From Beijerinckia sp. L45 (lineage in GTDB: Bacteria > Pseudomonadota > Alphaproteobacteria > Rhizobiales > Beijerinckiaceae), in the NCBI RefSeq assembly GCF_009765775.1, contig NZ_LMUU01000001.1:1-64000 (forward strand): DNA of 64,000 bases, given 5' to 3'. The position numbers and the translations under genes were made by a program. Of the stretch, positions 1 to 64,000 are shown piece by piece. Position 1 is the first letter of the stretch. Every line of letters begins with the position of its first letter. The notes beneath the pieces are model-generated. The model had not been told where the DNA came from, searched no databases, and saw nothing but the letters and a program-made list of their open reading frames with translations.

Positions 1-1
1 C

Positions 2-301
2 ACCGGCGTTCTGAGCTACGCGATCCTCGCCGAACAGGTGCCGCCCCCGATGATCGGCCGCTCCAACACCACGCTCACGCTGGTGCTGTTCCTGCTGATC
101 TTCGCCATCCAGAACGGCATCGGCGCCATCGTAAACCGCTGGCCGGCGGTCAACGGTCATTATCCGGCGCAGGCGCATCAGGTTGCCTGGAGCTTCCTCG
201 TCGTGGTGCAGTTGGTCTGCGCGGTCTGGTATTTCATGCCGGCCCGCGTCTCGGAACGCTGGGCCTGGGAGCCTGCCGGTCGGCGCGCTACGGTCGGCTA
301 G
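2..301 (+). CDS. MFS transporter, C-terminal fragment (5' end outside window)
   Basis: The frame is open from the left edge to the TAG at 299-301, giving 99 residues with no start codon, so the gene begins upstream. Two long hydrophobic segments (around residues 24-43 and 64-82) separated by a polar loop, then a short charged tail, look like the last two membrane helices of a major facilitator superfamily carrier. The substrate cannot be told from this fragment. Its stop overlaps the stop of the convergent gene by two bases. Confidence 0.6.
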   Translation, partial: TGVLSYAILAEQVPPPMIGRSNTTLTLVLFLLIFAIQNGIGAIVNRWPAVNGHYPAQAHQVAWSFLVVVQLVCAVWYFMPARVSERWAWEPAGRRATVG

Positions 302-543
302 GGCGAGCCGGCCTGGGCGGCGTCGCGGCCGCGAAACAGCCGCCACCATTTCGCCAGAGCGACGACGGTCCAGATGCCCTCGACAAGCCCGAAAGGCCAG
401 GCGCCCTGAAGGAATCCGTAGGTCGAGCCCAGCGCGCAGGCGCCGGCAAACGCCAGCGTAAACCAGGGGCTTCGGCCTTCCAGCGCGTAACAGATTAGCA
501 TGGCCGTGACCGCGAAAAACCCGAACAGGGTGAGACCATCCAT
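298..543 (-). CDS. small conserved membrane protein
   Basis: An 81-residue protein with two or three hydrophobic segments and a basic C-terminal end (motif AKWWRLFRGRD). It resembles small uncharacterised inner-membrane proteins common in Bradyrhizobium-like genomes; no function is known to me. The ATG at 541-543 starts the hydrophobic part. The longer upstream frame runs under the divergent DUF1275 gene and was not used. It is convergent with the MFS fragment. Confidence 0.55.
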   Translation of the reverse strand: MDGLTLFGFFAVTAMLICYALEGRSPWFTLAFAGACALGSTYGFLQGAWPFGLVEGIWTVVALAKWWRLFRGRDAAQAGSP

Positions 544-698
544 GACGCTACCGTGCTCGTTTGACTGCCAACGTCGTGTCCCGCAAGAGATTGCGCTGGC
601 ATGCGTTTCTGTCTTCGCTTTATAGCCAGGTTCGTGCTTCGTCCGCCGCCGAAAAGTCCCGTCCCCTTCATTCAGGGGCCACCAGTGAGCCTTGCTGC

Positions 699-1475
699 AT
701 GACCGTGTCCACCTCATCGCCGATCGAGACGCAGAAGGACGCGTTGCTGGGCGAGCCGCTCCCGACGGCCGCGGAGCCCACATCCGGGCGGCGCCCGCAC
801 TTCACCGCGGCCAACAGCCTCGCCGTGGCGATGGCGTTGTCGCTCAGCGCCGGCTACCTCGACGGCTTCACCTTCGTCGGCCACGGGCACAGTTTCGCCA
901 GCGCGATGACCGGCAACATGGTTTTGCTCGGCATCAATCTGGCGGCGCTGACCCCCGAGGCGCTGGGCAACCTCTATCCGCTGATCGCCTTCGTGTTCGG
1001 CGTGATCAGCGCCAATCTGCTGCTGCGCAAGGGCGTCCGCAGCCATCTCCCGTTTTCGCCGCACTTCACCACGCTGCTGATCGAGATCGCGGTGCTGGCG
1101 GGCGTCGCCTTCCTGCCCGGCACGGTCGACGACCACATCCTCGTCGCGGTCGTGACGGTGAGCACGGCGATGCAGAATACCAGCTTCCGCAACATCGGGA
1201 CGCGCACTTACAACTCCGTCATCATGACCGGCAACCTGCAGGCGTTTTCGAATTCGCTGGCCGTGGGCGTCTGGCCGGGCGAGGCCGCCGCGCGCGAACA
1301 GGTGCGCGATCTTGGCGCGATCCTGACGAGCTTCGTCGTCGGCGCCGCGCTCGGCGCCGTTGCCACGCCGCGCTTCGGCAACCACGCGACACTCGCGCCG
1401 GCGGCCCTTCTCGCCGTCGTCGCCGTCGCGCTGATCTTCTCCTCCGACGATGAAAGCGTGTTCCGCAAAGCCTGA
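699..1475 (+). CDS. DUF1275 (YoaK-like) membrane protein
   Basis: A 258-residue protein. After a 30-40 residue polar N-terminus come several membrane helices. The first carries the DUF1275 signature region (SAGYLDGFTFVGHGHSFAS followed by MTGNMVLLG), and a second MTGNLQAFSN copy lies near residue 175. Members of this family are uncharacterised inner-membrane proteins of about 220-250 residues. ATG 699 was chosen because the domain starts about 35 residues later; the upstream extension is arginine-rich and not typical of the family. No strong Shine-Dalgarno sequence is visible. Confidence 0.75.
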   Translation: MTVSTSSPIETQKDALLGEPLPTAAEPTSGRRPHFTAANSLAVAMALSLSAGYLDGFTFVGHGHSFASAMTGNMVLLGINLAALTPEALGNLYPLIAFVFGVISANLLLRKGVRSHLPFSPHFTTLLIEIAVLAGVAFLPGTVDDHILVAVVTVSTAMQNTSFRNIGTRTYNSVIMTGNLQAFSNSLAVGVWPGEAAAREQVRDLGAILTSFVVGAALGAVATPRFGNHATLAPAALLAVVAVALIFSSDDESVFRKA

Positions 1476-1604
1476 TCGCCGCCCGCGCGAGCCGGACCCG
1501 CTTTTGCAGCGGATCGTCTTGTTCAAATGATGTGTTCCGATTTGAACGGCCGGTGTTCCACACCGAACCAGATCCGGAACAGCGTATCGCGTTCGGAGAT
1601 CAAG

Positions 1605-2312
1605 ATGATGCAAATGCAAAAGGCGGCGACGGTTCTGGTGGCCGGATTGGGACTGGCCCTGGTGTCGAACCTGTCGGCCTCGGCGATGGGCGGCCACGGT
1701 GGCGGCGGCCATGGCGGCTACGGGGGCGCTCACATGGGTGGCGGTCACGCTTACGGTGGTCGGATGGGCGGCTACGGCGGCCAGATGGGCGCGCGGCCCT
1801 ACGCGGGCAACGGGTATCACGGCGGCGCGCCGATGATGATGCGTGGCGGCAGCTACGGCTATGGCTATGGCTATGGCAACAACCATCCGGGTCCCGGAAT
1901 CTACCACATCGGAGGCGGCGGTCGCGGATTCACCACCAACGCGCGCTACGGCTACGGCGCGGGTTACGCGCAGCACGGCTTCAACGGCCGGCAGTACGGC
2001 TATAACCGCTTCCATCGCGGCTACGGGCGTCGTTTCGGCTACGGTCTCGCCGGCGCCGGCATCGGATACGGCCTGGGCGGCTACGACACCTATCCCAACG
2101 ATGCGGGCCAGGGTTATGGCGCCGCTGGTTATGGCAATGGCTACGGTTCCGCTGGTGATGGCTATGCCCCGACTTATGGCACCCCGTACGGCTACGGCAA
2201 CCAGGGTGTCGGGTATGGCACCAGCTATGCCGCACCGGCCTTCCTTCCGGTCATCGGCGGCAACAGCGTGAACTACAATGCCGGCTATGCCGGTCACTGC
2301 GGCTGCAACTAG
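1605..2312 (+). CDS. secreted glycine/tyrosine-rich protein 1
   Basis: A 235-residue protein with a clear signal peptide (hydrophobic core VLVAGLGLALVSNLSASA, residues about 9-26). The rest is low complexity, dominated by Gly, Tyr and His: GGHGGGGHGG near the start, then many GYG units. The C-terminus ends in HCGCN. GGAG eight bases upstream supports ATG 1605. The function is unknown; composition suggests an extracytoplasmic low-complexity or surface protein. Similar proteins lie at 3030 and 23778. Its TAG stop is part of the repeat element that follows. Confidence 0.65.
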   Translation: MMQMQKAATVLVAGLGLALVSNLSASAMGGHGGGGHGGYGGAHMGGGHAYGGRMGGYGGQMGARPYAGNGYHGGAPMMMRGGSYGYGYGYGNNHPGPGIYHIGGGGRGFTTNARYGYGAGYAQHGFNGRQYGYNRFHRGYGRRFGYGLAGAGIGYGLGGYDTYPNDAGQGYGAAGYGNGYGSAGDGYAPTYGTPYGYGNQGVGYGTSYAAPAFLPVIGGNSVNYNAGYAGHCGCN

Positions 2313-2424
2313 AGCGCTTTCCGCTTTGGTGGAATGACCAAAGCAGCAAGAAATCGCTCTCTGCTCAAAAAAGTAAGGGCATTTTCTCGATCACAAAAGT
2401 CTGCGACTTTTGTGGAAAATGCTC
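2311..2424 (+). repeat. 114-bp palindromic repeat, copy A
   Basis: Begins AGAGCGCTTTCCGCTTTGG and ends GAAAATGCTC. The inner hairpin has arms CACAAAAGT (2392-2400) and ACTTTTGTG (2406-2414) around CTGCG. The same layout and length recur at 2752-2865 and, inverted, at 57095-57208. The stop codon of the preceding gene (2310-2312) is formed by T plus the first two bases of the element. Confidence 0.85.
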
Positions 2425-2540
2425 TGAGCTGCCTGCCGCGCTGCCACCCTCGACAGTTGACCGAAGCGCTCCCAGCTGACACGACATGCTGGAGATTTCG
2501 AGGAGCTCACGAGACCGTGGCAGCGCGTGGCAACATCAAT

Positions 2541-2753
2541 ATGGCGAAGCTGTCGACCTTGATCGCGGTTGCGATCCTGGTCGGCACCGAAGTTGTCGGC
2601 GCCTCTTGGGCAGCCGGGTGGGCGATCGGCGGAATCATGCAGCTGTCGCCGGTGGTCAGCCGGAGCCTCGAAGTGATCTTCGGGCTCAGCGGCTTCGTCC
2701 TGCTCTATTTCTTCATGCGCACCGCGATCCGCCACGAGCCGATCCGCGACTAG
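2541..2753 (+). CDS. small two-helix membrane protein
   Basis: A 70-residue protein with two hydrophobic segments (about residues 4-24 and 42-60) and a short charged tail ending HEPIRD. I do not recognise a named family, although similar small proteins occur in related Hyphomicrobiales. An in-frame GTG at 2517 preceded by AGGAG (2501-2505) could add eight residues and is a credible alternative start, because ATG 2541 has no clear ribosome site. The gene lies between two copies of the 114-bp repeat, and its TAG stop merges into copy B. Confidence 0.5.
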   Translation: MAKLSTLIAVAILVGTEVVGASWAAGWAIGGIMQLSPVVSRSLEVIFGLSGFVLLYFFMRTAIRHEPIRD

Positions 2754-2865
2754 AGCGCTTTCCGCTTTGGTGGAATTACCAAAACGATAAGAATCGCTCT
2801 CTCTTCTCAGGAAGTTAGAGCATTTTCGCGAACACAAAAGTCTGCAACTTTTGTGGAAAATGCTC
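2752..2865 (+). repeat. 114-bp palindromic repeat, copy B
   Basis: Same structure as copy A: AGAGCGCTTTCCGCTTTGG at the left, CACAAAAGT / ACTTTTGTG hairpin arms around CTGCA, and GAAAATGCTC at the right. It starts inside the stop codon of the small membrane protein gene (TAG 2751-2753). Confidence 0.85.
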
Positions 2866-2932
2866 GAGGCGTTCGCGGCTACGGGGACGAGGCTCCTGCT
2901 CGAAGCGCGGGCCAGCTGCGACATTGCTGTTT

Positions 2933-2958
2933 GGAACCCCTCCATCCCAGGGCACGTT
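2933..2958 (+). promoter_or_regulatory. EcfG-type general stress promoter
   Basis: GGAAC (2933-2937), 17 bases, then CGTT (2955-2958) matches the alphaproteobacterial sigma-EcfG consensus GGAAC-N16/17-CGTT exactly. It lies 71 bases before the ATG of the Gly-rich gene at 3030. A scan by eye of the other intergenic regions on both strands found no second exact match. Confidence 0.55.
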
Positions 2959-3029
2959 GCTCCGACAACATCCGAGGCTTGCAGCACAACGCGCCGCGCC
3001 CGATCGGATCACTCAATCGGAGAAATCTC

Positions 3030-3614
3030 ATGCGCTTTCGCACTATAGCATTGGTCGTTACCGTTGCGGCCGCTCTCGCCTTCACCGCTAGCGCGCCGGC
3101 TTCTGCAGCAGGTGGGCATGGCGGTGGCGGCGGGCATGGCGGTGGTTTCGGTGGTGGGCACGGCGGCTTTGGCGGTGGTCACGGGTTCGGCGGCGGACGT
3201 GGCTTCGGCGGTCGCGGGTTTGGTGGTGGCTTCGGCGGCTTTGGCTATGGCGTCGCCGGATTCGACGACGGGTTTTACGGGTCCGACTATTACGCCGGGA
3301 ACTACGATTACGGGAATGGCTACGGCCAGCCGGGTTATGGCTATGGCCAGCCTGGATACGGTTACGGTCAGCCTGGCTACGGCTACAACCAGCCAGGCTA
3401 TGCTCCGGGCGTCCAGTACGCCCCGGGCGCACAGTACAGTCAGGCTCCCGACGAGGATGACGCGCCCGTCCGGACAGGCCGAAGCGCCGCGACGATCGGC
3501 GATACCTGCTCGACCCCGGTCAAGGCGTGCACACTTTATAACCAGTCGTACGTGGGCAGCAGCTGCTCCTGCAAGGTCTCGGGTGGCCGCTCACATGGTC
3601 GCGTGACCCAGTAA
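3030..3614 (+). CDS. secreted glycine-rich protein 2 with Cys-rich tail
   Basis: A 194-residue protein. A signal peptide ends near residue 26 (ASAPASA followed by AGG). Residues about 27-75 are GGHGG/GGFGG repeats. Then come tandem GYGQPGYGYGQPGYG units (about residues 98-125) and a non-repetitive tail with four cysteines (CSTPVKAC and SSCSC). The tail resembles a small disulphide or metal-binding domain, but I cannot name it. GGAGA ten bases before ATG 3030 supports the start. The upstream EcfG-like promoter suggests stress induction, and a terminator follows directly. Confidence 0.65.
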   Translation: MRFRTIALVVTVAAALAFTASAPASAAGGHGGGGGHGGGFGGGHGGFGGGHGFGGGRGFGGRGFGGGFGGFGYGVAGFDDGFYGSDYYAGNYDYGNGYGQPGYGYGQPGYGYGQPGYGYNQPGYAPGVQYAPGAQYSQAPDEDDAPVRTGRSAATIGDTCSTPVKACTLYNQSYVGSSCSCKVSGGRSHGRVTQ

Positions 3615-3633
3615 CAACCTGTTATCGTTATGA

Positions 3634-3668
3634 AAACGGCCGGGCATCGTCCCGGTCGTTTATTTTTT
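3634..3668 (+). terminator. Rho-independent terminator after Gly-rich gene 2
   Basis: Arms ACGGCCGGG (3636-3644) and CCCGGTCGT (3651-3659) pair with one mismatch around CATCGT, followed by a T-rich run to 3668. Confidence 0.75.
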
Positions 3669-3788
3669 AGAAGAAAACGAAAAAATCGACTCGCTAGGAC
3701 CATCTGTCACTCGATAGAAGCATTTGGAATTGCTAAAAGCTTGGACCTGGAGCAATAATAAAGTGTCAGGTCAGATTGACAGTCCGTT

Positions 3789-3801
3789 ACATTTACAATG
3801 T
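3789..3801. promoter_or_regulatory. short perfect palindrome upstream of hemA
   Basis: ACATT-TAC-AATGT is a perfect 5-bp inverted repeat 38 bases before the hemA start. It could be an operator. No known factor is assigned. Confidence 0.3.
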
Positions 3802-3839
3802 GATGGGTCAATCGAACGAGCTAGCGGGTAGGGTTTCTG

Positions 3840-5132
3840 ATGAACTATCGTCACCACTTCGCCAATGCCATCGGCCGCCTGGAAGCCGAACGCCGGTACC
3901 GCGTGTTCGCCGACCTCGAGCGTAGCGCGGAAAACTTTCCGACGGCGCGCTGGCACCGCGGCGAAGCCGAGCCCGAAGACGTGACGATCTGGTGCTCCAA
4001 CGACTATCTCGGCATGGGCCGTCACCCCAAGGTGATCGCCGCGATGACCGAAGCCGCCGGCCAGTACGGCGTCGGCGCGGGCGGGACCCGCAATATTGCC
4101 GGAACCAGCCATCCGATCGTCAAGCTCGAAGCCGAACTCGCCGACCTCCACGGCAAGGACGGCGCCCTGGTCTTCACCTCGGGTTGGATCTCGAACCTCG
4201 CGTCGATCTCGACGATCGCCGATCTGATCCCCGACTGTCTCATCCTCTCCGACGCGCTCAACCACAACTCGATGATCGAGGGCGTCCGCCGCTCGACGGC
4301 GCAGCGGATGATCTTCCGTCATAACGACATCGCCCACCTCGAAGAGCTGCTCAAGGCGGCGGGGCCGGAGCGCAACAAGCTGATCGTCTTCGAAAGCCTC
4401 TATTCGATGGATGGCGACATCGCGCCGATTGCCGAGATCGTCGACTTGGCCGAGCGCTACAACGCGATGACCTATATGGACGAAGTCCATGCCGTCGGCC
4501 TCTACGGGCCGCGTGGCGGCGGCATCGCCGACCGTGAGGGCCTGATGGCCCGCGTCGACGTCATCGAAGGCACCCTGGCGAAGGGCTTCGGAACGCTGGG
4601 CGGCTATATCGCGGCGGACAAGACGATTATCGATGCCGTGCGCTCCTACGCGCCGTCCTTCATCTTCACGACAGCGCTGCCGCCGGCGATCGCCGCTGCC
4701 GCCAGCACGGCCGTCAAGATCCTCAAGGATGGCGACGCGCTGCGGGCGCAGCACCAGCGCCAAGCGTTGCTCACCAAGCATGCGCTGAGCGCCGCCGGTC
4801 TGCCGGTCATGGCCAACCCGTCGCATATCGTGCCCGTTTTCGTCGGCGACGCCGAGCTGTGCAAGGCGGCCTCCGACATGCTGATGGAGCGCCACAACGT
4901 CTACATCCAGCCGATCAACTATCCGACCGTCGCCAAGGGCACCGAGCGGCTGCGCATCACCCCGACCCCGTTCCACAGCGATGCGCATATCGCGGAACTG
5001 GTGGATGCGCTGGTCGATGTTTGGAAGGCGCTGAAACTGCCCTTCGAAGAGCCGAAGATCGTCAAGTTCCGCCGTGCGGCGCAGGCCGAGCCGGTCTGCA
5101 GCTTCCCCGAGTTCAAGAAGGCCGCGGAATAG
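3840..5132 (+). CDS. hemA: 5-aminolevulinate synthase
   Basis: A 430-residue PLP enzyme that condenses glycine and succinyl-CoA to 5-aminolevulinate, the first step of haem and tetrapyrrole synthesis in alphaproteobacteria. Visible hallmarks are [13 protein letters not shown] near residue 50, [19 protein letters not shown] near 80, the PLP-binding aspartate in [12 protein letters not shown], and the Schiff-base lysine in [12 protein letters not shown] (Lys248). The C-terminus has about 25 residues beyond the usual length. It is a single gene with its own 170-bp upstream region. The enzyme is cytoplasmic. Confidence 0.95.
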
Positions 5133-5500
5133 CCGGAGTCCCGGTCCGTCGCTACCCAGTGCGCTGAAGCGGGCCGGCCGTTTGCTAGTTGACTAGGCCG
5201 CAGATACGCGGCCGCGACGCCCGACCGCGTGCCTAGTGTCGCGAGCCGCACAGGCGCGCCGCGCCAACCGGTCCCGCATCAGCTGCGCCGATGTGCGATT
5301 GCCGAGATCGCGGCAGCCCTCGGGTGTCGATCAACTGACCCTTGGCGCTTATCTTCGCCTCATTACAGTGAACGGACTTGGTGACGCGTGACGCAGAGTG
5401 ACGCGAAAATGCTGACGGGAGCTTCGCGATTCAGGCTGCGGCCTTCCTGCCGCCATCCTCGCACGGTCCTCCCTCTACGAGGGGATGTTCGCGCAGCGCG
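5133..5500. other. intergenic gap between convergent hemA and aminotransferase
   Basis: 368 bp between two converging genes. I see no credible gene, RNA or strong hairpin with a T-run here; the short open frames are arginine-rich shadows. Confidence 0.5.
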
Positions 5501-6769
5501 TCAGGTCAGCGCCGTCTCGACCCAACGCACCAGCCGCTGCGTCGCGTCCGCCACCTGGTTGGGGTCGCGGGCGAAGCACAGCCGCACATAGGTCTGGCCG
5601 CCCTGGCCGAAGGCCGAGCCCGGCGCCACGCCGACATTGGCTTCTTCCACCAGGGTGAAGGCCAGCGCCCGGGTGTCCGGCCGTCCCGCGAAGGCGGCGA
5701 ACACGTAGAAGGCAGCCGTCGGGCGCGCGAAGTGCACTTTTCCCGTGGCGGCGAGTCCCTGGCAGAGAATGTCGCGGCTGCGGCGGAAACGCTCGAGCTG
5801 CCGGGCGATGAACGGCTCGCCATATTCGAGCGCCGCCGCCGCGCCGCGCTGGAGCGGCACCGCGACCCCCGATGTCGAGTACTGGATGAGGTTGGCGATG
5901 GTCGGCCCAAGCGCCGGTGGCGCCTCGATCCAGCCGAGACGCAGGCCGGTCATCGCCCAGTTCTTTGACAGGGTATGGATGAAGATCACCCGGTCGTCGG
6001 CTTCGATCACGTCGTGAAACGAGGGCGCGCGCGCGCCGTCGTAGACGATGCGGCCGTAGATCTCGTCGGCGATGATCCACAGGCCACGATGGCGGGCAAG
6101 ATCCCTCAGCGCGCGCAACTCGTCGACGCTGGCGCTCCAGCCGGTCGGGTTGGTCGGCGAATTGATGATGAGCGCGCGGGTGCGCGGGGTAATCGCCGCC
6201 TCGATGCGGGCGATGTCGAGGGTCCAAGCCGCGTCGGCCGTGCCGGCCCCTTCGAGCTGCATCGGCACTTCGACCGGCACCGCGCCGGCGATCGCGACGA
6301 CGCCCTGAAAATTCGGCCAGGCCGGCGTCGGCACGATCACCTCGTCACCCTGACCACAGGTCAGGCGCACTGCGATCTGCAAGGCGTGGATGCCGCCCGT
6401 GGTCACAGAAAAACGGTCCGCGGTGAACGGCCCGTTGGTCGCCTCGTAAGGCGCGCCGTAATGCCGGCTCATGTAGCGGCAGATCGCCTCCCGCAGCTCG
6501 GGAACGCCGCCCTGGAAGGAATAGAAGGTCTCGCCCCGGGACAGCGACCGCGCCGCGGCTTCGGCAACGAAGCTCGGCGCGGCGAGGTCACCCTCGCCGA
6601 CCCAGAGGGGGATCAGGCCCTGACGGCCGCGGCCGTAGTTGAACAGCTCGGCAATGCCGCTTTCCGGCGCGCCCCGCGACTCCGGGCTGACGGCCGCGAG
6701 GAAGGCGGCAGACTCAGGCGTGGCCTTCGTCGAACCGAGCTCGAAGGAAGTCGCCGCATCGCTCGTCAT
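5501..6769 (-). CDS. class I/II pyridoxal-phosphate aminotransferase
   Basis: A 422-residue aspartate-aminotransferase-like enzyme. Motifs seen are FYSFQGGVPELREAI (substrate-binding region), NSPTNPTGW, DEIYGRIVYDG (cofactor-binding Asp/Tyr), and HTLSKNWAMTGLRLGW with the PLP lysine at about residue 269. The substrate is not resolved. ATG 6769 is preceded by GAAAGA at good spacing; an in-frame ATG at 6793 is the alternative. It is a lone gene convergent with hemA, and about 180 bp separate its start from mscL. Confidence 0.85.
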   Translation of the reverse strand: MTSDAATSFELGSTKATPESAAFLAAVSPESRGAPESGIAELFNYGRGRQGLIPLWVGEGDLAAPSFVAEAAARSLSRGETFYSFQGGVPELREAICRYMSRHYGAPYEATNGPFTADRFSVTTGGIHALQIAVRLTCGQGDEVIVPTPAWPNFQGVVAIAGAVPVEVPMQLEGAGTADAAWTLDIARIEAAITPRTRALIINSPTNPTGWSASVDELRALRDLARHRGLWIIADEIYGRIVYDGARAPSFHDVIEADDRVIFIHTLSKNWAMTGLRLGWIEAPPALGPTIANLIQYSTSGVAVPLQRGAAAALEYGEPFIARQLERFRRSRDILCQGLAATGKVHFARPTAAFYVFAAFAGRPDTRALAFTLVEEANVGVAPGSAFGQGGQTYVRLCFARDPNQVADATQRLVRWVETALT

Positions 6770-6969
6770 CACACGTCTTTCATTGATTTTCATTGATCGA
6801 GTCGGCTTAAGGCGCTGGAGGCCCCGTCGCATCCTTGTCGACGCGATCGTTGCGCCCAGTCGCTGCTGGTGCCCATAACGCAGCAAGCCGGGTAGCCGAG
6901 GGCGGTTTTAGGGTCAACCGCCTTCGTCGATCCGGGCCGTTCGTCGGAGACGGACGGGCCGTCTCGCGA

Positions 6970-7392
6970 CTAGACCCGCTGCGCCAGGAGGTCGCGGATC
7001 TCCTGCAGCAGAACTTCCTGCCGGGACGGTTCGGCTGGCGCCGCCTTCGGTTCGGCCGCGATGCGCTTCTTGAGCAGCGTGATTCCGCGGACCACCAGAA
7101 AGAGAATGAAAGCGACGATCAGGAAGTTGACCGCAATGGTCAAGAAATTGCCCCAGGCGAGAACGGCGCCCTGTTTCTTCGCATCGACGAGCGAGGACGC
7201 AGTCACGGCTTTTGAAAGCGGGAGGAAGTAGTTGGAAAAATCAAGCCCGCCGGTGATGGCGCCGACGATCGGCATGATGATGTCGGCGACGAGCGATTCC
7301 ACGATCTTGCCGAATGCAGCGCCAATAATGACGCCGATCGCAAGGTCGACGACATTCCCCTTCATCGCAAAATCGCGAAAATCCTTCAGCAT
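6970..7392 (-). CDS. mscL: large-conductance mechanosensitive channel MscL
   Basis: A 140-residue inner-membrane channel that opens under membrane tension and protects against hypo-osmotic shock. The N-terminal amphipathic helix and first transmembrane helix are typical ([20 protein letters not shown] then [18 protein letters not shown]). A periplasmic loop is followed by the second helix ([15 protein letters not shown]) and a charged C-terminal helix. GGGGGCG upstream fits ATG 7392. It is divergent from the hybrid kinase gene at 7545. Confidence 0.95.
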
Positions 7393-7544
7393 CGATATCG
7401 CCCCCTGTGGTCGGTCCCCGCGTCGCGCGACGGCAACGTCCCTTAGCCTAGCCGGGCCGGGGCGCGTGGCAAGCGGCATCGTCCCTTTGTCCGAAGCCAA
7501 CGACCCAGCACTGCGGGCCAATCCATGACAGTCTCGGGCCGAAG

Positions 7545-9521
7545 GTGGTGACAGCGACGATGGCTTCAGGCTGGTTCCTTTTCGGTTGTTTGGTCGGCCT
7601 CGGCACGACGGGTCTCGTCTTGCGGTTTGGGCGGTGGCCGGATCGCGACCGATCGCCCCCTGGGGCGACCCTTGCCGACCTCCGGGCTGTGGTGGCGCAC
7701 TACTGCGGGGCGGCCCAGATGCGCCTTGCCCTCCCGGAGGCAAACGGGGCCCCGCTTGCGCGACCGGCCGATCGCCAGGAGCTCGACAGCGCCGAGGCCG
7801 CCTTGACGAGTGTCCTCGGGCCGCAAGTGTCGCAGCTGATCCTCGCGGTGCTCGCAACAGCGGACAGCGGATCGCAGGTGGCGCTTCTGCCGCAGCTCGA
7901 TGGGGTGCGCGCTGCGATGCGGCAAAGCCGCGAGATCCTCGATCAGGTGATCGCCCGCTCGCAGCAAGGCATGTCCTTCTACGATCGCGATCTGCGTCTG
8001 GTGACCTGGAATCAGGCCGGTCTGGATATCTTTGAACTTCCCGAAAACATTTTCCACGTGGGCGCGCGGCTGGACGAAGTGATCCGCGCCTGCGCGGAAC
8101 GCGGTCTCTATGGGCCGGGGCGCGTGGACGATCTCGCGGCGTCGCGCGTCGCGGCCATTCTGGATGCGGGCTCGATCACGCGGACCCGCTCGATGAATGG
8201 CAGCAAGATCTTCGACATGCGTTCGGTGCGCATGCCGGATGGCGGCCTGCTGGTTCTCAATTTCGATGTCACCCAGCAGGCAGCGACCGAAGAGCAGCTG
8301 GAGGCGGAGAACGAGACGCTGGAGCGCCGCGTCCGCGAGCGCACCGAGCAGCTCGAGAGTCTCAACGCCGCCTACGCCAAGGCCAAGGCGGAGGCCGAAG
8401 AAGCCAACATCTCCAAAACCCGCTTTCTCGCGGCGGCCAGCCACGATCTGCTGCAGCCGCTGAATGCCGCCCGCCTCTACGCGACATCGCTCAAGGAGCG
8501 CGTGCGCGCGCAGAGCCCGGCCGACGACAGCCTTGCGCTGGCGCTGAACGTCGAAGAATCGCTGGAAGCCGTCGAGGACATGCTGAACGCGCTTCTCGAT
8601 ATTTCGCATCTCGATGCCGGCGCCATGAAGACCGATATTTCCGCCTTCCGCGTCGACGATATCTTTCGCACGCTGCAGCGGGAATTCGAACCCAGCGCCG
8701 CCGCGAAGGGGCTCGCCTTGCGTTTCATCCGTTCGTCGATCCCGGTGGAGTCGGACAGCCGCCTGTTGCGCCGGCTTCTCCAGAACCTCGTCTCCAACGC
8801 GATCAAATACACGGTGGAGGGCCGCGTCATCGTCGGCGTCCGCCGTGGTGCGAAAAGCGTTCGGATCGAGGTGTGGGACACCGGCCTGGGCATCCCCAAA
8901 TCCAAGCAGGCCGACGTGTTTCGGGAGTTCGAGCGACTGCCCTCCGCGATCATGACGGCCCCCGGCGTCGGCCTCGGCCTCTCCATCGTCGAGCGCCTGA
9001 GCCGCGTGCTCGATCACGAGATCCGGATTCGCTCGAAGCCTGGACGCGGGTCCGTCTTCACCGTGGTGGTGCCGCGCGCGACGACGCTGCCGCTCCCTGC
9101 CGCCATATCCCAAGGTATGCAGGGCAGGCCGCGCTCGCTGGACGGTCTGGTGGTCGTCGCCATCGACAACGAACCGGCGATTCTCAAGGGAATGGACGCG
9201 CTGCTGCGGGGATGGGACTGCACGATCATCGTCGGCACCGATCGCGCAAGCGTCGAGGCCATCCTCGTCGCCCAGGGCCTCATTCCGGACGTGATCATCG
9301 CCGACCTTCACGTCGGCGCCGCCGACGGCCTCGCCGCGGTTGCCGCTCTCCGCGCGCGCTTTGGGCGGTGCCAGGCCGTGCTGGTGACCGCCGACCGCAG
9401 TCCGCTCGTCCGCAGCCGTTCGCAGGAGGCGGATGTCCGGCTGCTCAACAAGCCGGTGAAGCCGGCGGCGTTACGCTCGCTGCTGTCGCAATGGCATCTT
9501 GTGAAACAGGCGACGCACTAG
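7545..9521 (+). CDS. hybrid sensor histidine kinase/response regulator (NahK/ErcS-like)
   Basis: A 658-residue protein with an N-terminal hydrophobic stretch ([19 protein letters not shown]), a PAS-like sensor at about residues 130-250, a coiled coil, and a HisKA box [18 protein letters not shown] with phospho-accepting His near 300. A HATPase domain follows ([29 protein letters not shown]). The C-terminal receiver domain has Asp near 587 (IIADLHV) and a conserved Lys (LLNKPVKP). The layout is that of NahK/ErcS-type hybrid kinases. The start is unsure: GTG 7545 or ATG 7560. The signal sensed is unknown, and the single hydrophobic segment suggests membrane attachment. Confidence 0.85.
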
Positions 9522-9553
9522 ATCAGCGACACGAACGAGTGCGTCGAAGCGCA

Positions 9554-9573
9554 GCGGTGCTTGGTGGCACCGC
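9554..9573. terminator. possible bidirectional terminator hairpin
   Basis: A 7-bp perfect stem GCGGTGC / GCACCGC with loop TTGGTG lies between the convergent kinase and MerR genes. There is no T-run, so this is tentative. Confidence 0.3.
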
Positions 9574-9592
9574 CATCCCATGCCGAAAGGCG

Positions 9593-10027
9593 TTACGCGC
9601 TCTTGCTCTGCTGCAGTTTGCCGAGCGCCTGCCGCAGCTCCTGCAGCGCGTCATCGAGTTCGCTGCGCTGGCGTTCGAGATGCGCGATCTGCGCTTCGAT
9701 CTGGTGGCCGTCGAGGCCGCTCGTCAGATCCGCTTTGTCACTGCCGTTGCCCTGCCCGTGCCCATGCTTGAAGCGCGACGCGATGAGGTCCTGGATCTCC
9801 GCGAGCGTAAAGCCGAGCCGCTTGCCCTTTAAAATCAGCTCCAGCCGCGTGCGGTTGTTGGCGTTGTAAAAGCGCGCGGTGCCTTGGCGTTGCGGCGCCA
9901 GCAAGCCGCGATCTTCGTAGAACCGGAGCGTTCGGAGGCTGACGCCGTAGATCCGCGCCATGTCGCTGATCGAGCAAGGATCGGCGGGTTCGACGTGCGA
10001 TGCAACGGCTGTTGAATTGTCCAGCAT
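9593..10027 (-). CDS. MerR-family transcriptional regulator
   Basis: A 144-residue regulator. The N-terminal winged helix (CSISDMARIYGVSLRTLRFY then EDRGLLAPQR) is the MerR DNA-binding signature at residues about 18-60. A dimerising coiled coil with a His/Gly-rich insert (KHGHGQGNG) follows. No cysteine-based metal site is seen at the C-terminus, so a metal ligand is not implied. It is convergent with the hybrid kinase. The target genes are unknown. Confidence 0.85.
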   Translation of the reverse strand: MLDNSTAVASHVEPADPCSISDMARIYGVSLRTLRFYEDRGLLAPQRQGTARFYNANNRTRLELILKGKRLGFTLAEIQDLIASRFKHGHGQGNGSDKADLTSGLDGHQIEAQIAHLERQRSELDDALQELRQALGKLQQSKSA

Positions 10028-10279
10028 CGAGCCCCCTTATCGAGGTCTGATTCTCATCGTCAACGATTGGTAGACCCTCCCGGTGCCGCTCGAAATAGAA
10101 CTTTCGGTTAGCCTTCCGCTGTCCCAAAATCGATCAGCCTTAACCCAATCTTTACCGCGTCGCCGGAAAGTCCTGGACAGCGGATTGGTCCGCGTTTCGA
10201 TCTAGGTCGATTCGCACGACGACAGTCCACCGATAAAAGTCTGCTCCAACACGGGATCTTTAGCCCGGCGGATAGATCG

Positions 10280-13200
10280 ATGAATAAGGCGGTCACCTGG
10301 AACATCAACGGCGTCGGGTTCGATGCCCGTGAAGCAGCCCGCGAAGCGGCGCGGCGCCAGGGAAAATCGCTCGGCGAGTGGCTGCACGACGTGATCGCCG
10401 ATCACGCCGCCGAACTCGGCGTCGAAGAACATGATTTTGACGGACAGGCGCGGATCGACGCGGTGACGACGAAACTCGAGCGCCTCGTCGCGCGAGCCGA
10501 CTCCGGCACGCGGGCGCGCGGTCAGCAGAACGACAGCGGCCGCGAGCAACCCGCCCGCCGCGAACGCACCTACGCCAGCGATGCCGATCGGTTCGACGAC
10601 GATCGCGACAGCGATGAGCGTTCGCCGCGTTTCCGCCGTTCGGACAGCGAACGGCCGGCCGAGCGCTTTCGCGACGAGCGCCGCTCGCGCGTCGGCGCCG
10701 CCGACACCGAAGCGCTTCTGGAAGAAGCCTATGACGCCATGGATCGCCGTGCGCAGCGTGCCGAACGCAAGGCCGACAAGGCTCTGGCGTCGTTCGCCAA
10801 GATCGTCGAATCGACCGAGACCAAGCGCGACGACGAGCGCGAGATGTTCACCGCGCTGACGCGCAAGCTGTCGGACATGGAGGCGCGATTGAAGGATCGC
10901 GTCGTCGATGACAACCCGATCAAGGGTGCGCTCGCGCGGCTGGAAGCCCGCCTCGACACGATGAGCCGGCGCGCGCCGGACACGTCCGTGCGCGCCATCG
11001 CACCGCCTGCTTATGCGGCGGTCGAGGTGCCGAAGCGCGGCAACGACGAGCCGATCCGGCGGCTCGAAGCCAAACTGAACTCGATTCTTGAAGCCGTGAC
11101 GACGACGCCGCGTTTCGACACCATGCAGACCTCGGCGCTGGCATCCACGCAGGTCCGGGCCGCGGCACAGCCGCAGATCGAACCACCGGCCTTCGCCAAC
11201 CGCAAGCTCGGCGAGGCCATCGCCGACATCGCCAATCATCAGCGCGCGCTCGACAGAGGCACCGCGGGACGACGACGCCCGGATCCGTCGGCAGCCCTGC
11301 CGGCGCTCGCAGTCGACGGCCTGCACGCGGACATCGCTGCGCTGACGTCGAAGATCGAAGACATGCAGCGCGAGATCGCGTCACGGGCCGCGCCGACCAA
11401 GGCACGCGACGACGCCTCTCACATCGACGATCTTCGCGTCGAGATCGCCGGTCTGTCGCGGACGATGCGCGACATGAGCCCGCGCGATCCGGTGCAGGGG
11501 CAGATCGCCGAAATGACGACGGCGCTCGACGCGATGCGCCGCGAGATTGCCGGACGGGAGGACGAGCGGCGCCGCGAAGAGACGAAGCTGGCGGAAGTCG
11601 CGTCTCGCGCCGATCTCGACGGTCTCAAGGCCGAAATCGGCGGCATCTCGAGAACGCTGAGCCAGCTCGCGCCACGCGGCTCGGTTACCGCGCTCGAAGA
11701 TGCGATCCGTTCGCTGACGGCGCGCATGGAAGCGTCGCGAGAAAGCCAGAGCCGGGTCCCGGACATGGCGATGCGGCCGCTCGAGGACATCGTCGGCGAT
11801 CTTCGCCACTCGCTGGCCGACATCGATGCGCGTGACACGATCGGGGGACTCGAGCGCGACGTGCGCACCATCGGCGGCAAGCTCGATGACCTCAACGGCG
11901 TCGATGTTTCGGCGCTCGGCCGCATTCAGAATCAGACCGAAGAGATCCGCGATCTGCTGTCGGCGGCAGCGGCGCATCCGCTCGCGGTAGAGCGGATCGA
12001 GCAGCAGGTCGCGACGCTGTCGGACAAGATCGACCGTCAGCCGGCTTTTTCGACCAGCGACGACCACGCCTTCCGCGCCGCGGCCGACGACATCCGCAGC
12101 ATGCTGGCGAACCCGCCCGGCACGGCTCTGTTCGACAAGATCGAACGCCGGCTCGAAGCGCTGACGGGCAAGGTCGATCAGGCGATCGACGAAGCCGCCG
12201 GCGCGCGCAAGATCGCCGAACTGTCGAAGCGTCGTTTCGACGATGTCCAGGCGCAACTGGCCGCCCGTCTCGACGAGACCGCGCCGCAGGCATCCGCCGA
12301 TGTTCAGTCGCTGGAGCACCTCGTCCGCGATCTCTCGAGCCGGATCGAGGCGGTTCGCGCGCCCGACGCCAGCGGCCACGCGATCGAGGCGCTGCAGGAA
12401 CAGATCCTTCGCTTGTCGAGCCGTTTCGAACGCACCGACAGCGAACTCTCCGCGCTCTCCGCCATCGAACGCTCGATGCACGAGCTGTTCGCCCACCTCG
12501 AAGAGACGCGGGCCAGCGTCGAGACCTCGGCCGCCCGCGCGGCGCGGGAGGCGATGAACGCGGCGCTCGCCAAGGGCACCGCTGCCGACCCTGCGTCCGC
12601 ACGGGAAATCGCCAAGCTCAAGATCATCCAGGAAGATGCGGATCGGCGCACCCACGATACACTCAACGCCGTCCATGAGACGCTCGAGAAGGTGGTCGAT
12701 CGCCTGTCTCTGATGGAAAGCGACGCCGCCAGCGCACGCACGCAGCGCGTCGCGGCGCCGCCATCGCCGAGCCCGGATTTCAAGCGCGACGACCGCGCGG
12801 ATGCGCCGAGCCTGAAGACCCGGCAGCCGGCGGCGGATCTGCCGGATCTCATGCTGGAGGCCTCCGATACGCTCAACGAGCCGATCAGCGGGTTCAAGAA
12901 CGTCGACCGCACGCGAGCGCCGGCCTTCGCCGCCTCGCGCGCCGCCCCGACCGATCTCGACGAGACGGCAGGGCGCGCCGACTTCATTGCCGCAGCGCGG
13001 CGCGCCGCCCGCAATGCGCAGAACGATCCGTCCGTCCTCGCGATGACGCGGCCCGACGCCCCGATGGCCGCCCGCGACGTGCGCGCCGGCCTGATGGCGC
13101 GGACCCGCGATTACGTCGCCAGCCACAAGAAGCCGGTGCTGCTGAGCATCGCGGCCCTATTCGTCATTCTCGGCACGCTCGCGGTCATGGGCTCTTTGAA

Positions 13201-14137
13201 GCCGGAGGACGGCAGCAGCCAGCTCGCCGCCGTCAAGGCGCCGACGCCGCCGGCTCGCATGGCGGTGGCCACGCCGCGCCGGGCTGATCCCACGCTCGGT
13301 GCCGGCACCGCAACCCTTGCCGACCTGACGCCCAGCGCGCTTCCCAAGGCACCCCCGCCAGCCGATAGCGCTTTGCCCGGCAGCGATCCGATCACCACCG
13401 GCTCCATCGCGACGCGGATCCCGAGTTTCGCGGCCCAGAGCGTCGCCAGCGCGGCGCCCGTTGCGCCCACCGGGGCGCTGCGCCAGATGGCGGAGGACGG
13501 CAATTCGGCCGCGCAGTACGAAGTGGCCTCGCGCTATGCCGAAGGGCGCGCGATGATCAAGGACTTCAAGCTCGCCGCCGACTGGTACGAGAAGGCGGCG
13601 CAGCAGGGCCTGGCCCCGGCGGAATACAAGCTCGCCGCGCTTTACGAAAAGGGCCTCGGCGTGCCGCGCGACAAGGCCAAGGCAAAGTTCTGGTACATCA
13701 AGGCGGCCGACGCCGGCAATCCGCGTGCGATGCACAATCTGGCCGTGCTGGTCGCCGACGGCGACGGCAAGCCCGACTATACGAGCGCGGTGATCTGGTT
13801 CCGCAAGGCGGCCGAATACGGCATCCACGACAGCCAGTACAATCTCGGCATCCTGCTCGCGCGCGGCCTGGGAACCCAGCAGTCGCTCGTCCAGTCCTAC
13901 CAGTGGCTCGCGATCGCGGCGCAGCAGAACGATGCGGATGCGGCGACGAAGCGCGACGAGGTGGCGGCCAAGCTGAATGCCGCGGATCTCGCCGTGGCGA
14001 AAGCCCTGGCCTCGACGTTCCGGGCGAAGATCGCGGATGTCGCGGCGACAGAGATCACAACCCCCTCCGCTGGGTGGGATGGCGCTTCGTCGCCGTCTTA
14101 CGTAAAGAGCACGAGACCGAAACTCTCATCTCTTTAA
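10280..14137 (+). CDS. PodJ-like coiled-coil, single-span, Sel1-repeat polarity protein
   Basis: 1285 residues. Residues 1-50 (FDAREAAREAARRQGKSLGE) match the N-terminal helix typical of this rhizobial family. A very long, charged coiled-coil region follows (about 100-830), with an acidic/arginine-rich linker. There is one transmembrane helix at about 953-972 (VLLSIAALFVILGTLAVMG), then a Pro/Ala-rich periplasmic linker and three or four Sel1 repeats (about 1070-1230). This order (cytoplasmic coiled coil, one helix, periplasmic Sel1) is that of PodJ-type localisation factors for polar organelles. A near-consensus CtrA site (TTAA-N7-TTTA) lies at 10140-10154. It is followed closely by glycerate kinase. 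Confidence 0.75.
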   Translation: MNKAVTWNINGVGFDAREAAREAARRQGKSLGEWLHDVIADHAAELGVEEHDFDGQARIDAVTTKLERLVARADSGTRARGQQNDSGREQPARRERTYASDADRFDDDRDSDERSPRFRRSDSERPAERFRDERRSRVGAADTEALLEEAYDAMDRRAQRAERKADKALASFAKIVESTETKRDDEREMFTALTRKLSDMEARLKDRVVDDNPIKGALARLEARLDTMSRRAPDTSVRAIAPPAYAAVEVPKRGNDEPIRRLEAKLNSILEAVTTTPRFDTMQTSALASTQVRAAAQPQIEPPAFANRKLGEAIADIANHQRALDRGTAGRRRPDPSAALPALAVDGLHADIAALTSKIEDMQREIASRAAPTKARDDASHIDDLRVEIAGLSRTMRDMSPRDPVQGQIAEMTTALDAMRREIAGREDERRREETKLAEVASRADLDGLKAEIGGISRTLSQLAPRGSVTALEDAIRSLTARMEASRESQSRVPDMAMRPLEDIVGDLRHSLADIDARDTIGGLERDVRTIGGKLDDLNGVDVSALGRIQNQTEEIRDLLSAAAAHPLAVERIEQQVATLSDKIDRQPAFSTSDDHAFRAAADDIRSMLANPPGTALFDKIERRLEALTGKVDQAIDEAAGARKIAELSKRRFDDVQAQLAARLDETAPQASADVQSLEHLVRDLSSRIEAVRAPDASGHAIEALQEQILRLSSRFERTDSELSALSAIERSMHELFAHLEETRASVETSAARAAREAMNAALAKGTAADPASAREIAKLKIIQEDADRRTHDTLNAVHETLEKVVDRLSLMESDAASARTQRVAAPPSPSPDFKRDDRADAPSLKTRQPAADLPDLMLEASDTLNEPISGFKNVDRTRAPAFAASRAAPTDLDETAGRADFIAAARRAARNAQNDPSVLAMTRPDAPMAARDVRAGLMARTRDYVASHKKPVLLSIAALFVILGTLAVMGSLKPEDGSSQLAAVKAPTPPARMAVATPRRADPTLGAGTATLADLTPSALPKAPPPADSALPGSDPITTGSIATRIPSFAAQSVASAAPVAPTGALRQMAEDGNSAAQYEVASRYAEGRAMIKDFKLAADWYEKAAQQGLAPAEYKLAALYEKGLGVPRDKAKAKFWYIKAADAGNPRAMHNLAVLVADGDGKPDYTSAVIWFRKAAEYGIHDSQYNLGILLARGLGTQQSLVQSYQWLAIAAQQNDADAATKRDEVAAKLNAADLAVAKALASTFRAKIADVAATEITTPSAGWDGASSPSYVKSTRPKLSSL

Positions 14138-14146
14138 GAGCACCCC

Positions 14147-15406
14147 TTGGATCCGAAAACGTTTCTCCGCGCCCTCTTCGACGCGGCGGTCGCCGCCGCC
14201 GATCCCATGAAAACGATTGCCCCGCTGTTGCCGTCGCCGCCGAAGGGCCGCACGCTGGTGATCGGCGCGGGCAAGGCCTCCGCCGAGATGGCGCGGGCGC
14301 TCGAGGCGCACTGGGCCGGCGGCCCGCTTTCGGGCCTGGTTGTCACCCGCTACGGGCACGGCGCTGAAACCCAGCATATCGAAATCGTCGAAGCGAGCCA
14401 TCCGGTGCCGGACCAGGCCGGCGCCGACGCCGCCGTGCGGATGCTCGAGCTGGTGAAGGGTCTCACCGCCGATGACCTCGTCATCGCGTTGATTTCGGGC
14501 GGCGGCTCGTCGCTGCTGCCGATGCCGTTCCCACCGCTGACGCTCGCCGACAAGCAAGCAGTCAACAAGGCGCTGCTGAAGAGCGGCGCCACCATCACCG
14601 AGATGAACTGCGTGCGCCGTCATCTCTCCGGCATCAAGGGCGGGCGGCTGCTTGCCGCCTGCGCGCCGGCGAAAGTGGTCACTCTCTCGATCTCCGACGT
14701 GCCGGGCGACGCGCCGGGCGACATCGCGTCGGGCCCGACCGTGCCGGACGCGACCAGCTGCGCCGACGCGCTCGCCATCATTGCCAAATTCGCGATCGAG
14801 ATTCCCGACGCCGTGCGGACGGTGCTGACCTCCGGCGCCGGCGAGACGCCGAAGCCGGGCGACGCCAGCCTGCCCCCTTATGAATTCCATCTGATCGCGG
14901 CGCCGCAGGCCTCGCTCGAAGCCGCCGCAGATCTCGCGCGGAAAAACGGGATCACGCCCTACATTCTCGGTGACAGCCTGGAGGGCGAGTCGCGCGACAT
15001 GGGCGTGGTGATGGCCGGCATCGCCCGCCAGGTCGCCACCCGCGGCCAGCCCTTCGCCACGCCCTGCGTGCTGCTGTCGGGCGGCGAGAGCACGGTCACC
15101 GTCCGCGGCAACGGCCGCGGCGGCCGCAACGTCGAGTTTCTGCTGGCGCTCGCGGTTGCGCTGCAGGGCAACCTAAAGATTCACGCGCTGGCGGGCGACA
15201 CCGACGGCGTCGACGGCGCGGAAGAAATTGCCGGCGCCTATGTTGGGCCGGAAACGATCGCCAAGGCCTGGGCGAAGGGCATCAATCCGGCGGAAAGCCT
15301 TGCCGCCAACGACGGCCACGGCTTTTTTCAGGCAATCGGCGACAGCGTGGTGACGGGCCCAACGCTGACCAACGTCAACGATTTTAGGGCAATTCTGATC
15401 CTGTAA
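14147..15406 (+). CDS. glycerate 2-kinase (GK-II/MOFRL family)
   Basis: A 419-residue enzyme that phosphorylates D-glycerate to 2-phosphoglycerate in glyoxylate/serine-cycle or hydroxypyruvate metabolism. Seen are the N-terminal GK-II domain (VIGAGKASAEMA; ALISGGGSSLLPMP; VRRHLSGIKGG; SDVPGDAPGDIASGPTVPD) and the C-terminal MOFRL domain (GRGGRNVEFLLALA; AGDTDGVDG; TGPTLTNVNDFRAI). The start appears to be TTG 14147, since the encoded DPKTFLRALFDAAVAAADP fits the family N-terminus and no ATG precedes it. It lies nine bases after the PodJ-like gene. Confidence 0.9.
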   Translation: MDPKTFLRALFDAAVAAADPMKTIAPLLPSPPKGRTLVIGAGKASAEMARALEAHWAGGPLSGLVVTRYGHGAETQHIEIVEASHPVPDQAGADAAVRMLELVKGLTADDLVIALISGGGSSLLPMPFPPLTLADKQAVNKALLKSGATITEMNCVRRHLSGIKGGRLLAACAPAKVVTLSISDVPGDAPGDIASGPTVPDATSCADALAIIAKFAIEIPDAVRTVLTSGAGETPKPGDASLPPYEFHLIAAPQASLEAAADLARKNGITPYILGDSLEGESRDMGVVMAGIARQVATRGQPFATPCVLLSGGESTVTVRGNGRGGRNVEFLLALAVALQGNLKIHALAGDTDGVDGAEEIAGAYVGPETIAKAWAKGINPAESLAANDGHGFFQAIGDSVVTGPTLTNVNDFRAILIL

Positions 15407-15509
15407 GCGCGCTGGCGCACGCCCAAAGCCGGATTGGCATCGGCGTGTCCGAAGCCTACCTCTGTGAGTCACGCGCCTGATGGCGCGGCGACTCGAGAGG
15501 AGACTCGCG

Positions 15510-15821
15510 ATGACACGGCTTTTCGAAGAGCGCGAGCGCGCCGCGGAAACCATTTTCGTCCAGGCGGAAGAACGCCTATTTCTCGGCCGCCGCCGCGGCC
15601 TGCAGGCGCTCGCCGCCTGGGCCTCGCGGGCAATGGGCCACGACGACGAGGCGGCAACGATCTATGAGCAGGATCTTATCGTCGCGATGATCAAGGGCGC
15701 CAGCGACGACACGCTGGTCGCTCGCGTCTGCGCCGACGTGCAGGCGGACGGCCGCCGCGTGTCGCACGGCGCGGCCATCGCCGTCTTCGCCCAGGGTGCC
15801 GCATCGACCCCGATACTATAG
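15510..15821 (+). CDS. DUF1476 / ATPase zeta-subunit-like protein
   Basis: A 103-residue helical protein. The N-terminus (LFEERERAAETIFVQAEERL) and following segments (ALAAWASRAMG; EDDL-like helices) resemble DUF1476. In Paracoccus that family contains the zeta inhibitor subunit of F1-ATPase. This copy is divergent and could be a paralogue with another role. GAGAGGAG upstream gives a strong ribosome site for ATG 15510. An in-frame ATG at 15480 is less likely. Confidence 0.6.
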   Translation: MTRLFEERERAAETIFVQAEERLFLGRRRGLQALAAWASRAMGHDDEAATIYEQDLIVAMIKGASDDTLVARVCADVQADGRRVSHGAAIAVFAQGAASTPIL

Positions 15822-16522
15822 GGGTTTTGTCCCCTCATCGTTCCGCAAAGCCATTGCGTTCGGCAAGGCGCGGCGCGATCAGCTGCATATGGCGAAGTCG
15901 GTAAGCAAACGTTTTGCACCAATCCGTCTCGTACGGACGCCGTTGTGCGGTGTGTGACGAAAGCGCATCGACCACGGTCAGCGCATGCTGAAACGACATA
16001 GCAAAACACGTTGACAGCAGGCTCGGATCGGCAAAGCATGAGGTGCTGCTTCCAGGCAGTGCCAAAAATCCGCCGACAGGCAGAGAGGGAGGTTCACGAT
16101 GGATCCACCCATGCAGGGGCCGCAATAAACGTCGCGCTGAAACCGCGCTGCGACGGAGCGGCACTCCAGGTTGGCTGCGATGGAGGATGGCGTTCGAGCT
16201 GCATCAGTCAGGCATAGCTCCCGCTGCATCCTCCATCGTGCTTTTTTGGACAAACCGTAGTAAGCCCCTATAAAGGCGGCTTCCGGCTCGATTAGATTGC
16301 TAGCAAACTAGTCACCGAACTGATTTTCCGCGAGCAGATTGCCTCGATCCTTAAGTTGGTTCGATCCGCAGTGGTGCTTTTCAAAAAAAGCAGATTGTGA
16401 AAGACGACATTGTCGAAGCGCACCGATGTCCGATCTCGCCTTTGGGCCGGATCTAGGCGGCGATCGTTGAAGCGCGCATAATCCGCATCTGATTTAGGCC
16501 TTGTTTAAAGAGGCTCGGAGCG
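15822..16522. other. 700-bp region with no recognised gene
   Basis: No open frame here looks like a real protein. The one structural signal is the hairpin with T-run at 16178-16247. Composition is less GC-rich near 16260-16400 than in the neighbouring genes, consistent with the edge of an acquired toxin locus. Confidence 0.4.
16178..16247 (+). terminator. long-stem hairpin followed by T-run
   Basis: CGATGGAGGATG (16178-16189) and CATCCTCCATCG (16227-16238) form a perfect 12-bp stem. The loop holds a second stem, GAGCT (16196-16200) / AGCTC (16216-16220). TTTTTT follows at 16242-16247. It is not close to any called gene end, so it may terminate a small RNA. Confidence 0.4.
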
Positions 16523-16915
16523 GTGACTCAAGACCCCCACCAAATCTGGCGTCGCCACGCAGCGACGATGCCATACTTTCCTTCTGCAGCGATAAGCGAT
16601 GCGGGCCTGATGCTCGGTGCGGGAACAGTGCTTGCGCGGATGCGCACCAGCGAAAGCGGTCGCACCTTTCTCGACCGTGACGAAGACCATGATCGTCTGT
16701 TCGCCCTTTTGGCCGTCGCGACGCGTGTCCGTGCGCCGACGGAGCTGGTTCCGCATCTCAAAGCCGCGGCAGGCACTGGCGCAGCGGTGAAAAGGTGCTC
16801 GCGCATATTCGCCTTGCCTACGCGCACATTCCGCCCCTCGAATGCGAGGACGATGCTTATCGGCTCTCCCTCGCAGACACCTTGCTGCAGGCAGGATTCG
16901 CGCCCCACTCGCTGA
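16523..16915 (+). pseudogene. N-terminal part of frameshifted Tox-REase-5 toxin
   Basis: The GTG start at 16523 follows AAGAGG. The first 83 codons read as the usual N-terminal helical domain of this alphaproteobacterial toxin family (DPHQIWRRHAAT; MLGAGTVLARM; DRLFALLAV). At about 16769-16773 the conserved continuation (RHWRSGEKVLAHIRLAY) moves to the -1 frame, the frame of the 16795-17796 open reading frame. The sequence therefore lacks one base relative to an intact gene. After the shift point this frame reads non-family sequence up to 16915. Confidence 0.6.
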
Positions 16916-17796
16916 TGATGGAGCTGGGCTTTCATGCGCCCCACATGAACTTTCGAAAGTTTCCGGGCCAGCGTCATGTTCCGGCGGGCAATGGAGACGC
17001 GAGTGGTGAGTTCGATTCCAGCCGAGAAGGCCTGAGGCCACAGCCTGCGTTTCTAGACATGCCGGTTCCCTTGGAACTCCCAGTCGAACCGCTCGGACCA
17101 TTCGGGACCGCACCCGGATCTCCGACTGTGCCCATCCCTCCTGTCATGCCGACCCCAATGCCGGGGACAGTTCCGAAACCAGACGAGATTCAGCCAAATA
17201 GACCACCGACGCGGCAGGCAGATCCGGACGACGACGACCCGAAGCGGTGTCCGAAACCGGTTCCCGATACGCCCCATTACGAGTCTCTAGCCGCTAGGCA
17301 ATATACAATCGATGGGCACAACGAAGTGAACAAGATCGACCCATTGCAGTTTGGAGAGGCCATTCTTTACCGCGGCGAGTATTTCGACGACTGCGCCCGG
17401 ACAGATGACCCTTTGGGGCGATGGAAAGCCGGCGACATGATCGAGTTGAAAGGGCCGACATATCATTGGCTTCTTAATGGCCTTTTCGCCATGACCCCAT
17501 GGGAGGTGCTCGATCAAGCAGACCGTCAGAATAATGCGATCTCCGGTAGCGGTCGCAGAGATGTATATCTTGTTGCGGAAATTGGCGCAGTCGAAGATCT
17601 GAAGTTTCTTCTTCAGAATCTCGATAACATCGACATATTTCACTTCGCTCCGGTGACACCTGTCGTACCGAAGCGGCCAAGAAAGAGCCTGTTTCTTTGG
17701 GGAGACGGAGAAAATGGACTTGGTCAAACTGATGACGGTCGATGCCTGGCTGCCGCCGAACACCGATTCGTTGGCGCGCATCGCTGCGCGAACTAG
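16795..17796 (+). CDS. polymorphic toxin with Tox-REase-5 domain (C-terminal frame)
   Basis: 333 residues from GTG 16795; the true protein probably begins at 16523 and is frameshifted. It contains a helical domain (LAHIRLAYAHIPPLE), the motif RHVPAGNGDASGEF, a long proline-rich linker (about residues 90-155), and a C-terminal domain starting CPKPVPDTPHYES. That domain has the pattern GEYFDDCAR...MIELKGPTYHW and a Q-x-x-Q-like helix (ADRQNNAISGSGRRDVY), matching Tox-REase-5, a restriction-endonuclease-fold nuclease toxin. The last 28 codons overlap the immunity gene. No secretion-system gene is nearby, so the export route is unknown. Confidence 0.65.
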   Translation: MLAHIRLAYAHIPPLECEDDAYRLSLADTLLQAGFAPHSLMMELGFHAPHMNFRKFPGQRHVPAGNGDASGEFDSSREGLRPQPAFLDMPVPLELPVEPLGPFGTAPGSPTVPIPPVMPTPMPGTVPKPDEIQPNRPPTRQADPDDDDPKRCPKPVPDTPHYESLAARQYTIDGHNEVNKIDPLQFGEAILYRGEYFDDCARTDDPLGRWKAGDMIELKGPTYHWLLNGLFAMTPWEVLDQADRQNNAISGSGRRDVYLVAEIGAVEDLKFLLQNLDNIDIFHFAPVTPVVPKRPRKSLFLWGDGENGLGQTDDGRCLAAAEHRFVGAHRCAN

Positions 17797-18460
17797 CGCC
17801 CTCATGAAATCGCTGGCCACGATCGATCCCCTCTTTCGTGATTTCTTCACGGCTATCGTTCCAGCGCCGCCAATCCCTGTGCCGCTCGATGAACCGTCTC
17901 TCGCGCGCACGATCTATGAGTTCGGGCGCCTTGGCGGAGTACGAGATCCCGTCGGGCAATCTCGTTACTATTTCGGCGCTTCGACAATGCCGGAACCAAA
18001 AGGTCCGTTACCAACTCGAATGAATATCGAGATGCTTGTCGGTGCGCCCAAAGCCAATCGGGTTTGGATTCAAACAGATACCGATATTGAGCCGGATCCC
18101 CGCCTCACGCGTTACGATGTCGTCAAGAAGATGCTTTTCGCATTAGCCGACGCATTTGCCCCGCGCTTTTCCTATGCATCGCCTGGATCGCTGGATCGCG
18201 ATCTCATCGTACCCGATGGCAAGGCGTCGCCCCTCTTTACGGGCTGGATGGCGCTCGTGCCACAGGATCTCGCAAAGCATATCAAGCCGCCTCCCGCTGC
18301 CATCTCGCAGACGCGTCCCGACGGCAGTCTTTTCATGGCGGCAACCGACGAAACTTTCGACACCGCCAACCCCAGCCACATCGCCGTCTCGAAGGCGATG
18401 CAGGCGGCGATCACGCCGATCAACGACTGGTCGCTGTTCAAACCAACAGCATCGACCTGA
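17714..18460 (+). CDS. Imm52-like immunity protein
   Basis: A 248-residue protein. The C-terminal half (TGWMALVPQDLAKHI; RPDGSLFMAATDETFDTANP; SHIAVSKAMQAAITP) fits the Imm52 pattern: a GWM-type strand, then a late DGSL...TDE.FD..NP motif. Imm52 proteins are known partners of Tox-REase-5 toxins, which fits the overlapping upstream gene. GGAGACGGAG just before ATG 17714 is a strong ribosome site inside the toxin reading frame, implying coupled expression. The gene is intact although the toxin is frameshifted. Confidence 0.65.
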   Translation: MDLVKLMTVDAWLPPNTDSLARIAARTSALMKSLATIDPLFRDFFTAIVPAPPIPVPLDEPSLARTIYEFGRLGGVRDPVGQSRYYFGASTMPEPKGPLPTRMNIEMLVGAPKANRVWIQTDTDIEPDPRLTRYDVVKKMLFALADAFAPRFSYASPGSLDRDLIVPDGKASPLFTGWMALVPQDLAKHIKPPPAAISQTRPDGSLFMAATDETFDTANPSHIAVSKAMQAAITPINDWSLFKPTAST

Positions 18461-19189
18461 CTAGCGGTATCCCGAAACCTCGGCTAGGCACTGACGCGGT
18501 GCCACCGTGTAGACGGCGTCGCGCCCCAACACGTGGGCTCGACAGGCACCGGCGGCGAACAGAGGCGCAAAAGCCGCGTCCAACACATTGAGGCCGCCGG
18601 CATAGGCGCCGAAGGCGGGCATCACCAGCCTGATGCCATCGGAGACGAAGCAGCGGCGGCGCACGGCCCCGGCGCGGCCGCCGACGCGGGCGACCGGATG
18701 CAGATGCCCGGCGATCTCGCCGTCGGACTGTCTTTCGCCGGGCTCGTGGCGGAAACAGATCAGCCCCACGCGGTGCTCGCAGCCATGGTCGCCGTCGAGC
18801 CCGTGCGGGCTCGGATCGTGGTTCCCGGCGAGCCACAGCCACTCGCGGCCCACCTGCATCGCCCGCAGGCTCGCGCGGTCATGCGGCAGCAACCGCGCCG
18901 CGCCGCCGTTGTCGTGAAAACTGTCGCCGAGCGCAACCACCCGCTTCGGGTTCAGCCGCGCGACGACGAGCGCCAGCGCGGCAAGCGTCGCCGTCGTGTC
19001 GTAGGGCGGCAGAAACACGCGCCGCGCCGCATAGGACGAGCCTTTTTCCAGGTGCAGGTCGGCGACGATCAGCATGTGCTCGTCCGGCCAGTACAGCGCG
19101 CCTGACCAATCGGCGAGAAAGGCGTGGCCGTGCAGGCGGATGATCTTGTCTTTGGGAGCCGTGTCGGCGGGTCTGACGTGCGCGTTCAT
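18461..19189 (-). CDS. pdeM: ligase-associated metallophosphoesterase PdeM
   Basis: A 242-residue calcineurin-like phosphoesterase. Metal-binding motifs are in the expected order: VADLHLEKG, ALGDSFHDN, LAGNHDPSPHG, FRHEP and IAGHLHP. PdeM proteins belong to the ligase-associated DNA damage response set with an Lhr-type helicase, an MBL-fold exonuclease and an ATP-dependent ligase, all three of which lie within the next 8 kb. It is transcribed away from the ParDE pair, on the same strand as the helicase. Its 3' end abuts the end of the immunity gene. Confidence 0.85.
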   Translation of the reverse strand: MNAHVRPADTAPKDKIIRLHGHAFLADWSGALYWPDEHMLIVADLHLEKGSSYAARRVFLPPYDTTATLAALALVVARLNPKRVVALGDSFHDNGGAARLLPHDRASLRAMQVGREWLWLAGNHDPSPHGLDGDHGCEHRVGLICFRHEPGERQSDGEIAGHLHPVARVGGRAGAVRRRCFVSDGIRLVMPAFGAYAGGLNVLDAAFAPLFAAGACRAHVLGRDAVYTVAPRQCLAEVSGYR

Positions 19190-19199
19190 GCGGCCCTGC

Positions 19200-19344
19200 T
19201 GTCTTTCCGGGGCGCGCCAGCGGCGCGAGCCTGGAATTCAGGCGGGCTAAGATGCGGATAGGACCGCAGCGTCGCCGTTGCGGCGCGTCTTGCAGCCTGG
19301 GTGTGCCTGGGTTCCGGGCTCGCCTGCGGCGCCCCGGAAAGACA
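19200..19344. repeat. REP-like inverted repeat upstream of pdeM
   Basis: TGTCTTTCCGGGGCGC (19200-19215) and GCGCCCCGGAAAGACA (19329-19344) are perfect 16-bp inverted arms. Pairing continues imperfectly inward through GCGAGCC-GGAA-CAGGC segments. It resembles CCGGGGCGC-type intergenic repeats found in many copies in Bradyrhizobium-like genomes. Confidence 0.7.
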
Positions 19345-19471
19345 ATGTCGCGTCAGAATTCTGGCCTCGCTCATGGCTCGTTGCGATCGGGCGGCGATTT
19401 GGATGCGCACCTTATGCCTGATTCGGCCGTCGCGATGGCAGCTTCCAGGGTGGCTGCGGCAATTGGCCGTG

Positions 19472-19783
19472 TCACTCATCGGAGAGCAAAAACCTTCCTG
19501 TGATCTTTCGCCGTCCATGAAGCACACGGAGGATTGTCACGAGATCGCGAATTCCGTCGTATTCGTAGACGACGATGTAGGGCCAAACGATACCGATCCG
19601 GACGCGTGGTCCGATCGCAAAACGGACTGGGCCACTTTCCGGATGCACAAGCAATCGCTCGTAGAGCGCCTCAAAGTCTGCCGCGTATCGTGCGGCAATA
19701 CTGTTGCCCGCCTTTGCGGCGAGCCCGCTCACAATGAAAGTCGTGTCCGATTGCGCTAGGCGCGAGACGACGAGCCGCGTCAT
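19472..19783 (-). CDS. parE: RelE/ParE-family toxin
   Basis: A 103-residue protein with the ParE-like fold pattern: an N-terminal strand (RLVVSRLAQSD), helices (YAADFEALYERLLVHPESG), then strands ending in IVVYEYDGIRDLVTILRVLHGRR. The final VLHGRR segment is the usual ParE C-terminal motif. It overlaps the antitoxin stop by four bases (ATGA), the standard antitoxin-toxin coupling. It lies between pdeM and the helicase gene and probably forms an inserted stabilisation module. Confidence 0.85.
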   Translation of the reverse strand: MTRLVVSRLAQSDTTFIVSGLAAKAGNSIAARYAADFEALYERLLVHPESGPVRFAIGPRVRIGIVWPYIVVYEYDGIRDLVTILRVLHGRRKITGRFLLSDE

Positions 19784-20043
19784 CGACCCCGAAGCGACGC
19801 GAGCAGCGCCGCATTGTGTGCCTTGTATTCCTCTAGCGAAACGTATTCGCCGAGCGCTACAGCGGCGCGGGCCTCATCGACGTATATTTTTGCCCAGGCC
19901 AGATCATCATTTTCGGCTGTTTCGTGCTCGGCGATCTTCTCGTCGATCAGGTGGCGCACCGCGGCTTCGACGGACGGAAACGCGCCGTTCTCCACCTGGG
20001 TCTGGAGCCAGGACTCCTGTTCAAGGCTGAGCGTGATTGACAT
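19780..20043 (-). CDS. parD: ParD-like antitoxin
   Basis: An 87-residue protein. The N-terminal ribbon-helix-helix reads SITLSLEQESWLQTQVENG then FPSVEAAVRHLIDEKI, and the C-terminal helix (YVSLEEYKAHNAALLASL) would wrap the toxin. The order (antitoxin first) and four-base overlap with the ParE gene are typical of parDE. Such complexes usually repress their own promoter, here the short gap before 20101. Confidence 0.8.
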   Translation of the reverse strand: MSITLSLEQESWLQTQVENGAFPSVEAAVRHLIDEKIAEHETAENDDLAWAKIYVDEARAAVALGEYVSLEEYKAHNAALLASLRGR

Positions 20044-20100
20044 CGGTTCTAAATACCATGGACGGGCTTCGTATCAATAGGGCACGCCGCCCGGCTATTC

Positions 20101-22638
20101 TCACAGCGGCCCCGTCGCCTCGCGCACCATGTCCTCCTCCGCTTCGGCCAAAATCGTGTCCCGCCCTTCGCCGTGGATCGGCTCACGGCCGATTTCCATC
20201 ATGATCGGCACGGCGAGCGGCGAGATGCGGTCGAGGTCCTTGTGCAGGATGCGGTCCTTGATGCGCGCCAGCATGGCGCCGAGACGGGCGAGGTCCAGCA
20301 GGCCGGACGCCGTGTCGAGCCGCGCGGCTTTCAAGAGGATGTGGTCGGGCTCGTGGCGGCGCAACACGTCGTAGACGAGATCCGTCGAGATGGTGATCTG
20401 CCTCGCGTTCTTCTCCTTGCCGGGAAAATTGCGCTCGATGAGGCCGGAGACGATCGCGCATTGGCGGAACGTGCGCTTCATCAAGGCGGATTCCTGCAGC
20501 CACTCTTCGAGGTCGTCGCCGAGCATGTCCTGGGCGAACAACTCGTCGAGCGAAACGAGACCGTTGCCGAGGCGCGCGCCGACGTCGGTGGCGCACCAGA
20601 TGCCGAGCGCATAGTCGTTGGCGACGAAGCCGAGCGGTTTGAGGTGCGCGCGCTCCATGCGGCGGGTGAGCAGCATGCCGAGCGTCTGATGCGCCAGCCG
20701 CCCCTCGAAGGGGTAGCACACGAGGTAATTGCGCCCGCTGCGTGGAAAGGTTTCGACCAGCAGATCGCCCGGCGGGGGAAGCGCCGAGCGCTCCTGCTGC
20801 AGCTCCAGCCATTCCGCGACCTGCATCGGCAGGTCCTTCCAGCTTTCCGGCGTGGCGAGCAGCTGGCGCACACGGGACGCCAGGTAGGTGGAGAGCGGAA
20901 ACTTGCCGCCGGCATAGCTCGGCACGCGCGGCGTATCGGAGGGCGAGCGCGACACCAGCGCCTCGTTTTCGACGATGCCCTGAAGCGCCAGAATTTCGCC
21001 GCCGAACAGAAACGTATCCTGCGGCAGCAGGCTTTCCAGAAACCCTTCCTCCAGCTCGCCGAGCACGCGGCCGCCGCTGCGCAGCGGCCCGGTGTACTTG
21101 CCGCCGCCGCTAGCCTTTCCCTTCGGCCCGCCGCCGCCGCGCACCAGCCGCACTTTTAGCGACGACGCCTCGACGATGGTGCCGACGTTCATCCGGTAGG
21201 CTTGCGCGACGCGGCCATTGGCGATGCGCCAGCTGCCATCCTTGGCCTGCTTGATCTTGGCGAAACGCTCGTAGCCGGCGAGCGCGTAGCCGCCATGGGC
21301 GACGAAGGCCAGCGCCTGATCGAAGGTCTCGCGATCGACGCTTGCGTAGGGTTCGGCGGATACGATTTCCGTATACAGCGCATCCGCCTGGAACGGCCCC
21401 GCGCAGGCCATGCCCAGAATGTGCTGGCACATCACGTCGAGCGCGCCGGCGCGGGCGAGCGCTGTATCCTGCGCGCCTTCCAGCGCCGCGTCGACGGCGG
21501 CGCGGCATTCCAGCACCTCGAAGCGGTTCGACGGCACGAGAATGGCGCGCGAGGGCTCGTCGAGCCGATGGTTGGCGCGGCCGATCCGCTGCATCAGCCG
21601 GCTCGAGCCCTTCGGCGCGCCGATATTGACGACGAGATCGACGGCACCCCAGTCGATGCCGAGATCCAGCGTCGACGTGCAGACCACGGCTTTCAGCTTG
21701 CCCGCCGCCATCGCCTCTTCGACGCGGCGGCGCTGCGACGCATCGAGCGAGCCGTGGTGCAGCGCGATCGGCAGGTTGTCGTCGTTCAGGCTCCACAGCT
21801 GCTGGAACACGAATTCCGCCTGGCTGCGTGTGTTGACGAACACCAACGTCATCCCCGACGTCTTGATCCGCGCATAGACCTCGGCGAGGGCGTGGCGCGC
21901 CGAATGCCCGGCCCAGGGCATGCGCTCCTCGGTGTCCAGAATGGTGAGATCGGCGGTGGCGCCGGGGGGCGCCTGGATGAGCCGGCTTTCCGGGCGTCGG
22001 CCGTGCTGCGGGTCCTGCGCCACCAGCCAGCGCCGGAGCTCGGCGGGATCGCGCACGGTGGCGGACAGGCCGGTGGTCGTCATCATGGGCGCGATGGTGC
22101 GCAGCCGCGCGAGATCGAGCGCCAGCAAGTCACCGCGCTTCGAGGCCACGATCGCATGCAGCTCATCGAAAATGACGCGGCGGAGATCGGCGAACAGGTG
22201 TTCGGCATCGGGGCCCGCCAGCAGCAGCGCCAGCTGTTCCGGCGTGGTCAGCAGGATGTCCGGCGGGTTGACGCGCTGACGCTTGCGCTTCGACGTCGAG
22301 GTATCGCCGGTGCGCGTCTCGATGCGGATCGGCAGCTGCAAGTCGGCGACGGGACGACCGAGGGTGCGCTCGACATCGATGGCGAGCGCCTTCAGCGGCG
22401 AGATGTAGAGCGTGTGCAGGCGCGAACGGTTGGCCGGGCGCGACAGGTCGATGAGGCTCGGCAGAAAGCCGGCCAGCGTCTTGCCGGCGCCGGTCGGCGC
22501 GATCAGCAACGTATTTTCGCCGGCTTGCGCGGCGGCGAGAAGATCGAGCTGATGCTGCCGCGGTTCCCAGCCCCGCGCGGAAAACCACTGGTGGAAGCGC
22601 GGCGGCAGAAGCGCGGGGAGGACGGCTGGGGCATTCAC
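20101..22638 (-). CDS. ligase-associated Lhr-type DExH helicase
   Basis: An 845-residue superfamily 2 helicase. Seen are LLPPRFHQWFSARGWEPRQHQ at the start, Walker A APTGAGKT near residue 46, DExH as FDELHA, STLDLGIDWG and MQRIGRANHR (motifs V and VI), then the long Lhr C-terminal region with FLFGGEILALQG and CYPFEGRLAHQTLG. Lhr-type helicases of this set act in DNA repair with PdeM, the exonuclease and the ligase. The start is GTG 22638. ATG 22701 would overlap the methyltransferase gene by 38 bases and adds non-family residues. Frames farther upstream are shadows. Confidence 0.85.
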   Translation of the reverse strand: MNAPAVLPALLPPRFHQWFSARGWEPRQHQLDLLAAAQAGENTLLIAPTGAGKTLAGFLPSLIDLSRPANRSRLHTLYISPLKALAIDVERTLGRPVADLQLPIRIETRTGDTSTSKRKRQRVNPPDILLTTPEQLALLLAGPDAEHLFADLRRVIFDELHAIVASKRGDLLALDLARLRTIAPMMTTTGLSATVRDPAELRRWLVAQDPQHGRRPESRLIQAPPGATADLTILDTEERMPWAGHSARHALAEVYARIKTSGMTLVFVNTRSQAEFVFQQLWSLNDDNLPIALHHGSLDASQRRRVEEAMAAGKLKAVVCTSTLDLGIDWGAVDLVVNIGAPKGSSRLMQRIGRANHRLDEPSRAILVPSNRFEVLECRAAVDAALEGAQDTALARAGALDVMCQHILGMACAGPFQADALYTEIVSAEPYASVDRETFDQALAFVAHGGYALAGYERFAKIKQAKDGSWRIANGRVAQAYRMNVGTIVEASSLKVRLVRGGGGPKGKASGGGKYTGPLRSGGRVLGELEEGFLESLLPQDTFLFGGEILALQGIVENEALVSRSPSDTPRVPSYAGGKFPLSTYLASRVRQLLATPESWKDLPMQVAEWLELQQERSALPPPGDLLVETFPRSGRNYLVCYPFEGRLAHQTLGMLLTRRMERAHLKPLGFVANDYALGIWCATDVGARLGNGLVSLDELFAQDMLGDDLEEWLQESALMKRTFRQCAIVSGLIERNFPGKEKNARQITISTDLVYDVLRRHEPDHILLKAARLDTASGLLDLARLGAMLARIKDRILHKDLDRISPLAVPIMMEIGREPIHGEGRDTILAEAEEDMVREATGPL

Positions 22639-22663
22639 CCCGTCTATTTGGATACGCCTGACC

Positions 22664-23590
22664 TCAAAGACGAGTGGCGACAGCGATGAGTCCGGGCACA
22701 TCGCCGTCGTTTTCGCGCCGGCCACTCTGCGCCCGCAGAACCAGCGGCGCGAAGCCGCAGGTTTCGAGAACGGCGTCGACGTAGCTGATGGCGTGGGCAA
22801 AGCGCATGTCCGTGCCGACCGCAATCCCGACGGCGCAGCGTTGCGCGCTGAAGGCCATCGTGCCGCCCGGGCGCAGCACCCGCGCTGTTTCGGTAAGGAT
22901 CGCCGCGAGATCGCCCACGTAGACGAAGACATCAGCGGCGAAAACCAGGTCGGCGCTGGCAACGGGCTCCGCGCCAAGAAAAGCGCAGATGTCGCCCACC
23001 GCAAGACGGTCGTATATCGCCTTTTTGCGCGCCGTGGCGACCATTTCGCTGGAGAGATCGACGCCGGTCAGTGCCTCCGTCGACGGCCGCAAAGCGACGC
23101 CGCCGAGGCCCGTGCCGCAACCGAGATCGATGGCGTGCGCGAAATGCCAAAGCCCCACCTCCGCCATCGCCGCCACGAGATCGGCGGGGCTGTGGTAGCT
23201 CAGGCCCTGCGTGAGATGGGCCTCGAACCGCGGCGCATAGGCGTCGAATAGCGCGCCGACATAGGCCGGGGACGCAAACAGCGGCACGACGGTCGGATCG
23301 AGCACGGCGAGCCGCATCGACGCACCATGTAGATCGGCGGGATCGAGCAGCAATGCGTGCCTATAGGCAAGCATCGCCGCAGCGGTTTCGCCCAACGCGC
23401 CGCGGGCGCCGCCGAGCCCCATCCACGCCGCCGTCCAATCCGGCGCCAGATCGATCGCCTGCTGGTACAGCTCCGCGGCTTCCTGCCACGCCCCGTCATC
23501 GGCCGCAGCGAGGGCGTAGGCCGAGCGTCCGTCGGCACGGGGATCGCGCCCGCGATAGTCATCGCGAAGGGGCGTCGAAGGACTAAGCAT
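22664..23590 (-). CDS. TPR-containing class I SAM methyltransferase
   Basis: A 308-residue protein. Two tetratricopeptide-like helices (AWQEAAELYQQAIDLAPDW; GETAAAMLAYRHALLLDP) precede a methyltransferase domain with motif I AIDLGCGTGLGG near residue 160, LTGVDLSSEMV, and motif IV-like LVFAADVFVYVGDL followed by ARVLRPGGTMAFS. The substrate is unknown. ATG 23590 (start MLSPSTPLRD) is chosen; ATG 23644 or 23695 would extend the N-terminus. It lies 26 bases upstream of the helicase on the same strand, so the two are probably co-transcribed. Confidence 0.75.
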   Translation of the reverse strand: MLSPSTPLRDDYRGRDPRADGRSAYALAAADDGAWQEAAELYQQAIDLAPDWTAAWMGLGGARGALGETAAAMLAYRHALLLDPADLHGASMRLAVLDPTVVPLFASPAYVGALFDAYAPRFEAHLTQGLSYHSPADLVAAMAEVGLWHFAHAIDLGCGTGLGGVALRPSTEALTGVDLSSEMVATARKKAIYDRLAVGDICAFLGAEPVASADLVFAADVFVYVGDLAAILTETARVLRPGGTMAFSAQRCAVGIAVGTDMRFAHAISYVDAVLETCGFAPLVLRAQSGRRENDGDVPGLIAVATRL

Positions 23591-23777
23591 AAAGTGGGCA
23601 TCCAAATTGTTCGGATCCAGGAAACCTGAACCCGCTAATCGCATTACTGTGAAAGGAGCGGTTCGTGAAACCTCATGGACTGCTCCCATATTCATTTTGA
23701 GTTCAGCAGCCGGCCGATAGTTTCAAGTCATGAAACAGCTTGGCGTGATGAACCCAGGCTTTGACAAGGAGACAATG

Positions 23778-24143
23778 ATGAACAACGTTCTGAAGAAGAC
23801 TCTTGTTGCGGGCGCGACTGCTTTGACCCTCGTGGCTGGTGTGGCATCCGTCCCGTCCGCGGCGGACGCCCGCGGCTTCGGCGGCGGTGGATTTCATGGT
23901 GGCGGATTCCATGGCGGTGGTTTTCACGGTGGCGGCTTCCGCGGCGGTCGTTTCGGTGGCGGCTACGGTCGCGGCTTCCGTGGGTATGGGCTAGGCCTCG
24001 GTCTTGCCGGCCTCGCGGTTGCTGGTGCCTATGGGGCCTGCGGTCCTTACGGCTACGGATACTATGGTGGTTACTACGGCGGCTGCGGATACTATGGTCG
24101 CGCCTATGCCTACGGCCCGTATGGCTACGGTTACGGCTACTAA
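23778..24143 (+). CDS. secreted glycine-rich protein 3
   Basis: A 121-residue protein. The signal peptide core (TLVAGATALTLVAGVASVPSA) is cleaved near ADA-RG. Then come tandem GGGFHGG units, a small hydrophobic stretch (GLGLGLAGLAVAGAYG) and a GYGYYGGYYGG-type tail ending GYGYGY. AAGGAG six bases before ATG 23778 is a strong ribosome site; ATG 23775 is directly adjacent. The composition matches the proteins at 1605 and 3030. A strong terminator follows. Confidence 0.65.
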   Translation: MNNVLKKTLVAGATALTLVAGVASVPSAADARGFGGGGFHGGGFHGGGFHGGGFRGGRFGGGYGRGFRGYGLGLGLAGLAVAGAYGACGPYGYGYYGGYYGGCGYYGRAYAYGPYGYGYGY

Positions 24144-24163
24144 AGTCTAGAACATCTGTAAAA

Positions 24164-24190
24164 GGCCCCGCTTCGGCGGGGTCTTTTTTT
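24164..24190 (+). terminator. Rho-independent terminator after Gly-rich gene 3
   Basis: GCCCCGC-TTCG-GCGGGGT hairpin with a stable UUCG loop, followed by TTTTTTT. Confidence 0.9.
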
Positions 24191-24327
24191 AACTAGATCT
24201 TAAAAGTTTGTCGTGACGGCGTCACAGACGCAACCTTTCCCCAGCATGTTCGTTCTTAACCCGAGGCACAGATGTGGTGCCACAGTCAAGCGCCGCTGCG
24301 GCGCCTTCAGGGCGAGGACCAAATACT

Positions 24328-24630
24328 ATGGTCACAACTCAGAAACGTCTTCAGCGTCAGGCTCTTAAGCTTTCCATCGCGGCCGCTGCCTTCGCCTGTT
24401 TCGGTGCTGTTGTCGTGGCTGCGCCGATGACCCTGGCTCCGAAGGCTTCGGTCGCCGGCACCATCGTCCCCGTGATCGCGACCAAGCTTGTGCCGCTTGG
24501 CTCAGGCCCGGCGATCACGCTGGCCCGCGCCGACCAGGGTGAAGGCGAGGATTGCGTTCGCGTCACCAAGATGACCGGCCCGGACGGCAAGGTCTACCCG
24601 ACCATGGGCATGGTTTGCGGCGGCCAGTAG
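24328..24630 (+). CDS. small exported hypothetical protein
   Basis: A 100-residue protein with a hydrophobic N-terminal segment (LSIAAAAFACFGAVVVAAP, residues about 16-34) and a short C-terminal domain with two cysteines (EDCVRVTKMTGPDGK and GMVCGGQ). No family is recognised. GAGGACC upstream supports ATG 24328. It stands just upstream of the exonuclease-ligase pair but looks unrelated to repair. Confidence 0.5.
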   Translation: MVTTQKRLQRQALKLSIAAAAFACFGAVVVAAPMTLAPKASVAGTIVPVIATKLVPLGSGPAITLARADQGEGEDCVRVTKMTGPDGKVYPTMGMVCGGQ

Positions 24631-24667
24631 CCTCAAATTTTCGATCCAACAGGTCTGATTGACAGGC

Positions 24668-25696
24668 ATGGATCTGGGCAAATGTCTGACGCTCGCTCCC
24701 GAAGGGCTTTATTGCCCGTCGGGAGATTTTTTTATCGATCCGACGCGCCCCGTCGCGCGCGCGCTTGTCACCCACGGCCATTCCGATCACGCCCGCTCCG
24801 GCCACGGCTTCGTCATGGCGACGCCGGAGACCTTGGCCATCATGGCGGTTCGCTACGGCGCCGCGTTTTGCGCGACCCGCCAGGCCATTGCGCCCGGTGA
24901 GCAGGTCCTGCTCGGCGATGCGACGGTGAGTTTCCATCCTGCCGGCCATGTGCTGGGGTCGGCCCAGATCCGCCTCGCTTTTCCCGGCCTGACGATCGTC
25001 GTCTCCGGCGATTACAAGCGCGAGGCGGATCCGACCTGCGCCAGCTTCGAAGTCGTGCCCTGCGACGTCTTCGTCACCGAGGCCACCTTCGGCCTGCCGG
25101 TGTTCCGCCATTCCCGCACCGATCTCGAAGTCGCGAAATTGCTGGCGTCGCGCGCGCTGTTTCCCGAGCGGGCGCATCTCGTCGGCGCCTATGCGCTCGG
25201 CAAGGCGCAGCGCGTCATGGCGCTGCTGCGCGAGGCCGGCTACGACCGCCCGATCTACATTCATGGCGCGATGGAGCGGCTCACGACGCTCTACCAAGAG
25301 CACGGCATTCCGCTCGGCGAGATCCGCAAAGTAACCGCGGCGGAGCGTCCAAAACTCGGCGGCGAGATCGTCATCTGTCCGCCGAGTGCACTGCAGGATC
25401 TGTGGGCGCGCAAATTTCCCGATCCGGTGGTCGCCTTTGCCTCGGGCTGGATGCGGGTGCGGGCGCGCGCACGCCAGAAGGGCATTGAGCTGCCCTTAGT
25501 GATCTCCGACCACGCCGACTGGGAGGCGCTCTGCACGACCATCGTCGAGACCGGCTGTTCCAAGCTGCTCGTCACCCACGGCGAGGCGGATGCGCTGGTC
25601 CATTGGGCGCGCAACCTCGGCATCGAGGCGGAGCCGTTGCATATTCTGGGTTATGGCGACGAGGAAGAAGCACCGCTGGCGGACGAGGCGGCGTGA
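24668..25696 (+). CDS. ligase-associated DNA exonuclease (MBL fold)
   Basis: A 342-residue metallo-beta-lactamase/beta-CASP protein. The metal motif is LVTHGHSDHARSGH (residues about 34-47). Others are HPAGHVLGSAQIRL, VVSGDYKREADPTC, FVTEATFGLP and the late ISDHADWEAL and LLVTHGEADAL. This is the exonuclease member of the ligase-associated DNA damage response set. ATG 24668 begins the family-like MDLGKCLTLAPEGLYCPSG; TTG 24659 in frame is possible. It overlaps the ligase gene by four bases. Confidence 0.85.
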   Translation: MDLGKCLTLAPEGLYCPSGDFFIDPTRPVARALVTHGHSDHARSGHGFVMATPETLAIMAVRYGAAFCATRQAIAPGEQVLLGDATVSFHPAGHVLGSAQIRLAFPGLTIVVSGDYKREADPTCASFEVVPCDVFVTEATFGLPVFRHSRTDLEVAKLLASRALFPERAHLVGAYALGKAQRVMALLREAGYDRPIYIHGAMERLTTLYQEHGIPLGEIRKVTAAERPKLGGEIVICPPSALQDLWARKFPDPVVAFASGWMRVRARARQKGIELPLVISDHADWEALCTTIVETGCSKLLVTHGEADALVHWARNLGIEAEPLHILGYGDEEEAPLADEAA

Positions 25697-27354
25697 ACCA
25701 GTTCGCCTGGCTGCTCGATCGCCTGAGCTACGAGCCCTCGCGCAACAACAAGCTGCGCCTGATGGTCGATTTCTTCCGCTCGACGCCGGATCCCGAGCGC
25801 GGCTACGCGCTGGCGGCCCTCACAGGCGCGCTGTCGTTCCAACACGCCAAGCCGAACCTGATCCGCGCGCTGATCGCCACCCGCGTCGATCCCTACCTGT
25901 TCGGCCTCTCCTACGACTACGTCGGCGATCTCTCGGAAACCGTGGCGCTGCTCTGGCCGACGCCGCCGCATGTCGACGAACCCGGCTCCAACGAATCGCC
26001 GCTGACCCTGACCGAGGTGGTCACGACTCTGCACACGGCGGGAAAGCTCGACCTGCCGAAACTGATTGCCGCCTGGCTCGACGCGCTGGACGAGAACGGC
26101 CGCTGGGCGCTGCTCAAGCTGATTACCGGCTCGCTGCGCGTCGGTGTCTCGGCGCGGCTCGCCAAGACGGCGGTTGGCGACCTCGGCGGCAAGGCGGCCA
26201 ACGAAATCGAGGAAGTGTGGCACGGTCTGCGCGCGCCCTACATCGATCTCTTCGCCTGGGTCGAGGGCCGCGAGGACAAGCCCGACGCCACCGATCCCGC
26301 GCCGTTCCATCCGGCAATGCTGGCCCACGCCATCGAGGACAAGGACTTTGCTGTCCTCAACCCGGCCGATTTTACCGCCGAGTGGAAGTGGGACGGCATC
26401 CGCGTGCAGGCGACGCGCGGGCTCGAGCCCGACGGCAGCATGGCCATCCGCCTGTACTCGCGCACCGGCGAGGACGTGTCGCCGGCATTTCCCGATCTCG
26501 TCGAGACACTGGCGACCTTCCCGCAGCAGCGCTTTTCGCTAGACGGCGAACTGCTCGTGGTGCGCCAGGGCCTGGTCCAGCCGTTCGGCGTCCTGCAGCA
26601 GCGCCTAAACCGCCGCACCGTGTCGATGAAGCTCGTGACCGAGTACCCGGCCCATATCCGCGCCTATGACCTGCTTTCCCTCGACGGCGAGGACCAGCGG
26701 CCGCTGCCGTTTCACGAGCGCCGGCAAAAGCTCGAAGCGTTCGTCGTGGAGGCGGCGGACGCGCGGCTCGATCTTTCACCGCTGGTCCCCTTTGCCGACT
26801 GGGACTTTCTGGCCCGCGCGCGAAAAGACCCGAGGAGCGCGGGGGCAGGCGCGGATGCCGAGGCCATCGAAGGGCTGATGCTGAAGCGTTCGGAGTCTAT
26901 CTATGTCCCCGGTCGCCCCAAGGGCCTGTGGTACAAGTGGAAGCGCGATCCGTTCACCGTCGATGCGGTGCTGATGTATGCGCAACGCGGCCACGGCAAG
27001 CGCTCGTCCTTCTACTCGGATTATACGTTTGGCGTCTGGCGCACCGATGCCGAAGGGACGGGCCTTGTGCCGGTCGGCAAGGCGTATTTCGGCTTCACCG
27101 ACGAAGAGCTGGCGCAGCTCGACAAATACGTCCGCAACAACACCACCAACCGCTTCGGCCCGGTGCGCGAAGTGACGCACGGGATGGATGGCGGCCTGGT
27201 CCTCGAAATCGCCTTCGAGGGGCTGAACCGCTCGACGCGGCACAAATCCGGCGTGGCGATGCGCTTTCCCCGGGTGTCGCGCATCCGCTGGGACAAGCCG
27301 GCGCGCGAAGCCGACCGCATCGAGACTCTGGAGGCGCTGCTGCGGGTCAGCTAG
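25693..27354 (+). CDS. ATP-dependent DNA ligase (ligase-associated repair set)
   Basis: A 553-residue ligase. The N-terminal DNA-binding domain (residues 1-180; FAWLLDRLSYEPSRNNKL) precedes the adenylation domain with nucleotidyl lysine in EWKWDGIRVQ (Lys232), SLDGELLV, EGLMLKR and LWYKWKRDPFTVDAVLMYAQ, then the OB-fold (FAFG-like LEIAFEGLNRSTRHKSGVAM). The GTG start at 25693 overlaps the exonuclease stop as GTGA, so the two are translationally coupled. The domain order is that of bacterial ligases linked to PdeM and Lhr-type helicases. Confidence 0.9.
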   Translation: MNQFAWLLDRLSYEPSRNNKLRLMVDFFRSTPDPERGYALAALTGALSFQHAKPNLIRALIATRVDPYLFGLSYDYVGDLSETVALLWPTPPHVDEPGSNESPLTLTEVVTTLHTAGKLDLPKLIAAWLDALDENGRWALLKLITGSLRVGVSARLAKTAVGDLGGKAANEIEEVWHGLRAPYIDLFAWVEGREDKPDATDPAPFHPAMLAHAIEDKDFAVLNPADFTAEWKWDGIRVQATRGLEPDGSMAIRLYSRTGEDVSPAFPDLVETLATFPQQRFSLDGELLVVRQGLVQPFGVLQQRLNRRTVSMKLVTEYPAHIRAYDLLSLDGEDQRPLPFHERRQKLEAFVVEAADARLDLSPLVPFADWDFLARARKDPRSAGAGADAEAIEGLMLKRSESIYVPGRPKGLWYKWKRDPFTVDAVLMYAQRGHGKRSSFYSDYTFGVWRTDAEGTGLVPVGKAYFGFTDEELAQLDKYVRNNTTNRFGPVREVTHGMDGGLVLEIAFEGLNRSTRHKSGVAMRFPRVSRIRWDKPAREADRIETLEALLRVS

Positions 27355-27393
27355 GCCCTTGGCTTTCCCGCCGGCATGGGCCATGTGCGCGGG

Positions 27394-28683
27394 ATGAGTC
27401 TCCTCACACATCCCGTCGTCATCATCGGCGCCGGCGCGGCGGGCATCGCGGCGGGCCGCGAGTTGCGGCGGCGCGGCATCGGCTTCGTCATTCTTGAGGC
27501 CCGCGATCGCATCGGGGGGCGGGCCTGGAGCATCCCCTATGGGACCAGCGCGCCGCTCGATCTCGGCTGCGAATGGCTGCACTCGGCCGATGCCAACATT
27601 TTGGCAGCGATGGCGCCGGACCACGGGTTCGCCCTTGACAAGAGCGAGGCGCCATGGCGGCGTCCGGCGCATCAGGCCGATTTCACCGCAGCCGATCAGC
27701 AGGCTTTCTGGGCGGCTCAGGCTGTGTTCGAGGCGAAGCTCGCGGATGCTGCCGCGATCGGCGAACGTACCGGTCAGGACCGCGCCGCCGCCGAATTTCT
27801 GGAGCCCGGCGGTCGGTGGAATAGCCTGATCGACGCGATCTCGACCTACTATAACGGCGCCCCGCTCAACCACGTGTCGGTCATCGATTACGCCCGTTAT
27901 CGCGATACCGAGGTCGATTGGCGGGTGACCGGCGGCTATGGCGCGTTCATTGCCGCGCTCGGCGCCGACCTGCCGATCAAACTGGGTTGCGTGGTCAGCG
28001 CCGTCGACGCCACCGGTCCGACGATCCGGCTCGAGACCAGCGACGGCCGGGTCGAGACGAATGGCGTCATCGTCACCGTGCCGACGACGGTGCTGGCCTC
28101 CGGCGCCATCACCTTCACCCCCGCGCTTGACGATCATCTCGCCGCCGCCGCCGCGCTGCCGTTGGGCGTCGCCGACAAGTTGTTTTTAGCCCTGGATCGG
28201 CCGGAAGATTTTGCGCCGGACACGCGGCTGATCGGCGCGACCGGTCGCACCGACGCCGGCTCCTACACGTCGCGGCCGCGCGGCCGCCCGATGATCGAAG
28301 GCTATTTCGGCGGCGACTATGCGCGTGCGCTGGAACAACGCGGCCTGCCGGCGTTCGCCGAGGCCGCGCTCGACGAGATCGCCGGCGTTCTCGGCAACGA
28401 CATCCGTCGTCGCCTGACGCCGATCCTGGCGACCGGATGGGCGCGCGACCCGTTCGCCCTCGGCTCCTACTCCCACGCCCTGCCCGGCCAGGCGGCGGCC
28501 CGGGCGGTGCTTGCGACGCCTGTCGACGACCGGATCCTGTTCGCTGGCGAGGCCACATCCCCGCATTTCTTCTCGACCGCGCATGGCGCCTTTGAATCGG
28601 GTCTTGCCGCCGGGCAAAGTCTTGGCTCATACGTAGAAAGACATGAGACCTTGCGGCGGGACCAGGTTCGCGGAGACGTCTAG
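27394..28683 (+). CDS. FAD-dependent amine oxidase family protein
   Basis: A 429-residue flavoprotein. The N-terminal Rossmann motif is VVIIGAGAAGIAAGRELRRR, followed by FVILEARDRIGGRAWS. The FAD-binding C-terminus is ILFAGEATSPHFFSTAHGAF. The middle (CEWLHSADANILAAMA; GYGAFIAALGADLPI; VTVPTTVLASGAI) is typical of monoamine/polyamine-oxidase-like enzymes. The substrate cannot be read. ATG 27394 starts just before the Rossmann strand; ATG 27376 is six codons upstream. It lies close behind the ligase gene but is unrelated to repair. Confidence 0.85.
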   Translation: MSLLTHPVVIIGAGAAGIAAGRELRRRGIGFVILEARDRIGGRAWSIPYGTSAPLDLGCEWLHSADANILAAMAPDHGFALDKSEAPWRRPAHQADFTAADQQAFWAAQAVFEAKLADAAAIGERTGQDRAAAEFLEPGGRWNSLIDAISTYYNGAPLNHVSVIDYARYRDTEVDWRVTGGYGAFIAALGADLPIKLGCVVSAVDATGPTIRLETSDGRVETNGVIVTVPTTVLASGAITFTPALDDHLAAAAALPLGVADKLFLALDRPEDFAPDTRLIGATGRTDAGSYTSRPRGRPMIEGYFGGDYARALEQRGLPAFAEAALDEIAGVLGNDIRRRLTPILATGWARDPFALGSYSHALPGQAAARAVLATPVDDRILFAGEATSPHFFSTAHGAFESGLAAGQSLGSYVERHETLRRDQVRGDV

Positions 28684-28776
28684 TCTTCTGCAGTAAATCG
28701 TGTCCTATAGATCGGCCTTCTGGATCCGTTGACCCTGCGTCGCTTGCGACGTTCCACGAAGATATAGTCCAGCCTG

Positions 28777-30750
28777 ATGAATCGAGCCGTGGAACACGAT
28801 CCTGAAGTCGCGCGCCTTCGCGCCCTGCTGGCACAAGCCGGCATCGACCCGGATGCGGCATCGGCGCCTTGTATTCGCGGCGGGCTCGATGACGCTCGCG
28901 CCGAGGTCGAGAGCCTGCGGCAGGCCAACGCCCGGCTGACGCAGGAATCCGTCCGCACGACCGGCAATTACCGTCTTGCCCTCTCGTTCGGCCAGGCGAA
29001 GCTCGCGACATCCGAAGCCGAACTCGACCGCTTCGAGACGATCCTCCAAAGCGCGATCGATTTTGCCATCATCGTCACGGACCTGTCCGGTCGGGTCACG
29101 ACCTGGAACGAGGGCGCCGCCCGCATCCTCGGGTGGACTGCGGACGAGATCGTCGGCGAGCATGTCCGGGCCATCTTCACGCCGGAGGATCGGGCCGTCG
29201 GCATTCCGGAGACGGAGATGACCAAGGCTTTGGTCGCCGATCGCGCCAACGACGAACGCTGGCACGTCCGCAAAAGCGGCGAGCGTTTTTACGCCGTCGG
29301 AACCATGATGCCGCTGCGCGCCGATGACGGCACGTCGCTGGGATTTCTGAAGATCCTGCGCGATCAGACCGAACCCCGCCTGGCCGAGGAGCAGCTGCGC
29401 GACAGCGAGGCCTTCACGCGATCGATCCTCGCGGCCAGCCGCGACTGCATCAAGGTTCTGGACGCCGATGGCCGTGTCACCGCCATCAACGAAAATGGTC
29501 TGGTGCTCCTCGAGGCGACGTCGATCGAAGAATTGCAGGGCCGCCCCTGGATCGATTTCTGGAGCGACGACAGGAACCTCGTGGACCAGGCGATCGCGGC
29601 CGCCGAACGCGGCGACAGCGGTCGTTTCCAGGCGCGCTGCCCCACCACCAAAGGAACTTTGCGCTGGTGGGACGTCGTCGTGACGCGGATCGCGGCCCCG
29701 CAGGGGCAACTCCTTGTCGTCTCTCGCGACATCACCGAGGCCAAAGAGGCCGAGCTGAGCATTGCGGCCAGTGCGCACCGGCTGCAGACGATCCTCGACA
29801 CGATCCCGATCGGCGTCCTTATCGCGGACCGCGGCGGCCGGATCATCGAAGGCAACCAGCGGGTCGCCGAAATCCTGAAGCATACGGCGACGCGCGAGTT
29901 CGGCGATGTCAGCGGCAACCGCTGGGTGGCGTTCCATGAGGATGGCCGCCAAGTCCAAAGAGACGACTATCCTCTCGGGCAGGTCCTGCGCGACGGCGAA
30001 GCGCGATCCTCCCTCGAGGTCGACTATCAGAAGGGCGACGCGACCCGCGGCTGGGTGCGCTTCGAGGCGGCCTCGATCCAGGACGAGGCCGGCGTCAGGA
30101 CGGGCGCCGTCGTGGCGATCACCGACATCGATCTGCGCAAGAGGGCCGAAGCGCAGCAGCGCTTCCTAATGGGCGAGCTGTCGCACCGGGTGAAGAACAT
30201 TCTGGCGGTCGTCGTCTCTATCGCGCGACAGACGCTGCGCAACGCCAAGACGATGGACGACGCGAGCGAGGCCCTGCTCTCGCGGATCAACGCGCTCGCC
30301 AGCGCCCATGACGTGCTGATGCAGCATCAGTGGGCCGCTGCCGATATGACGAGCCTCGTGGCCGGCGCGATGCGACTGCACGATACCGACAAGCAGGTGG
30401 TTGTGAGCGGCCCCGATCTTCGCCTCGGGCCTCAGGCCGCGCTGTCGATCGCGCTGGTGCTGCACGAACTCGGAACGAACGCGGTGAAATATGGCGCGCT
30501 GTCGGATCCGGACGGACGCGTGGACATCATCTGGACGCAGGAGATCGAGGCGGGCGAACCGCATCTCTTCCTGCGCTGGCGGGAAACCGGCGGCCCGCCC
30601 GTCGTCGCGCCCGCGAAAACCGGCTTCGGATCGCGCCTGATCACCCACAGCCTGTCAAGCTTCGGCAAGGTGACGATGGACTATGCCCCGGGCGGACTGA
30701 TTCTCGACTTCAAGGCGCCGATGAAGCGGATCCAGCAGATCCACGCGTAA
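28777..30750 (+). CDS. PAS-domain HWE-family sensor histidine kinase
   Basis: A 657-residue cytoplasmic kinase with no membrane helix. An N-terminal coiled coil is followed by three PAS domains at about residues 85-205 (FAIIVTDLSGRVTTWNEGA), 210-330 and 335-465 (IPIGVLIADRGGRIIEGNQR). The kinase core has ELSHRVKN (His about 470), LHELGTNAVKYGALS and LRWRETGGPP, the HWE signature triad. Such kinases often act in light, redox or general-stress signalling in alphaproteobacteria. No response regulator is adjacent, and the gene is convergent with an EAL-domain gene. Confidence 0.9.
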   Translation: MNRAVEHDPEVARLRALLAQAGIDPDAASAPCIRGGLDDARAEVESLRQANARLTQESVRTTGNYRLALSFGQAKLATSEAELDRFETILQSAIDFAIIVTDLSGRVTTWNEGAARILGWTADEIVGEHVRAIFTPEDRAVGIPETEMTKALVADRANDERWHVRKSGERFYAVGTMMPLRADDGTSLGFLKILRDQTEPRLAEEQLRDSEAFTRSILAASRDCIKVLDADGRVTAINENGLVLLEATSIEELQGRPWIDFWSDDRNLVDQAIAAAERGDSGRFQARCPTTKGTLRWWDVVVTRIAAPQGQLLVVSRDITEAKEAELSIAASAHRLQTILDTIPIGVLIADRGGRIIEGNQRVAEILKHTATREFGDVSGNRWVAFHEDGRQVQRDDYPLGQVLRDGEARSSLEVDYQKGDATRGWVRFEAASIQDEAGVRTGAVVAITDIDLRKRAEAQQRFLMGELSHRVKNILAVVVSIARQTLRNAKTMDDASEALLSRINALASAHDVLMQHQWAAADMTSLVAGAMRLHDTDKQVVVSGPDLRLGPQAALSIALVLHELGTNAVKYGALSDPDGRVDIIWTQEIEAGEPHLFLRWRETGGPPVVAPAKTGFGSRLITHSLSSFGKVTMDYAPGGLILDFKAPMKRIQQIHA

Positions 30751-30764
30751 AAGACGCCTTCAGC

Positions 30765-31898
30765 TTAAGCCGCAGGCACGCAGACTTCGCAACGAAACGC
30801 CGCCTTCGATTCCGCAGAAATTGCGCGTTGCAGGGCATTTCTGAAATCGTCGGCGCCGGTCTGCCAAAGCGGCATGTCGGTTTCGTAGCACGCCATCACA
30901 TCGTGGAAGCGTTTGTGGGCTTGCCCATAGTCGGTCTCGTGCAGCCCGTTCCGATCGAAGTAGATGCCGATCGCGCAGGAATGCGGGTCTTTCGATTCCT
31001 CCTTCCAGGCGATCTGCAGGGGCTGGTTCATCAGCACCCGACAGGTTTCCACCACGAGGAGATGACCGGCATAGGCGCCGAGCATCGTGCACGGCGTGCG
31101 ATCCAGGGTTTCCGTCGGGCGTGCGGCAAACCAGTCCGCGACGGCCTCGAGCGGCAGGGGGCGGGCGATGGCGTAGCCCTGCGCCTGCTCGACGCCCAGC
31201 ACGCGAAGAGCGTCATGAATTTCCGCCGTCTCCACGCCTTCCACGATCAGCCGTTTGCCGAGCCCGCGCGCCAGGGACAGGAAGCTCAGGACGAAATGCA
31301 GATCCTCCGGGCGCTCGCTCAGCCCACGGGCGAAGGATTGATCCAGCTTGATGATATCGATCGGCAGATCGCGCAGGTTGATCAGCGAGGAATAGGCACT
31401 CCCGATATCGTCAAGCGCGATGGCGAGCCCGAGGCTGCGGATCCGGCTCAGGCATTGATGCATGCGAGTGAAATCGACGATCTCATCGCCTTCCAGCAAT
31501 TCGATCACGAGATTGCCGCCGGGATGGCCATGCTGATCGAGCGTGCATTGCAACGCGTCGAAGAACCCGTCGATCAGGAGCAACGAGGTCTCGACGTTAA
31601 CCGAAACGTAGAGGCCCGGGTGCTGCGGGGTAAAGACACCGAGGAAGCCGATGGCCTTGCCGAGCATGTCGCAAAACAAACGTAGGAGGTCCGCCTGCTC
31701 AAGGCCGGGAATGAACTGCTCGGGCAGAAGCACGGCATCCCCGATCCTCAGCCTGGCTAACGCCTCGAATCCGACGATCTGGCCTGTCTTCAAACTTTCG
31801 ATGGGCTGGAACACGGGCACGATCGACTCGGCTCGAACGAATGGTGCATACCCCTCGTAACGAGCCATCGCTTTATTCATAAATGGAAATCCGATCAT
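30765..31898 (-). CDS. EAL-domain c-di-GMP phosphodiesterase-like protein
   Basis: A 377-residue protein. The EAL domain spans about residues 25-260 with VFQPIESLKTGQIVGFEALA, YVSVNVETS, VIELLEGDE, ALDDIGSAYSSL, IDIIKLDQSFARGL, RLIVEGVET and AQGYAIARPLP. Most catalytic residues seem present; the E in EAL is kept (FEAL). The C-terminal 110 residues contain a His/Cys pattern (DPHSCAIGIYF then HKRFHD) reminiscent of a zinc-binding CZB-type helix bundle. ATG 31898 has AAGG at good spacing; ATG 31919, 31880 and 31868 are alternatives. Confidence 0.8.
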   Translation of the reverse strand: MIGFPFMNKAMARYEGYAPFVRAESIVPVFQPIESLKTGQIVGFEALARLRIGDAVLLPEQFIPGLEQADLLRLFCDMLGKAIGFLGVFTPQHPGLYVSVNVETSLLLIDGFFDALQCTLDQHGHPGGNLVIELLEGDEIVDFTRMHQCLSRIRSLGLAIALDDIGSAYSSLINLRDLPIDIIKLDQSFARGLSERPEDLHFVLSFLSLARGLGKRLIVEGVETAEIHDALRVLGVEQAQGYAIARPLPLEAVADWFAARPTETLDRTPCTMLGAYAGHLLVVETCRVLMNQPLQIAWKEESKDPHSCAIGIYFDRNGLHETDYGQAHKRFHDVMACYETDMPLWQTGADDFRNALQRAISAESKAAFRCEVCVPAA

Positions 31899-32152
31899 AG
31901 ACTGACCTTGCTGGCTCATGCCCGCAGGCATGATGAAAAATCCCAAAGTCGCTGTCTAGGAACTAAACCCATCGTTAGCCGCATCGTTCCATTATCGTCA
32001 CGTCGTCTTTCAAAATACGACATGATTTCATTCAAATATAAACTTACCAAGATGTAAATACATAAGACCGTGCAATGCCTATGCAATTTTCAAAAATGTG
32101 TTTTCGGCTATTACTGGTAGAAAGACAAAATATAAATACGACCATGGCGTGT

Positions 32153-32686
32153 TTATCGCAGGGGGTACACTGCTTCGACGATATAGGGGCCGCCGCCGCT
32201 GGACTTGCGTGCCGAGACCAGCGCGACGCGTACGGCGCGAAAGGAGCGCAACGGCAAAAGACCATGAGCCGACAAATATTCGCCGACCAGTTGCGGCGCG
32301 GTCTGACGCAAGCGTGCCAGAGTGACGTGCGGCGTGAATTTTCGCGTTTCAGCAGCAAGGCCGATGTGCCGCATCAGCACCTCGTGTTCGCTTTGCAGCG
32401 CCAAAAGCGCGGCGTCCGGCCTCGCCGTCATCACGATTGCCCGCGGCTTGGCGCCGCCGAACGCGGCGAGGCCGGCCAGCGTCACGGCGACAGGCGCGCG
32501 CCGGACCCCTTCGAGCGCGGTATGGACATCGCGCGCCATCGCCGCGTCGATATCGCCGATGAAGCGCAAGGTCAGATGGTAGTTTTCGGGATCGATCCAG
32601 CGGGCGCCGGGCAGGCCGCCCCGCAGGGCCGCAAGGGCGGCGGCGACATCCCGGGGCAGTTCAAGCGCGGTGAAGAGGCGGGGCAT
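32153..32686 (-). CDS. thpR: RNA 2',3'-cyclic phosphodiesterase / 2'-5' RNA ligase family
   Basis: A 177-residue protein of the 2H phosphoesterase superfamily. The two HxT motifs are YHLTLRFIGD near residue 36 and FTPHVTLARL near 119. Family members act in vitro on 2'-5' linked RNA and 2',3'-cyclic phosphates; their cellular role is unclear. ATG 32686 (MPRLFTALELP) fits the family N-terminus; ATG 32716 would add ten residues. Upstream lies a less GC-rich gap. Confidence 0.85.
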   Translation of the reverse strand: MPRLFTALELPRDVAAALAALRGGLPGARWIDPENYHLTLRFIGDIDAAMARDVHTALEGVRRAPVAVTLAGLAAFGGAKPRAIVMTARPDAALLALQSEHEVLMRHIGLAAETRKFTPHVTLARLRQTAPQLVGEYLSAHGLLPLRSFRAVRVALVSARKSSGGGPYIVEAVYPLR

Positions 32687-32772
32687 GGCTAGGCTCGCAT
32701 GGCAGCGCGACATCAAGTTGGATAAGAAGCAAGTTTGCTTGCAGAATGCGCAATCGTAGTTTCAGTTTGCGC

Positions 32773-33027
32773 ATGAACAACAGGCATCGCACAACACTTG
32801 ATGCGATATTTGCCGAACCTGTATCCGGGACCATCGAATAGCGCGATATCGAAGCGCTTTTTCTAGCTGTCGGTTGTGCGATCATTGAAGGGCACGGGTC
32901 GCGGGTGCGGTTTGAACGATCGGGTGTCGTCGGATCATTTCACCGACCGCACCCAGCCAAAGAAGCCAAACGCTATCAGGTCAGGGATGCGCGGGATTTC
33001 CTGACCAAGATTGGAATCACGCCATGA
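32773..33027 (+). pseudogene. hicA: hicA toxin gene with in-frame amber stop
   Basis: Reading from ATG 32773, the first 22 codons (NNRHRTTLDAIFAEP then VSGTIE) are followed by TAG at 32839-32841, where family members have Trp (IEWRDIE). The frame then continues intact for 61 codons (RDIEALFLAVG; GSRVRFERSG; FHRPHPAKEAKRYQ; ARDFLTKIGITP) to TGA at 33025-33027, which overlaps the hicB start as ATGA. A single TGG-to-TAG change explains the loss. HicA is an mRNA-cleaving toxin; here only a 22-residue peptide would be made unless the stop is read through. Confidence 0.8.
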
Positions 33028-33359
33028 ATGTCATGAGCTTCAAAGGGCATTTCGCGCGCGTCGACTATGACGGCGAGGACGGTCTTTTTGTCGGGCGTCT
33101 GGCTGGGATCAACGACGTGGTCGGCTTCCATGCCGAGACCGTCGCCGATCTGAAGGCGGCGTTCGAAGCCGCAGTGGAGGACTATGTCGCCACCTGTGCG
33201 AGGATCGGCAAAGAACCGGAAAATCCTATTCCGGTGTTTCGGGTCGATCCCGCGATACACGCCAAAGCGGCGCTTGCCGCCCAGCTTGCCGGCAAGAGTT
33301 TGAACCAATGGGCCGAAGAGGCCCTCCGCGCAGCGGCCCAACGCGGCGTGATGGCCTGA
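33024..33359 (+). CDS. hicB: HicB-family antitoxin
   Basis: A 111-residue protein with an N-terminal partial RNase-H-like HicB fold (FKGHFARVDYDGEDGLFVGR; VGFHAETVADLKAAFEAAV) and a C-terminal ribbon-helix-helix (HAKAALAAQLAGKSLNQWAE). It neutralises HicA and represses its own operon. The gene is intact while the upstream toxin gene carries a nonsense codon, so it is probably an orphan antitoxin. Its ATG overlaps the hicA stop. Confidence 0.85.
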   Translation: MNVMSFKGHFARVDYDGEDGLFVGRLAGINDVVGFHAETVADLKAAFEAAVEDYVATCARIGKEPENPIPVFRVDPAIHAKAALAAQLAGKSLNQWAEEALRAAAQRGVMA

Positions 33360-33360
33360 G

Positions 33361-34110
33361 TTACCCCTTCGGCACCGTCTGCAGCAGCGCGTCGACGCTC
33401 GGCAGGATGTGGGCGACGATGGTTTCGACGCCGCGCTGGTTCGGGTGCATGCCATCTGCCAACTTCTGGGTGCTGTCCTGGACCATTCCGTCGAGGAAGA
33501 ACGGATAGAGCGGCAGGTCGTAGGTCTTGGCCAGCGCCGGATAGATCGCGTCGAAGCGGTCCGCGTAATCCCGGCCGAGGCTCGGCGAGGCCCGCATGCC
33601 GGCGAGGAGGATCTTGATGTTCCTCGCCTTCAGCCGCTCGACGATCGTGCTCAACGCCGCCTTGGTCACGGCGGGATCGATGCCGCGCAGCATGTCGTTG
33701 GCGCCGAGCTCGAGGATCACCACGTCGGCACCGTCGCCGAGCGTCCAGTCGAGCCGGGCCAAGCCGCCGGTCGCGGTGTCGCCGGAGACGCCGCCGTTGA
33801 TCACCGTGACGTCCCGCCCCTGACCTCGCAGGGCCTTCTCCAGCACCGAGGGAAACGCCGCCGCGCCGGGCAGCATGTAACCGGCGGTGAGACTGTCGCC
33901 GAAGGCGAGAATTTTCGTCGGCACCGCGTGCGCATCCTTGGGTTGTTGGGCCTGGACCGGCGCGCCCAGACACAGCGCGGCGCAAACAAGCGCGGGTGAT
34001 AGGAAGCGCCGGAGGTCGACCCCATATGGCAGCCTGGACTTGACGGCACGCCGTGCGGGCAGCGACTTGGTAGGTCGCGATCCGACGGGTCGCGATTTGG
34101 AAAGCATCAT
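33361..34110 (-). CDS. secreted SGNH esterase (TesA-like arylesterase)
   Basis: About 249 residues. After a basic N-terminal stretch comes a signal peptide core (FLSPALVCAALCLGAPVQAQ), then an SGNH hydrolase domain with block I LAFGDSLTAGYML, block II GVSGDTATGG, block III LELGANDMLRGIDP and block V DGMHPNQRG. It is probably a periplasmic lysophospholipase or arylesterase. The start is uncertain: ATG 34110 or 34107 overlaps the ATG of the divergent ABC gene and has no clear ribosome site; an internal non-ATG start is possible. Confidence 0.75.
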   Translation of the reverse strand: MMLSKSRPVGSRPTKSLPARRAVKSRLPYGVDLRRFLSPALVCAALCLGAPVQAQQPKDAHAVPTKILAFGDSLTAGYMLPGAAAFPSVLEKALRGQGRDVTVINGGVSGDTATGGLARLDWTLGDGADVVILELGANDMLRGIDPAVTKAALSTIVERLKARNIKILLAGMRASPSLGRDYADRFDAIYPALAKTYDLPLYPFFLDGMVQDSTQKLADGMHPNQRGVETIVAHILPSVDALLQTVPKG

Positions 34111-34807
34111 GAGTTCACCGGCGATCGAATTGGCCCATGTCGACCTCAGCCTGGGGCGGGGGGCGGCACGCGTGCACATCTTACGAGACATCTCGCTTAA
34201 CATAGGGCGTGGCGAGACGGTTGGCCTGACCGGACCGTCGGGCTCGGGCAAATCGACCCTGCTGATGGCGATGGCCGGGCTGGAACGCCCCGACAGCGGC
34301 ACGATCACGGTGGAGGGCACGGAGCTGACGCGGCTCGGCGAGGATGCGCTGGCGCGGTTTCGCGGCAAGCGCATCGGGATCGTCTTCCAGTCTTTCCACC
34401 TCATCCCGACGATGACGGCGCTGGAAAACGTCGCGGTGCCGCTCGAGCTCGCCGGCCACCGCGACCCCTTCGGGCGCGCGCGTGCGGAACTGGATGCCGT
34501 CGGCCTTGGCGCTCGTACCACTCATTATCCCGCGCAGCTCTCCGGTGGCGAGCAGCAGCGGGTGGCGCTCGCTCGGGCGATGGCGCCGGAGCCGGCGATC
34601 CTGGTGGCCGACGAACCGACCGGCAATCTCGACGAGACGACAGGCGCCAGCATCGTCGAGCTGATGTTCGCCTTGAAACGCGACCGCGGCGCCACGCTCA
34701 TTCTCGTCACCCACGACCTGGCGTTGGCGGCGCGCTGCGACCGCACCGTGCGACTGCGCTCCGGCCGCATCGAGCGGGACGATCCTCCGGTCGCGGCCGT
34801 CGCTTAA
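34109..34807 (+). CDS. YbbA/LolD-like ABC transporter ATP-binding protein
   Basis: A 232-residue ATPase. It has Walker A GPSGSGKSTLL near residue 45, a Q-loop (IVFQSFHLIPTMTALENV), the signature LSGGEQQRVALARA, Walker B ILVADEPTGNLD and the H-loop VTHDLALAA. Proteins of this group pair with an FtsX-like permease (YbbP in E. coli), and divergence from a TesA-type esterase is the usual context. No permease gene follows; the next gene is yggT. GGAAAG six bases upstream supports ATG 34109. Confidence 0.85.
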   Translation: MSSPAIELAHVDLSLGRGAARVHILRDISLNIGRGETVGLTGPSGSGKSTLLMAMAGLERPDSGTITVEGTELTRLGEDALARFRGKRIGIVFQSFHLIPTMTALENVAVPLELAGHRDPFGRARAELDAVGLGARTTHYPAQLSGGEQQRVALARAMAPEPAILVADEPTGNLDETTGASIVELMFALKRDRGATLILVTHDLALAARCDRTVRLRSGRIERDDPPVAAVA

Positions 34808-34897
34808 GCCTGACTGGCGGCTTCGCTTGCCGCCATGCTGTTACACCGCTACCAGACGATCCTGACGATCGACCCTTTTGCCGCACTCGGAGACACC

Positions 34898-35188
34898 ATG
34901 CGCGCCCTTCTCGACCTGGTCCTGCTGGTCCTCAAGCTCTACGGCTACGTCATCATCATTGTGGCGATCATGTCGTGGCTGATCGCCTTCAACGTCATCA
35001 ATATCTACAACAACGTCGTCCGCTCGATCTGGACCTCAATGAACGCGCTAACCGAGCCCCTGCTGCGGCCGATCCGCTCGATGCTGCCGACGATGGGCGG
35101 CCTCGACATTTCGCCGATCGTTCTGCTTTTGCTGCTGTTCCTGATCGAAGACATCATCGTCACCTACATCTATCCAAACGTGTTTTAA
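34898..35188 (+). CDS. YggT-family membrane protein
   Basis: A 96-residue protein with two hydrophobic segments (LVLLVLKLYGYVIIIVAIM; IVLLLLLFLIEDIIVTYI) separated by a loop containing NALTEPLLRPIRSMLP, the YggT family signature. The function is not settled; family members have been linked to osmotic or cell-division processes. ATG 34898 follows GGAGA. It is transcribed in the same direction as the ABC ATPase 90 bases upstream. Confidence 0.85.
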   Translation: MRALLDLVLLVLKLYGYVIIIVAIMSWLIAFNVINIYNNVVRSIWTSMNALTEPLLRPIRSMLPTMGGLDISPIVLLLLLFLIEDIIVTYIYPNVF

Positions 35189-35465
35189 CGCTGGGCTATA
35201 GTGATGCGGGCGGTCGGTTATAATGGAACGCTCTTGTGCGGTGCCCGCACGTAGGATTGTGACGGCCTGTTTAGCAAGGTGCGCCGACCAATGTTGCGGT
35301 GACGACTGTCGCCTGCGACGAGACAGCGCGGTTTACTTGGCGGCTTACAGGCGGTTGGTTGCCTCACAATGTCTTGAGAAGCCGATGATTGTTGCCTAGG
35401 CTATTCTGCGACGCAGCATGAGCGCCGAAGGTGGCGTTGCGCCTTCCTTTTAGCCGCGAGTTCTC

Positions 35466-38400
35466 ATGGGTCTTGTCCTTTACGCGCTTAAATTCCGGGT
35501 CAGTTTCTACGTTCTTGCGGTCGTCATGCTGCTCGGCGGCATCGGCTCGGGGATCGTCGGCACGAAGGACGTCCTGCCGGCGGTCGACATTCCAGTCGTC
35601 GTGATCGTGTGGACGTTCACCGGTCTCGACACGACCGACATGGCGAGCCGCGTGACGACCTACAGCGAATATTCGCTGTCCAACAACGTCAACAATATCC
35701 GCCGGATGGAGAGCCAGACGCTTCCGGGCGTGGCGATCGAAAAGGTTTACTTCGATCCATCCGTCAGTATCGATCTCGCGATCACGCAGGTCGTCTCCTC
35801 GGCCAATTCAATCCGCGCGCTGATGCCGCCTGGCATTCAGCCCCCCGTCGTGCTGCGCTTTTCGGCCTCGTCGGTGCCGGTCATCCAGCTCGCCTTGTCG
35901 TCGAAGACGGAAAGCCAGGCGACGCTTTACGACTACGGCATGTACAAGATCCGGCAGACTCTGACCCAGGTGCCGGGCTCGACGCTGCCGGGCCCGGCCG
36001 GCGGCGCGCCGCGGCAGATCCAGGTCGATCTCGATCTTCACGCCCTTCAGGCCAACAGTCTGACGCCGACGGACGTCATCAACGCGATCGGCACGCAGAA
36101 CGTGGTTGTGCCGTCCGGCCTCGCGAAGATCGGAAATTATCAATATGCCATCCGTCTGAACTCCGCGCCGGATGCCATCAGCGACATCAACAATATTCCC
36201 ATCAAGGTGGTCGGCGGCGTGCCGATTCTGGTGCGCGACGTGGCCTATACCCGCGACGGCTCGCCGCCCCAGTTGAACATCGTCCGCGCCAACGGCGCCA
36301 AGGCGGTGCTCCTCACCATCCTCAAGAACGGGACGGCGTCCACCCTGTCCGTCGTCGACTCGGTGAAGAATTTTCTGCCGATCATCCGGGCGGCGGCGCC
36401 GAAAGGCGTCGACATCAAGCCTCTGTTCGATCAGTCGGTGTTCGTGTCCGGGGCCATCACGGACGTGATCCGCGAGGCCGCGACCGCAGCCTTCCTGACC
36501 GGCATCACCATCTTCGTCTTCCTCGGCTCGTGGCGCTCGACGCTTGTCGTGCTCGTCTCGATCCCGCTCTGCGTCCTCACGTCACTGACGGTCCTCACCC
36601 TGATCGGCGAAACGATCAACGTGATCACCCTCGGCGGTCTTGCGCTGGCCGTCGGCATCCTGGTGGACGACGCGACGGTAGCTGTCGAAAACACCTACCG
36701 CCTGATGGAGGAGGGCAACGGCTTCCGCAAATCCGTGGTGGAAGGCGCCGCCGGCATCGCCAAGCCGGCGCTGATCTCGACGCTCGCCATCTGCTCCGCC
36801 TTCGTGTCCGTGCTCTTCCTTACCGACACGCCGAAATATCTGTTCACCCCGCAGGCCTACGCCGTCGTCTTCGCGATGCTGACGTCCTACCTGCTGTCGC
36901 GGACCCTCGTCCCGATCCTGATCGACGTGCTCGTCGGCAAGGAGTTCGAGCAGCGGTTCGGCGAGGGTGGGTCGCATCACGACGACGGCTCGTCAGGCCG
37001 CAAAAAGAGCCTGATGGAGCGCTTCAACGCCGGCTTCAATCGCGGCTTCGCGAGATTCCAGCGCGGCTATCTCGGCCTGATCCACGCCACGATCAACCAT
37101 CGGTTCGTCACGCTCGGCATCGTCTTCTGCATCTTCGGTCTGACGGCCTTCCTTTTCACCTTCGTCGGCCAGGATTACTTCCCGCAGATCGATTCCGGAG
37201 CGATGACGCTGCACATCCGGACCGCGTCCGGGATGCGGATCGAATCGGCCGAACAGAAGTTCGCCGCCATCGAGAAGGTGGTGAATCAGACCATCCCGGA
37301 CGAGGTCGACCAGATCATCGACAACATCGGGCTCCCCGCGCTGAACTATAATTTCGCGTTCGGCGACGGCTCCTTCGTCGCCTATAACGACGGTGAAATG
37401 CAGATCGCGCTGAAAGAAGCGCACAAGCCGACCGCGATCTACATGAAGAAATTGCGGACGGTGCTGCGGGAGAAATTCCCGGACGTCATGTTCTACTTCC
37501 AGCCGGCCGATATCATCACGCAGATCCTCGATTTCGGCACGATCACGCCGGTCGACGTCCAGGTCACGGGTCGCAATCCGGACAAGGATCTGGCCGCGGC
37601 CAAGGCGGTGGCGCGCAAGCTGCGGCTGGTCAAGGGCGCGGTCGACGTGCATGTCCAGCAGATCACCGACGCGCCGGAATTCTTCGCCACGATCGATCGC
37701 GAGATGGCGGCCGAGATCGGCGTCAGCACCCAGCAGATCGCCAGCGCGATCAACGTCTCGCTGTCCGGCAGCTTCCAGGTCACCCCGAACTTCTGGGCCG
37801 ACCCGAAGACCGGCGTGCCCTATCAGCTTTGGGTGCAAACACCGGAATATCGCACCGACTCGCTCGATGCGGTGAACACGACGCCGATCTTCATCTCGAC
37901 CTCGGCCAATGCCGATACGCCGATCCTGACCATGCTGAGCAGCGTCGCGACGCTGAAACGGATCTCCGAACAGACGGTCGTCAACCACGTCAATACGCAG
38001 CCTAAATACGACGTCTTCGCCAGCGTGCAGGATCGCGACCTCGGCTCGGTGAGCAAGGAGATCGATCGCATCATGGCGGAGGAGCAGAAGAACCTGCCGG
38101 TGCCCGACAAGATTTCCGTGCTCGGTCAGATCGCCGACATGCGCAGCGCCTTCACCAATATCGGGATCGGCCTCGCGATCGCGGTCATCGCCGTCTACCT
38201 CCTGATGGTGATCAACTATCAAAGCTGGGGCGATCCCTTCGTCGTCCTCTGCGCCCTCCCGCTTGCCTTCTGCGGGATCACGATGAGCCTGTTCATCACC
38301 CAGACGACGTTCTCGATTCCCTCGCTGTTCGGGGCGATCATGAGCGTGGGCGTCGCCAGCGCCAACTCGATCCTGCTCGTCACCTTCGCCCGCGAGCATC

Positions 38401-38669
38401 GCGAGGCATCGGGCTGCAGCGCCATCGAGGCGGCGATCGAGGCCGGCACCACCCGTCTCCGGCCGGTGCTGATGACGGCCGGCGCAATGTTCGTCGGGCT
38501 GATTCCGATGGCGATCGGCATCGGCGAGGGCAGCGAGCAGAACGCCGCTTTGGCCCGCGCCGTGCTGGGCGGCGTCGCGATTGGAACCTGTTCCACCCTT
38601 CTGTTCGTTCCGTTCCTATATTCCGTCCTGCGTCGCGGCGACGTTAAGCCGATTGAGGATTATCAATGA
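35466..38669 (+). CDS. RND efflux transporter permease (HAE1-like)
   Basis: A 1067-residue inner-membrane pump. It has an N-terminal helix (LKFRVSFYVLAVVMLL), a porter domain, then transmembrane helix 4 with the paired aspartates LAVGILVDDATVAVENTYR needed for proton coupling. The second half repeats the layout (GITMSLFITQTTFSIPSLFG; SVGVASANSILLVTFAREHR). DD in TM4 places it near the HAE1 drug/lipid exporters rather than the metal pumps. It overlaps the adaptor gene by four bases (ATGA). No outer-membrane factor gene is nearby. Confidence 0.9.
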   Translation: MGLVLYALKFRVSFYVLAVVMLLGGIGSGIVGTKDVLPAVDIPVVVIVWTFTGLDTTDMASRVTTYSEYSLSNNVNNIRRMESQTLPGVAIEKVYFDPSVSIDLAITQVVSSANSIRALMPPGIQPPVVLRFSASSVPVIQLALSSKTESQATLYDYGMYKIRQTLTQVPGSTLPGPAGGAPRQIQVDLDLHALQANSLTPTDVINAIGTQNVVVPSGLAKIGNYQYAIRLNSAPDAISDINNIPIKVVGGVPILVRDVAYTRDGSPPQLNIVRANGAKAVLLTILKNGTASTLSVVDSVKNFLPIIRAAAPKGVDIKPLFDQSVFVSGAITDVIREAATAAFLTGITIFVFLGSWRSTLVVLVSIPLCVLTSLTVLTLIGETINVITLGGLALAVGILVDDATVAVENTYRLMEEGNGFRKSVVEGAAGIAKPALISTLAICSAFVSVLFLTDTPKYLFTPQAYAVVFAMLTSYLLSRTLVPILIDVLVGKEFEQRFGEGGSHHDDGSSGRKKSLMERFNAGFNRGFARFQRGYLGLIHATINHRFVTLGIVFCIFGLTAFLFTFVGQDYFPQIDSGAMTLHIRTASGMRIESAEQKFAAIEKVVNQTIPDEVDQIIDNIGLPALNYNFAFGDGSFVAYNDGEMQIALKEAHKPTAIYMKKLRTVLREKFPDVMFYFQPADIITQILDFGTITPVDVQVTGRNPDKDLAAAKAVARKLRLVKGAVDVHVQQITDAPEFFATIDREMAAEIGVSTQQIASAINVSLSGSFQVTPNFWADPKTGVPYQLWVQTPEYRTDSLDAVNTTPIFISTSANADTPILTMLSSVATLKRISEQTVVNHVNTQPKYDVFASVQDRDLGSVSKEIDRIMAEEQKNLPVPDKISVLGQIADMRSAFTNIGIGLAIAVIAVYLLMVINYQSWGDPFVVLCALPLAFCGITMSLFITQTTFSIPSLFGAIMSVGVASANSILLVTFAREHREASGCSAIEAAIEAGTTRLRPVLMTAGAMFVGLIPMAIGIGEGSEQNAALARAVLGGVAIGTCSTLLFVPFLYSVLRRGDVKPIEDYQ

Positions 38670-40030
38670 CCCGGTCCGAGCCCGATAACGGCACCCCTGC
38701 GGAAGCGAAAGGCGCGGACGGCGCGCAGGCCCACGATCAGGCCCATGCCAAGCCGCACCAGGCGGCAGCCTCGCCCGGTGGATCAGGCGACGCGCCGCCG
38801 CCGCTGCCATCGAAATGGGTGTTCTTCTTCGTCCTGATCGGCGCCGCGCTTTTGCTCGGCTACGGCGGCTACAAGCATTGGGCGCTCGATGCCGATGCCA
38901 CCGCGACGCAGAAGGAAACCGTCGACTTCGTGCCCACCGTGCGGACCATCACGACGCGGGCCGACAGCAAGCCGACGAAATTGATTCTGCCCGGCGAGAC
39001 CGACGCGTTCGACAGCGCGACGCTCTATCCGCGGGCCACCGGCTATATCGCCGAGCGCCTCGTCGACATTGGCTCGCGCGTCAAGAAGGGGGACCTGCTG
39101 GTCCGCATCGCGGCGCCCGACACGGATCGGCAGCTCGACCAGGCCCGCGCTCAGCTGAAGCAGGTCCAGGCGACGATGGCTCAGGCCCAGGCCACGCTCG
39201 ATCAGGCCAAGGGCACCGCCGCGCTCGCCGACCTGAACTTCAAGCGCTCCAAGGATCTGGTCCAGCGCGGCTACGACACGGTGCAGAACAACGACACGCA
39301 GCAGACCAACGTCACCACGCAGAAGGCGTCCGTCGGTACCGCCGAAGCCGGGATCAAGGTTGCCGAAGCCAACGAACAGGCGCAGCAGGCCACCGTCGAT
39401 CGTCTCGTGACCCTGACGCAGTTCGAAGAGGTCCGCGCGCCCTTCGACGGGATCATCGTGACCCGTGGCGTCGACGTCGGCGATCTCGTCAACGCCGACA
39501 GCAAGACGGGGGCCTCGCTCTTCACGGTCGCCAAGGATGCCGTGATCCGCACGACGGTCCACATCCCGCAGACCAACGCCGTGGCGATCCATGACGGGCT
39601 GGAAGCCTCCGTGGCGGTGCCGCAGATTCCCAATCGCACCTTCAACGGCAAGATCGCCCGCAGCTCGGTGGCGCTCCTGAACTCCTCGCGCACGCTTACC
39701 ACCGAGGTCGACATCCAGAACCCCGACGGCGCCCTGCGGCCGGGCCTGTTCGTCAACGTGACCTTCGAGATTCCCCGGTTGCGGCCCAACATCGTCGTGC
39801 CCGCAGAGGCGCTGATCTTCAACCAGGCGGGCTTGCAGGTCGCGGTCGTGCAGGACGATCAGGTCCACCTGCAGAAAATCACGATCTATCGCGACTTCGG
39901 CAAAACCGTCGAGCTCGAGAGTGGCCTCAATGGCGGCGAGGCGGTGGTGATGAGCCCGCCGGCCGATCTCCAGGACGGCGCCAAGGTGAAGGTCGAGCCG
40001 AAAAAGCCCGAGGAGCAGGCGCAGAAGTAG
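38666..40030 (+). CDS. RND periplasmic adaptor (membrane fusion protein)
   Basis: A 454-residue protein. A charged, His/Ala-rich cytoplasmic tail of about 50 residues precedes one anchor helix (WVFFFVLIGAALLLGYGGY). The split lipoyl domain (GYIAERLVDIGSRVKKGDLL; VRAPFDGIIVTRGVDVGDLV) brackets an Ala/Gln-rich coiled-coil hairpin (about residues 150-245), followed by a beta-barrel and a C-terminal domain. The order permease-then-adaptor is the reverse of the common arrangement, and translational coupling implies a stoichiometric complex with the upstream permease. Confidence 0.9.
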   Translation: MTRSEPDNGTPAEAKGADGAQAHDQAHAKPHQAAASPGGSGDAPPPLPSKWVFFFVLIGAALLLGYGGYKHWALDADATATQKETVDFVPTVRTITTRADSKPTKLILPGETDAFDSATLYPRATGYIAERLVDIGSRVKKGDLLVRIAAPDTDRQLDQARAQLKQVQATMAQAQATLDQAKGTAALADLNFKRSKDLVQRGYDTVQNNDTQQTNVTTQKASVGTAEAGIKVAEANEQAQQATVDRLVTLTQFEEVRAPFDGIIVTRGVDVGDLVNADSKTGASLFTVAKDAVIRTTVHIPQTNAVAIHDGLEASVAVPQIPNRTFNGKIARSSVALLNSSRTLTTEVDIQNPDGALRPGLFVNVTFEIPRLRPNIVVPAEALIFNQAGLQVAVVQDDQVHLQKITIYRDFGKTVELESGLNGGEAVVMSPPADLQDGAKVKVEPKKPEEQAQK

Positions 40031-40054
40031 GCGCCGCTCGGCGTTCCGTCGGCG

Positions 40055-40690
40055 CTACACCGCGACGAGCATCGAGCCCTTTTTGACCACCCGGCCGTCC
40101 GTATCGACCGCGTAAGTGAGGATCTGGCTGGTGCCGATGTGCACGCTCTCGACGTCATCGTCGGAGAGTCCGTCGAGATCCTTGACGATCGAGCGCAGCG
40201 AGTTGCCATGCGCCACCACGAGGACATGTTCGCCCCGCCTCAGGCGCGGGTCGATGACCTTCCGGCAGAAGGGAAGGGCGCGGGCCGCGGTCATCGCCAG
40301 GCTCTCGCCGCCAGGGGGCACCGCCTCATAAGACTTGCGCCAGAGGTGAACCTGTTCCGATCCCCAGACTGCCCGCGCCCCCTCCTTGTTGAGGCCTGAC
40401 AGTTCGCCGTAGTCGCGTTCGTTGAGAGCCGAATTTTCGATCACCGGCAGATCGGTTCGGCCCATTTCGCCGAGCATGAGAGCGAGCGAGCGCTGCGCCC
40501 GGCTCAGCGTGCTGGTGAAGGCGACATCGAAGACCAAACCCTGCGCCTTGAGCGCAAGGCCCGCGTTGCGCGCTTCCGTCACGCCCTTTTCGGTGAGCTC
40601 AGGATCGCGCCAGCCGGAAAACAAGTTCAACGCGTTGTCCGTGCTCTCGCCATGCCGCACCAGCACGAGCAGCCCTTCCGCTGGCGTCAT
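40055..40690 (-). CDS. gpmA: 2,3-bisphosphoglycerate-dependent phosphoglycerate mutase
   Basis: A 211-residue glycolytic enzyme interconverting 3- and 2-phosphoglycerate. The phospho-histidine motif is LVLVRHGESTDNALNLFSG. The second catalytic region is ALNERDYGELSGLNK, and the C-terminal VVAHGNSLRSIVKDLDGLS carries the second active-site His. Length and motifs fit the short alphaproteobacterial GpmA. GGGGAG upstream of ATG 40690 is a strong ribosome site. It is convergent with the RND adaptor. Confidence 0.95.
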   Translation of the reverse strand: MTPAEGLLVLVRHGESTDNALNLFSGWRDPELTEKGVTEARNAGLALKAQGLVFDVAFTSTLSRAQRSLALMLGEMGRTDLPVIENSALNERDYGELSGLNKEGARAVWGSEQVHLWRKSYEAVPPGGESLAMTAARALPFCRKVIDPRLRRGEHVLVVAHGNSLRSIVKDLDGLSDDDVESVHIGTSQILTYAVDTDGRVVKKGSMLVAV

Positions 40691-41181
40691 TTTGCTCCCC
40701 TTTGCTGTCCGCTTCGCGGCGCGCGCGCCGCATGGCGTCGTCCGCGAGTCATCTGCCGGTAAAGCGGAGGTTAAGCAAGGCGATCGCGTGCGAGCGCGCG
40801 ATCCGGCGTTTGGAGCCACAACCTAGGTTCTCCAGCGCAACCCGGCGGATCTTACTAAAAACCGACCGTTCCAAGATACGTTTTCGTGATCCTGCGTGAC
40901 TCTTCCCAAGTATTTTGCTTAAATATTTGGGCTGGGGATGCAACAGACGAGTCACTTCGCACTGCCGCACGTACCGGAGCCCTTTGGACTGTTTCGACGA
41001 AGTTTTGAGCCCCGGTCTTGCTGAGTAAACTGATGAACGACAGGTCACGCCGTCTGCTTCGAGGCCCGTCGCCGTGTATCGCGCTGCGTGCAACGTCGCA
41101 TGGCGCCCGCGACGGCCACGTCCGAACCCCCGATGCAGCGACCGCGCCGCGCGCGCTGACCATCAGCGTCTAGGGTCAGGC
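40691..41181. other. 490-bp divergent intergenic region
   Basis: It separates gpmA from the desaturase-family gene and must hold both promoters. The only clear structure is the inverted repeat at 40905-40931. No RNA gene or protein is recognised; the open frames are arginine-rich shadows. Confidence 0.45.
40905..40931. promoter_or_regulatory. AT-centred inverted repeat in gpmA-desaturase gap
   Basis: CCCAAGTATTT and AAATATTTGGG are 11-bp arms with one mismatch around TGCTT. It could be an operator for a dimeric regulator or an RNA hairpin. Confidence 0.35.
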
Positions 41182-42048
41182 ATGTCGGAGTTTTTCGTCC
41201 AGAACGCGGGCAGCAGCCAGACGCTGATCTTCGCGCTTGTCATCAGCGCCCTCTGGGGGGTCGAAAAGCTCGTTCTCGCGGAGCCGATGGCCGACAAGTC
41301 CCGCCACGCTGCGCTGAACAGCCTGTTCATTCTCTCCGCGCTGCCGATCGAGCTGGTCTGCAGCGTCGCCTGCGTCGCGCTCGCCGCCTGGGTGACGGCT
41401 CACCACTGGGGGCTGCTCTACCTCCTACCCTTCTACGACAGCCCGTGGGTCAAATACGGCGTGATGTTCGTCGTCCTGGACCTGCTGGATTACGTCTACC
41501 ACCGCACGATGCACCACATTCCCGGGTTCTGGCGGTTCCACCTCGTCCACCACACCGATACGATCGTCGATGCCTCGACCACCGTGCGCGAACACCCCGG
41601 CGAGACGACGATCCGCAACGGTTTCCTGTTCGTCTGGATCCTGCTCACCGGCGCCTCGTTCGAGGTGCTCGTGCTGCGCCAGACGGTGCAGACCATCTGC
41701 ACCATCTTCGCGCATTCGGCGTTCCGCCTCCCCGCGGGCCCGGCGCGCGTGCTCGGCTGGGTGCTGATCACGCCCAACCTGCATCACGTGCATCACCACT
41801 TCGAGCTGCCCTACACCAACTGCAATTACGGCGACGTCTTCAGCATCTGGGACCGCCTGTTCGGCACCTTCGCCAATCTGTCGGCGGAGGAGACGGTGTT
41901 CGGCCTCGACACCCATTTCGACGATCCCGCGACCCAGAATTGCATCGGCATGATCGCGATGCCGTTCGCCGCCCGCGCCGCCGGCGGTGCGGTCCCGGAG
42001 GGATGTGCCGCGGTCGAGCCGCGGCTGCCCGCCGCGGCCACGTCCTAG
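41182..42048 (+). CDS. sterol desaturase / fatty acid hydroxylase superfamily protein
   Basis: A 288-residue integral membrane di-iron protein. The histidine boxes are HRTMHHIPGFWRFHLVHH and HHVHHHFELPYTNCNYG, with hydrophobic segments before them. The final part (YGDVFSIWDRLFGTF) is the family's C-terminal signature. The substrate (sterol, hopanoid, fatty acid or carotenoid) is not evident. ATG 41182 follows AGGGTCAGG closely. It appears monocistronic. Confidence 0.85.
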   Translation: MSEFFVQNAGSSQTLIFALVISALWGVEKLVLAEPMADKSRHAALNSLFILSALPIELVCSVACVALAAWVTAHHWGLLYLLPFYDSPWVKYGVMFVVLDLLDYVYHRTMHHIPGFWRFHLVHHTDTIVDASTTVREHPGETTIRNGFLFVWILLTGASFEVLVLRQTVQTICTIFAHSAFRLPAGPARVLGWVLITPNLHHVHHHFELPYTNCNYGDVFSIWDRLFGTFANLSAEETVFGLDTHFDDPATQNCIGMIAMPFAARAAGGAVPEGCAAVEPRLPAAATS

Positions 42049-42061
42049 AGTCCATAGATTA

Positions 42062-42109
42062 GAGCATCGGGCTGGACGCAAAAGTCCGCAACTTTTGCGT
42101 CCGATGCTC
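42062..42109. repeat. short palindromic repeat (variant of the 114-bp family core)
   Basis: Outer arms GAGCATCGG / CCGATGCTC and inner arms GGACGCAAAAGT / ACTTTTGCGTCC around CCGCA make an almost continuous hairpin. The core AAAAGT-CxGCA-ACTTTT is shared with the 114-bp repeats. Confidence 0.75.
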
Positions 42110-42255
42110 TACGGCGCCGTAACAAGAGCCGCTTCGACGTCCATGGGGGCGGGATCGACCAGTTCGATAACGAAAAACGCGGCGCCGAGCGCGATCACGA
42201 ACAGCAGCATGGGATCGAACCTTTTGTGCGCTCTGACCGGCAGGGTGGTGGGCAT
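42109..42255 (-). CDS. 48-residue single-helix membrane peptide
   Basis: From ATG 42255 (GGAG seven bases upstream) the frame encodes a basic N-terminus (LPVRAHKRFDP), one hydrophobic segment (MLLFVIALGAAFFVIELV) and a short acidic tail. The TAG stop comes from the edge of the neighbouring palindromic repeat. The good ribosome site and clean topology suggest a real small gene, although no family is known to me. Confidence 0.45.
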   Translation of the reverse strand: MPTTLPVRAHKRFDPMLLFVIALGAAFFVIELVDPAPMDVEAALVTAP

Positions 42256-42308
42256 CGATTCGCTCCGGGGATCGGCGCTCCGACACATGCCGCGTGATCC
42301 GGGCGCCG

Positions 42309-43295
42309 TCATTCAAAAAGTGGTCCAGCGCCCGGGCAAGACAAGCGACGCCCGTTCGACCCGCGTGACTCGCCGAGGTGTGCCTCGCCGCGCTCCGTCG
42401 CGAGCTCGACCTGCCGCTGCCGCTCGGCGTAGCGGCAGCGCTGATCGTCCTGGCGCTCGTTGGCGCAGGCGGGGCACCGCACGCCCGGCTCGTATAGCGG
42501 TGAGGTCTGAGCCTCCGGGCTGACCGGGCGCCGGCAGGCGTGGCAGAGCGCGTGGGTGCCGGGCGCCAAGCCCTGGCCGACGGCGACGCGCTGGTCGAAG
42601 ACGAAGCACTCGCCCTCCCAGACGCTTTCGGCCGCCGGCACCGTCTCGAGGTAGCGCAGAATGCCGCCCTTGAGGTGATGCACGTCGGCGATCCCCTCGG
42701 CCTTCAAAAACGCCGTCGCCTTTTCGCAGCGAATGCCGCCGGTGCAGAACATCGCAACCTTCGGCGCCGCAGCGCCATCGACGAGCGCCGCGCGTTGCGC
42801 GCGGAACCAGGCGGGAAAATCGCGGAAACTGGATGTCCGCGGATTGATCGCGCCGGGAAACGTGCCGATGTCCACCTCATAGTCGTTGCGGGTGTCGATG
42901 AGGATCGTGCCGGGTTCGGCGATCAGGGCGTTCCAGTCGGCAGGCTCGACATAGGTGCCGACATCCCGGGTCGGGTCGATGCCGTCGACGCCGAGCGTCA
43001 CGATCTCCGCCTTCAACCGCACCTTCATCCGGTGAAACGGCATGGCCTCGACGAAGTCGTTCTTGACGTCGAGCCCGGCGCAGCCCGGCAGCGCGCGGAT
43101 GACGCTCAGCACCGCCTCGATCCCGGCGTCTGGCCCGGCAATCGTCCCGTTGATCCCCTCGTGCGCCAGCAGAAGCGTCCCCTTGAGACCCGCGGCGGCG
43201 CAGGCGTCGGCCAGGGGCCCACGCAGCGCGGCCGGGTCGGGAAACGACGCGAACTGGTAGAGACTGGTGACGCGGATTTTTGCCGGGGCATTCAT
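42309..43295 (-). CDS. trhO: tRNA uridine(34) hydroxylase TrhO (rhodanese family)
   Basis: A 328-residue protein. An N-terminal acylphosphatase-like domain ([29 protein letters not shown]) is followed by a rhodanese domain with [16 protein letters not shown] and the catalytic loop [11 protein letters not shown] (first Cys near residue 184). The C-terminal Cys-rich region ([22 protein letters not shown]) probably binds zinc. TrhO makes the 5-hydroxyuridine precursor at the wobble position of certain tRNAs. ATG 43295 fits the family start. Confidence 0.9.
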
Positions 43296-43683
43296 GGTGT
43301 GTCGCTGAGATTTTGGCGCGGGAGGATGAGATCTGAAGTCGCGATCCCCTTGTTAGGCGTGTTTGCGAGCGGAGCGAAGCAATACAGGTCCGCAGTGATC
43401 GAGGCTGCTGCTCTGGTTGCGTCGCTTCGCTCGCAAAGACGGCATAGATAGAACGCGCTCGCGATGATCAGATCCGATGCTCTACCCGCGGATCGCGGCA
43501 ACATCCAGTCTCGCCCGCTGGCGTAAGCAAATCGTTCTCTTTCAAACCGGACCAGGAGACGCTTTGTATCGTGTGCAAACGCAGCTTTGGGAGAAAGTTC
43601 AGGCGGTTGACGGCGAGAGCATCCGCGCGTTTCATGCGCTCCCTTGCCGTTCCGGCACGGACAGCAAAGGCCGACGATCCCTG
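43296..43683. other. intergenic region with one REP-like element
   Basis: It holds a short inverted repeat at 43362-43437 and probably the promoters of trhO and the substrate-binding-protein gene. An open frame from 43477 runs into the next gene but its early part shows no family features. Confidence 0.4.
43362..43437. repeat. REP-like inverted repeat (GCGAGCG...GAAGC type)
   Basis: TTTGCGAGCGGAGCGAAGC (43362-43380) faces GCTTCGCTCGCAAA (43424-43437). It resembles GCGAGCGAAGCAAT-type dispersed repeats familiar from Bradyrhizobium and relatives. Confidence 0.6.
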
Positions 43684-44640
43684 ATGACGACCAAGCGAAC
43701 CGCCCTCAAAATGCTCGGCGCCACGTTGGCGTTGCCCATATTGGGACTCCATGCGGTCAAAGCCGCATCGACGATCCGCTTCAGCTATCAGCGCTCCTCC
43801 ACCCTGCTGACCCTGCTCAAGGCCGGCGGCACGCTCGAAGCGCTGCTGAAGCCGAAGGGCTTCGACGTGTCATGGCATCTGTTCGACAATGTCGTCGTAC
43901 CGATGAACGCCGGCGCCGTAGACTTCCACGCCGATGTTGCCGACGCGGTGCCGATTTTTACCCAGAGCGCCAACGCGCCGTTGACCTTCTACGCCAAGGA
44001 GGATGCCTCGCCCTCCGCGGAGGCGATCATCGTCAAGGCCGGCTCTCCCGTCCGCACGGTCGCCGACCTCAAGGGCAAGACTGTTGCCGTCCATCGCGGT
44101 TCTGGCTGCCACTTCATCCTTGCCAGCGCATTGAAACGCGCCGGCTTGAGCTTTCGCGACATCACGCCGGCCTATCTCGCCCCGCCCGATGCCGCCGCCG
44201 CCTTCGAGCGTGACAGCGTCGACGCCTGTGTGATCTGGGACCCTTTCCTCGCCATCACCGAAAGCAAGCTTGCGACCCGCACCCTGGCCGACGCCACCGG
44301 TCTCTCCAGCTACGACCGCTACTACACCGTCAATACCGCCTTCGTTTCCACGCATCCGGAGATCGTCGGCCTCGTCTTCGACGCCCTGGTCGAGCAGGGC
44401 GCCTGGGTGAAAAAAAATCCGCAGGACGCCGTGGCCAAGCTGGCCCCGCTGTGGGGCGGCATCCCCGCAGCCACCATCGAGGTGGTGAACCGCCGGCGCA
44501 GCTATGTCGTTAAGCCTGTCGACAAGGCTGGGCTTGGCGAGCAGCAGGCCATCGCCGATACGTTTTTCGAGGCCGGCCTGATCCCGAAAGCGATCGACGC
44601 CACGGCCGTCCCGCTTTGGCACCCGGAGGCTCACACGTGA
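43684..44640 (+). CDS. ABC transporter substrate-binding protein, aliphatic sulfonate type
   Basis: A 318-residue periplasmic binding protein. A signal peptide (LKMLGATLALPILGLHAVKA) is followed by an SsuA/NrtA-like domain: TIRFSYQRSSTLLTLLKAGG, FHADVADAVPIFTQSA, VADLKGKTVAVHRGSG, RDSVDACVIWDPFLAI and YYTVNTAFVSTHPEIV. It probably delivers sulfonates or other organosulfur compounds. It overlaps the next gene by four bases (GTGA). No ABC permease or ATPase for it is in this cluster. Confidence 0.8.
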   Translation: MTTKRTALKMLGATLALPILGLHAVKAASTIRFSYQRSSTLLTLLKAGGTLEALLKPKGFDVSWHLFDNVVVPMNAGAVDFHADVADAVPIFTQSANAPLTFYAKEDASPSAEAIIVKAGSPVRTVADLKGKTVAVHRGSGCHFILASALKRAGLSFRDITPAYLAPPDAAAAFERDSVDACVIWDPFLAITESKLATRTLADATGLSSYDRYYTVNTAFVSTHPEIVGLVFDALVEQGAWVKKNPQDAVAKLAPLWGGIPAATIEVVNRRRSYVVKPVDKAGLGEQQAIADTFFEAGLIPKAIDATAVPLWHPEAHT

Positions 44641-45803
44641 CCGCAGCCGTCGCCCTCAAGACGCCGACCCTGCACGACGAGGCGCTGCGTCTCGGCGCGC
44701 TGTTCGCCGAGACCGCTGCCGTTCACGACACCGCCGCGTCGTTTCCGTTCGACAATTTTGCACGGTTGTCCGAGGCCGGGCTTCTGAGCCTGCGCACGCC
44801 ACGCGCCTTCGGCGGCGCCGGCGCCGGCCTGCGCGAGGCGGCGGCTGTGATCGGCGCGATCGCCTATGGCGAGCCCGCCACCGCGCTGATTCTGGCGATG
44901 CAATATATCCAGCATGCCGGCATTGCGCGGAGCCAGCGCTGGCCGGCCCATCTCAAGGAGCGCGTCGCCCGCGACGCCGTCGCCGGCGTATCCCTGATCA
45001 ACGCGCTGCGCGTCGAGCCGGAACTGGGATCGCCCGCCCGCGGCGGCCTGCCGGCGACGACCGCCGTGCGCGACGGTGACACCTGGCGGCTTTCCGGCCA
45101 CAAGATCTATTCGACCGGGGTACCGATCCTCGCCTGGTATGTCGTCTGGGCCAAGACGGATGACGCCAACCCGCGCGTCGGCATGTTCTTGGTGCCCAAG
45201 GGCCTGCGGGGCACTCGCGTCGTCGAGACCTGGGATCACCTCGGCCTGCGCGCGAGCGGCAGTCACGACGTGATCTTTGACCAGGTCACGATCCCGATCG
45301 ACCATGCCGTCGATATCCGTCTGCCGGCGGAATGGACGCCGGACGACATGCTGCAGCAGCACGCCGAAAACGGCGTGTTTCTCTCCGCGCTCTACAATGG
45401 CGTGGCGAAGGCGGGCCGGGACTGGCTGCTCGGCTTCCTCAACGACCGTGTGCCGGCCAACCTCGGCAAGCCGCTGTCCAGCCTGCCGCGCGTGCAAGAG
45501 GCCGTCGGCGCCATTGAGATTCTGCTGACCACCAACGATCGGCTGATCGACGGGTTTGCCGCAGACCTCGATGCCGGCATTGCCCGTCCGGCCACCGATG
45601 CCCACATCATCAAGTCGGTGGTCACCAACAACGCCGTGCAGGCGCTGGAAACAGCGATGAGCCTGACCGGCAATCACGGGTTGACGCGGAAAAACCCTTT
45701 GGAGCGGCACTATCGCGACGTTTTGTGCGGCCGCATCCACACCCCTCAGGACGACACGGTGAAGCTCAATCTCGGGCGCGCCGCTTTGGCCGTCAAACCA
45801 TAA
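44637..45803 (+). CDS. acyl-CoA dehydrogenase-like flavin monooxygenase (SfnB/DszC-like)
   Basis: A 388-residue protein with the acyl-CoA dehydrogenase fold: an N-terminal helical domain (LRTPRAFGGAGAGLREAAA), a beta domain (GDTWRLSGHKIYSTGVPIL; VVETWDHLGLRASGSHDVIF) and a C-terminal helical domain (LTGNHGLTRKNPLERHYRDV). Members beside sulfonate transporters act as FMN-dependent oxygenases in organosulfur use (SfnB, DszC types), which fits here. The GTG start at 44637 overlaps the preceding stop. Confidence 0.75.
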   Translation: MTAAVALKTPTLHDEALRLGALFAETAAVHDTAASFPFDNFARLSEAGLLSLRTPRAFGGAGAGLREAAAVIGAIAYGEPATALILAMQYIQHAGIARSQRWPAHLKERVARDAVAGVSLINALRVEPELGSPARGGLPATTAVRDGDTWRLSGHKIYSTGVPILAWYVVWAKTDDANPRVGMFLVPKGLRGTRVVETWDHLGLRASGSHDVIFDQVTIPIDHAVDIRLPAEWTPDDMLQQHAENGVFLSALYNGVAKAGRDWLLGFLNDRVPANLGKPLSSLPRVQEAVGAIEILLTTNDRLIDGFAADLDAGIARPATDAHIIKSVVTNNAVQALETAMSLTGNHGLTRKNPLERHYRDVLCGRIHTPQDDTVKLNLGRAALAVKP

Positions 45804-45813
45804 GGACCCCGCC

Positions 45814-46911
45814 ATGGGCGCCCAAGACATCGAGTTCATCGGCTACATCAACACCCGCGAATTTTCCGAGATCCACCCGCCGGTCGGGCCGGCGATCGAT
45901 CCGGCCTATGTCCGCACGGTCGCCAACGCGCATGAGGCCGCAGGCTTCGACCGGGCGCTGGTGGCATTCCACTCGACGACGCCGGACAGCATCATCGTCG
46001 CGACCTATGCCGCTGCGGCGACAAGCCGCCTCAACCTGATGATCGCGCATCGCCCGGGCTTTGCGGCGCCGACGGTCGCCGCGCGCCAGCTCGCGACGCT
46101 CGACCAGTTCTCCGGCGGCCGCGTCGCCGTGCACATCATTACCGGCGGCGACGACAAGGAACAGGCGCAGGACGGCGATTTCCTGACCAAGGACGAGCGC
46201 TACGCTCGCACAAGCGAATATCTCGATATCGTGCGGCAGGAATGGACGAGCGCAAAGCCGTTCGACTACGCCGGGCGGTTCTATACGGTGAAAGGCGCGA
46301 GCTCCGTCGTGCGCGCCGATATCCCGGTCTACTTCGGCGGGGCGTCGGAGGCGGCGATCGCGGTCGCCGGCAAGCATGCCGACGTCTACGCGCTGTGGGG
46401 TGAGAGCCGGGCGCAAGTCGCCGAGATCATCGGCCGGGTTCGCGCCGCCGCGCGCGAGCATGGCCGCCAGCCGCGCTTCAGCCTGTCCTTCCGCCCGATC
46501 CTCGCCGAGACCGAGGAGAAGGCCTGGGCCCGCGCCGAGGCGATCTATGAAAAGGGCCTGGCACTCGACGTCGGCAACGACGGCAAGGGCAACGCCGGCA
46601 AGGCGGAGGCGAGCAACGTCGGCTCGCAACGCCTCCGCGCGATGGCGGCGCAGGGCGATCGTCTCGACAAATGCCTGTGGACCAAGATGGCGACGCTGAC
46701 CGGCGGCCGCTGGAACTCGACGGCACTGGTCGGTACCCCCGCCCAGGTCGCAGACACGCTAGCGGATTATTACGACCTCGGTGTCACCACCTTCCTCATC
46801 CGCGGCTACGACCCGTTAGAAGATGCGCTGGACTATGGGAGGGCGCTGATTCCGCTCACGCGCAAGCTGGTGGCGGAACGCGCGGCGGCGCTGGGGGTGG
46901 CGGCGGAGTAG
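45814..46911 (+). CDS. LLM-class FMN-dependent monooxygenase (alkanesulfonate monooxygenase-like)
   Basis: A 365-residue luciferase-like TIM-barrel protein. Markers are YINTREFSEIHPPVG, HRPGFAAPTVAARQLATLDQ, SGGRVAVHIITGGDDKEQAQDG and IPVYFGGASEAAIAVAGKHA. The pattern is that of SsuD-like enzymes that cleave sulfonates to aldehyde and sulfite with reduced flavin. A Gly/Asn/Lys-rich stretch near residues 252-270 (GNDGKGNAGKAEASN) is a flexible loop insertion. It is ten bases downstream of the SfnB-like gene; no flavin reductase gene is adjacent. Confidence 0.8.
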   Translation: MGAQDIEFIGYINTREFSEIHPPVGPAIDPAYVRTVANAHEAAGFDRALVAFHSTTPDSIIVATYAAAATSRLNLMIAHRPGFAAPTVAARQLATLDQFSGGRVAVHIITGGDDKEQAQDGDFLTKDERYARTSEYLDIVRQEWTSAKPFDYAGRFYTVKGASSVVRADIPVYFGGASEAAIAVAGKHADVYALWGESRAQVAEIIGRVRAAAREHGRQPRFSLSFRPILAETEEKAWARAEAIYEKGLALDVGNDGKGNAGKAEASNVGSQRLRAMAAQGDRLDKCLWTKMATLTGGRWNSTALVGTPAQVADTLADYYDLGVTTFLIRGYDPLEDALDYGRALIPLTRKLVAERAAALGVAAE

Positions 46912-46953
46912 CGCAAGACCGTCTTGCCATGCGAAATTTTCGTATGTACATAA

Positions 46954-47238
46954 ATGGCGGTGAGGATCTCGTACCATCCTGCAAAGCGAGACTGGACGCT
47001 CAAGGAGCGACAGCTCGATTTCGAAGATGCAACCGAGGTTTTCGATGGCGTCACCATCGATATCCCGGACCTACGCGAACCGTATGGTGAAGAGCGTTTC
47101 ATCACCTTCGGCTTCTTGAAGGGGCGGATGGTCGTGGTCGGGTGGACGCCGCGAAATGGCTGTCGCCACGTGTTCACGATGAGAAAAGCCAATGGGCGAG
47201 AGCAAAAAAGGTTTGGACCGCGCTTGGCCGATGACTGA
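46954..47238 (+). CDS. brnT: BrnT-family toxin
   Basis: A 94-residue RelE-fold toxin. Typical BrnT features are YHPAKRDWTLKERQLDFEDA near the start, EVFDG, then YGEERFITFGFLKGRMVVV and CRHVFTMRKANGREQKRF. BrnT blocks translation and is neutralised by BrnA. The gene lacks a visible ribosome site; GTG 46960 is an alternative start. It overlaps brnA by 47 bases. Confidence 0.85.
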   Translation: MAVRISYHPAKRDWTLKERQLDFEDATEVFDGVTIDIPDLREPYGEERFITFGFLKGRMVVVGWTPRNGCRHVFTMRKANGREQKRFGPRLADD

Positions 47239-47500
47239 GGTCGAATGGCAGTCTCCGGTCGATCCGGACGAGATTCCGGAACAAACCGAGGAAGACTTTG
47301 CTCGGGGGACCGTGCACATCGCGGGCGTGCCGGTTAAACGCGGGCGCCCGAAATCTACGCATCCTAAAGAGAGCATCACCATTCGGCTGGACACCGATCT
47401 CGTTGCTTATTATCGCAAGACCGGGTCGGGCTGGCAGAGCCGGATTAACAGTATCCTGCGCAAAGCGGCGCGGCTCGGATCGAAAGAAACCGCGGCGTGA
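47192..47500 (+). CDS. brnA: BrnA-family antitoxin
   Basis: A 102-residue protein. The acidic N-terminal part (SPVDPDEIPEQTEEDFARG) binds the toxin. The C-terminal ribbon-helix-helix has KESITIRLDTDLVAYYRK and GWQSRINSILRKAA. The toxin-first order and overlap are standard for brnTA, where BrnA represses the operon. Both genes look intact. Confidence 0.85.
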   Translation: MGESKKGLDRAWPMTEVEWQSPVDPDEIPEQTEEDFARGTVHIAGVPVKRGRPKSTHPKESITIRLDTDLVAYYRKTGSGWQSRINSILRKAARLGSKETAA

Positions 47501-47501
47501 C

Positions 47502-49064
47502 CTAATGCGCTCCGGCCGGCGCGCCCATCGGTCGTGGCTTCTTCAGCAAAAAGATCGCTGATAGCGCCAGGATGAGTCCCACCCCGACGATCCAGAACGC
47601 GTCGGCGTAGGCCGAGACATAGGCCTCGCGGCGCACCTGCGCGGCGAGCGACATGAGAACCCGGCCCTTGGCCACGGCGGGATCGGCGATGGCACTTTGC
47701 ATGCCGGCCATCAGCATTGCGATGCGCTCCTGCGTCCGCGCGGCGTTCTGCGTCATCGCTTCGGCAAGGATAGAGAAGTGGAAGTACTCGCGCCTCTCGA
47801 TCACCGTCGAGAGCAAGGCGATGCCAACGGAGCCGCCGAGATTGCGCATCATGTTCGACAATGCCGAGGCATCCGCCGTGTCGCGCGGCGGCAGGCCGGC
47901 CGTGGACATCTGCGACAAAGGGATCGCAAACAAAGGCTGCCCCGCCGCCCGCAACAGCTGCGGCAGGATCAGCTGATCCATGCCGACGTCATGCGTGAGA
48001 TTTACGTTGATGAAGCAGCTCGCCGCAAACAGTAGGGTACCGGCGATAATCAGCACGCGGGGATCGAAGCGTTTCATCAGAAACGGCATCGCCGGAAACA
48101 GGACAAGCTGCGGCAGCCCGCTCCACATCACGACATAGCCGATCTGCTCGGCGTTGTAGCCCTGGATCTGCGCGCAATAGAGCGGAATGACGTAAGTCGA
48201 GCCGAGAGACACCGCGCCCAGCACCGTCTGCAGGATACAGGCGCCGCCGATCGATCGGTTGCCGAGAACACGCAGATTGATGAACGGCTTTTCGGCCATC
48301 AATTCCCGCGCGATAAAAACGACGATGCCGAGGATCGCGACGATGGTGAGCCGGGCGATCAGATCGGATTCAAACCATTCCTTGCGCTGCCCCTCTTCGA
48401 GCACGACGGTCAGGCTGGAGAGCCCGATCGCCATCGCGCCGACGCCAAACCAGTCGCCCTTCGCCAATTCCGCCCATCGGGCCTGCTGCTTTGGCAAAGC
48501 CGTAAGCTGGCAGAGCACAGCGATCGGACCGGGAATGAGGTTAAGATAGAAAATATAGTGCCAAGAAAAATTGTCAGTGAGCCAACCACCGACGGTCGGC
48601 CCGATCGCCGGCGCGAAGGTCGCGGTGAGGCCGAAGAAGGTGATGCCGAGCCCCTGCTGCGAGCGCGGCAGGCGGGTGCGCAGAATGGTGATCGCGGTAG
48701 GGATCAGCACGCCGCCGGTAAAGCCCTGGCCGGCGCGGAAGATGATCAGCTGCGGCAGCGACGTCGACATCGCGCAGGCGATGGAAAACCCGATGAACAG
48801 CATCGTGTTGATGGAGAGATAACGGCGCAGACCAAATACCGAACCGAGCCATCCCGTCAGTGGGATGACGATGATCTCGGCCATCAGATAGGCCGTCGAG
48901 ATCCAGCTGCCCTGCTCGGGCGAGGCGCCGATCGCGCCTTCGATGTTGGCGAGCGATGAGTTGGTGATCTGGATGTCGAGGATGGCGGTGAAGGCGCCGA
49001 GGATCGCCCCGGCGAACGCCAGCCAGTCGTAAAAACTCGCCTTCGCTTCCGGTGCTGCGGTCAT
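47502..49064 (-). CDS. emrB: EmrB-like DHA2-family multidrug MFS transporter
   Basis: A 520-residue transporter with about 14 hydrophobic segments. DHA2 signatures are present: AILDIQITNSSLANIEGAIG in helix 1, SWISTAYLMAEIIVIPLTGW, RAGQGFTGGVLIPTAITILR (motif C region) and AIGPTVGGWLTDNFSWHYIF. It uses the proton gradient to export drugs through the EmrA adaptor and an outer-membrane channel encoded elsewhere. It overlaps emrA by four bases. It is the second gene of an operon divergent from a TetR regulator. Confidence 0.9.
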   Translation of the reverse strand: MTAAPEAKASFYDWLAFAGAILGAFTAILDIQITNSSLANIEGAIGASPEQGSWISTAYLMAEIIVIPLTGWLGSVFGLRRYLSINTMLFIGFSIACAMSTSLPQLIIFRAGQGFTGGVLIPTAITILRTRLPRSQQGLGITFFGLTATFAPAIGPTVGGWLTDNFSWHYIFYLNLIPGPIAVLCQLTALPKQQARWAELAKGDWFGVGAMAIGLSSLTVVLEEGQRKEWFESDLIARLTIVAILGIVVFIARELMAEKPFINLRVLGNRSIGGACILQTVLGAVSLGSTYVIPLYCAQIQGYNAEQIGYVVMWSGLPQLVLFPAMPFLMKRFDPRVLIIAGTLLFAASCFINVNLTHDVGMDQLILPQLLRAAGQPLFAIPLSQMSTAGLPPRDTADASALSNMMRNLGGSVGIALLSTVIERREYFHFSILAEAMTQNAARTQERIAMLMAGMQSAIADPAVAKGRVLMSLAAQVRREAYVSAYADAFWIVGVGLILALSAIFLLKKPRPMGAPAGAH

Positions 49065-50278
49065 CGCTTGGCCGGATCGCCGCGGGTGTCGACCACCGCC
49101 TCGGCCGAAAGGCCCGGCCGCAGCCGCGCGATCACCGGGTCGTGCGGGTCGAGCGCGATTTTGACCGGCACGCGCTGCACCACCTTGGTGAAGTTGCCGG
49201 TGGCGTTTTCCGGCGGCAGCAGGGCGAATTGCGAGCCGGTCCCCGGCGCGAAGCTCTCTATTGTGCCGTGGAAGACGTGATCGCCGAACGCGTCCACCGT
49301 GAAGCTGGCGGGGCGGCCCTCGACCATGGCGCCGATCTGCGTCTCCTTGAAGTTCGCGATGAGGTAGATCGCCTCGCCCATCGGCACGATGGTCAGCAGG
49401 TTGCTGCCGGGCTGGACGAGCTGTCCCAGTCGCAGGGCGCGGTCGCCGACCACGCCGTCGATCGGCGCGGTCACCGTCGTGTAGCCGAGATTGAGCTTGG
49501 CCTGTTCAAGATTGATCTGCGAGCGCTGCAGGCTCGCGCGCGCGGCGGCTTCGAGCGAACGCAAACCGTCGTTCTGCTTTTGCGCGGCGTCGTAACCGGC
49601 CTTGGCCTTGTCGGAGGCAGCCTGCTTCTGCAGCAGGTCCGAGATGGCCTGATGCGAGCGCTGCGTCGTGCCGGCGCCGCTTTGGACGAGATCGCGGTAG
49701 CGCTTCTCTTCCTCCGTCGCGAAGTCGAGCGCGGCCGTGGTGTTGGCGACGTCGGCCTTGGCCTCAGCGATGCGCGCCTCCTGCTGGATCACCGCCGAGG
49801 CGACGCCGTCGAGGCTGGCCTGCGCCTTGTCGAGATCGGCCTGGTCCTGCAGCAGAACCACGCGGAAATCGCGGTCGTCGATCCGTGCGATCACTTGCCC
49901 GGCCTTCACCGGCTGGTTGTCGTGAGCGAACACGGCGGCAATGAAGCCACCGACTTTCGGGGCCACCACGACCTTGTCGGCCTGAAGAAAGGCATCGTCG
50001 GTCGACTCCTCGAAGCGGCCGTCCGTCCACCAGTGCCAGCCGAACCGGCCAGCACCTCCGATGGCCGCCAGCAGCACGAGCGCGAGGATCATCCGCTTGC
50101 GGGTGATGCGACGCGGTGGTGGCGCGATCGGCGACACCGGCGCTGCGACGACCTGCGGCTGCAGCGCAACCGGTGCCGGCTTGGCCTCCGCCCGGCGCAT
50201 CGGCTTTTCCTTGACCGTCTCGCCACTTTCGCGCTCGGGTAGATCGAGAGGCGGATCGAGCCTTGCGGAAGAATCCAT
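49061..50278 (-). CDS. emrA: EmrA-like HlyD-family adaptor
   Basis: A 405-residue membrane fusion protein. A short cytoplasmic tail and one anchor helix (MILALVLLAAIGGAGRFGW) precede biotinyl-lipoyl strands (KVGGFIAAVFAHDNQPVKAG; VTAPIDGVVGDRALRLGQLV) around a long coiled coil (about residues 125-225), then the C-terminal barrel with YLIANFKETQIGAM, an EmrA hallmark. It is the first gene of the emrAB operon. Its start lies 75 bases from the divergent regulator gene, with a palindrome between. Confidence 0.9.
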   Translation of the reverse strand: MDSSARLDPPLDLPERESGETVKEKPMRRAEAKPAPVALQPQVVAAPVSPIAPPPRRITRKRMILALVLLAAIGGAGRFGWHWWTDGRFEESTDDAFLQADKVVVAPKVGGFIAAVFAHDNQPVKAGQVIARIDDRDFRVVLLQDQADLDKAQASLDGVASAVIQQEARIAEAKADVANTTAALDFATEEEKRYRDLVQSGAGTTQRSHQAISDLLQKQAASDKAKAGYDAAQKQNDGLRSLEAAARASLQRSQINLEQAKLNLGYTTVTAPIDGVVGDRALRLGQLVQPGSNLLTIVPMGEAIYLIANFKETQIGAMVEGRPASFTVDAFGDHVFHGTIESFAPGTGSQFALLPPENATGNFTKVVQRVPVKIALDPHDPVIARLRPGLSAEAVVDTRGDPAKR

Positions 50279-50290
50279 TGCGTCACCACT

Positions 50291-50315
50291 ATAGAACAGA
50301 ACGGTATCGTTCTAT
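50291..50315. promoter_or_regulatory. TetR-type operator in the emrA-tetR gap
   Basis: ATAGAAC (50291-50297) and GTTCTAT (50309-50315) are perfect inverted arms. A nested palindrome, AGAACG-GTAT-CGTTCT, occupies 50298-50313. The site lies between the two divergent starts. Confidence 0.6.
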
Positions 50316-50353
50316 ATTAAGGGCCGCCAATACGCAAGCATGAGCCAGGACGT

Positions 50354-51028
50354 ATGACCGAGATCGCGACAACAAAACCCGAGACTTCGCCGAAGGCGCG
50401 CGGCGGCCGGCCGACGAAGGCCGCGGCTATCGAGCGGGACGAGCGGTTGTTGGCAATCGCCGCGGACATGTTCATGGAGCTTGGGTTCGAGGGCACCTCG
50501 ATGGAGCGTCTCGCCGAGACGGCCATGGTCGGCAAGGCCACGCTTTATGCGCGCTACCCGGACAAGGGCGCCCTGTTCGCCGACGTCCTGCGCCGCAAGA
50601 TCCTCATGATCTATGCCACGCTGGAGGAGGAGTTCCAAAGGGGATTGGAGGGCGTGAGCCTGGAAGCGACGCTGTGCATCGTGGGGCGTCGGCTCCTCGA
50701 CCAGTCGCTGACGCCCTCGGCACAGGCGATGGGCCGCATTCTCGTGGCGCAAGTCGCCCGCTTTCCCGAACTCGGTCGGCTTGCCTTCGAGGAAAGCACG
50801 AGCCGGCAGACCAAGCTTGTCGAAGGCATTTTCCTTCGCTTTGCCGAAACCCATCGCTACGCGATCGACGATCTGCCGCTGCTGGCGGAACTCTACCTCA
50901 GCATCGTGATGGGCCGCACATCTCGCCTCAAGCTGCTGGGCATGCCGGTCGACGCCGACACGCTCGATCACCGCCTCCACGAAGCGGTCAAGCTTTTCGT
51001 CCGTGGCGCGGTTTTATCTGGCCCATAG
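50354..51028 (+). CDS. TetR/AcrR-family transcriptional regulator
   Basis: A 224-residue regulator. The N-terminal helix-turn-helix (FMELGFEGTSMERLAETAMV then GKATLYARYPDKGALFADVL, residues about 38-80) is the TetR signature. The C-terminal ligand domain contains the TetR_C-like ARFPELGRLAFEES segment found in efflux regulators. Its divergence from emrAB and the palindrome between them imply that it represses the pump and probably itself. Confidence 0.85.
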   Translation: MTEIATTKPETSPKARGGRPTKAAAIERDERLLAIAADMFMELGFEGTSMERLAETAMVGKATLYARYPDKGALFADVLRRKILMIYATLEEEFQRGLEGVSLEATLCIVGRRLLDQSLTPSAQAMGRILVAQVARFPELGRLAFEESTSRQTKLVEGIFLRFAETHRYAIDDLPLLAELYLSIVMGRTSRLKLLGMPVDADTLDHRLHEAVKLFVRGAVLSGP

Positions 51029-51171
51029 GCCAGCCGAGCCATCGCAAAACATTGTCGTATACAGCTTTTAACGAATCCCACTTCAGGATCATGCGCTTAC
51101 CTTCAGCGCTCCTTAACCTGCGCGCGGGATACTGACGGTCTGGCGCTTCGCCATGATTGCGCGGACGATAG

Positions 51172-53718
51172 ATGGACGATCTCCTCAACGACTTTCTTGC
51201 AGAAACGTCGGAGCACATCGAGGCTGCGAGTTCGCAGCTCGTGCAGTTCGAGAGCGAACCGACGAACATCTCGATCGTCGCCAGCATCTTCCGCCTCGTC
51301 CATACGATCAAGGGCACCTGCGGTTTTCTCGGCCTGAGCCGCCTGGAAAAGCTGGCGCACGCGGCCGAGGCGGTCGTCAGTCTGCTGCGTGAGGGGTCGC
51401 GCGCGACTCCCGAGCTGGTGACCGTCATCCTGCAGGCGGTCGACCGGATCCGTCTTATCCTGGCGGAGCTCGAGCGGCACGCGGTCGAGCCGAGCGGCGA
51501 CGATGCCGACCTGATCGAAGCGCTCGAGAGCCATCTTTTCATCATGGAAGGCGCGCCGCTGGTCGCCGACGATATGCCCGTCCGCGCGTCGGCGATCCCG
51601 TCCGCCACGATCCCGGACCTGGCGCCGGCAGCGGAGCATCCCGATCGCGACAAGCGCGCCGAGACCATCCGGGTCGAGGTCGGCACGCTGGAACGCATGA
51701 TGGTTCTGGTGTCGGAACTCGTCCTCACGCGTAACCAGCTGCTGGAAATTTCGCGCAAGGAGGAGGACGAGGCCGTTAAGGCGCCGATGCAGCGCCTGTC
51801 GGCGCTCACCAGCGATCTGCAAGATTCCGTCATGCGGGCGCGCATGCAGCCGCTCAGCCGGCTGTTCGCCCGGCTTCCCCGGTTGATCCGCGACCTCGCC
51901 GCCGAAACGCGCAAGAAACTCGTCCTCATCGTGGAAGGGGGCGAGACCGAGCTCGACCGCCAGCTGGTCGAGGTGATCCGCGATCCGTTGACCCACATGC
52001 TGCGCAACGCCGCCGATCACGGCATCGAGGCGCCGGAAGCGCGCCTTGCGGCCGGCAAGCCGGAAGTCGGCACGATCCACATCGCCGCGAGCCACGAGGC
52101 CGGCTACATCACCATCACGATTTCGGATGATGGCAACGGTCTCGATCTGGAGCGGATCAAGGGCAAGGCGCTATCGCGCGGACTTGTGACGCCGATCGAC
52201 CTCGAACGCATGTCGGACGATGCGATCTTCCGCTTCATCTTCCTACCGGAATTTTCCACGGCGGCGCAGGTCACCAACATTTCCGGCCGGGGGATCGGGC
52301 TCGACGTCGTTCGCGACAATATCGAGACGATCGGCGGCTCCATCGCGGTCGCGGCGAAGCGGGGCAAGGGCACCAGCTTCAGCCTCAAGATCCCGCTGAC
52401 TCTGGCAATCGCGCCGGCGCTGATCGTCACCGCCGGCAAGCATCGCTTTGCCTTGCCGCAGCAGTCGGTGATCGAGGCGATCGGCCTCGGCGAAGGCAGC
52501 AGTTACAAGGTCGAACGCGTTCAGGGCAGTCTTGTCCTGCGCCTGCGTGACAAGGTGATCCCGTTGATCAACGCCCACGAGATCCTGCATCTCGACGACG
52601 ATCCGACCGCGCTTCCCAGTGAGGACCAGCTCGCCGTCGTGATGCGCGTCGGCACGCAAGGCTTCGGCCTCATCGTCGACAACGTCACGGACGTGCAGGA
52701 AATCGTCGTCAAGCCGCTCGGAGCGTCGCTGGCCCATCTCATCGTCTTCTCCGGGCACACGATTCTCGGCGACGGATCGGTGGTTCTCATCCTCGATCCT
52801 GCTGGGATCGCCAAGACGCTTGGCCTGGTGCAGGTGCTCGAGCTGGGCGCCCAGGAGAGCGCCGAGCCCTTCGTGCCGCCGAGCGAGAAGACCCGTCTCA
52901 TCCTGTTCCGCACCGGGACGAGTGCCCTGAAAGTGGTGCCGCTGTCACTGATCTCGCGGATCGAGACGGTGGACTGGGACACCATCCAGTCGAGCGACGG
53001 CATGCTCGTTATGCAGCACCGCGGCTTCCTGATGCCGCTGATCTGCATGGGCGATACTGGATCGGTGGCGGGCGCCGAACGTCCCGTTCTCGTCCTCGGC
53101 ATCGGCGGCGAGAGCGTCGGCCTGATCGTCGACGAGATCATCGACATCGTCGAGGATTTCCTCAAGATCGAGATCGCCAGCGCGACGCCCGGCACCATCG
53201 GCACCGCGACGGTCCAGGACACCGTGGTCGAGATCATCGACATCTCGCATTATGTCAAAATCGCGCGGCCGGATGCCCTGGCGCGCGGCGTGACGAGCCG
53301 CTTCACCGTGCTGTTGGTCGATGACAGGTTGTTCTTCCGCGACATGCTGTCGCCGATCCTCGCGGCCGCGGGCTACAAGGTCACGACGGCAAGTTCGGGT
53401 CGCGACGCGCTGGCGATGCTCGCGAAAGGTGCGACCTTCCACGTGATCGTCACCGACATCGATATGCCGGAGATGGACGGCTATACGCTGGCGCAGGAGA
53501 TCAAGCGCGATCCCAAGCATGCCGGTCTGCCGATCATCGCGCTGGTCGCCGCCGCGGCGCCGATCATCTCGGAAGCGGCGGCGGCAAGCGGCATGTTCGG
53601 CGTCGTCGGCAAGTTCGATCGCGGCACGCTCCTCGACATGGTGCGGTCGAGCTTGGGCTCGCAGGTGCTCGGCACGCATAAGCTCGAAGAGCGCATCATT
53701 CGGGAATTCGCGGCATGA
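51172..53718 (+). CDS. cheA: hybrid chemotaxis kinase CheA with C-terminal receiver
   Basis: 848 residues. The HPt domain has phospho-His 44 (RLVHTIKGTCGFLG). A short linker takes the place of the usual P2 domain. Dimerisation region ETIRVEVGTLERMMVLVSEL follows near 165, then the kinase domain with HMLRNAADHGIE (N box near 275), SDDGNGLDL and SGRGIGLDVVRDNI. Two CheW-like modules lie at about 410-535 and 565-690 (VLVLGIGGESVGLIVDEI). The receiver has Asp762 (VTDIDMPEMDGY). It controls taxis or another CheA-linked output. It overlaps cheW by four bases (ATGA). Confidence 0.9.
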   Translation: MDDLLNDFLAETSEHIEAASSQLVQFESEPTNISIVASIFRLVHTIKGTCGFLGLSRLEKLAHAAEAVVSLLREGSRATPELVTVILQAVDRIRLILAELERHAVEPSGDDADLIEALESHLFIMEGAPLVADDMPVRASAIPSATIPDLAPAAEHPDRDKRAETIRVEVGTLERMMVLVSELVLTRNQLLEISRKEEDEAVKAPMQRLSALTSDLQDSVMRARMQPLSRLFARLPRLIRDLAAETRKKLVLIVEGGETELDRQLVEVIRDPLTHMLRNAADHGIEAPEARLAAGKPEVGTIHIAASHEAGYITITISDDGNGLDLERIKGKALSRGLVTPIDLERMSDDAIFRFIFLPEFSTAAQVTNISGRGIGLDVVRDNIETIGGSIAVAAKRGKGTSFSLKIPLTLAIAPALIVTAGKHRFALPQQSVIEAIGLGEGSSYKVERVQGSLVLRLRDKVIPLINAHEILHLDDDPTALPSEDQLAVVMRVGTQGFGLIVDNVTDVQEIVVKPLGASLAHLIVFSGHTILGDGSVVLILDPAGIAKTLGLVQVLELGAQESAEPFVPPSEKTRLILFRTGTSALKVVPLSLISRIETVDWDTIQSSDGMLVMQHRGFLMPLICMGDTGSVAGAERPVLVLGIGGESVGLIVDEIIDIVEDFLKIEIASATPGTIGTATVQDTVVEIIDISHYVKIARPDALARGVTSRFTVLLVDDRLFFRDMLSPILAAAGYKVTTASSGRDALAMLAKGATFHVIVTDIDMPEMDGYTLAQEIKRDPKHAGLPIIALVAAAAPIISEAAAASGMFGVVGKFDRGTLLDMVRSSLGSQVLGTHKLEERIIREFAA

Positions 53719-54224
53719 CGAGAGAGCAGGCGACCGCCCCCTCGGCCCCGGGCAGCTTCCACAAGCCGGACGAAAATCGTTGTTTCACGGTGGTCTCGGA
53801 GGGCCGCACGTTCGGGCTTCCGGTCGAGTCCATCCAGACGGTGTTCGAGATGGTCGCGCTGACGCCGGTGCCGCTCGCGCCTTACGAGATCCTCGGCCTG
53901 GTGAACCTGCGCGGCAAGATCGTCACGGCCGTCAGCCTGCGGCGGCGGTTGAAGGCAGATGCCCATGCCGTCGAGACGTCGATGCTGGCTATCGGCATGG
54001 AGCATCGCGGTGAAAGCTTCGCGCTCGTCGTCGACGAAGTCGGGGATGTCATCATTCTCGATCCCGGCACCCGGATCGTCACGCCGCCGCATCTCGGTGC
54101 GGAGGGCATCAAGATCTCGGCCGTGCATCGCCTCGATGCGATGATCCTGCCGCTGCTCGACCTGGACTGGGTGTTCACCTTTTCGCGCGCGACGGAGGTC
54201 CGCCCGCTCGTTTCGACGCTCTGA
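53715..54224 (+). CDS. cheW: CheW-type chemotaxis coupling protein
   Basis: A 169-residue single CheW domain: CFTVVSEGRTFGLPVESIQT, YEILGLVNLRGKIVTAVSLR, FALVVDEVGDVIILDP and the late LPLLDLDWVF. It bridges CheA and chemoreceptors. It is translationally coupled to the hybrid CheA gene and followed by a strong terminator, so cheA-cheW seem to be the whole operon. No cheY, cheB, cheR or receptor gene follows. Confidence 0.9.
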   Translation: MTREQATAPSAPGSFHKPDENRCFTVVSEGRTFGLPVESIQTVFEMVALTPVPLAPYEILGLVNLRGKIVTAVSLRRRLKADAHAVETSMLAIGMEHRGESFALVVDEVGDVIILDPGTRIVTPPHLGAEGIKISAVHRLDAMILPLLDLDWVFTFSRATEVRPLVSTL

Positions 54225-54233
54225 AAGGACAAA

Positions 54234-54258
54234 GCCCGAGGCAAGCCTCGGGCTGTTT
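54234..54258 (+). terminator. Rho-independent terminator after cheW
   Basis: GCCCGAGG-CAAG-CCTCGGGC is a perfect 8-bp GC stem with a tetraloop, followed by TGTTT. Confidence 0.8.
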
Positions 54259-54322
54259 CGTATCGTGTGATGCTTTGGCGGGGACCCGGCAGGTTTCGCT
54301 GCCGGAGGCGCGGCGGAAAACC

Positions 54323-55024
54323 TTAGGCGGTGATGCGGTCTTCTTCTTCGTTCGGCTCGCGCAGCACATAGCCGCGACCCCAAACCGTCTCGATATAGTT
54401 GCGGCCCTGGCTAGCGTTCGCCAGCTTCTTGCGCAGCTTGCAGATGAACACGTCGATGATCTTCAGTTCCGGCTCGTCCATGCCGCCATAAAGGTGGTTG
54501 AGGAACATTTCCTTGGTGAGCGTCGTGCCCTTGCGCAGCGAGAGGAGCTCCAGCATCTGGTACTCCTTGCCGGTGAGGTGAACGCGCGAGCCCGAGACTT
54601 CGACGGTCTTCTGATCGAGGTTGACGATGAGGTCGCCGGTGGTGATGACCGACTGGGCATGGCCCTTGGAGCGGCGGACGATCGCGTGGATGCGGGCGAC
54701 CATCTCGTCCTTGTGGAACGGCTTGGTGAGATAATCGTCGGCGCCGAAGCCGAGACCCTTCACCTTGTCCTCGATGCCGGCGAGACCCGATAGGATCAGG
54801 ATCGGCGTCTTGACCTTGGCCACGCGAAGGGTGCGCAGCACCTCGTAGCCGGACATGTCGGGAAGGTTGAGATCGAGAAGGATGATGTCGTAATCGTAGA
54901 GCTTGCCGAGGTCGATACCTTCTTCCCCGAGGTCCGTCGTATAGACGTTGAAGTTCTCGGATTTCAGCATCAGCTCGATGCTCTGTGCAGTCGCGCTGTC
55001 GTCTTCGATCAGTAGAACGCGCAT
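54323..55024 (-). CDS. ctrA: cell cycle response regulator CtrA
   Basis: A 233-residue OmpR-type regulator. Receiver domain: [20 protein letters not shown], phospho-Asp51 in [20 protein letters not shown] and [23 protein letters not shown]-binding domain: [40 protein letters not shown] and [15 protein letters not shown]. The near-invariant alphaproteobacterial CtrA motifs leave little doubt. CtrA binds TTAA-N7-TTAA boxes and controls flagella, division and DNA methylation. The upstream region holds paired GTTAAC half-sites; sciP lies 2.4 kb away. Confidence 0.97.
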
Positions 55025-55475
55025 AATTGGCCCCCAGATTGCCCACATCGGTTGCCCGACGGCGCGACAGCATCCCTGAACATCGCCTACTCGCCAGCCC
55101 ATCGGGCGGCGGCGCGACATCCCTCAATACGAATTGTCATAACGTTAACGGGGATTGGTTAACGAATTCCACCCAATCCCGGGAGCGCCATGACATGTTC
55201 ATGATTTTTGCCGCTCCGCCTCGGAGCAGGACCGACAATCATGAACGAAGGTAGCGGAACGCAGTACGCGAGAGCCCTGATCGGAGGCTACGCCGGCTCA
55301 AAAGCGACGAAATCGAATCAATGCGCCGTCAACTATACACGCGAGCACGCCCGTGGCCGACGATTTGATCGCCCTGGTAACAAAGCGGCAACTTTGATGC
55401 GGCAGGATCACACTGTCTCGCGGAAGTCCTGTAAAAATGATCAGGTTCAATCAACCTGCATCGCGGAGTCACGGT
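55025..55475. other. regulatory region between divergent ctrA and fliJ
   Basis: 450 bp with no gene. It holds two TTAAC half-sites spaced TTAA-N10-TTAA (55145-55162), which is not the canonical N7 CtrA box, and a GANTC methylation site (55315-55319). These fit the general idea of autoregulated, methylation-sensitive ctrA expression but do not prove it. Confidence 0.4.
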
Positions 55476-55880
55476 ATGAAGTCGCGGGATTCACTCTTGC
55501 GTTTAAAACGCTTTCAGGTCGATGAGCGCCGCCGCCGCGTGGCGCAGATCGAGACGATGATTGCCGAGTTCCTCCGGATGGCAGGCGATCTCGATCGCGA
55601 GATCGCCACCGAAGAGAGCAAGGCCGGCATCACGGACATGACGCACTTCGCTTATCCGACTTATGCGCGGGCGGCACGGGCACGGCGCGACAATCTCTCG
55701 CGCTCGGCCGACGAGCTTAAGGAACAGCTCGGCGAAGCCCGCCAGCAGCTCGATGAAGCGGTCGGCGAAATGACCAAGGCGCAAGGCCTCGAAGGCCGCG
55801 ACAAGAGCGGCGAGCGCACCGAGTTTCCGGTGAAGCAGCTCGATGCCGGCATGATGGGGCTCCGCGCCCTCCAGGCCTGA
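55476..55880 (+). CDS. fliJ: flagellar export protein FliJ-like
   Basis: A 134-residue, highly charged, all-helical protein starting SRDSLLRLKRFQVDERRRRV with a long heptad pattern (IETMIAEFLRMAGDLDREIA; LSRSADELKEQLGEARQQL), as expected for FliJ, the coiled-coil stalk of the flagellar export ATPase. A place next to ctrA is usual in Hyphomicrobiales. GGAG eight bases upstream supports ATG 55476. No fliI is adjacent, so the assignment rests on fold pattern and context. Confidence 0.75.
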   Translation: MKSRDSLLRLKRFQVDERRRRVAQIETMIAEFLRMAGDLDREIATEESKAGITDMTHFAYPTYARAARARRDNLSRSADELKEQLGEARQQLDEAVGEMTKAQGLEGRDKSGERTEFPVKQLDAGMMGLRALQA

Positions 55881-56090
55881 TCGATCCTTCCGGCCGGCTG
55901 CCCCTCGGGTGCCCGGCCGCGTTGGTTGCAGGCCTATCCGGAGAGCGGCCCTTCCCCAGCGGCGTCGCCGCCGTGCGGCTTGCGCTTGCGATCCGGTTTC
56001 GCCTCGTGCAGGGTTCTACCGCGTAGCGGTGATACGCTGAACCGCCTATGCCTATCGAACGACGGCTCCGCGTCGTTGGCCTGGAGCACG

Positions 56091-57095
56091 ATGAAACGCT
56101 ATCTCGACTTTGTATGGCCGATCGTCGGTTTGATCGCAGTCGTCGTTTCGATCTCCCTTCTCGTCGGCGAATTTCGGGGCGATGCCGTCGTAACGCAGGT
56201 GCTGGCGCAGCTCAAGGCGATCACGCCCGGCCATTATGCGCTGGCCGTTCTGTCGACCGTCATCGCCTATGCGGCGCTCGCTTGGTACGACCGTATCGCG
56301 CTGCTTCATCTTGGTATTCGCTCGATCTCGTTTACCTTCATCGCCCTGTGTTCCTTCACGACCTACGCGCTGAGCCACAATATCGGCGCCTCGGTGTTTT
56401 CCGGCGCGATGGTGCGCTACCGCGCCTATTCGACGAAAGGTTTGAGCGCGGCTCAGGTCGCGATCCTCGTTGCGCTTTGCTCCCTGACGTTCTTCCTGGG
56501 AACGCTGCTGCTCGGCGGCATCGTGCTGGTGTTCGAGCCCGCCCAGTTGAGCCGGCTCGCCGGCCTGTTGCCGCATTTCCTCACCAACACCGCGACGGCG
56601 CGTTTTCTCGGCTTCGTCTTTCTCGGCCTCATCGTGGCCTATGCCGTGGGCTCGGTCCTGCAGCTTAAGCCACTGACGATCGGCGGGTTCCGCATCGATT
56701 ATCCGCGCCCCGGGATCGCCATGCGGCAATTTACGGCGGCGACCCTGGAATTGCTCGGCGCGGCGGGGATCATCTACTTTGCCCTTCCGGAGGCCGGAAA
56801 CCCCGGCTATTTCGCGGTGCTCGCGGTCTTCCTTGCATCCTTTTCGGCGGCGCTTGTCTCCAACGCGCCGGGCGGCCTCGGAGTCTTCGAACTTTTGTTC
56901 ATCAACGCCATGCCGAGCGTGCCGAAAGCCGACGTCTTGGCAGCGCTGCTGCTCTTCCGGCTGCTGTATCTTCTGATACCGCTGCTGTTTGCCACCGTCG
57001 TCGTCATCCAGTTCGAGCGCCGCAGGCTGGGACAGACGCTCGTGCAGAAGGCGGACGCATCGGGCGGAAGCCGGAAACCGCTGGGGCACGGCTAG
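56091..57095 (+). CDS. lysylphosphatidylglycerol synthase-type membrane protein (UPF0104/YbhN-like)
   Basis: A 334-residue protein with about eight hydrophobic segments. The family pattern is visible in LAWYDRIALLHLGI, FTTYALSHNIGASVFSGAMV then RYRAYSTKGLSA, and SNAPGGLGVFELLFINAMP (a hallmark of the MprF flippase-like domain). It lacks the cytoplasmic aminoacyl-transferase domain, so it is a flippase-like or hopanoid/lipid-related protein of unknown substrate. GGAG just upstream supports ATG 56091. Its TAG stop is shared with the inverted 114-bp repeat. Confidence 0.8.
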   Translation: MKRYLDFVWPIVGLIAVVVSISLLVGEFRGDAVVTQVLAQLKAITPGHYALAVLSTVIAYAALAWYDRIALLHLGIRSISFTFIALCSFTTYALSHNIGASVFSGAMVRYRAYSTKGLSAAQVAILVALCSLTFFLGTLLLGGIVLVFEPAQLSRLAGLLPHFLTNTATARFLGFVFLGLIVAYAVGSVLQLKPLTIGGFRIDYPRPGIAMRQFTAATLELLGAAGIIYFALPEAGNPGYFAVLAVFLASFSAALVSNAPGGLGVFELLFINAMPSVPKADVLAALLLFRLLYLLIPLLFATVVVIQFERRRLGQTLVQKADASGGSRKPLGHG

Positions 57096-57208
57096 AGCAT
57101 TTTCCACAAAAGTTGCAGACTTTTGTGGTCGAGAAAATGCTCTAACTTTCTGAGAATGGAGCGATTTCTGATCGCTTCGGTCAGCCCACCAAAGCGGACG
57201 GCGCTCTA
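57095..57208 (-). repeat. 114-bp palindromic repeat, copy C (inverted)
   Basis: Reverse complement of copies A and B with the same length. It has GAGCATTTTC at the left, CACAAAAGT / ACTTTTGTG arms, and CACCAAAGCGGACGGCGCTCT at the right. It starts within the stop codon of the flippase-like gene (TAG 57093-57095). Confidence 0.85.
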
Positions 57209-57375
57209 GAGGATCGCGACGCGCCGCATGCACGGACTTGCATCAACGAAAAGCCCCGCACCGGCGCCAAACGCGCAACGGAAACGGGGCTGTATAGCGT
57301 CCGACTTGTGACATGCCGGGCGAAGCGAAGCGTGTTCTTGCGAAACGCGCTGGCTCCCCAATCGCGCGGAGCCTC

Positions 57376-57651
57376 TTAAGCCCTATAATGCTGCAGGCGC
57401 GTTGTGCGCAGACCGGCCAGACCATGCTGATCGATCGACATCTGCCAGGATAGGAATTCGTCCACAGTCAGCTTGTAGCGCAGGCAGGCTTCTTCGAGGG
57501 AAAGCAGACCACCGCGGACGGCGGCGACGACCTCGGCCTTGCGGCGGATCACCCAGCGCTTGGTGCTGCTCGGCGGAAGGTCGGCGATCGTCAAAGGACT
57601 ACCGTCGGGCCCGATTACGTATTTCACCCTCGGACGAAGAGACTCGGACAT
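57376..57651 (-). CDS. sciP: SciP, CtrA inhibitor (DUF1153)
   Basis: A 91-residue helix-turn-helix protein: RVKYVIGPDGSPLTIADLPP, then STKRWVIRRKAEVVAAVRGG, LSLEEACLRYKLTVDEFLSW and a short tail. This is the DUF1153/SciP family. In Caulobacter SciP binds CtrA and blocks its transcriptional activity in G1, and sciP itself is CtrA-activated. The CtrA box about 200 bp upstream of this copy fits that loop. A GACTC (GANTC) site lies inside the first codons. Confidence 0.9.
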   Translation of the reverse strand: MSESLRPRVKYVIGPDGSPLTIADLPPSSTKRWVIRRKAEVVAAVRGGLLSLEEACLRYKLTVDEFLSWQMSIDQHGLAGLRTTRLQHYRA

Positions 57652-58017
57652 GACATGTACTCACTACAACTAAGCTTTACGCTAGTGTCGAACATAGCCC
57701 TGCCACTTTAAGATTTACCTAAACCAACACGCTGGTTTTTAAAGGAAAATCGGATTTACGACGTCGATAACTTGCCAAATCATCAACAAATACGGTCCTG
57801 TGTTTCCGTTTGGAACAGATTGGGCGTTTGAGGAAGTTAAAGCCGGTTAAACCGAGGTTAAAGACTCGCTTCCGCTAAGATGACGAGGCTCCGCGCGACG
57901 AGGCGATCGTCGAGCTTGGTCTGGCGTAAAGACCGGAAACTTGCGTGAGGCCGCCTCCTACCGATATTGAAGAAGCGCTCCCGTCAGCGTCGCCCGTCCG
58001 CAACCCGGTATTTTGTC
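57652..58017. other. sciP-mnmA divergent regulatory gap
   Basis: A 366-bp AT-richer gap. Besides the CtrA box at 57847-57861 it contains a third TTAA at 57837-57840 and GANTC at 57863-57867. No additional gene is seen; an arginine-rich in-frame extension of mnmA from 57967 does not look like protein. Confidence 0.5.
57847..57861. promoter_or_regulatory. CtrA box (TTAA-N7-TTAA)
   Basis: TTAA (57847-57850), ACCGAGG, TTAA (57858-57861) is an exact full CtrA site. An extra TTAA half-site precedes it at 57837 and a CcrM-type GACTC follows two bases later. It lies 196 bases upstream of the sciP start and 157 bases upstream of mnmA. Confidence 0.65.
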
Positions 58018-59205
58018 GTGAACAGTCTCGATTTCGCCAAGTCCCCCGCCGATACGCGCGTCGTCGTCGCCATGTCCGGCGGTGTCGATTCCTCGGTAGT
58101 TGCGGCCTTGCTGCACGCCGAGGGCTATGACGTCATCGGCATCACGCTTCAGCTTTACGACGACAGCGGCAGCGCGACACGCAAGGGCTCCTGCTGCGCC
58201 GGACGCGACATCGGCGATGCCCGCGCCGTCGCGGCCAAGCTCGGCATTCCCCATTACGTGCTCGACTACGAGGCGCGCTTCCGCAAGGCGGTGATCGACC
58301 CGTTTGCCGCGAGCTATGCGGCGGGCGAGACGCCGGTCCCCTGCGCCTCCTGCAACAGCGCGGTCAAATTCGCCGATCTTCTCGATACCGCGCGCGATCT
58401 CGGTGCCGATGCCCTCGCCACCGGCCATTATTGCGCCACCCGCGCGCTGCCCGACGGCACCCGCGGCCTGTTTCGGGGCGCCGACGCCGCGCGGGACCAG
58501 AGCTACTTCCTCTATGGGACGACGCCGGCGCAGCTGGCGCCGCTGCGCTTTCCCCTGGGCAGCCTGCCGAAGGCGCGGGTCCGCGAACTCGCCCACAGCT
58601 TCGGCCTCGCCACAGCCGACAAGCCCGACAGTCAGGACATCTGTTTCGTCCCCAACGGTCGTTACAGCAGCACCATCGCGCGGCTGTTGCCGGAGGCGAT
58701 GGCGCCCGGCGACATCGTCGACCAGGCCGGCCAGGTTCTCGGCCGCCATGAGGGTATCGTCCATTATACCGTCGGTCAGCGCAAAGGCCTGAACCTCGGT
58801 GGCCTTCCGGCGAACACGGGCTCGCCTCTGTTCGTGGTGGCGATCGAGCCGCAGACCGCCCGCGTCGTCGTCGGCCCGCGCGAGGCCCTGCTGACGCGGA
58901 CGGTGGCCCTGCGCGCAATCAACTGGTTGGGCGACGGCACGCTCGCGGACCTGCCGGATGACGGGCGCGAGCTCTACGTCCGCACCCGCTCGACGCGGCC
59001 GCCCGTGGCCGCGACGCTTCTGCGTGACGCTGACGGACATATCGTCGTCCGCTTTCCCGAGGCCGAGAGCGCGGCGTCGCCCGGGCAGGCCTGCGTCTTC
59101 TACGATTCCGATGCAATCGACGCCCGCGTCCTCGGCGGCGGCACCATCACCCGGGCGCCGACCGCCTCTGCGGCCGGCGTCCTTCAGCATGCGATGGCCT
59201 CCTAG
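58018..59205 (+). CDS. mnmA: tRNA-specific 2-thiouridylase MnmA
   Basis: A 395-residue enzyme that thiolates U34 of Lys, Glu and Gln tRNAs. The PP-loop is [19 protein letters not shown] (residues about 14-32). Next come [20 protein letters not shown], the catalytic cysteine region [27 protein letters not shown] with the second Cys, then [17 protein letters not shown] 58018 ([20 protein letters not shown]) matches the family start in Hyphomicrobiales; the longer frame from 57967 does not. It is followed after 3 bp by the methyltransferase gene. Confidence 0.95.
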
Positions 59206-59208
59206 CGC

Positions 59209-59874
59209 ATGACCTCTTCCACCGTGCCACACGCCTCAGCGATCGATAATGCCGATGTCGAGGCTGCCTACGCCCGCTGGGCGCCGGTCTATGACCTCAC
59301 CTTCGCGCTGGTGATGCGCCCTGGCCGCGTTGCCGCCGCAGCGGCCGCGAGCCGCCCAGGCGGACGCGTCCTCGATGTCGGTGTCGGCACCGGCCTCGAA
59401 CTGCCGATGTTCGACCCCGCGACGCGCCTCACCGGCGTCGATCTCTCCCGTCCGATGCTGGCGCGCGCGCGCGAGCGGGTGAAAACGCAGGCGCTCGTCA
59501 ACGTTGAGGGCCTGGTGGTGATGGACGCGATGCGCCTTGCCTTCGCCGATGCGACCTTCGACGCCGTCGTGGCGCCTTACGTCTTGACGGTGGTGCCTGA
59601 CCCGCAGGCCAGCCTCGACGAATGGGCGCGGGTGGTGAAGCCCGGCGGCGAGATCGTTCTGGTGAACCACGTCGGTGCCGAGCGGGGATCGCTGGCGGGG
59701 ATCGAGGCCTGGCTCGGCCGACGCAGCGCCAAACTAGGCTGGCACCCGCAGTTCCCCTTCGCCGTGATCGCCGACTGGATCGCCGGCCAGCCCAACATGA
59801 CGCTCATCGAACGCCGTCCGCTCGCGCCGTTCGGTCTCTTCACGCTGACGCGGATCGCCAAGGCGGCTGTCTAG
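59209..59874 (+). CDS. pmtA: phosphatidylethanolamine N-methyltransferase (Sinorhizobium type)
   Basis: A 221-residue SAM methyltransferase: AAYARWAPVYDLTFALVMRP, motif I RVLDVGVGTGLELPMF, TGVDLSRPMLARARERV, VMDAMRLAFADATFDAVVAP, YVLTVVPDPQ and VVKPGGEIVLVNHVGA. The pattern follows the soluble PmtA enzymes that turn phosphatidylethanolamine into phosphatidylcholine by three methylations. It sits just behind mnmA. Its TAG stop is followed by AGAGCCCTTTCGCG, a possible remnant of the repeat family seen at 2311. Confidence 0.8.
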   Translation: MTSSTVPHASAIDNADVEAAYARWAPVYDLTFALVMRPGRVAAAAAASRPGGRVLDVGVGTGLELPMFDPATRLTGVDLSRPMLARARERVKTQALVNVEGLVVMDAMRLAFADATFDAVVAPYVLTVVPDPQASLDEWARVVKPGGEIVLVNHVGAERGSLAGIEAWLGRRSAKLGWHPQFPFAVIADWIAGQPNMTLIERRPLAPFGLFTLTRIAKAAV

Positions 59875-60061
59875 AGCCCTTTCGCGAGCCGTGGCATATG
59901 CCGCCTCATTTGCCTTGAAATGCGCTAAGCGGCAGGCGAGTCTTCGCGTCGCCGTGTCAAGCGTGAAGCGGCTTCCGTCTGGGGGCAGACTCGATGACCA
60001 CCTCGCTCGCCTTACATCGCGCGTGCTTCGAGCGCTCCGTTTCAAGGCAGGATGCTGGTGC

Positions 60062-60916
60062 ATGACGGGGCGCCCGTCCGAATGGCCCGTCGAGCGGGTG
60101 ATCGCCATCGTCGGCTGCCAGCGCAGCGGCACGACATTGACCGGCCAGATTTTCGGGGCGCATCCCAGCGCGGTGCTGATCGACGAGTTTGACGGCGTGT
60201 ATCCGTGGTTTCACGCTTTGATGGAGGGCGCGTCCGACAACGATGCCAGCGAAAGGCTCCTCGAGAAGGCCGCAACCAAGTACGGAACGACCGACGATCG
60301 GTTTGTCGCCACACCGAACGGCAAGCGCCTCGCGCGGGACGTCAAGGTCCTGGTTCTGAAGACGCCGAACCTGACCTATGACGAGGAGCGCGTCGCGCGC
60401 ATGCCGTGGCCGGTGACGGTGGTCTATCCCGTTCGCGATCCGCGGGCGGTCGTCGCGTCGATGGCCCGCCTCGAGTCCGTGGATTTCGTCGCCAATCAGA
60501 TCCGGCTTATTGCGCAAAGACCCTCGACACAGGAGCGGTATCGGGCTGCTTTCGCCGTGATGGCGGATGCATCCGCATCCGTATGGACGCGGCGCGCCGC
60601 GCTGTGGCAGATCAAATCCGGGCGGCAAGCGGATTTCGAGCGTGCGGGCTGCTCGGTTCATGCGTTTCGCTACGAAGACCTGGTCGATGATAGCACGGCG
60701 GTGATCGCCGCAATGTTCGCGGCCTGCGGCCTCGGTGATCCACAGGCAGGCTTGGCGGCTCATCTGACCTATGCCGGTATCGGTCCCGGCGGCACGGATC
60801 GAACCCGCCCGATCGACTCGTCGTCCTTGAGCGGCCAGGAGGCGCTGACGTCGGCGCAGCTGGCTGATGTGATGCGGGCCGCCGAACCCCTGGCAGGGCG
60901 GCTTGGCTATGCGTGA
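60062..60916 (+). CDS. sulfotransferase family protein 1
   Basis: A 284-residue protein. The N-terminal 5'-phosphosulfate-binding loop is VIAIVGCQRSGTTLTGQIFG (residues about 14-33). The 3'-phosphate region is TVVYPVRDPRAVVASMARLE. The later FRYEDLVDDSTAVIAAMFAA is a common sulfotransferase element. The acceptor is unknown. It is the first gene of a run of sulfotransferase/glycosyltransferase genes to the right edge and overlaps the next gene by eight bases. Confidence 0.8.
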   Translation: MTGRPSEWPVERVIAIVGCQRSGTTLTGQIFGAHPSAVLIDEFDGVYPWFHALMEGASDNDASERLLEKAATKYGTTDDRFVATPNGKRLARDVKVLVLKTPNLTYDEERVARMPWPVTVVYPVRDPRAVVASMARLESVDFVANQIRLIAQRPSTQERYRAAFAVMADASASVWTRRAALWQIKSGRQADFERAGCSVHAFRYEDLVDDSTAVIAAMFAACGLGDPQAGLAAHLTYAGIGPGGTDRTRPIDSSSLSGQEALTSAQLADVMRAAEPLAGRLGYA

Positions 60917-61748
60917 CGGCATCGGCAACGAATGGTCCATCGACGCGCCGGTGATCCTCCTCGGGCGCGGCGGCAGCGGAACCCGGATGCTGTCCGAAAT
61001 CGCTCGCGGGCTCGGCATTTTCCTCGGCAACCACGTGAATGCCACGGGTGACTCCGTCGAATGGGTCGCGACGCTTTACGAGCTGGCGATCGAGAATCTT
61101 GCCGTCGATGTCCAAAGTGTCCCTGAACAGGAGGCCTGTTGGCGACAAAGGCTTCAACGCTTGGCTGCCGACGTGCTGGCTGTGGACGGTCGTCGCGCGT
61201 CGGATCCCTGGGGATGGAAACTGCCTGAGACGATGCTGGGCCTCGGGCCTATTCTCCGCGCGTTTCCAGCCGCTCGCGTCGTTCATCTCGTCCGGCATCC
61301 CGTGGCGAGCGCGTTGCGGCGCACGCACATGACGTCGCGGATGGACAATCCCATCGGACAAGCCGTGCTGCCGGTCGCCTATCGGTTCTGTGGCCTTGAT
61401 CCGCAGCGCATCGGCGACGATGACGTTCATCTGCATAACGCAGCGACGTGGGCGGTCCAGATCGCCGGCGTGCTCGATGTCATTCGCGTCCAGGAACCGC
61501 GTGTCCTGCAGATCGCCTATGAAGACATGTGTCGCGATCCCCGAGGTACCCAGGTCGCGCTGGCGACTTTCTTGGGTCTCGACGTGCCCGCTCCATCGAT
61601 CGTGCCCGACGTCGACCGCGCGCGGCTCAACGACGGCGCCGGTTGCGACGCCCGCGCGCAACAGGTCTGGTCGATCTGCGGCACCATTGCTGGTGCGCTT
61701 GGTTACGATAGAGACGGGTCTTATCGTCGTCAGGTCATGCTGGCGTAG
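60909..61748 (+). CDS. sulfotransferase family protein 2
   Basis: A 279-residue protein. The 5' loop is a variant (VILLGRGGSGTRMLSEIARG, residues about 15-34), and the 3'-phosphate region is ARVVHLVRHPVASALRRTHM. Further support comes from WGWKLPETMLGLGPIL and LQIAYEDMCRDPRGTQVAL. ATG 60909 lies inside the end of the preceding gene, so the two are translationally coupled. The 3' end overlaps the convergent sulfotransferase gene by 19 bases. Confidence 0.75.
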   Translation: MRDGIGNEWSIDAPVILLGRGGSGTRMLSEIARGLGIFLGNHVNATGDSVEWVATLYELAIENLAVDVQSVPEQEACWRQRLQRLAADVLAVDGRRASDPWGWKLPETMLGLGPILRAFPAARVVHLVRHPVASALRRTHMTSRMDNPIGQAVLPVAYRFCGLDPQRIGDDDVHLHNAATWAVQIAGVLDVIRVQEPRVLQIAYEDMCRDPRGTQVALATFLGLDVPAPSIVPDVDRARLNDGAGCDARAQQVWSICGTIAGALGYDRDGSYRRQVMLA

Positions 61749-62737
61749 ATATCGTTCGCCAGCGTTTCGTGCCGTCGATACGGCTCCGAATCGCGAACCT
61801 CGTCGATCGTCGGCGGTTCTTGCGCCGGCTCTGAAAATCGCAGCGCACCATCGTCTGCGGGCCGGCCGAGCGCTTCGAGCAAGCGCGCATTCGACGATGC
61901 GAAATAGTCGGCCAGAAACGCACGCTCGCGCAAACGCAAGACTTTGGCTTCTGGGCCGCCGAGCCGATCTGCCGCTTGGGCGCTCGCCGCGCGACGACGG
62001 ACGAACGCGGCCAGCGGCGTGTCGGACTCCAAGACGCTGAGATAAGTGAGCTGGTGGAGACTCATCGATTCCCTCTGGCGCGGAATCTCCGCAATGCCGC
62101 TTGGTGTCGGCAGTCCAGCCGCTTTGAAGAAGGATCCGAACAGGTCCGATCGCGCCTCGTCGTAAAGCTGAACGCTGCAATTGCCGAGCGCTTGCCGCCA
62201 TCCATCGAAATGCGCCCACCAGTCCGGGTAGCACAAGCGCTCGGTGTTTCGGCTCAAGGTCACCGCGATGAAACTCGGCAGGTCCTGATGAACGTCGCCC
62301 GTCTTCATCAACTGGTTATGGTAGGACTCAAACCATTGATCCTGCGTGCGGGCGACCAGAACCACGGTGAAATCCGCCGCCGGGAGCAAGTGCTGAAGCC
62401 GCGCCGCATGGGTCGGACGAAAATCCTCGGCCGAAAGGATGAGCGCCTCCTGATCCGGCCGCCAGTCCGCCAGCAGTTCTTCCACGATACGCGCCGGATC
62501 GAGGGCGCGCGAATCGATGTGTGGGAACACACGCTGGAAACTGAGCGTTGGCGCGGCATCGAGAACGGTTGCGAGAAGCTTGGCGTTGCCCGCCATCTGC
62601 GCCACGGCCGGCAGAACGGGAACGAAGATACCCTGCGCGCGCATCGCCGGCGGATCGAGGCGGAGACGCAGCTGAAGATACGTCGAGCCCGTCTTCGGTG
62701 CGCCGACATGAAGAATGATGCGTCCGCGGGATGTCAG
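61730..62737 (-). CDS. sulfotransferase family protein 3, probable CTG start
   Basis: 335 residues if translation begins at CTG 62737-62735. The encoded N-terminus (TSRGRIILHVGAPKTGSTYL) contains the 5'-phosphosulfate loop GAPKTGSTYLQ essential to the family; starting at the first ATG (62644) would remove it. CTG overlaps the stop of the upstream gene as CTGA and has GAAGG seven bases before it. No ATG, GTG or TTG occurs between the upstream in-frame stop and CTG. Other family parts are VVLVARTQDQWFESYHNQLM and LCYPDWWAHFDGWRQAL. Confidence 0.7.
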   Translation of the reverse strand: MTSRGRIILHVGAPKTGSTYLQLRLRLDPPAMRAQGIFVPVLPAVAQMAGNAKLLATVLDAAPTLSFQRVFPHIDSRALDPARIVEELLADWRPDQEALILSAEDFRPTHAARLQHLLPAADFTVVLVARTQDQWFESYHNQLMKTGDVHQDLPSFIAVTLSRNTERLCYPDWWAHFDGWRQALGNCSVQLYDEARSDLFGSFFKAAGLPTPSGIAEIPRQRESMSLHQLTYLSVLESDTPLAAFVRRRAASAQAADRLGGPEAKVLRLRERAFLADYFASSNARLLEALGRPADDGALRFSEPAQEPPTIDEVRDSEPYRRHETLANDIYASMT

Positions 62738-63579
62738 AGCGGGACCTTCATCACGCGTACGGCCGTCGTGCCTTCATAGCGGTGGAGGTAGCCTGGTTCC
62801 AGCTGTGCGGCCTCTGGCGGCACAGGCTGATAGGAATGCCAGATCCGAACGGAGCCACTGATCAACTCGCCGAAGGCTCTGTGATTGAAGCTGGGCGACA
62901 GGGTATATGGATTGAGATCCATCATTTCCATCGCGAGCGTGATGTAGGGCTGGTCACTCCATGTGCGTGTTTCGTCCTTGCTGGCGAGTGCGAGGGCCTG
63001 CTGGAAAACGGACCGCACCTTCGCAACGCGCCAATCGAAGAAGATGACGCCGGAATTGTAGATAACGTGACCCTGCGGCGCCAAACCTTCGCGTTCGAGA
63101 ACGCGCCCGAAACTCCGAAAGTCGGCCAGCGAATAATGTGGCGCCGGCGCCATCGCGATCCCGTATTGCTCGGCCTTGTCGAACCCCAAAGATATGTCCG
63201 CGAGGACGCGCGTATCCACATCCAGAAAGAGCACGGTCCCGAAGGTCTCGGGCAGCGACGCGAAAGCTTCGGCCTTTCGCTCCTTGCTCGAGAAAGCGAA
63301 GTCGCGCCGCAGCACCGCGACACCGGGCGGCAGCATATCCGTCTGGGTGGTTGTATCGGTGATCAGAAACACGGGATAGGGCGGCAGGCGGCTCTCGGCG
63401 ATACATTGCGCTACGAGCGCGACGTGAGAGTCGCCCCAGGCGATGAACAGAATGATACGGGGTTCAACCAACGCTCGATCCTCCCGCCAGCCCGGCACGC
63501 TGCCGCGCCATCTATGGCTCTCAAGTATGAATCCTAACATGCCTGCGTATGACTTGTAATGAAGTGATAAGCGTGGCAT
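62734..63579 (-). CDS. glycosyltransferase-like (nucleotide-diphospho-sugar fold) protein
   Basis: A 281-residue protein. IILFIAWGDSHVALVAQCIA begins the Rossmann-like domain, TVLFLDVDTRVLADISLGFD carries a DxD metal/nucleotide-sugar motif near residue 120, and VIYNSGVIFFDWR plus WSDQPYITLAME follow, as in GT8-like transferases. The donor and acceptor are unknown. ATG 63579 or 63540 may be the start; neither has a clear ribosome site. It overlaps the sulfotransferase gene downstream (CTGA), implying a two-gene operon. Confidence 0.65.
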   Translation of the reverse strand: MPRLSLHYKSYAGMLGFILESHRWRGSVPGWREDRALVEPRIILFIAWGDSHVALVAQCIAESRLPPYPVFLITDTTTQTDMLPPGVAVLRRDFAFSSKERKAEAFASLPETFGTVLFLDVDTRVLADISLGFDKAEQYGIAMAPAPHYSLADFRSFGRVLEREGLAPQGHVIYNSGVIFFDWRVAKVRSVFQQALALASKDETRTWSDQPYITLAMEMMDLNPYTLSPSFNHRAFGELISGSVRIWHSYQPVPPEAAQLEPGYLHRYEGTTAVRVMKVPL

Positions 63580-63693
63580 TCGAAATTTAGATGTGTATGC
63601 ATAATTTGCTTATATACAATAATTAAAGACCAAAGCAGCCTTTCAAGTCGACAAAGGCGCTGTTATTCTCGCTAGGGGCGAGGAATCATCGAT

Positions 63694-64000
63694 ATGAAGC
63701 TGAGTGTCGTCGTAGCCGCTTTCAATATGACCCGCGAGCTGCCGCGCACCATCTTGTCGTTGTCGCAAAAAATGCAACGACACGTTGATGCTGAAGATTA
63801 TGAAGTCATTATCGTCGACAATGGCTCGGATCGGCCCGCGGATCTTTCCGCCTGTATCGATCTCGGCATGAACCTCCGTGTGATCGAGATCCCGCGGCAA
63901 GCCCGCTCGCATTCTCCCGTTCAGGCCTTGAATTACGCAATCAGAGAAGCGCGGGGCGAACTTGTGGGCGTCATGATCGACGGGGCTCGCATGGCGTCAC
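63694..64000 (+). CDS. family 2 glycosyltransferase, N-terminal part (runs off window)
   Basis: Open from ATG 63694 (AGGA upstream) to the right edge, 102 codons seen. The N-terminus KLSVVVAAFNMTRELPRTIL and YEVIIVDNGSDRPADL are the first strands of a GT-A (family 2) fold with the usual VDNGSD motif. ALNYAIREARGELVGVMIDG leads to the expected DxD-region aspartate. It is divergent from the GT8-like gene across a 114-bp AT-rich gap. Confidence 0.8.
   Translation, partial: MKLSVVVAAFNMTRELPRTILSLSQKMQRHVDAEDYEVIIVDNGSDRPADLSACIDLGMNLRVIEIPRQARSHSPVQALNYAIREARGELVGVMIDGARMAS

Follow-up and report, generated by a model that had tools for sequence, protein, structure and literature searches.

An intact sulfotransferase gene in the 64,000-nt stretch of Beijerinckia sp. 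L45 DNA analysed here (the window) probably starts at a CTG codon, CTG 62737 on the minus strand, and would be translated by termination-reinitiation behind the glycosyltransferase gene that precedes it. We favour this reading because the frame is intact and offers no canonical start, the coding extension at its 5' end is conserved, orthologues have an ATG in the same place, and the codon forms a -4 overlap with the stop of the upstream gene. It is weakened by the poor quality of CUG as a start codon, a weak Shine-Dalgarno (SD) sequence, an ordinary RNA structure, the lack of conservation of residues 2-5 and the fact that the CTG form is known from one genome alone.

Open frame, extension and orthologues

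The minus-strand frame spans 61730..62773, comprising 347 codons from stop to stop with no inner stop. As proposed, the gene (61730..62737) extends from CTG 62737 to TGA 61730 and encodes 335 residues. The first ATG, GTG or TTG in the frame is the ATG at 62644 (62642..62644), which corresponds to residue 32. The P-loop GAPKTGST (residues 12-19, within HVGAPKTGST) is encoded by bases 62704..62681 and is thus upstream of this ATG. All codons between the upstream stop and 62644 were listed, and the list bears out the statement in the first-pass annotation that no ATG, GTG or TTG lies ahead of the P-loop. The near-cognate codons preceding the P-loop are AGG 62773, ACG 62758, CTG 62737, ATC 62719 and ATT 62716; those within or after it, and before 62644, are AAG, ACG, ACG and CTG 62671. 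CTG 62737 (62735..62737) is the sole NTG between the upstream in-frame stop and the P-loop. Gene callers are expected to pick 62644, since it is the first ATG, GTG or TTG, and automatic annotation probably gets the start of this gene wrong. For a working enzyme, a start at 62644 was rejected: it would take away the first strand, the P-loop and the following helix of the structure model (see below), along with four of the seven columns found invariant among 21 homologues (H10, G12, K15 and Q22; alignment A3). No ATG, GTG or TTG is therefore able to yield the conserved protein.

Homologues were collected by scanning 43 loci (L002-L011, L017-L049) with one motif expression, which gave 24 distinct matches. 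Three of these were left out: the copy in the window itself, L032, which is truncated at the edge of its locus, and L005, whose domain lies within a longer frame. L011, which had been collapsed with L007 as a duplicate, was restored, for a total of 22 homologues; the count covers loci whose P-loop fits the motif expression. Six loci (L009, L019, L021, L033, L034 and L046) presented several candidate starts, of which one was chosen each; the choice for L019 is the annotated CDS. Row L002 of alignment A1 lacks its first Met by the coordinates used.

The closest orthologues are those of Methylocella tundrae (L007) and of a member of the same genus by family search (L011, g40), with 50 and 51% identity overall. 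The first-pass annotation had proposed asking whether relatives have ATG or GTG at the position of the CTG. In a gapless alignment, the ATG of both orthologues faces CTG 62737 (MNNIPRIVIHVGAPKTG and MNNIPRIIIHVGAPKTG versus LTSRGRIILHVGAPKTG). The P-loop, whose absence from relatives had been named as a possible objection, is present in them. Between codons 6 and 31, 20 of 26 residues (L007) and 21 of 26 (L011) are identical. Base differences in this interval fall at third positions in 13 of 22 cases versus L007 and 14 of 22 versus L011, and the changed codons are synonymous in 11 of 17 and 11 of 16 cases, respectively. By this pattern of substitution, the extension before 62644 is coding sequence. 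Its codon-usage score is 6.4 in its own frame, compared to -8.3 and -11.7 in the other forward frames and to 0.4, -17.0 and -8.3 on the reverse strand, with the proviso that the frame scored belonged to the training set.

All 22 readable homologues, Methylocella included, have an ATG (19) or a GTG (3) 6 to 16 codons ahead of the P-loop glycine. CTG 62737 lies 11 codons ahead of it, exactly as the start does in the Methylocella genus. The CTG thus sits at the start position of two orthologues from one genus. Being closely related to one another, these two amount to about one observation. Since residues 2-5 show zero identity to the orthologues, the exact first codon is assigned from equal length and not from conserved residues. 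Of the earlier proposal, then, the part that places the start upstream of 62644 has good support, and CTG 62737 as the start codon itself is the best reading, though unproven.

Fold and distribution of the product

In a 21-sequence alignment, H10, G12, K15 and Q22 are invariant and T16 nearly so; further downstream, R130 is invariant and S138 nearly invariant. The P-loop is likely the 5'-phosphosulfate-binding loop, and we take the later Arg/Ser pair (R130/S138) to be the 3'-phosphate site. The structure model (mean pLDDT 87.6, pTM 0.86) has a strand at residues 5-11, a loop at 12-17 and a helix at 18-25, so that the P-loop is preceded by the first strand and runs into the helix. Among the matches listed (VIA), the closest solved fold is the Alicyclobacillus acidocaldarius sulfotransferase, PDB 3rnl (Z 16.9, rmsd 3.6, 222 aligned residues, 20% identity over the structural alignment, starting from residue 3), and the 50 structural matches listed are sulfotransferases or sulfotransferase-fold domains. 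No substrate is inferred from 3rnl. A profile of the 21 homologues matched solved sulfotransferases in the PDB, again with 3rnl as the best (E 3.2e-11). A single-sequence search of the PDB returned two BurrH chains only (E 0.0013, residues 16-66), which were taken as chance matches. The score against Pfam PF17784 (Sulfotransfer_4), 17.9 bits, is below the gathering cut-off of 22.8, and NCBIfam returned no family for any of four proteins. As modelled, then, the protein is of sulfotransferase fold, over most of its chain, and falls in no curated family. With its N-terminal P-loop and later Arg/Ser pair, it is best explained as a predicted sulfotransferase of the PAPS-dependent type. From the neighbouring genes, one might guess that the enzyme's role is to sulfate a surface glycan.

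Relatives of the protein are sparse. The search of the window's family found the gene in 3 of 397 genomes, namely its own and both Methylocella-genus genomes; the order-level search likewise gave 3 of 397 including the window's own, with the other two at 28-32% identity. The family of Methylocella tundrae yielded 2 of 297 genomes. One relative was found among 23 pattern-matched stretches in the genome-contig search, none among five viral contigs, and five records at 23-27% identity in plasmids. None of the three other genomes of the window's genus carries the gene. In one of the loci examined (L005, 481-2355 (+)), a sulfotransferase domain lies behind about 340 other residues in a 625-codon frame resembling a sugar transferase.

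These data bear on the possibility of a recent loss of the start codon, by indel or substitution, that left a young pseudogene or only an inactive product made from 62644. The gap in the genus would fit such a loss, as it suggests that the gene may be dispensable, and so would the lack of a canonical start, the inefficiency of CUG and the weakness of the SD sequence. On the other hand, all 335 codons are intact at 50-51% identity to the orthologues, the catalytic-site columns are retained, and the four genes beside it in the cluster have matches too; the counterpoint is a weak one, since a very recent loss would look identical. We regard a lost start as unlikely.

Overlap with the upstream stop

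Bases 62737-62734 on the minus strand read CTGA. The TGA (62734..62736) closes the upstream glycosyltransferase frame and has two bases in common with the CTG. The two genes are co-directional and their stop and start overlap as NTGA, as do the coupled pairs at -4 described in PMC12548453, PMC10666635 and PMC6728339; in the portions of this literature cited here, -4 is the commonest overlap motif. The present pair differs in that N is C, the overlap being given as ATGA or GTGA in the relevant part of PMC10666635, and in that coupling is read from the sequence. The window contains four other canonical -4 starts (GTGA 25693, ATGA 38666, GTGA 44637 and ATGA 53715) among 17 close co-directional pairs, as defined by a crude gene caller. 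The first-pass annotation had presented the CTGA as a copy of such couplings. The CTGA and the four canonical couplings are real, but the argument is mostly automatic: the overlap alone is weak evidence because every TGA-ended gene has an NTG at -4. The base preceding the TGA is C in 7 of the 18 TGA-ended called frames. The four couplings show only that -4 coupling occurs in the window.

A single different base at 62737 would make this a normal coupling, and A, G or T would all be synonymous in the upstream gene (CTA, CTG and CTT, like the present codon, specify leucine). The assembly could thus be in error at base 62737, or the base could differ from strain to strain, the true codon being ATG, GTG or TTG; the window belongs to an assembly of 277 contigs. 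However, no other signs of error are seen nearby, the five surrounding frames being open and aligning with Methylocella tundrae, and substitution errors in consensus sequences are rare. We consider a wrong or variable base quite unlikely.

A GAAGG motif (62745..62749) is present inside the upstream gene, seven bases before the CTG, where the first-pass annotation had placed it. Its value as support did not survive a control with random sites: the duplex energy of -4.2 kcal/mol, computed against an assumed anti-SD tail, is reached at 36% of 2000 random window positions, and the SD was discarded as an argument for the CTG start. For comparison, the median for the best of the first three starts in 46 called frames is about -5.8 kcal/mol. 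An SD above background is thus not found before the downstream start, a feature that does not strictly define -4 pairs; the SD contribution at such pairs varies, according to the section of PMC6728339 relied on here. No unusual RNA structure was found around the start, folding being no better than that of shuffled sequences (z 0.45, both stretches).

ATC 62719 and ATT 62716 (62714..62719) are of the same duplex energy class (-3.2 kcal/mol), and translation from either of these near-cognate codons would retain the P-loop. Yet they lie five and four codons before the P-loop glycine, closer than the start of any of the 22 homologues, and they fall inside the strand at residues 5-11, which would be truncated in the model. 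They are also 15 and 18 bases beyond the upstream stop instead of on it. Initiation at either codon appears very unlikely.

The upstream gene (62734..63471 (-)) encodes a GT8-like glycosyltransferase, although its match to Pfam GT8 is below the cut-off. It is 63.5% identical over 241 residues to the corresponding neighbour in Methylocella tundrae. Its start is probably TTG 63471, with GGGAGGA seven bases upstream, and not the first ATG at 63579; it is from the TTG onwards that the protein resembles its Methylocella tundrae counterpart. Five genes form a cluster common to the window (59891-61748 (+) and 61730-63999) and to Methylocella tundrae (L007 308-5374). Identities are 63.5% for the glycosyltransferase, 51.1% for the sulfotransferase, 49.5 and 52.5% for two further sulfotransferases, and 48.0% for a GT2, the last over 100 residues, the window ending there. 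The L007 and L011 clusters likewise consist of the glycosyltransferase, the sulfotransferase, two more sulfotransferases and the GT2 (48-63% identity). They differ in the arrangement of the gene pairs, which diverge in Methylocella tundrae and converge here, and in that the sulfotransferase ATG comes seven bases after the upstream stop. The cluster may be mobile, the gene being absent from the three other genomes of the genus. Beside the Methylocella cluster is an open-ended frame (L007 6394-6990 (+)), which we take to resemble an IS256-type transposase. Elsewhere in the window, a 307-codon frame at 48036-48959 (+) shows codon use like that of coding sequence, lacks a Pfam match and contains no ATG, GTG or TTG ahead of codon 174; it may be merely a shadow frame.

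The two frames differ by -1 exactly at the CTGA, and longer multidomain proteins with a sulfotransferase domain exist (L005), as would suit a -1 frameshift immediately ahead of the TGA that fuses glycosyltransferase and sulfotransferase; this is barely credible, considering that the bases ahead of the stop contain no repetitive slip site, that in the Methylocella-genus orthologues the two proteins are encoded by separate genes, with a stop and an ATG of their own and the same KVPL at the end of the upstream protein, and that the window's glycosyltransferase has no BLAST match in L005 or L006.

Probable initiation on CUG and its implications

In the termination-reinitiation reading, a ribosome finishing the glycosyltransferase at TGA 62736-62734 would remain on the message, slip back over the shared bases and re-initiate on the CUG with initiator tRNA. 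The sulfotransferase would then start with methionine despite the CTG codon. We infer that the CUG is read as a start codon and that coupling compensates for its poor quality, raising its efficiency at this site. Searches for a changed initiator tRNA and for the 16S tail gave no matches to the patterns used, a result without weight given that such genes may be absent from an incomplete assembly and that the patterns may be off.

Two histories can be envisaged for such a start. In the Methylocella-genus orthologues, seven bases lie between the upstream stop and the ATG, and 22 bases separate the stop from the first conserved codon, versus 11 here. The former ATG may have been lost in an indel that accounts for the 11 missing bases, after which the NTG contained in the neighbour's stop was the only start left. 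Alternatively, a normal NTGA may have become CTGA through a silent substitution in the leucine codon of the upstream gene (CTA, CTG or CTT to CTC). Both histories are reconstructions, and both fit the data. The more specific proposal that the neighbour's stop supplied the start after an indel took the ATG, in-place re-initiation making even a CTG sufficient, is one that we advance tentatively and hold to be doubtful.

Initiation at CTG is rare but documented in bacteria. In an E. coli reporter, CUG works at 0.86% of AUG, and it makes up 0.024% of bacterial initiation codons (both as quoted in PMC11497404). Applied to some 5,500 genes (estimated from 5.67 Mb), the latter figure gives about one CTG start per genome. 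Switches to CUG were reconstructed for 2 of 61,358 AUG, 1 of 5,080 GUG and 1 of 2,468 UUG starts (PMC5622118, in the portion cited), and 4 CUG codons occur among 26 newly found N-terminal forms in Salmonella (PMC11005335, likewise). As far as these excerpts go, the CUG-initiated genes of the three papers resemble the present one in having CTG where relatives have ATG; they were established by multi-genome reconstruction or by ribosome profiling with proteomics, whereas the present case comes from one genome and homology. Judged by titles and the openings of abstracts, none of the papers listed in a search on CTG-started sulfotransferases and Methylocella concerned a bacterial case. The sulfotransferase is thus a plausible addition to a class of starts that is rare but known.

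What is known of bacterial start codons is left unchanged, CUG starts being already on record. The gene would provide a concrete example of an annotation error, as a start at the first ATG would lose the enzyme's cofactor-binding loop. If the CTG reading is true, the orthologues' ATG seven bases past the stop would be set against a CTG placed on the stop in the present lineage, and this contrast would offer a clean natural setting in which to ask if start-codon choice is relaxed by termination-reinitiation. If, in addition, the start came from the neighbour's stop, CTGA couplings would constitute a hidden class, invisible to annotation limited to ATG, GTG and TTG.
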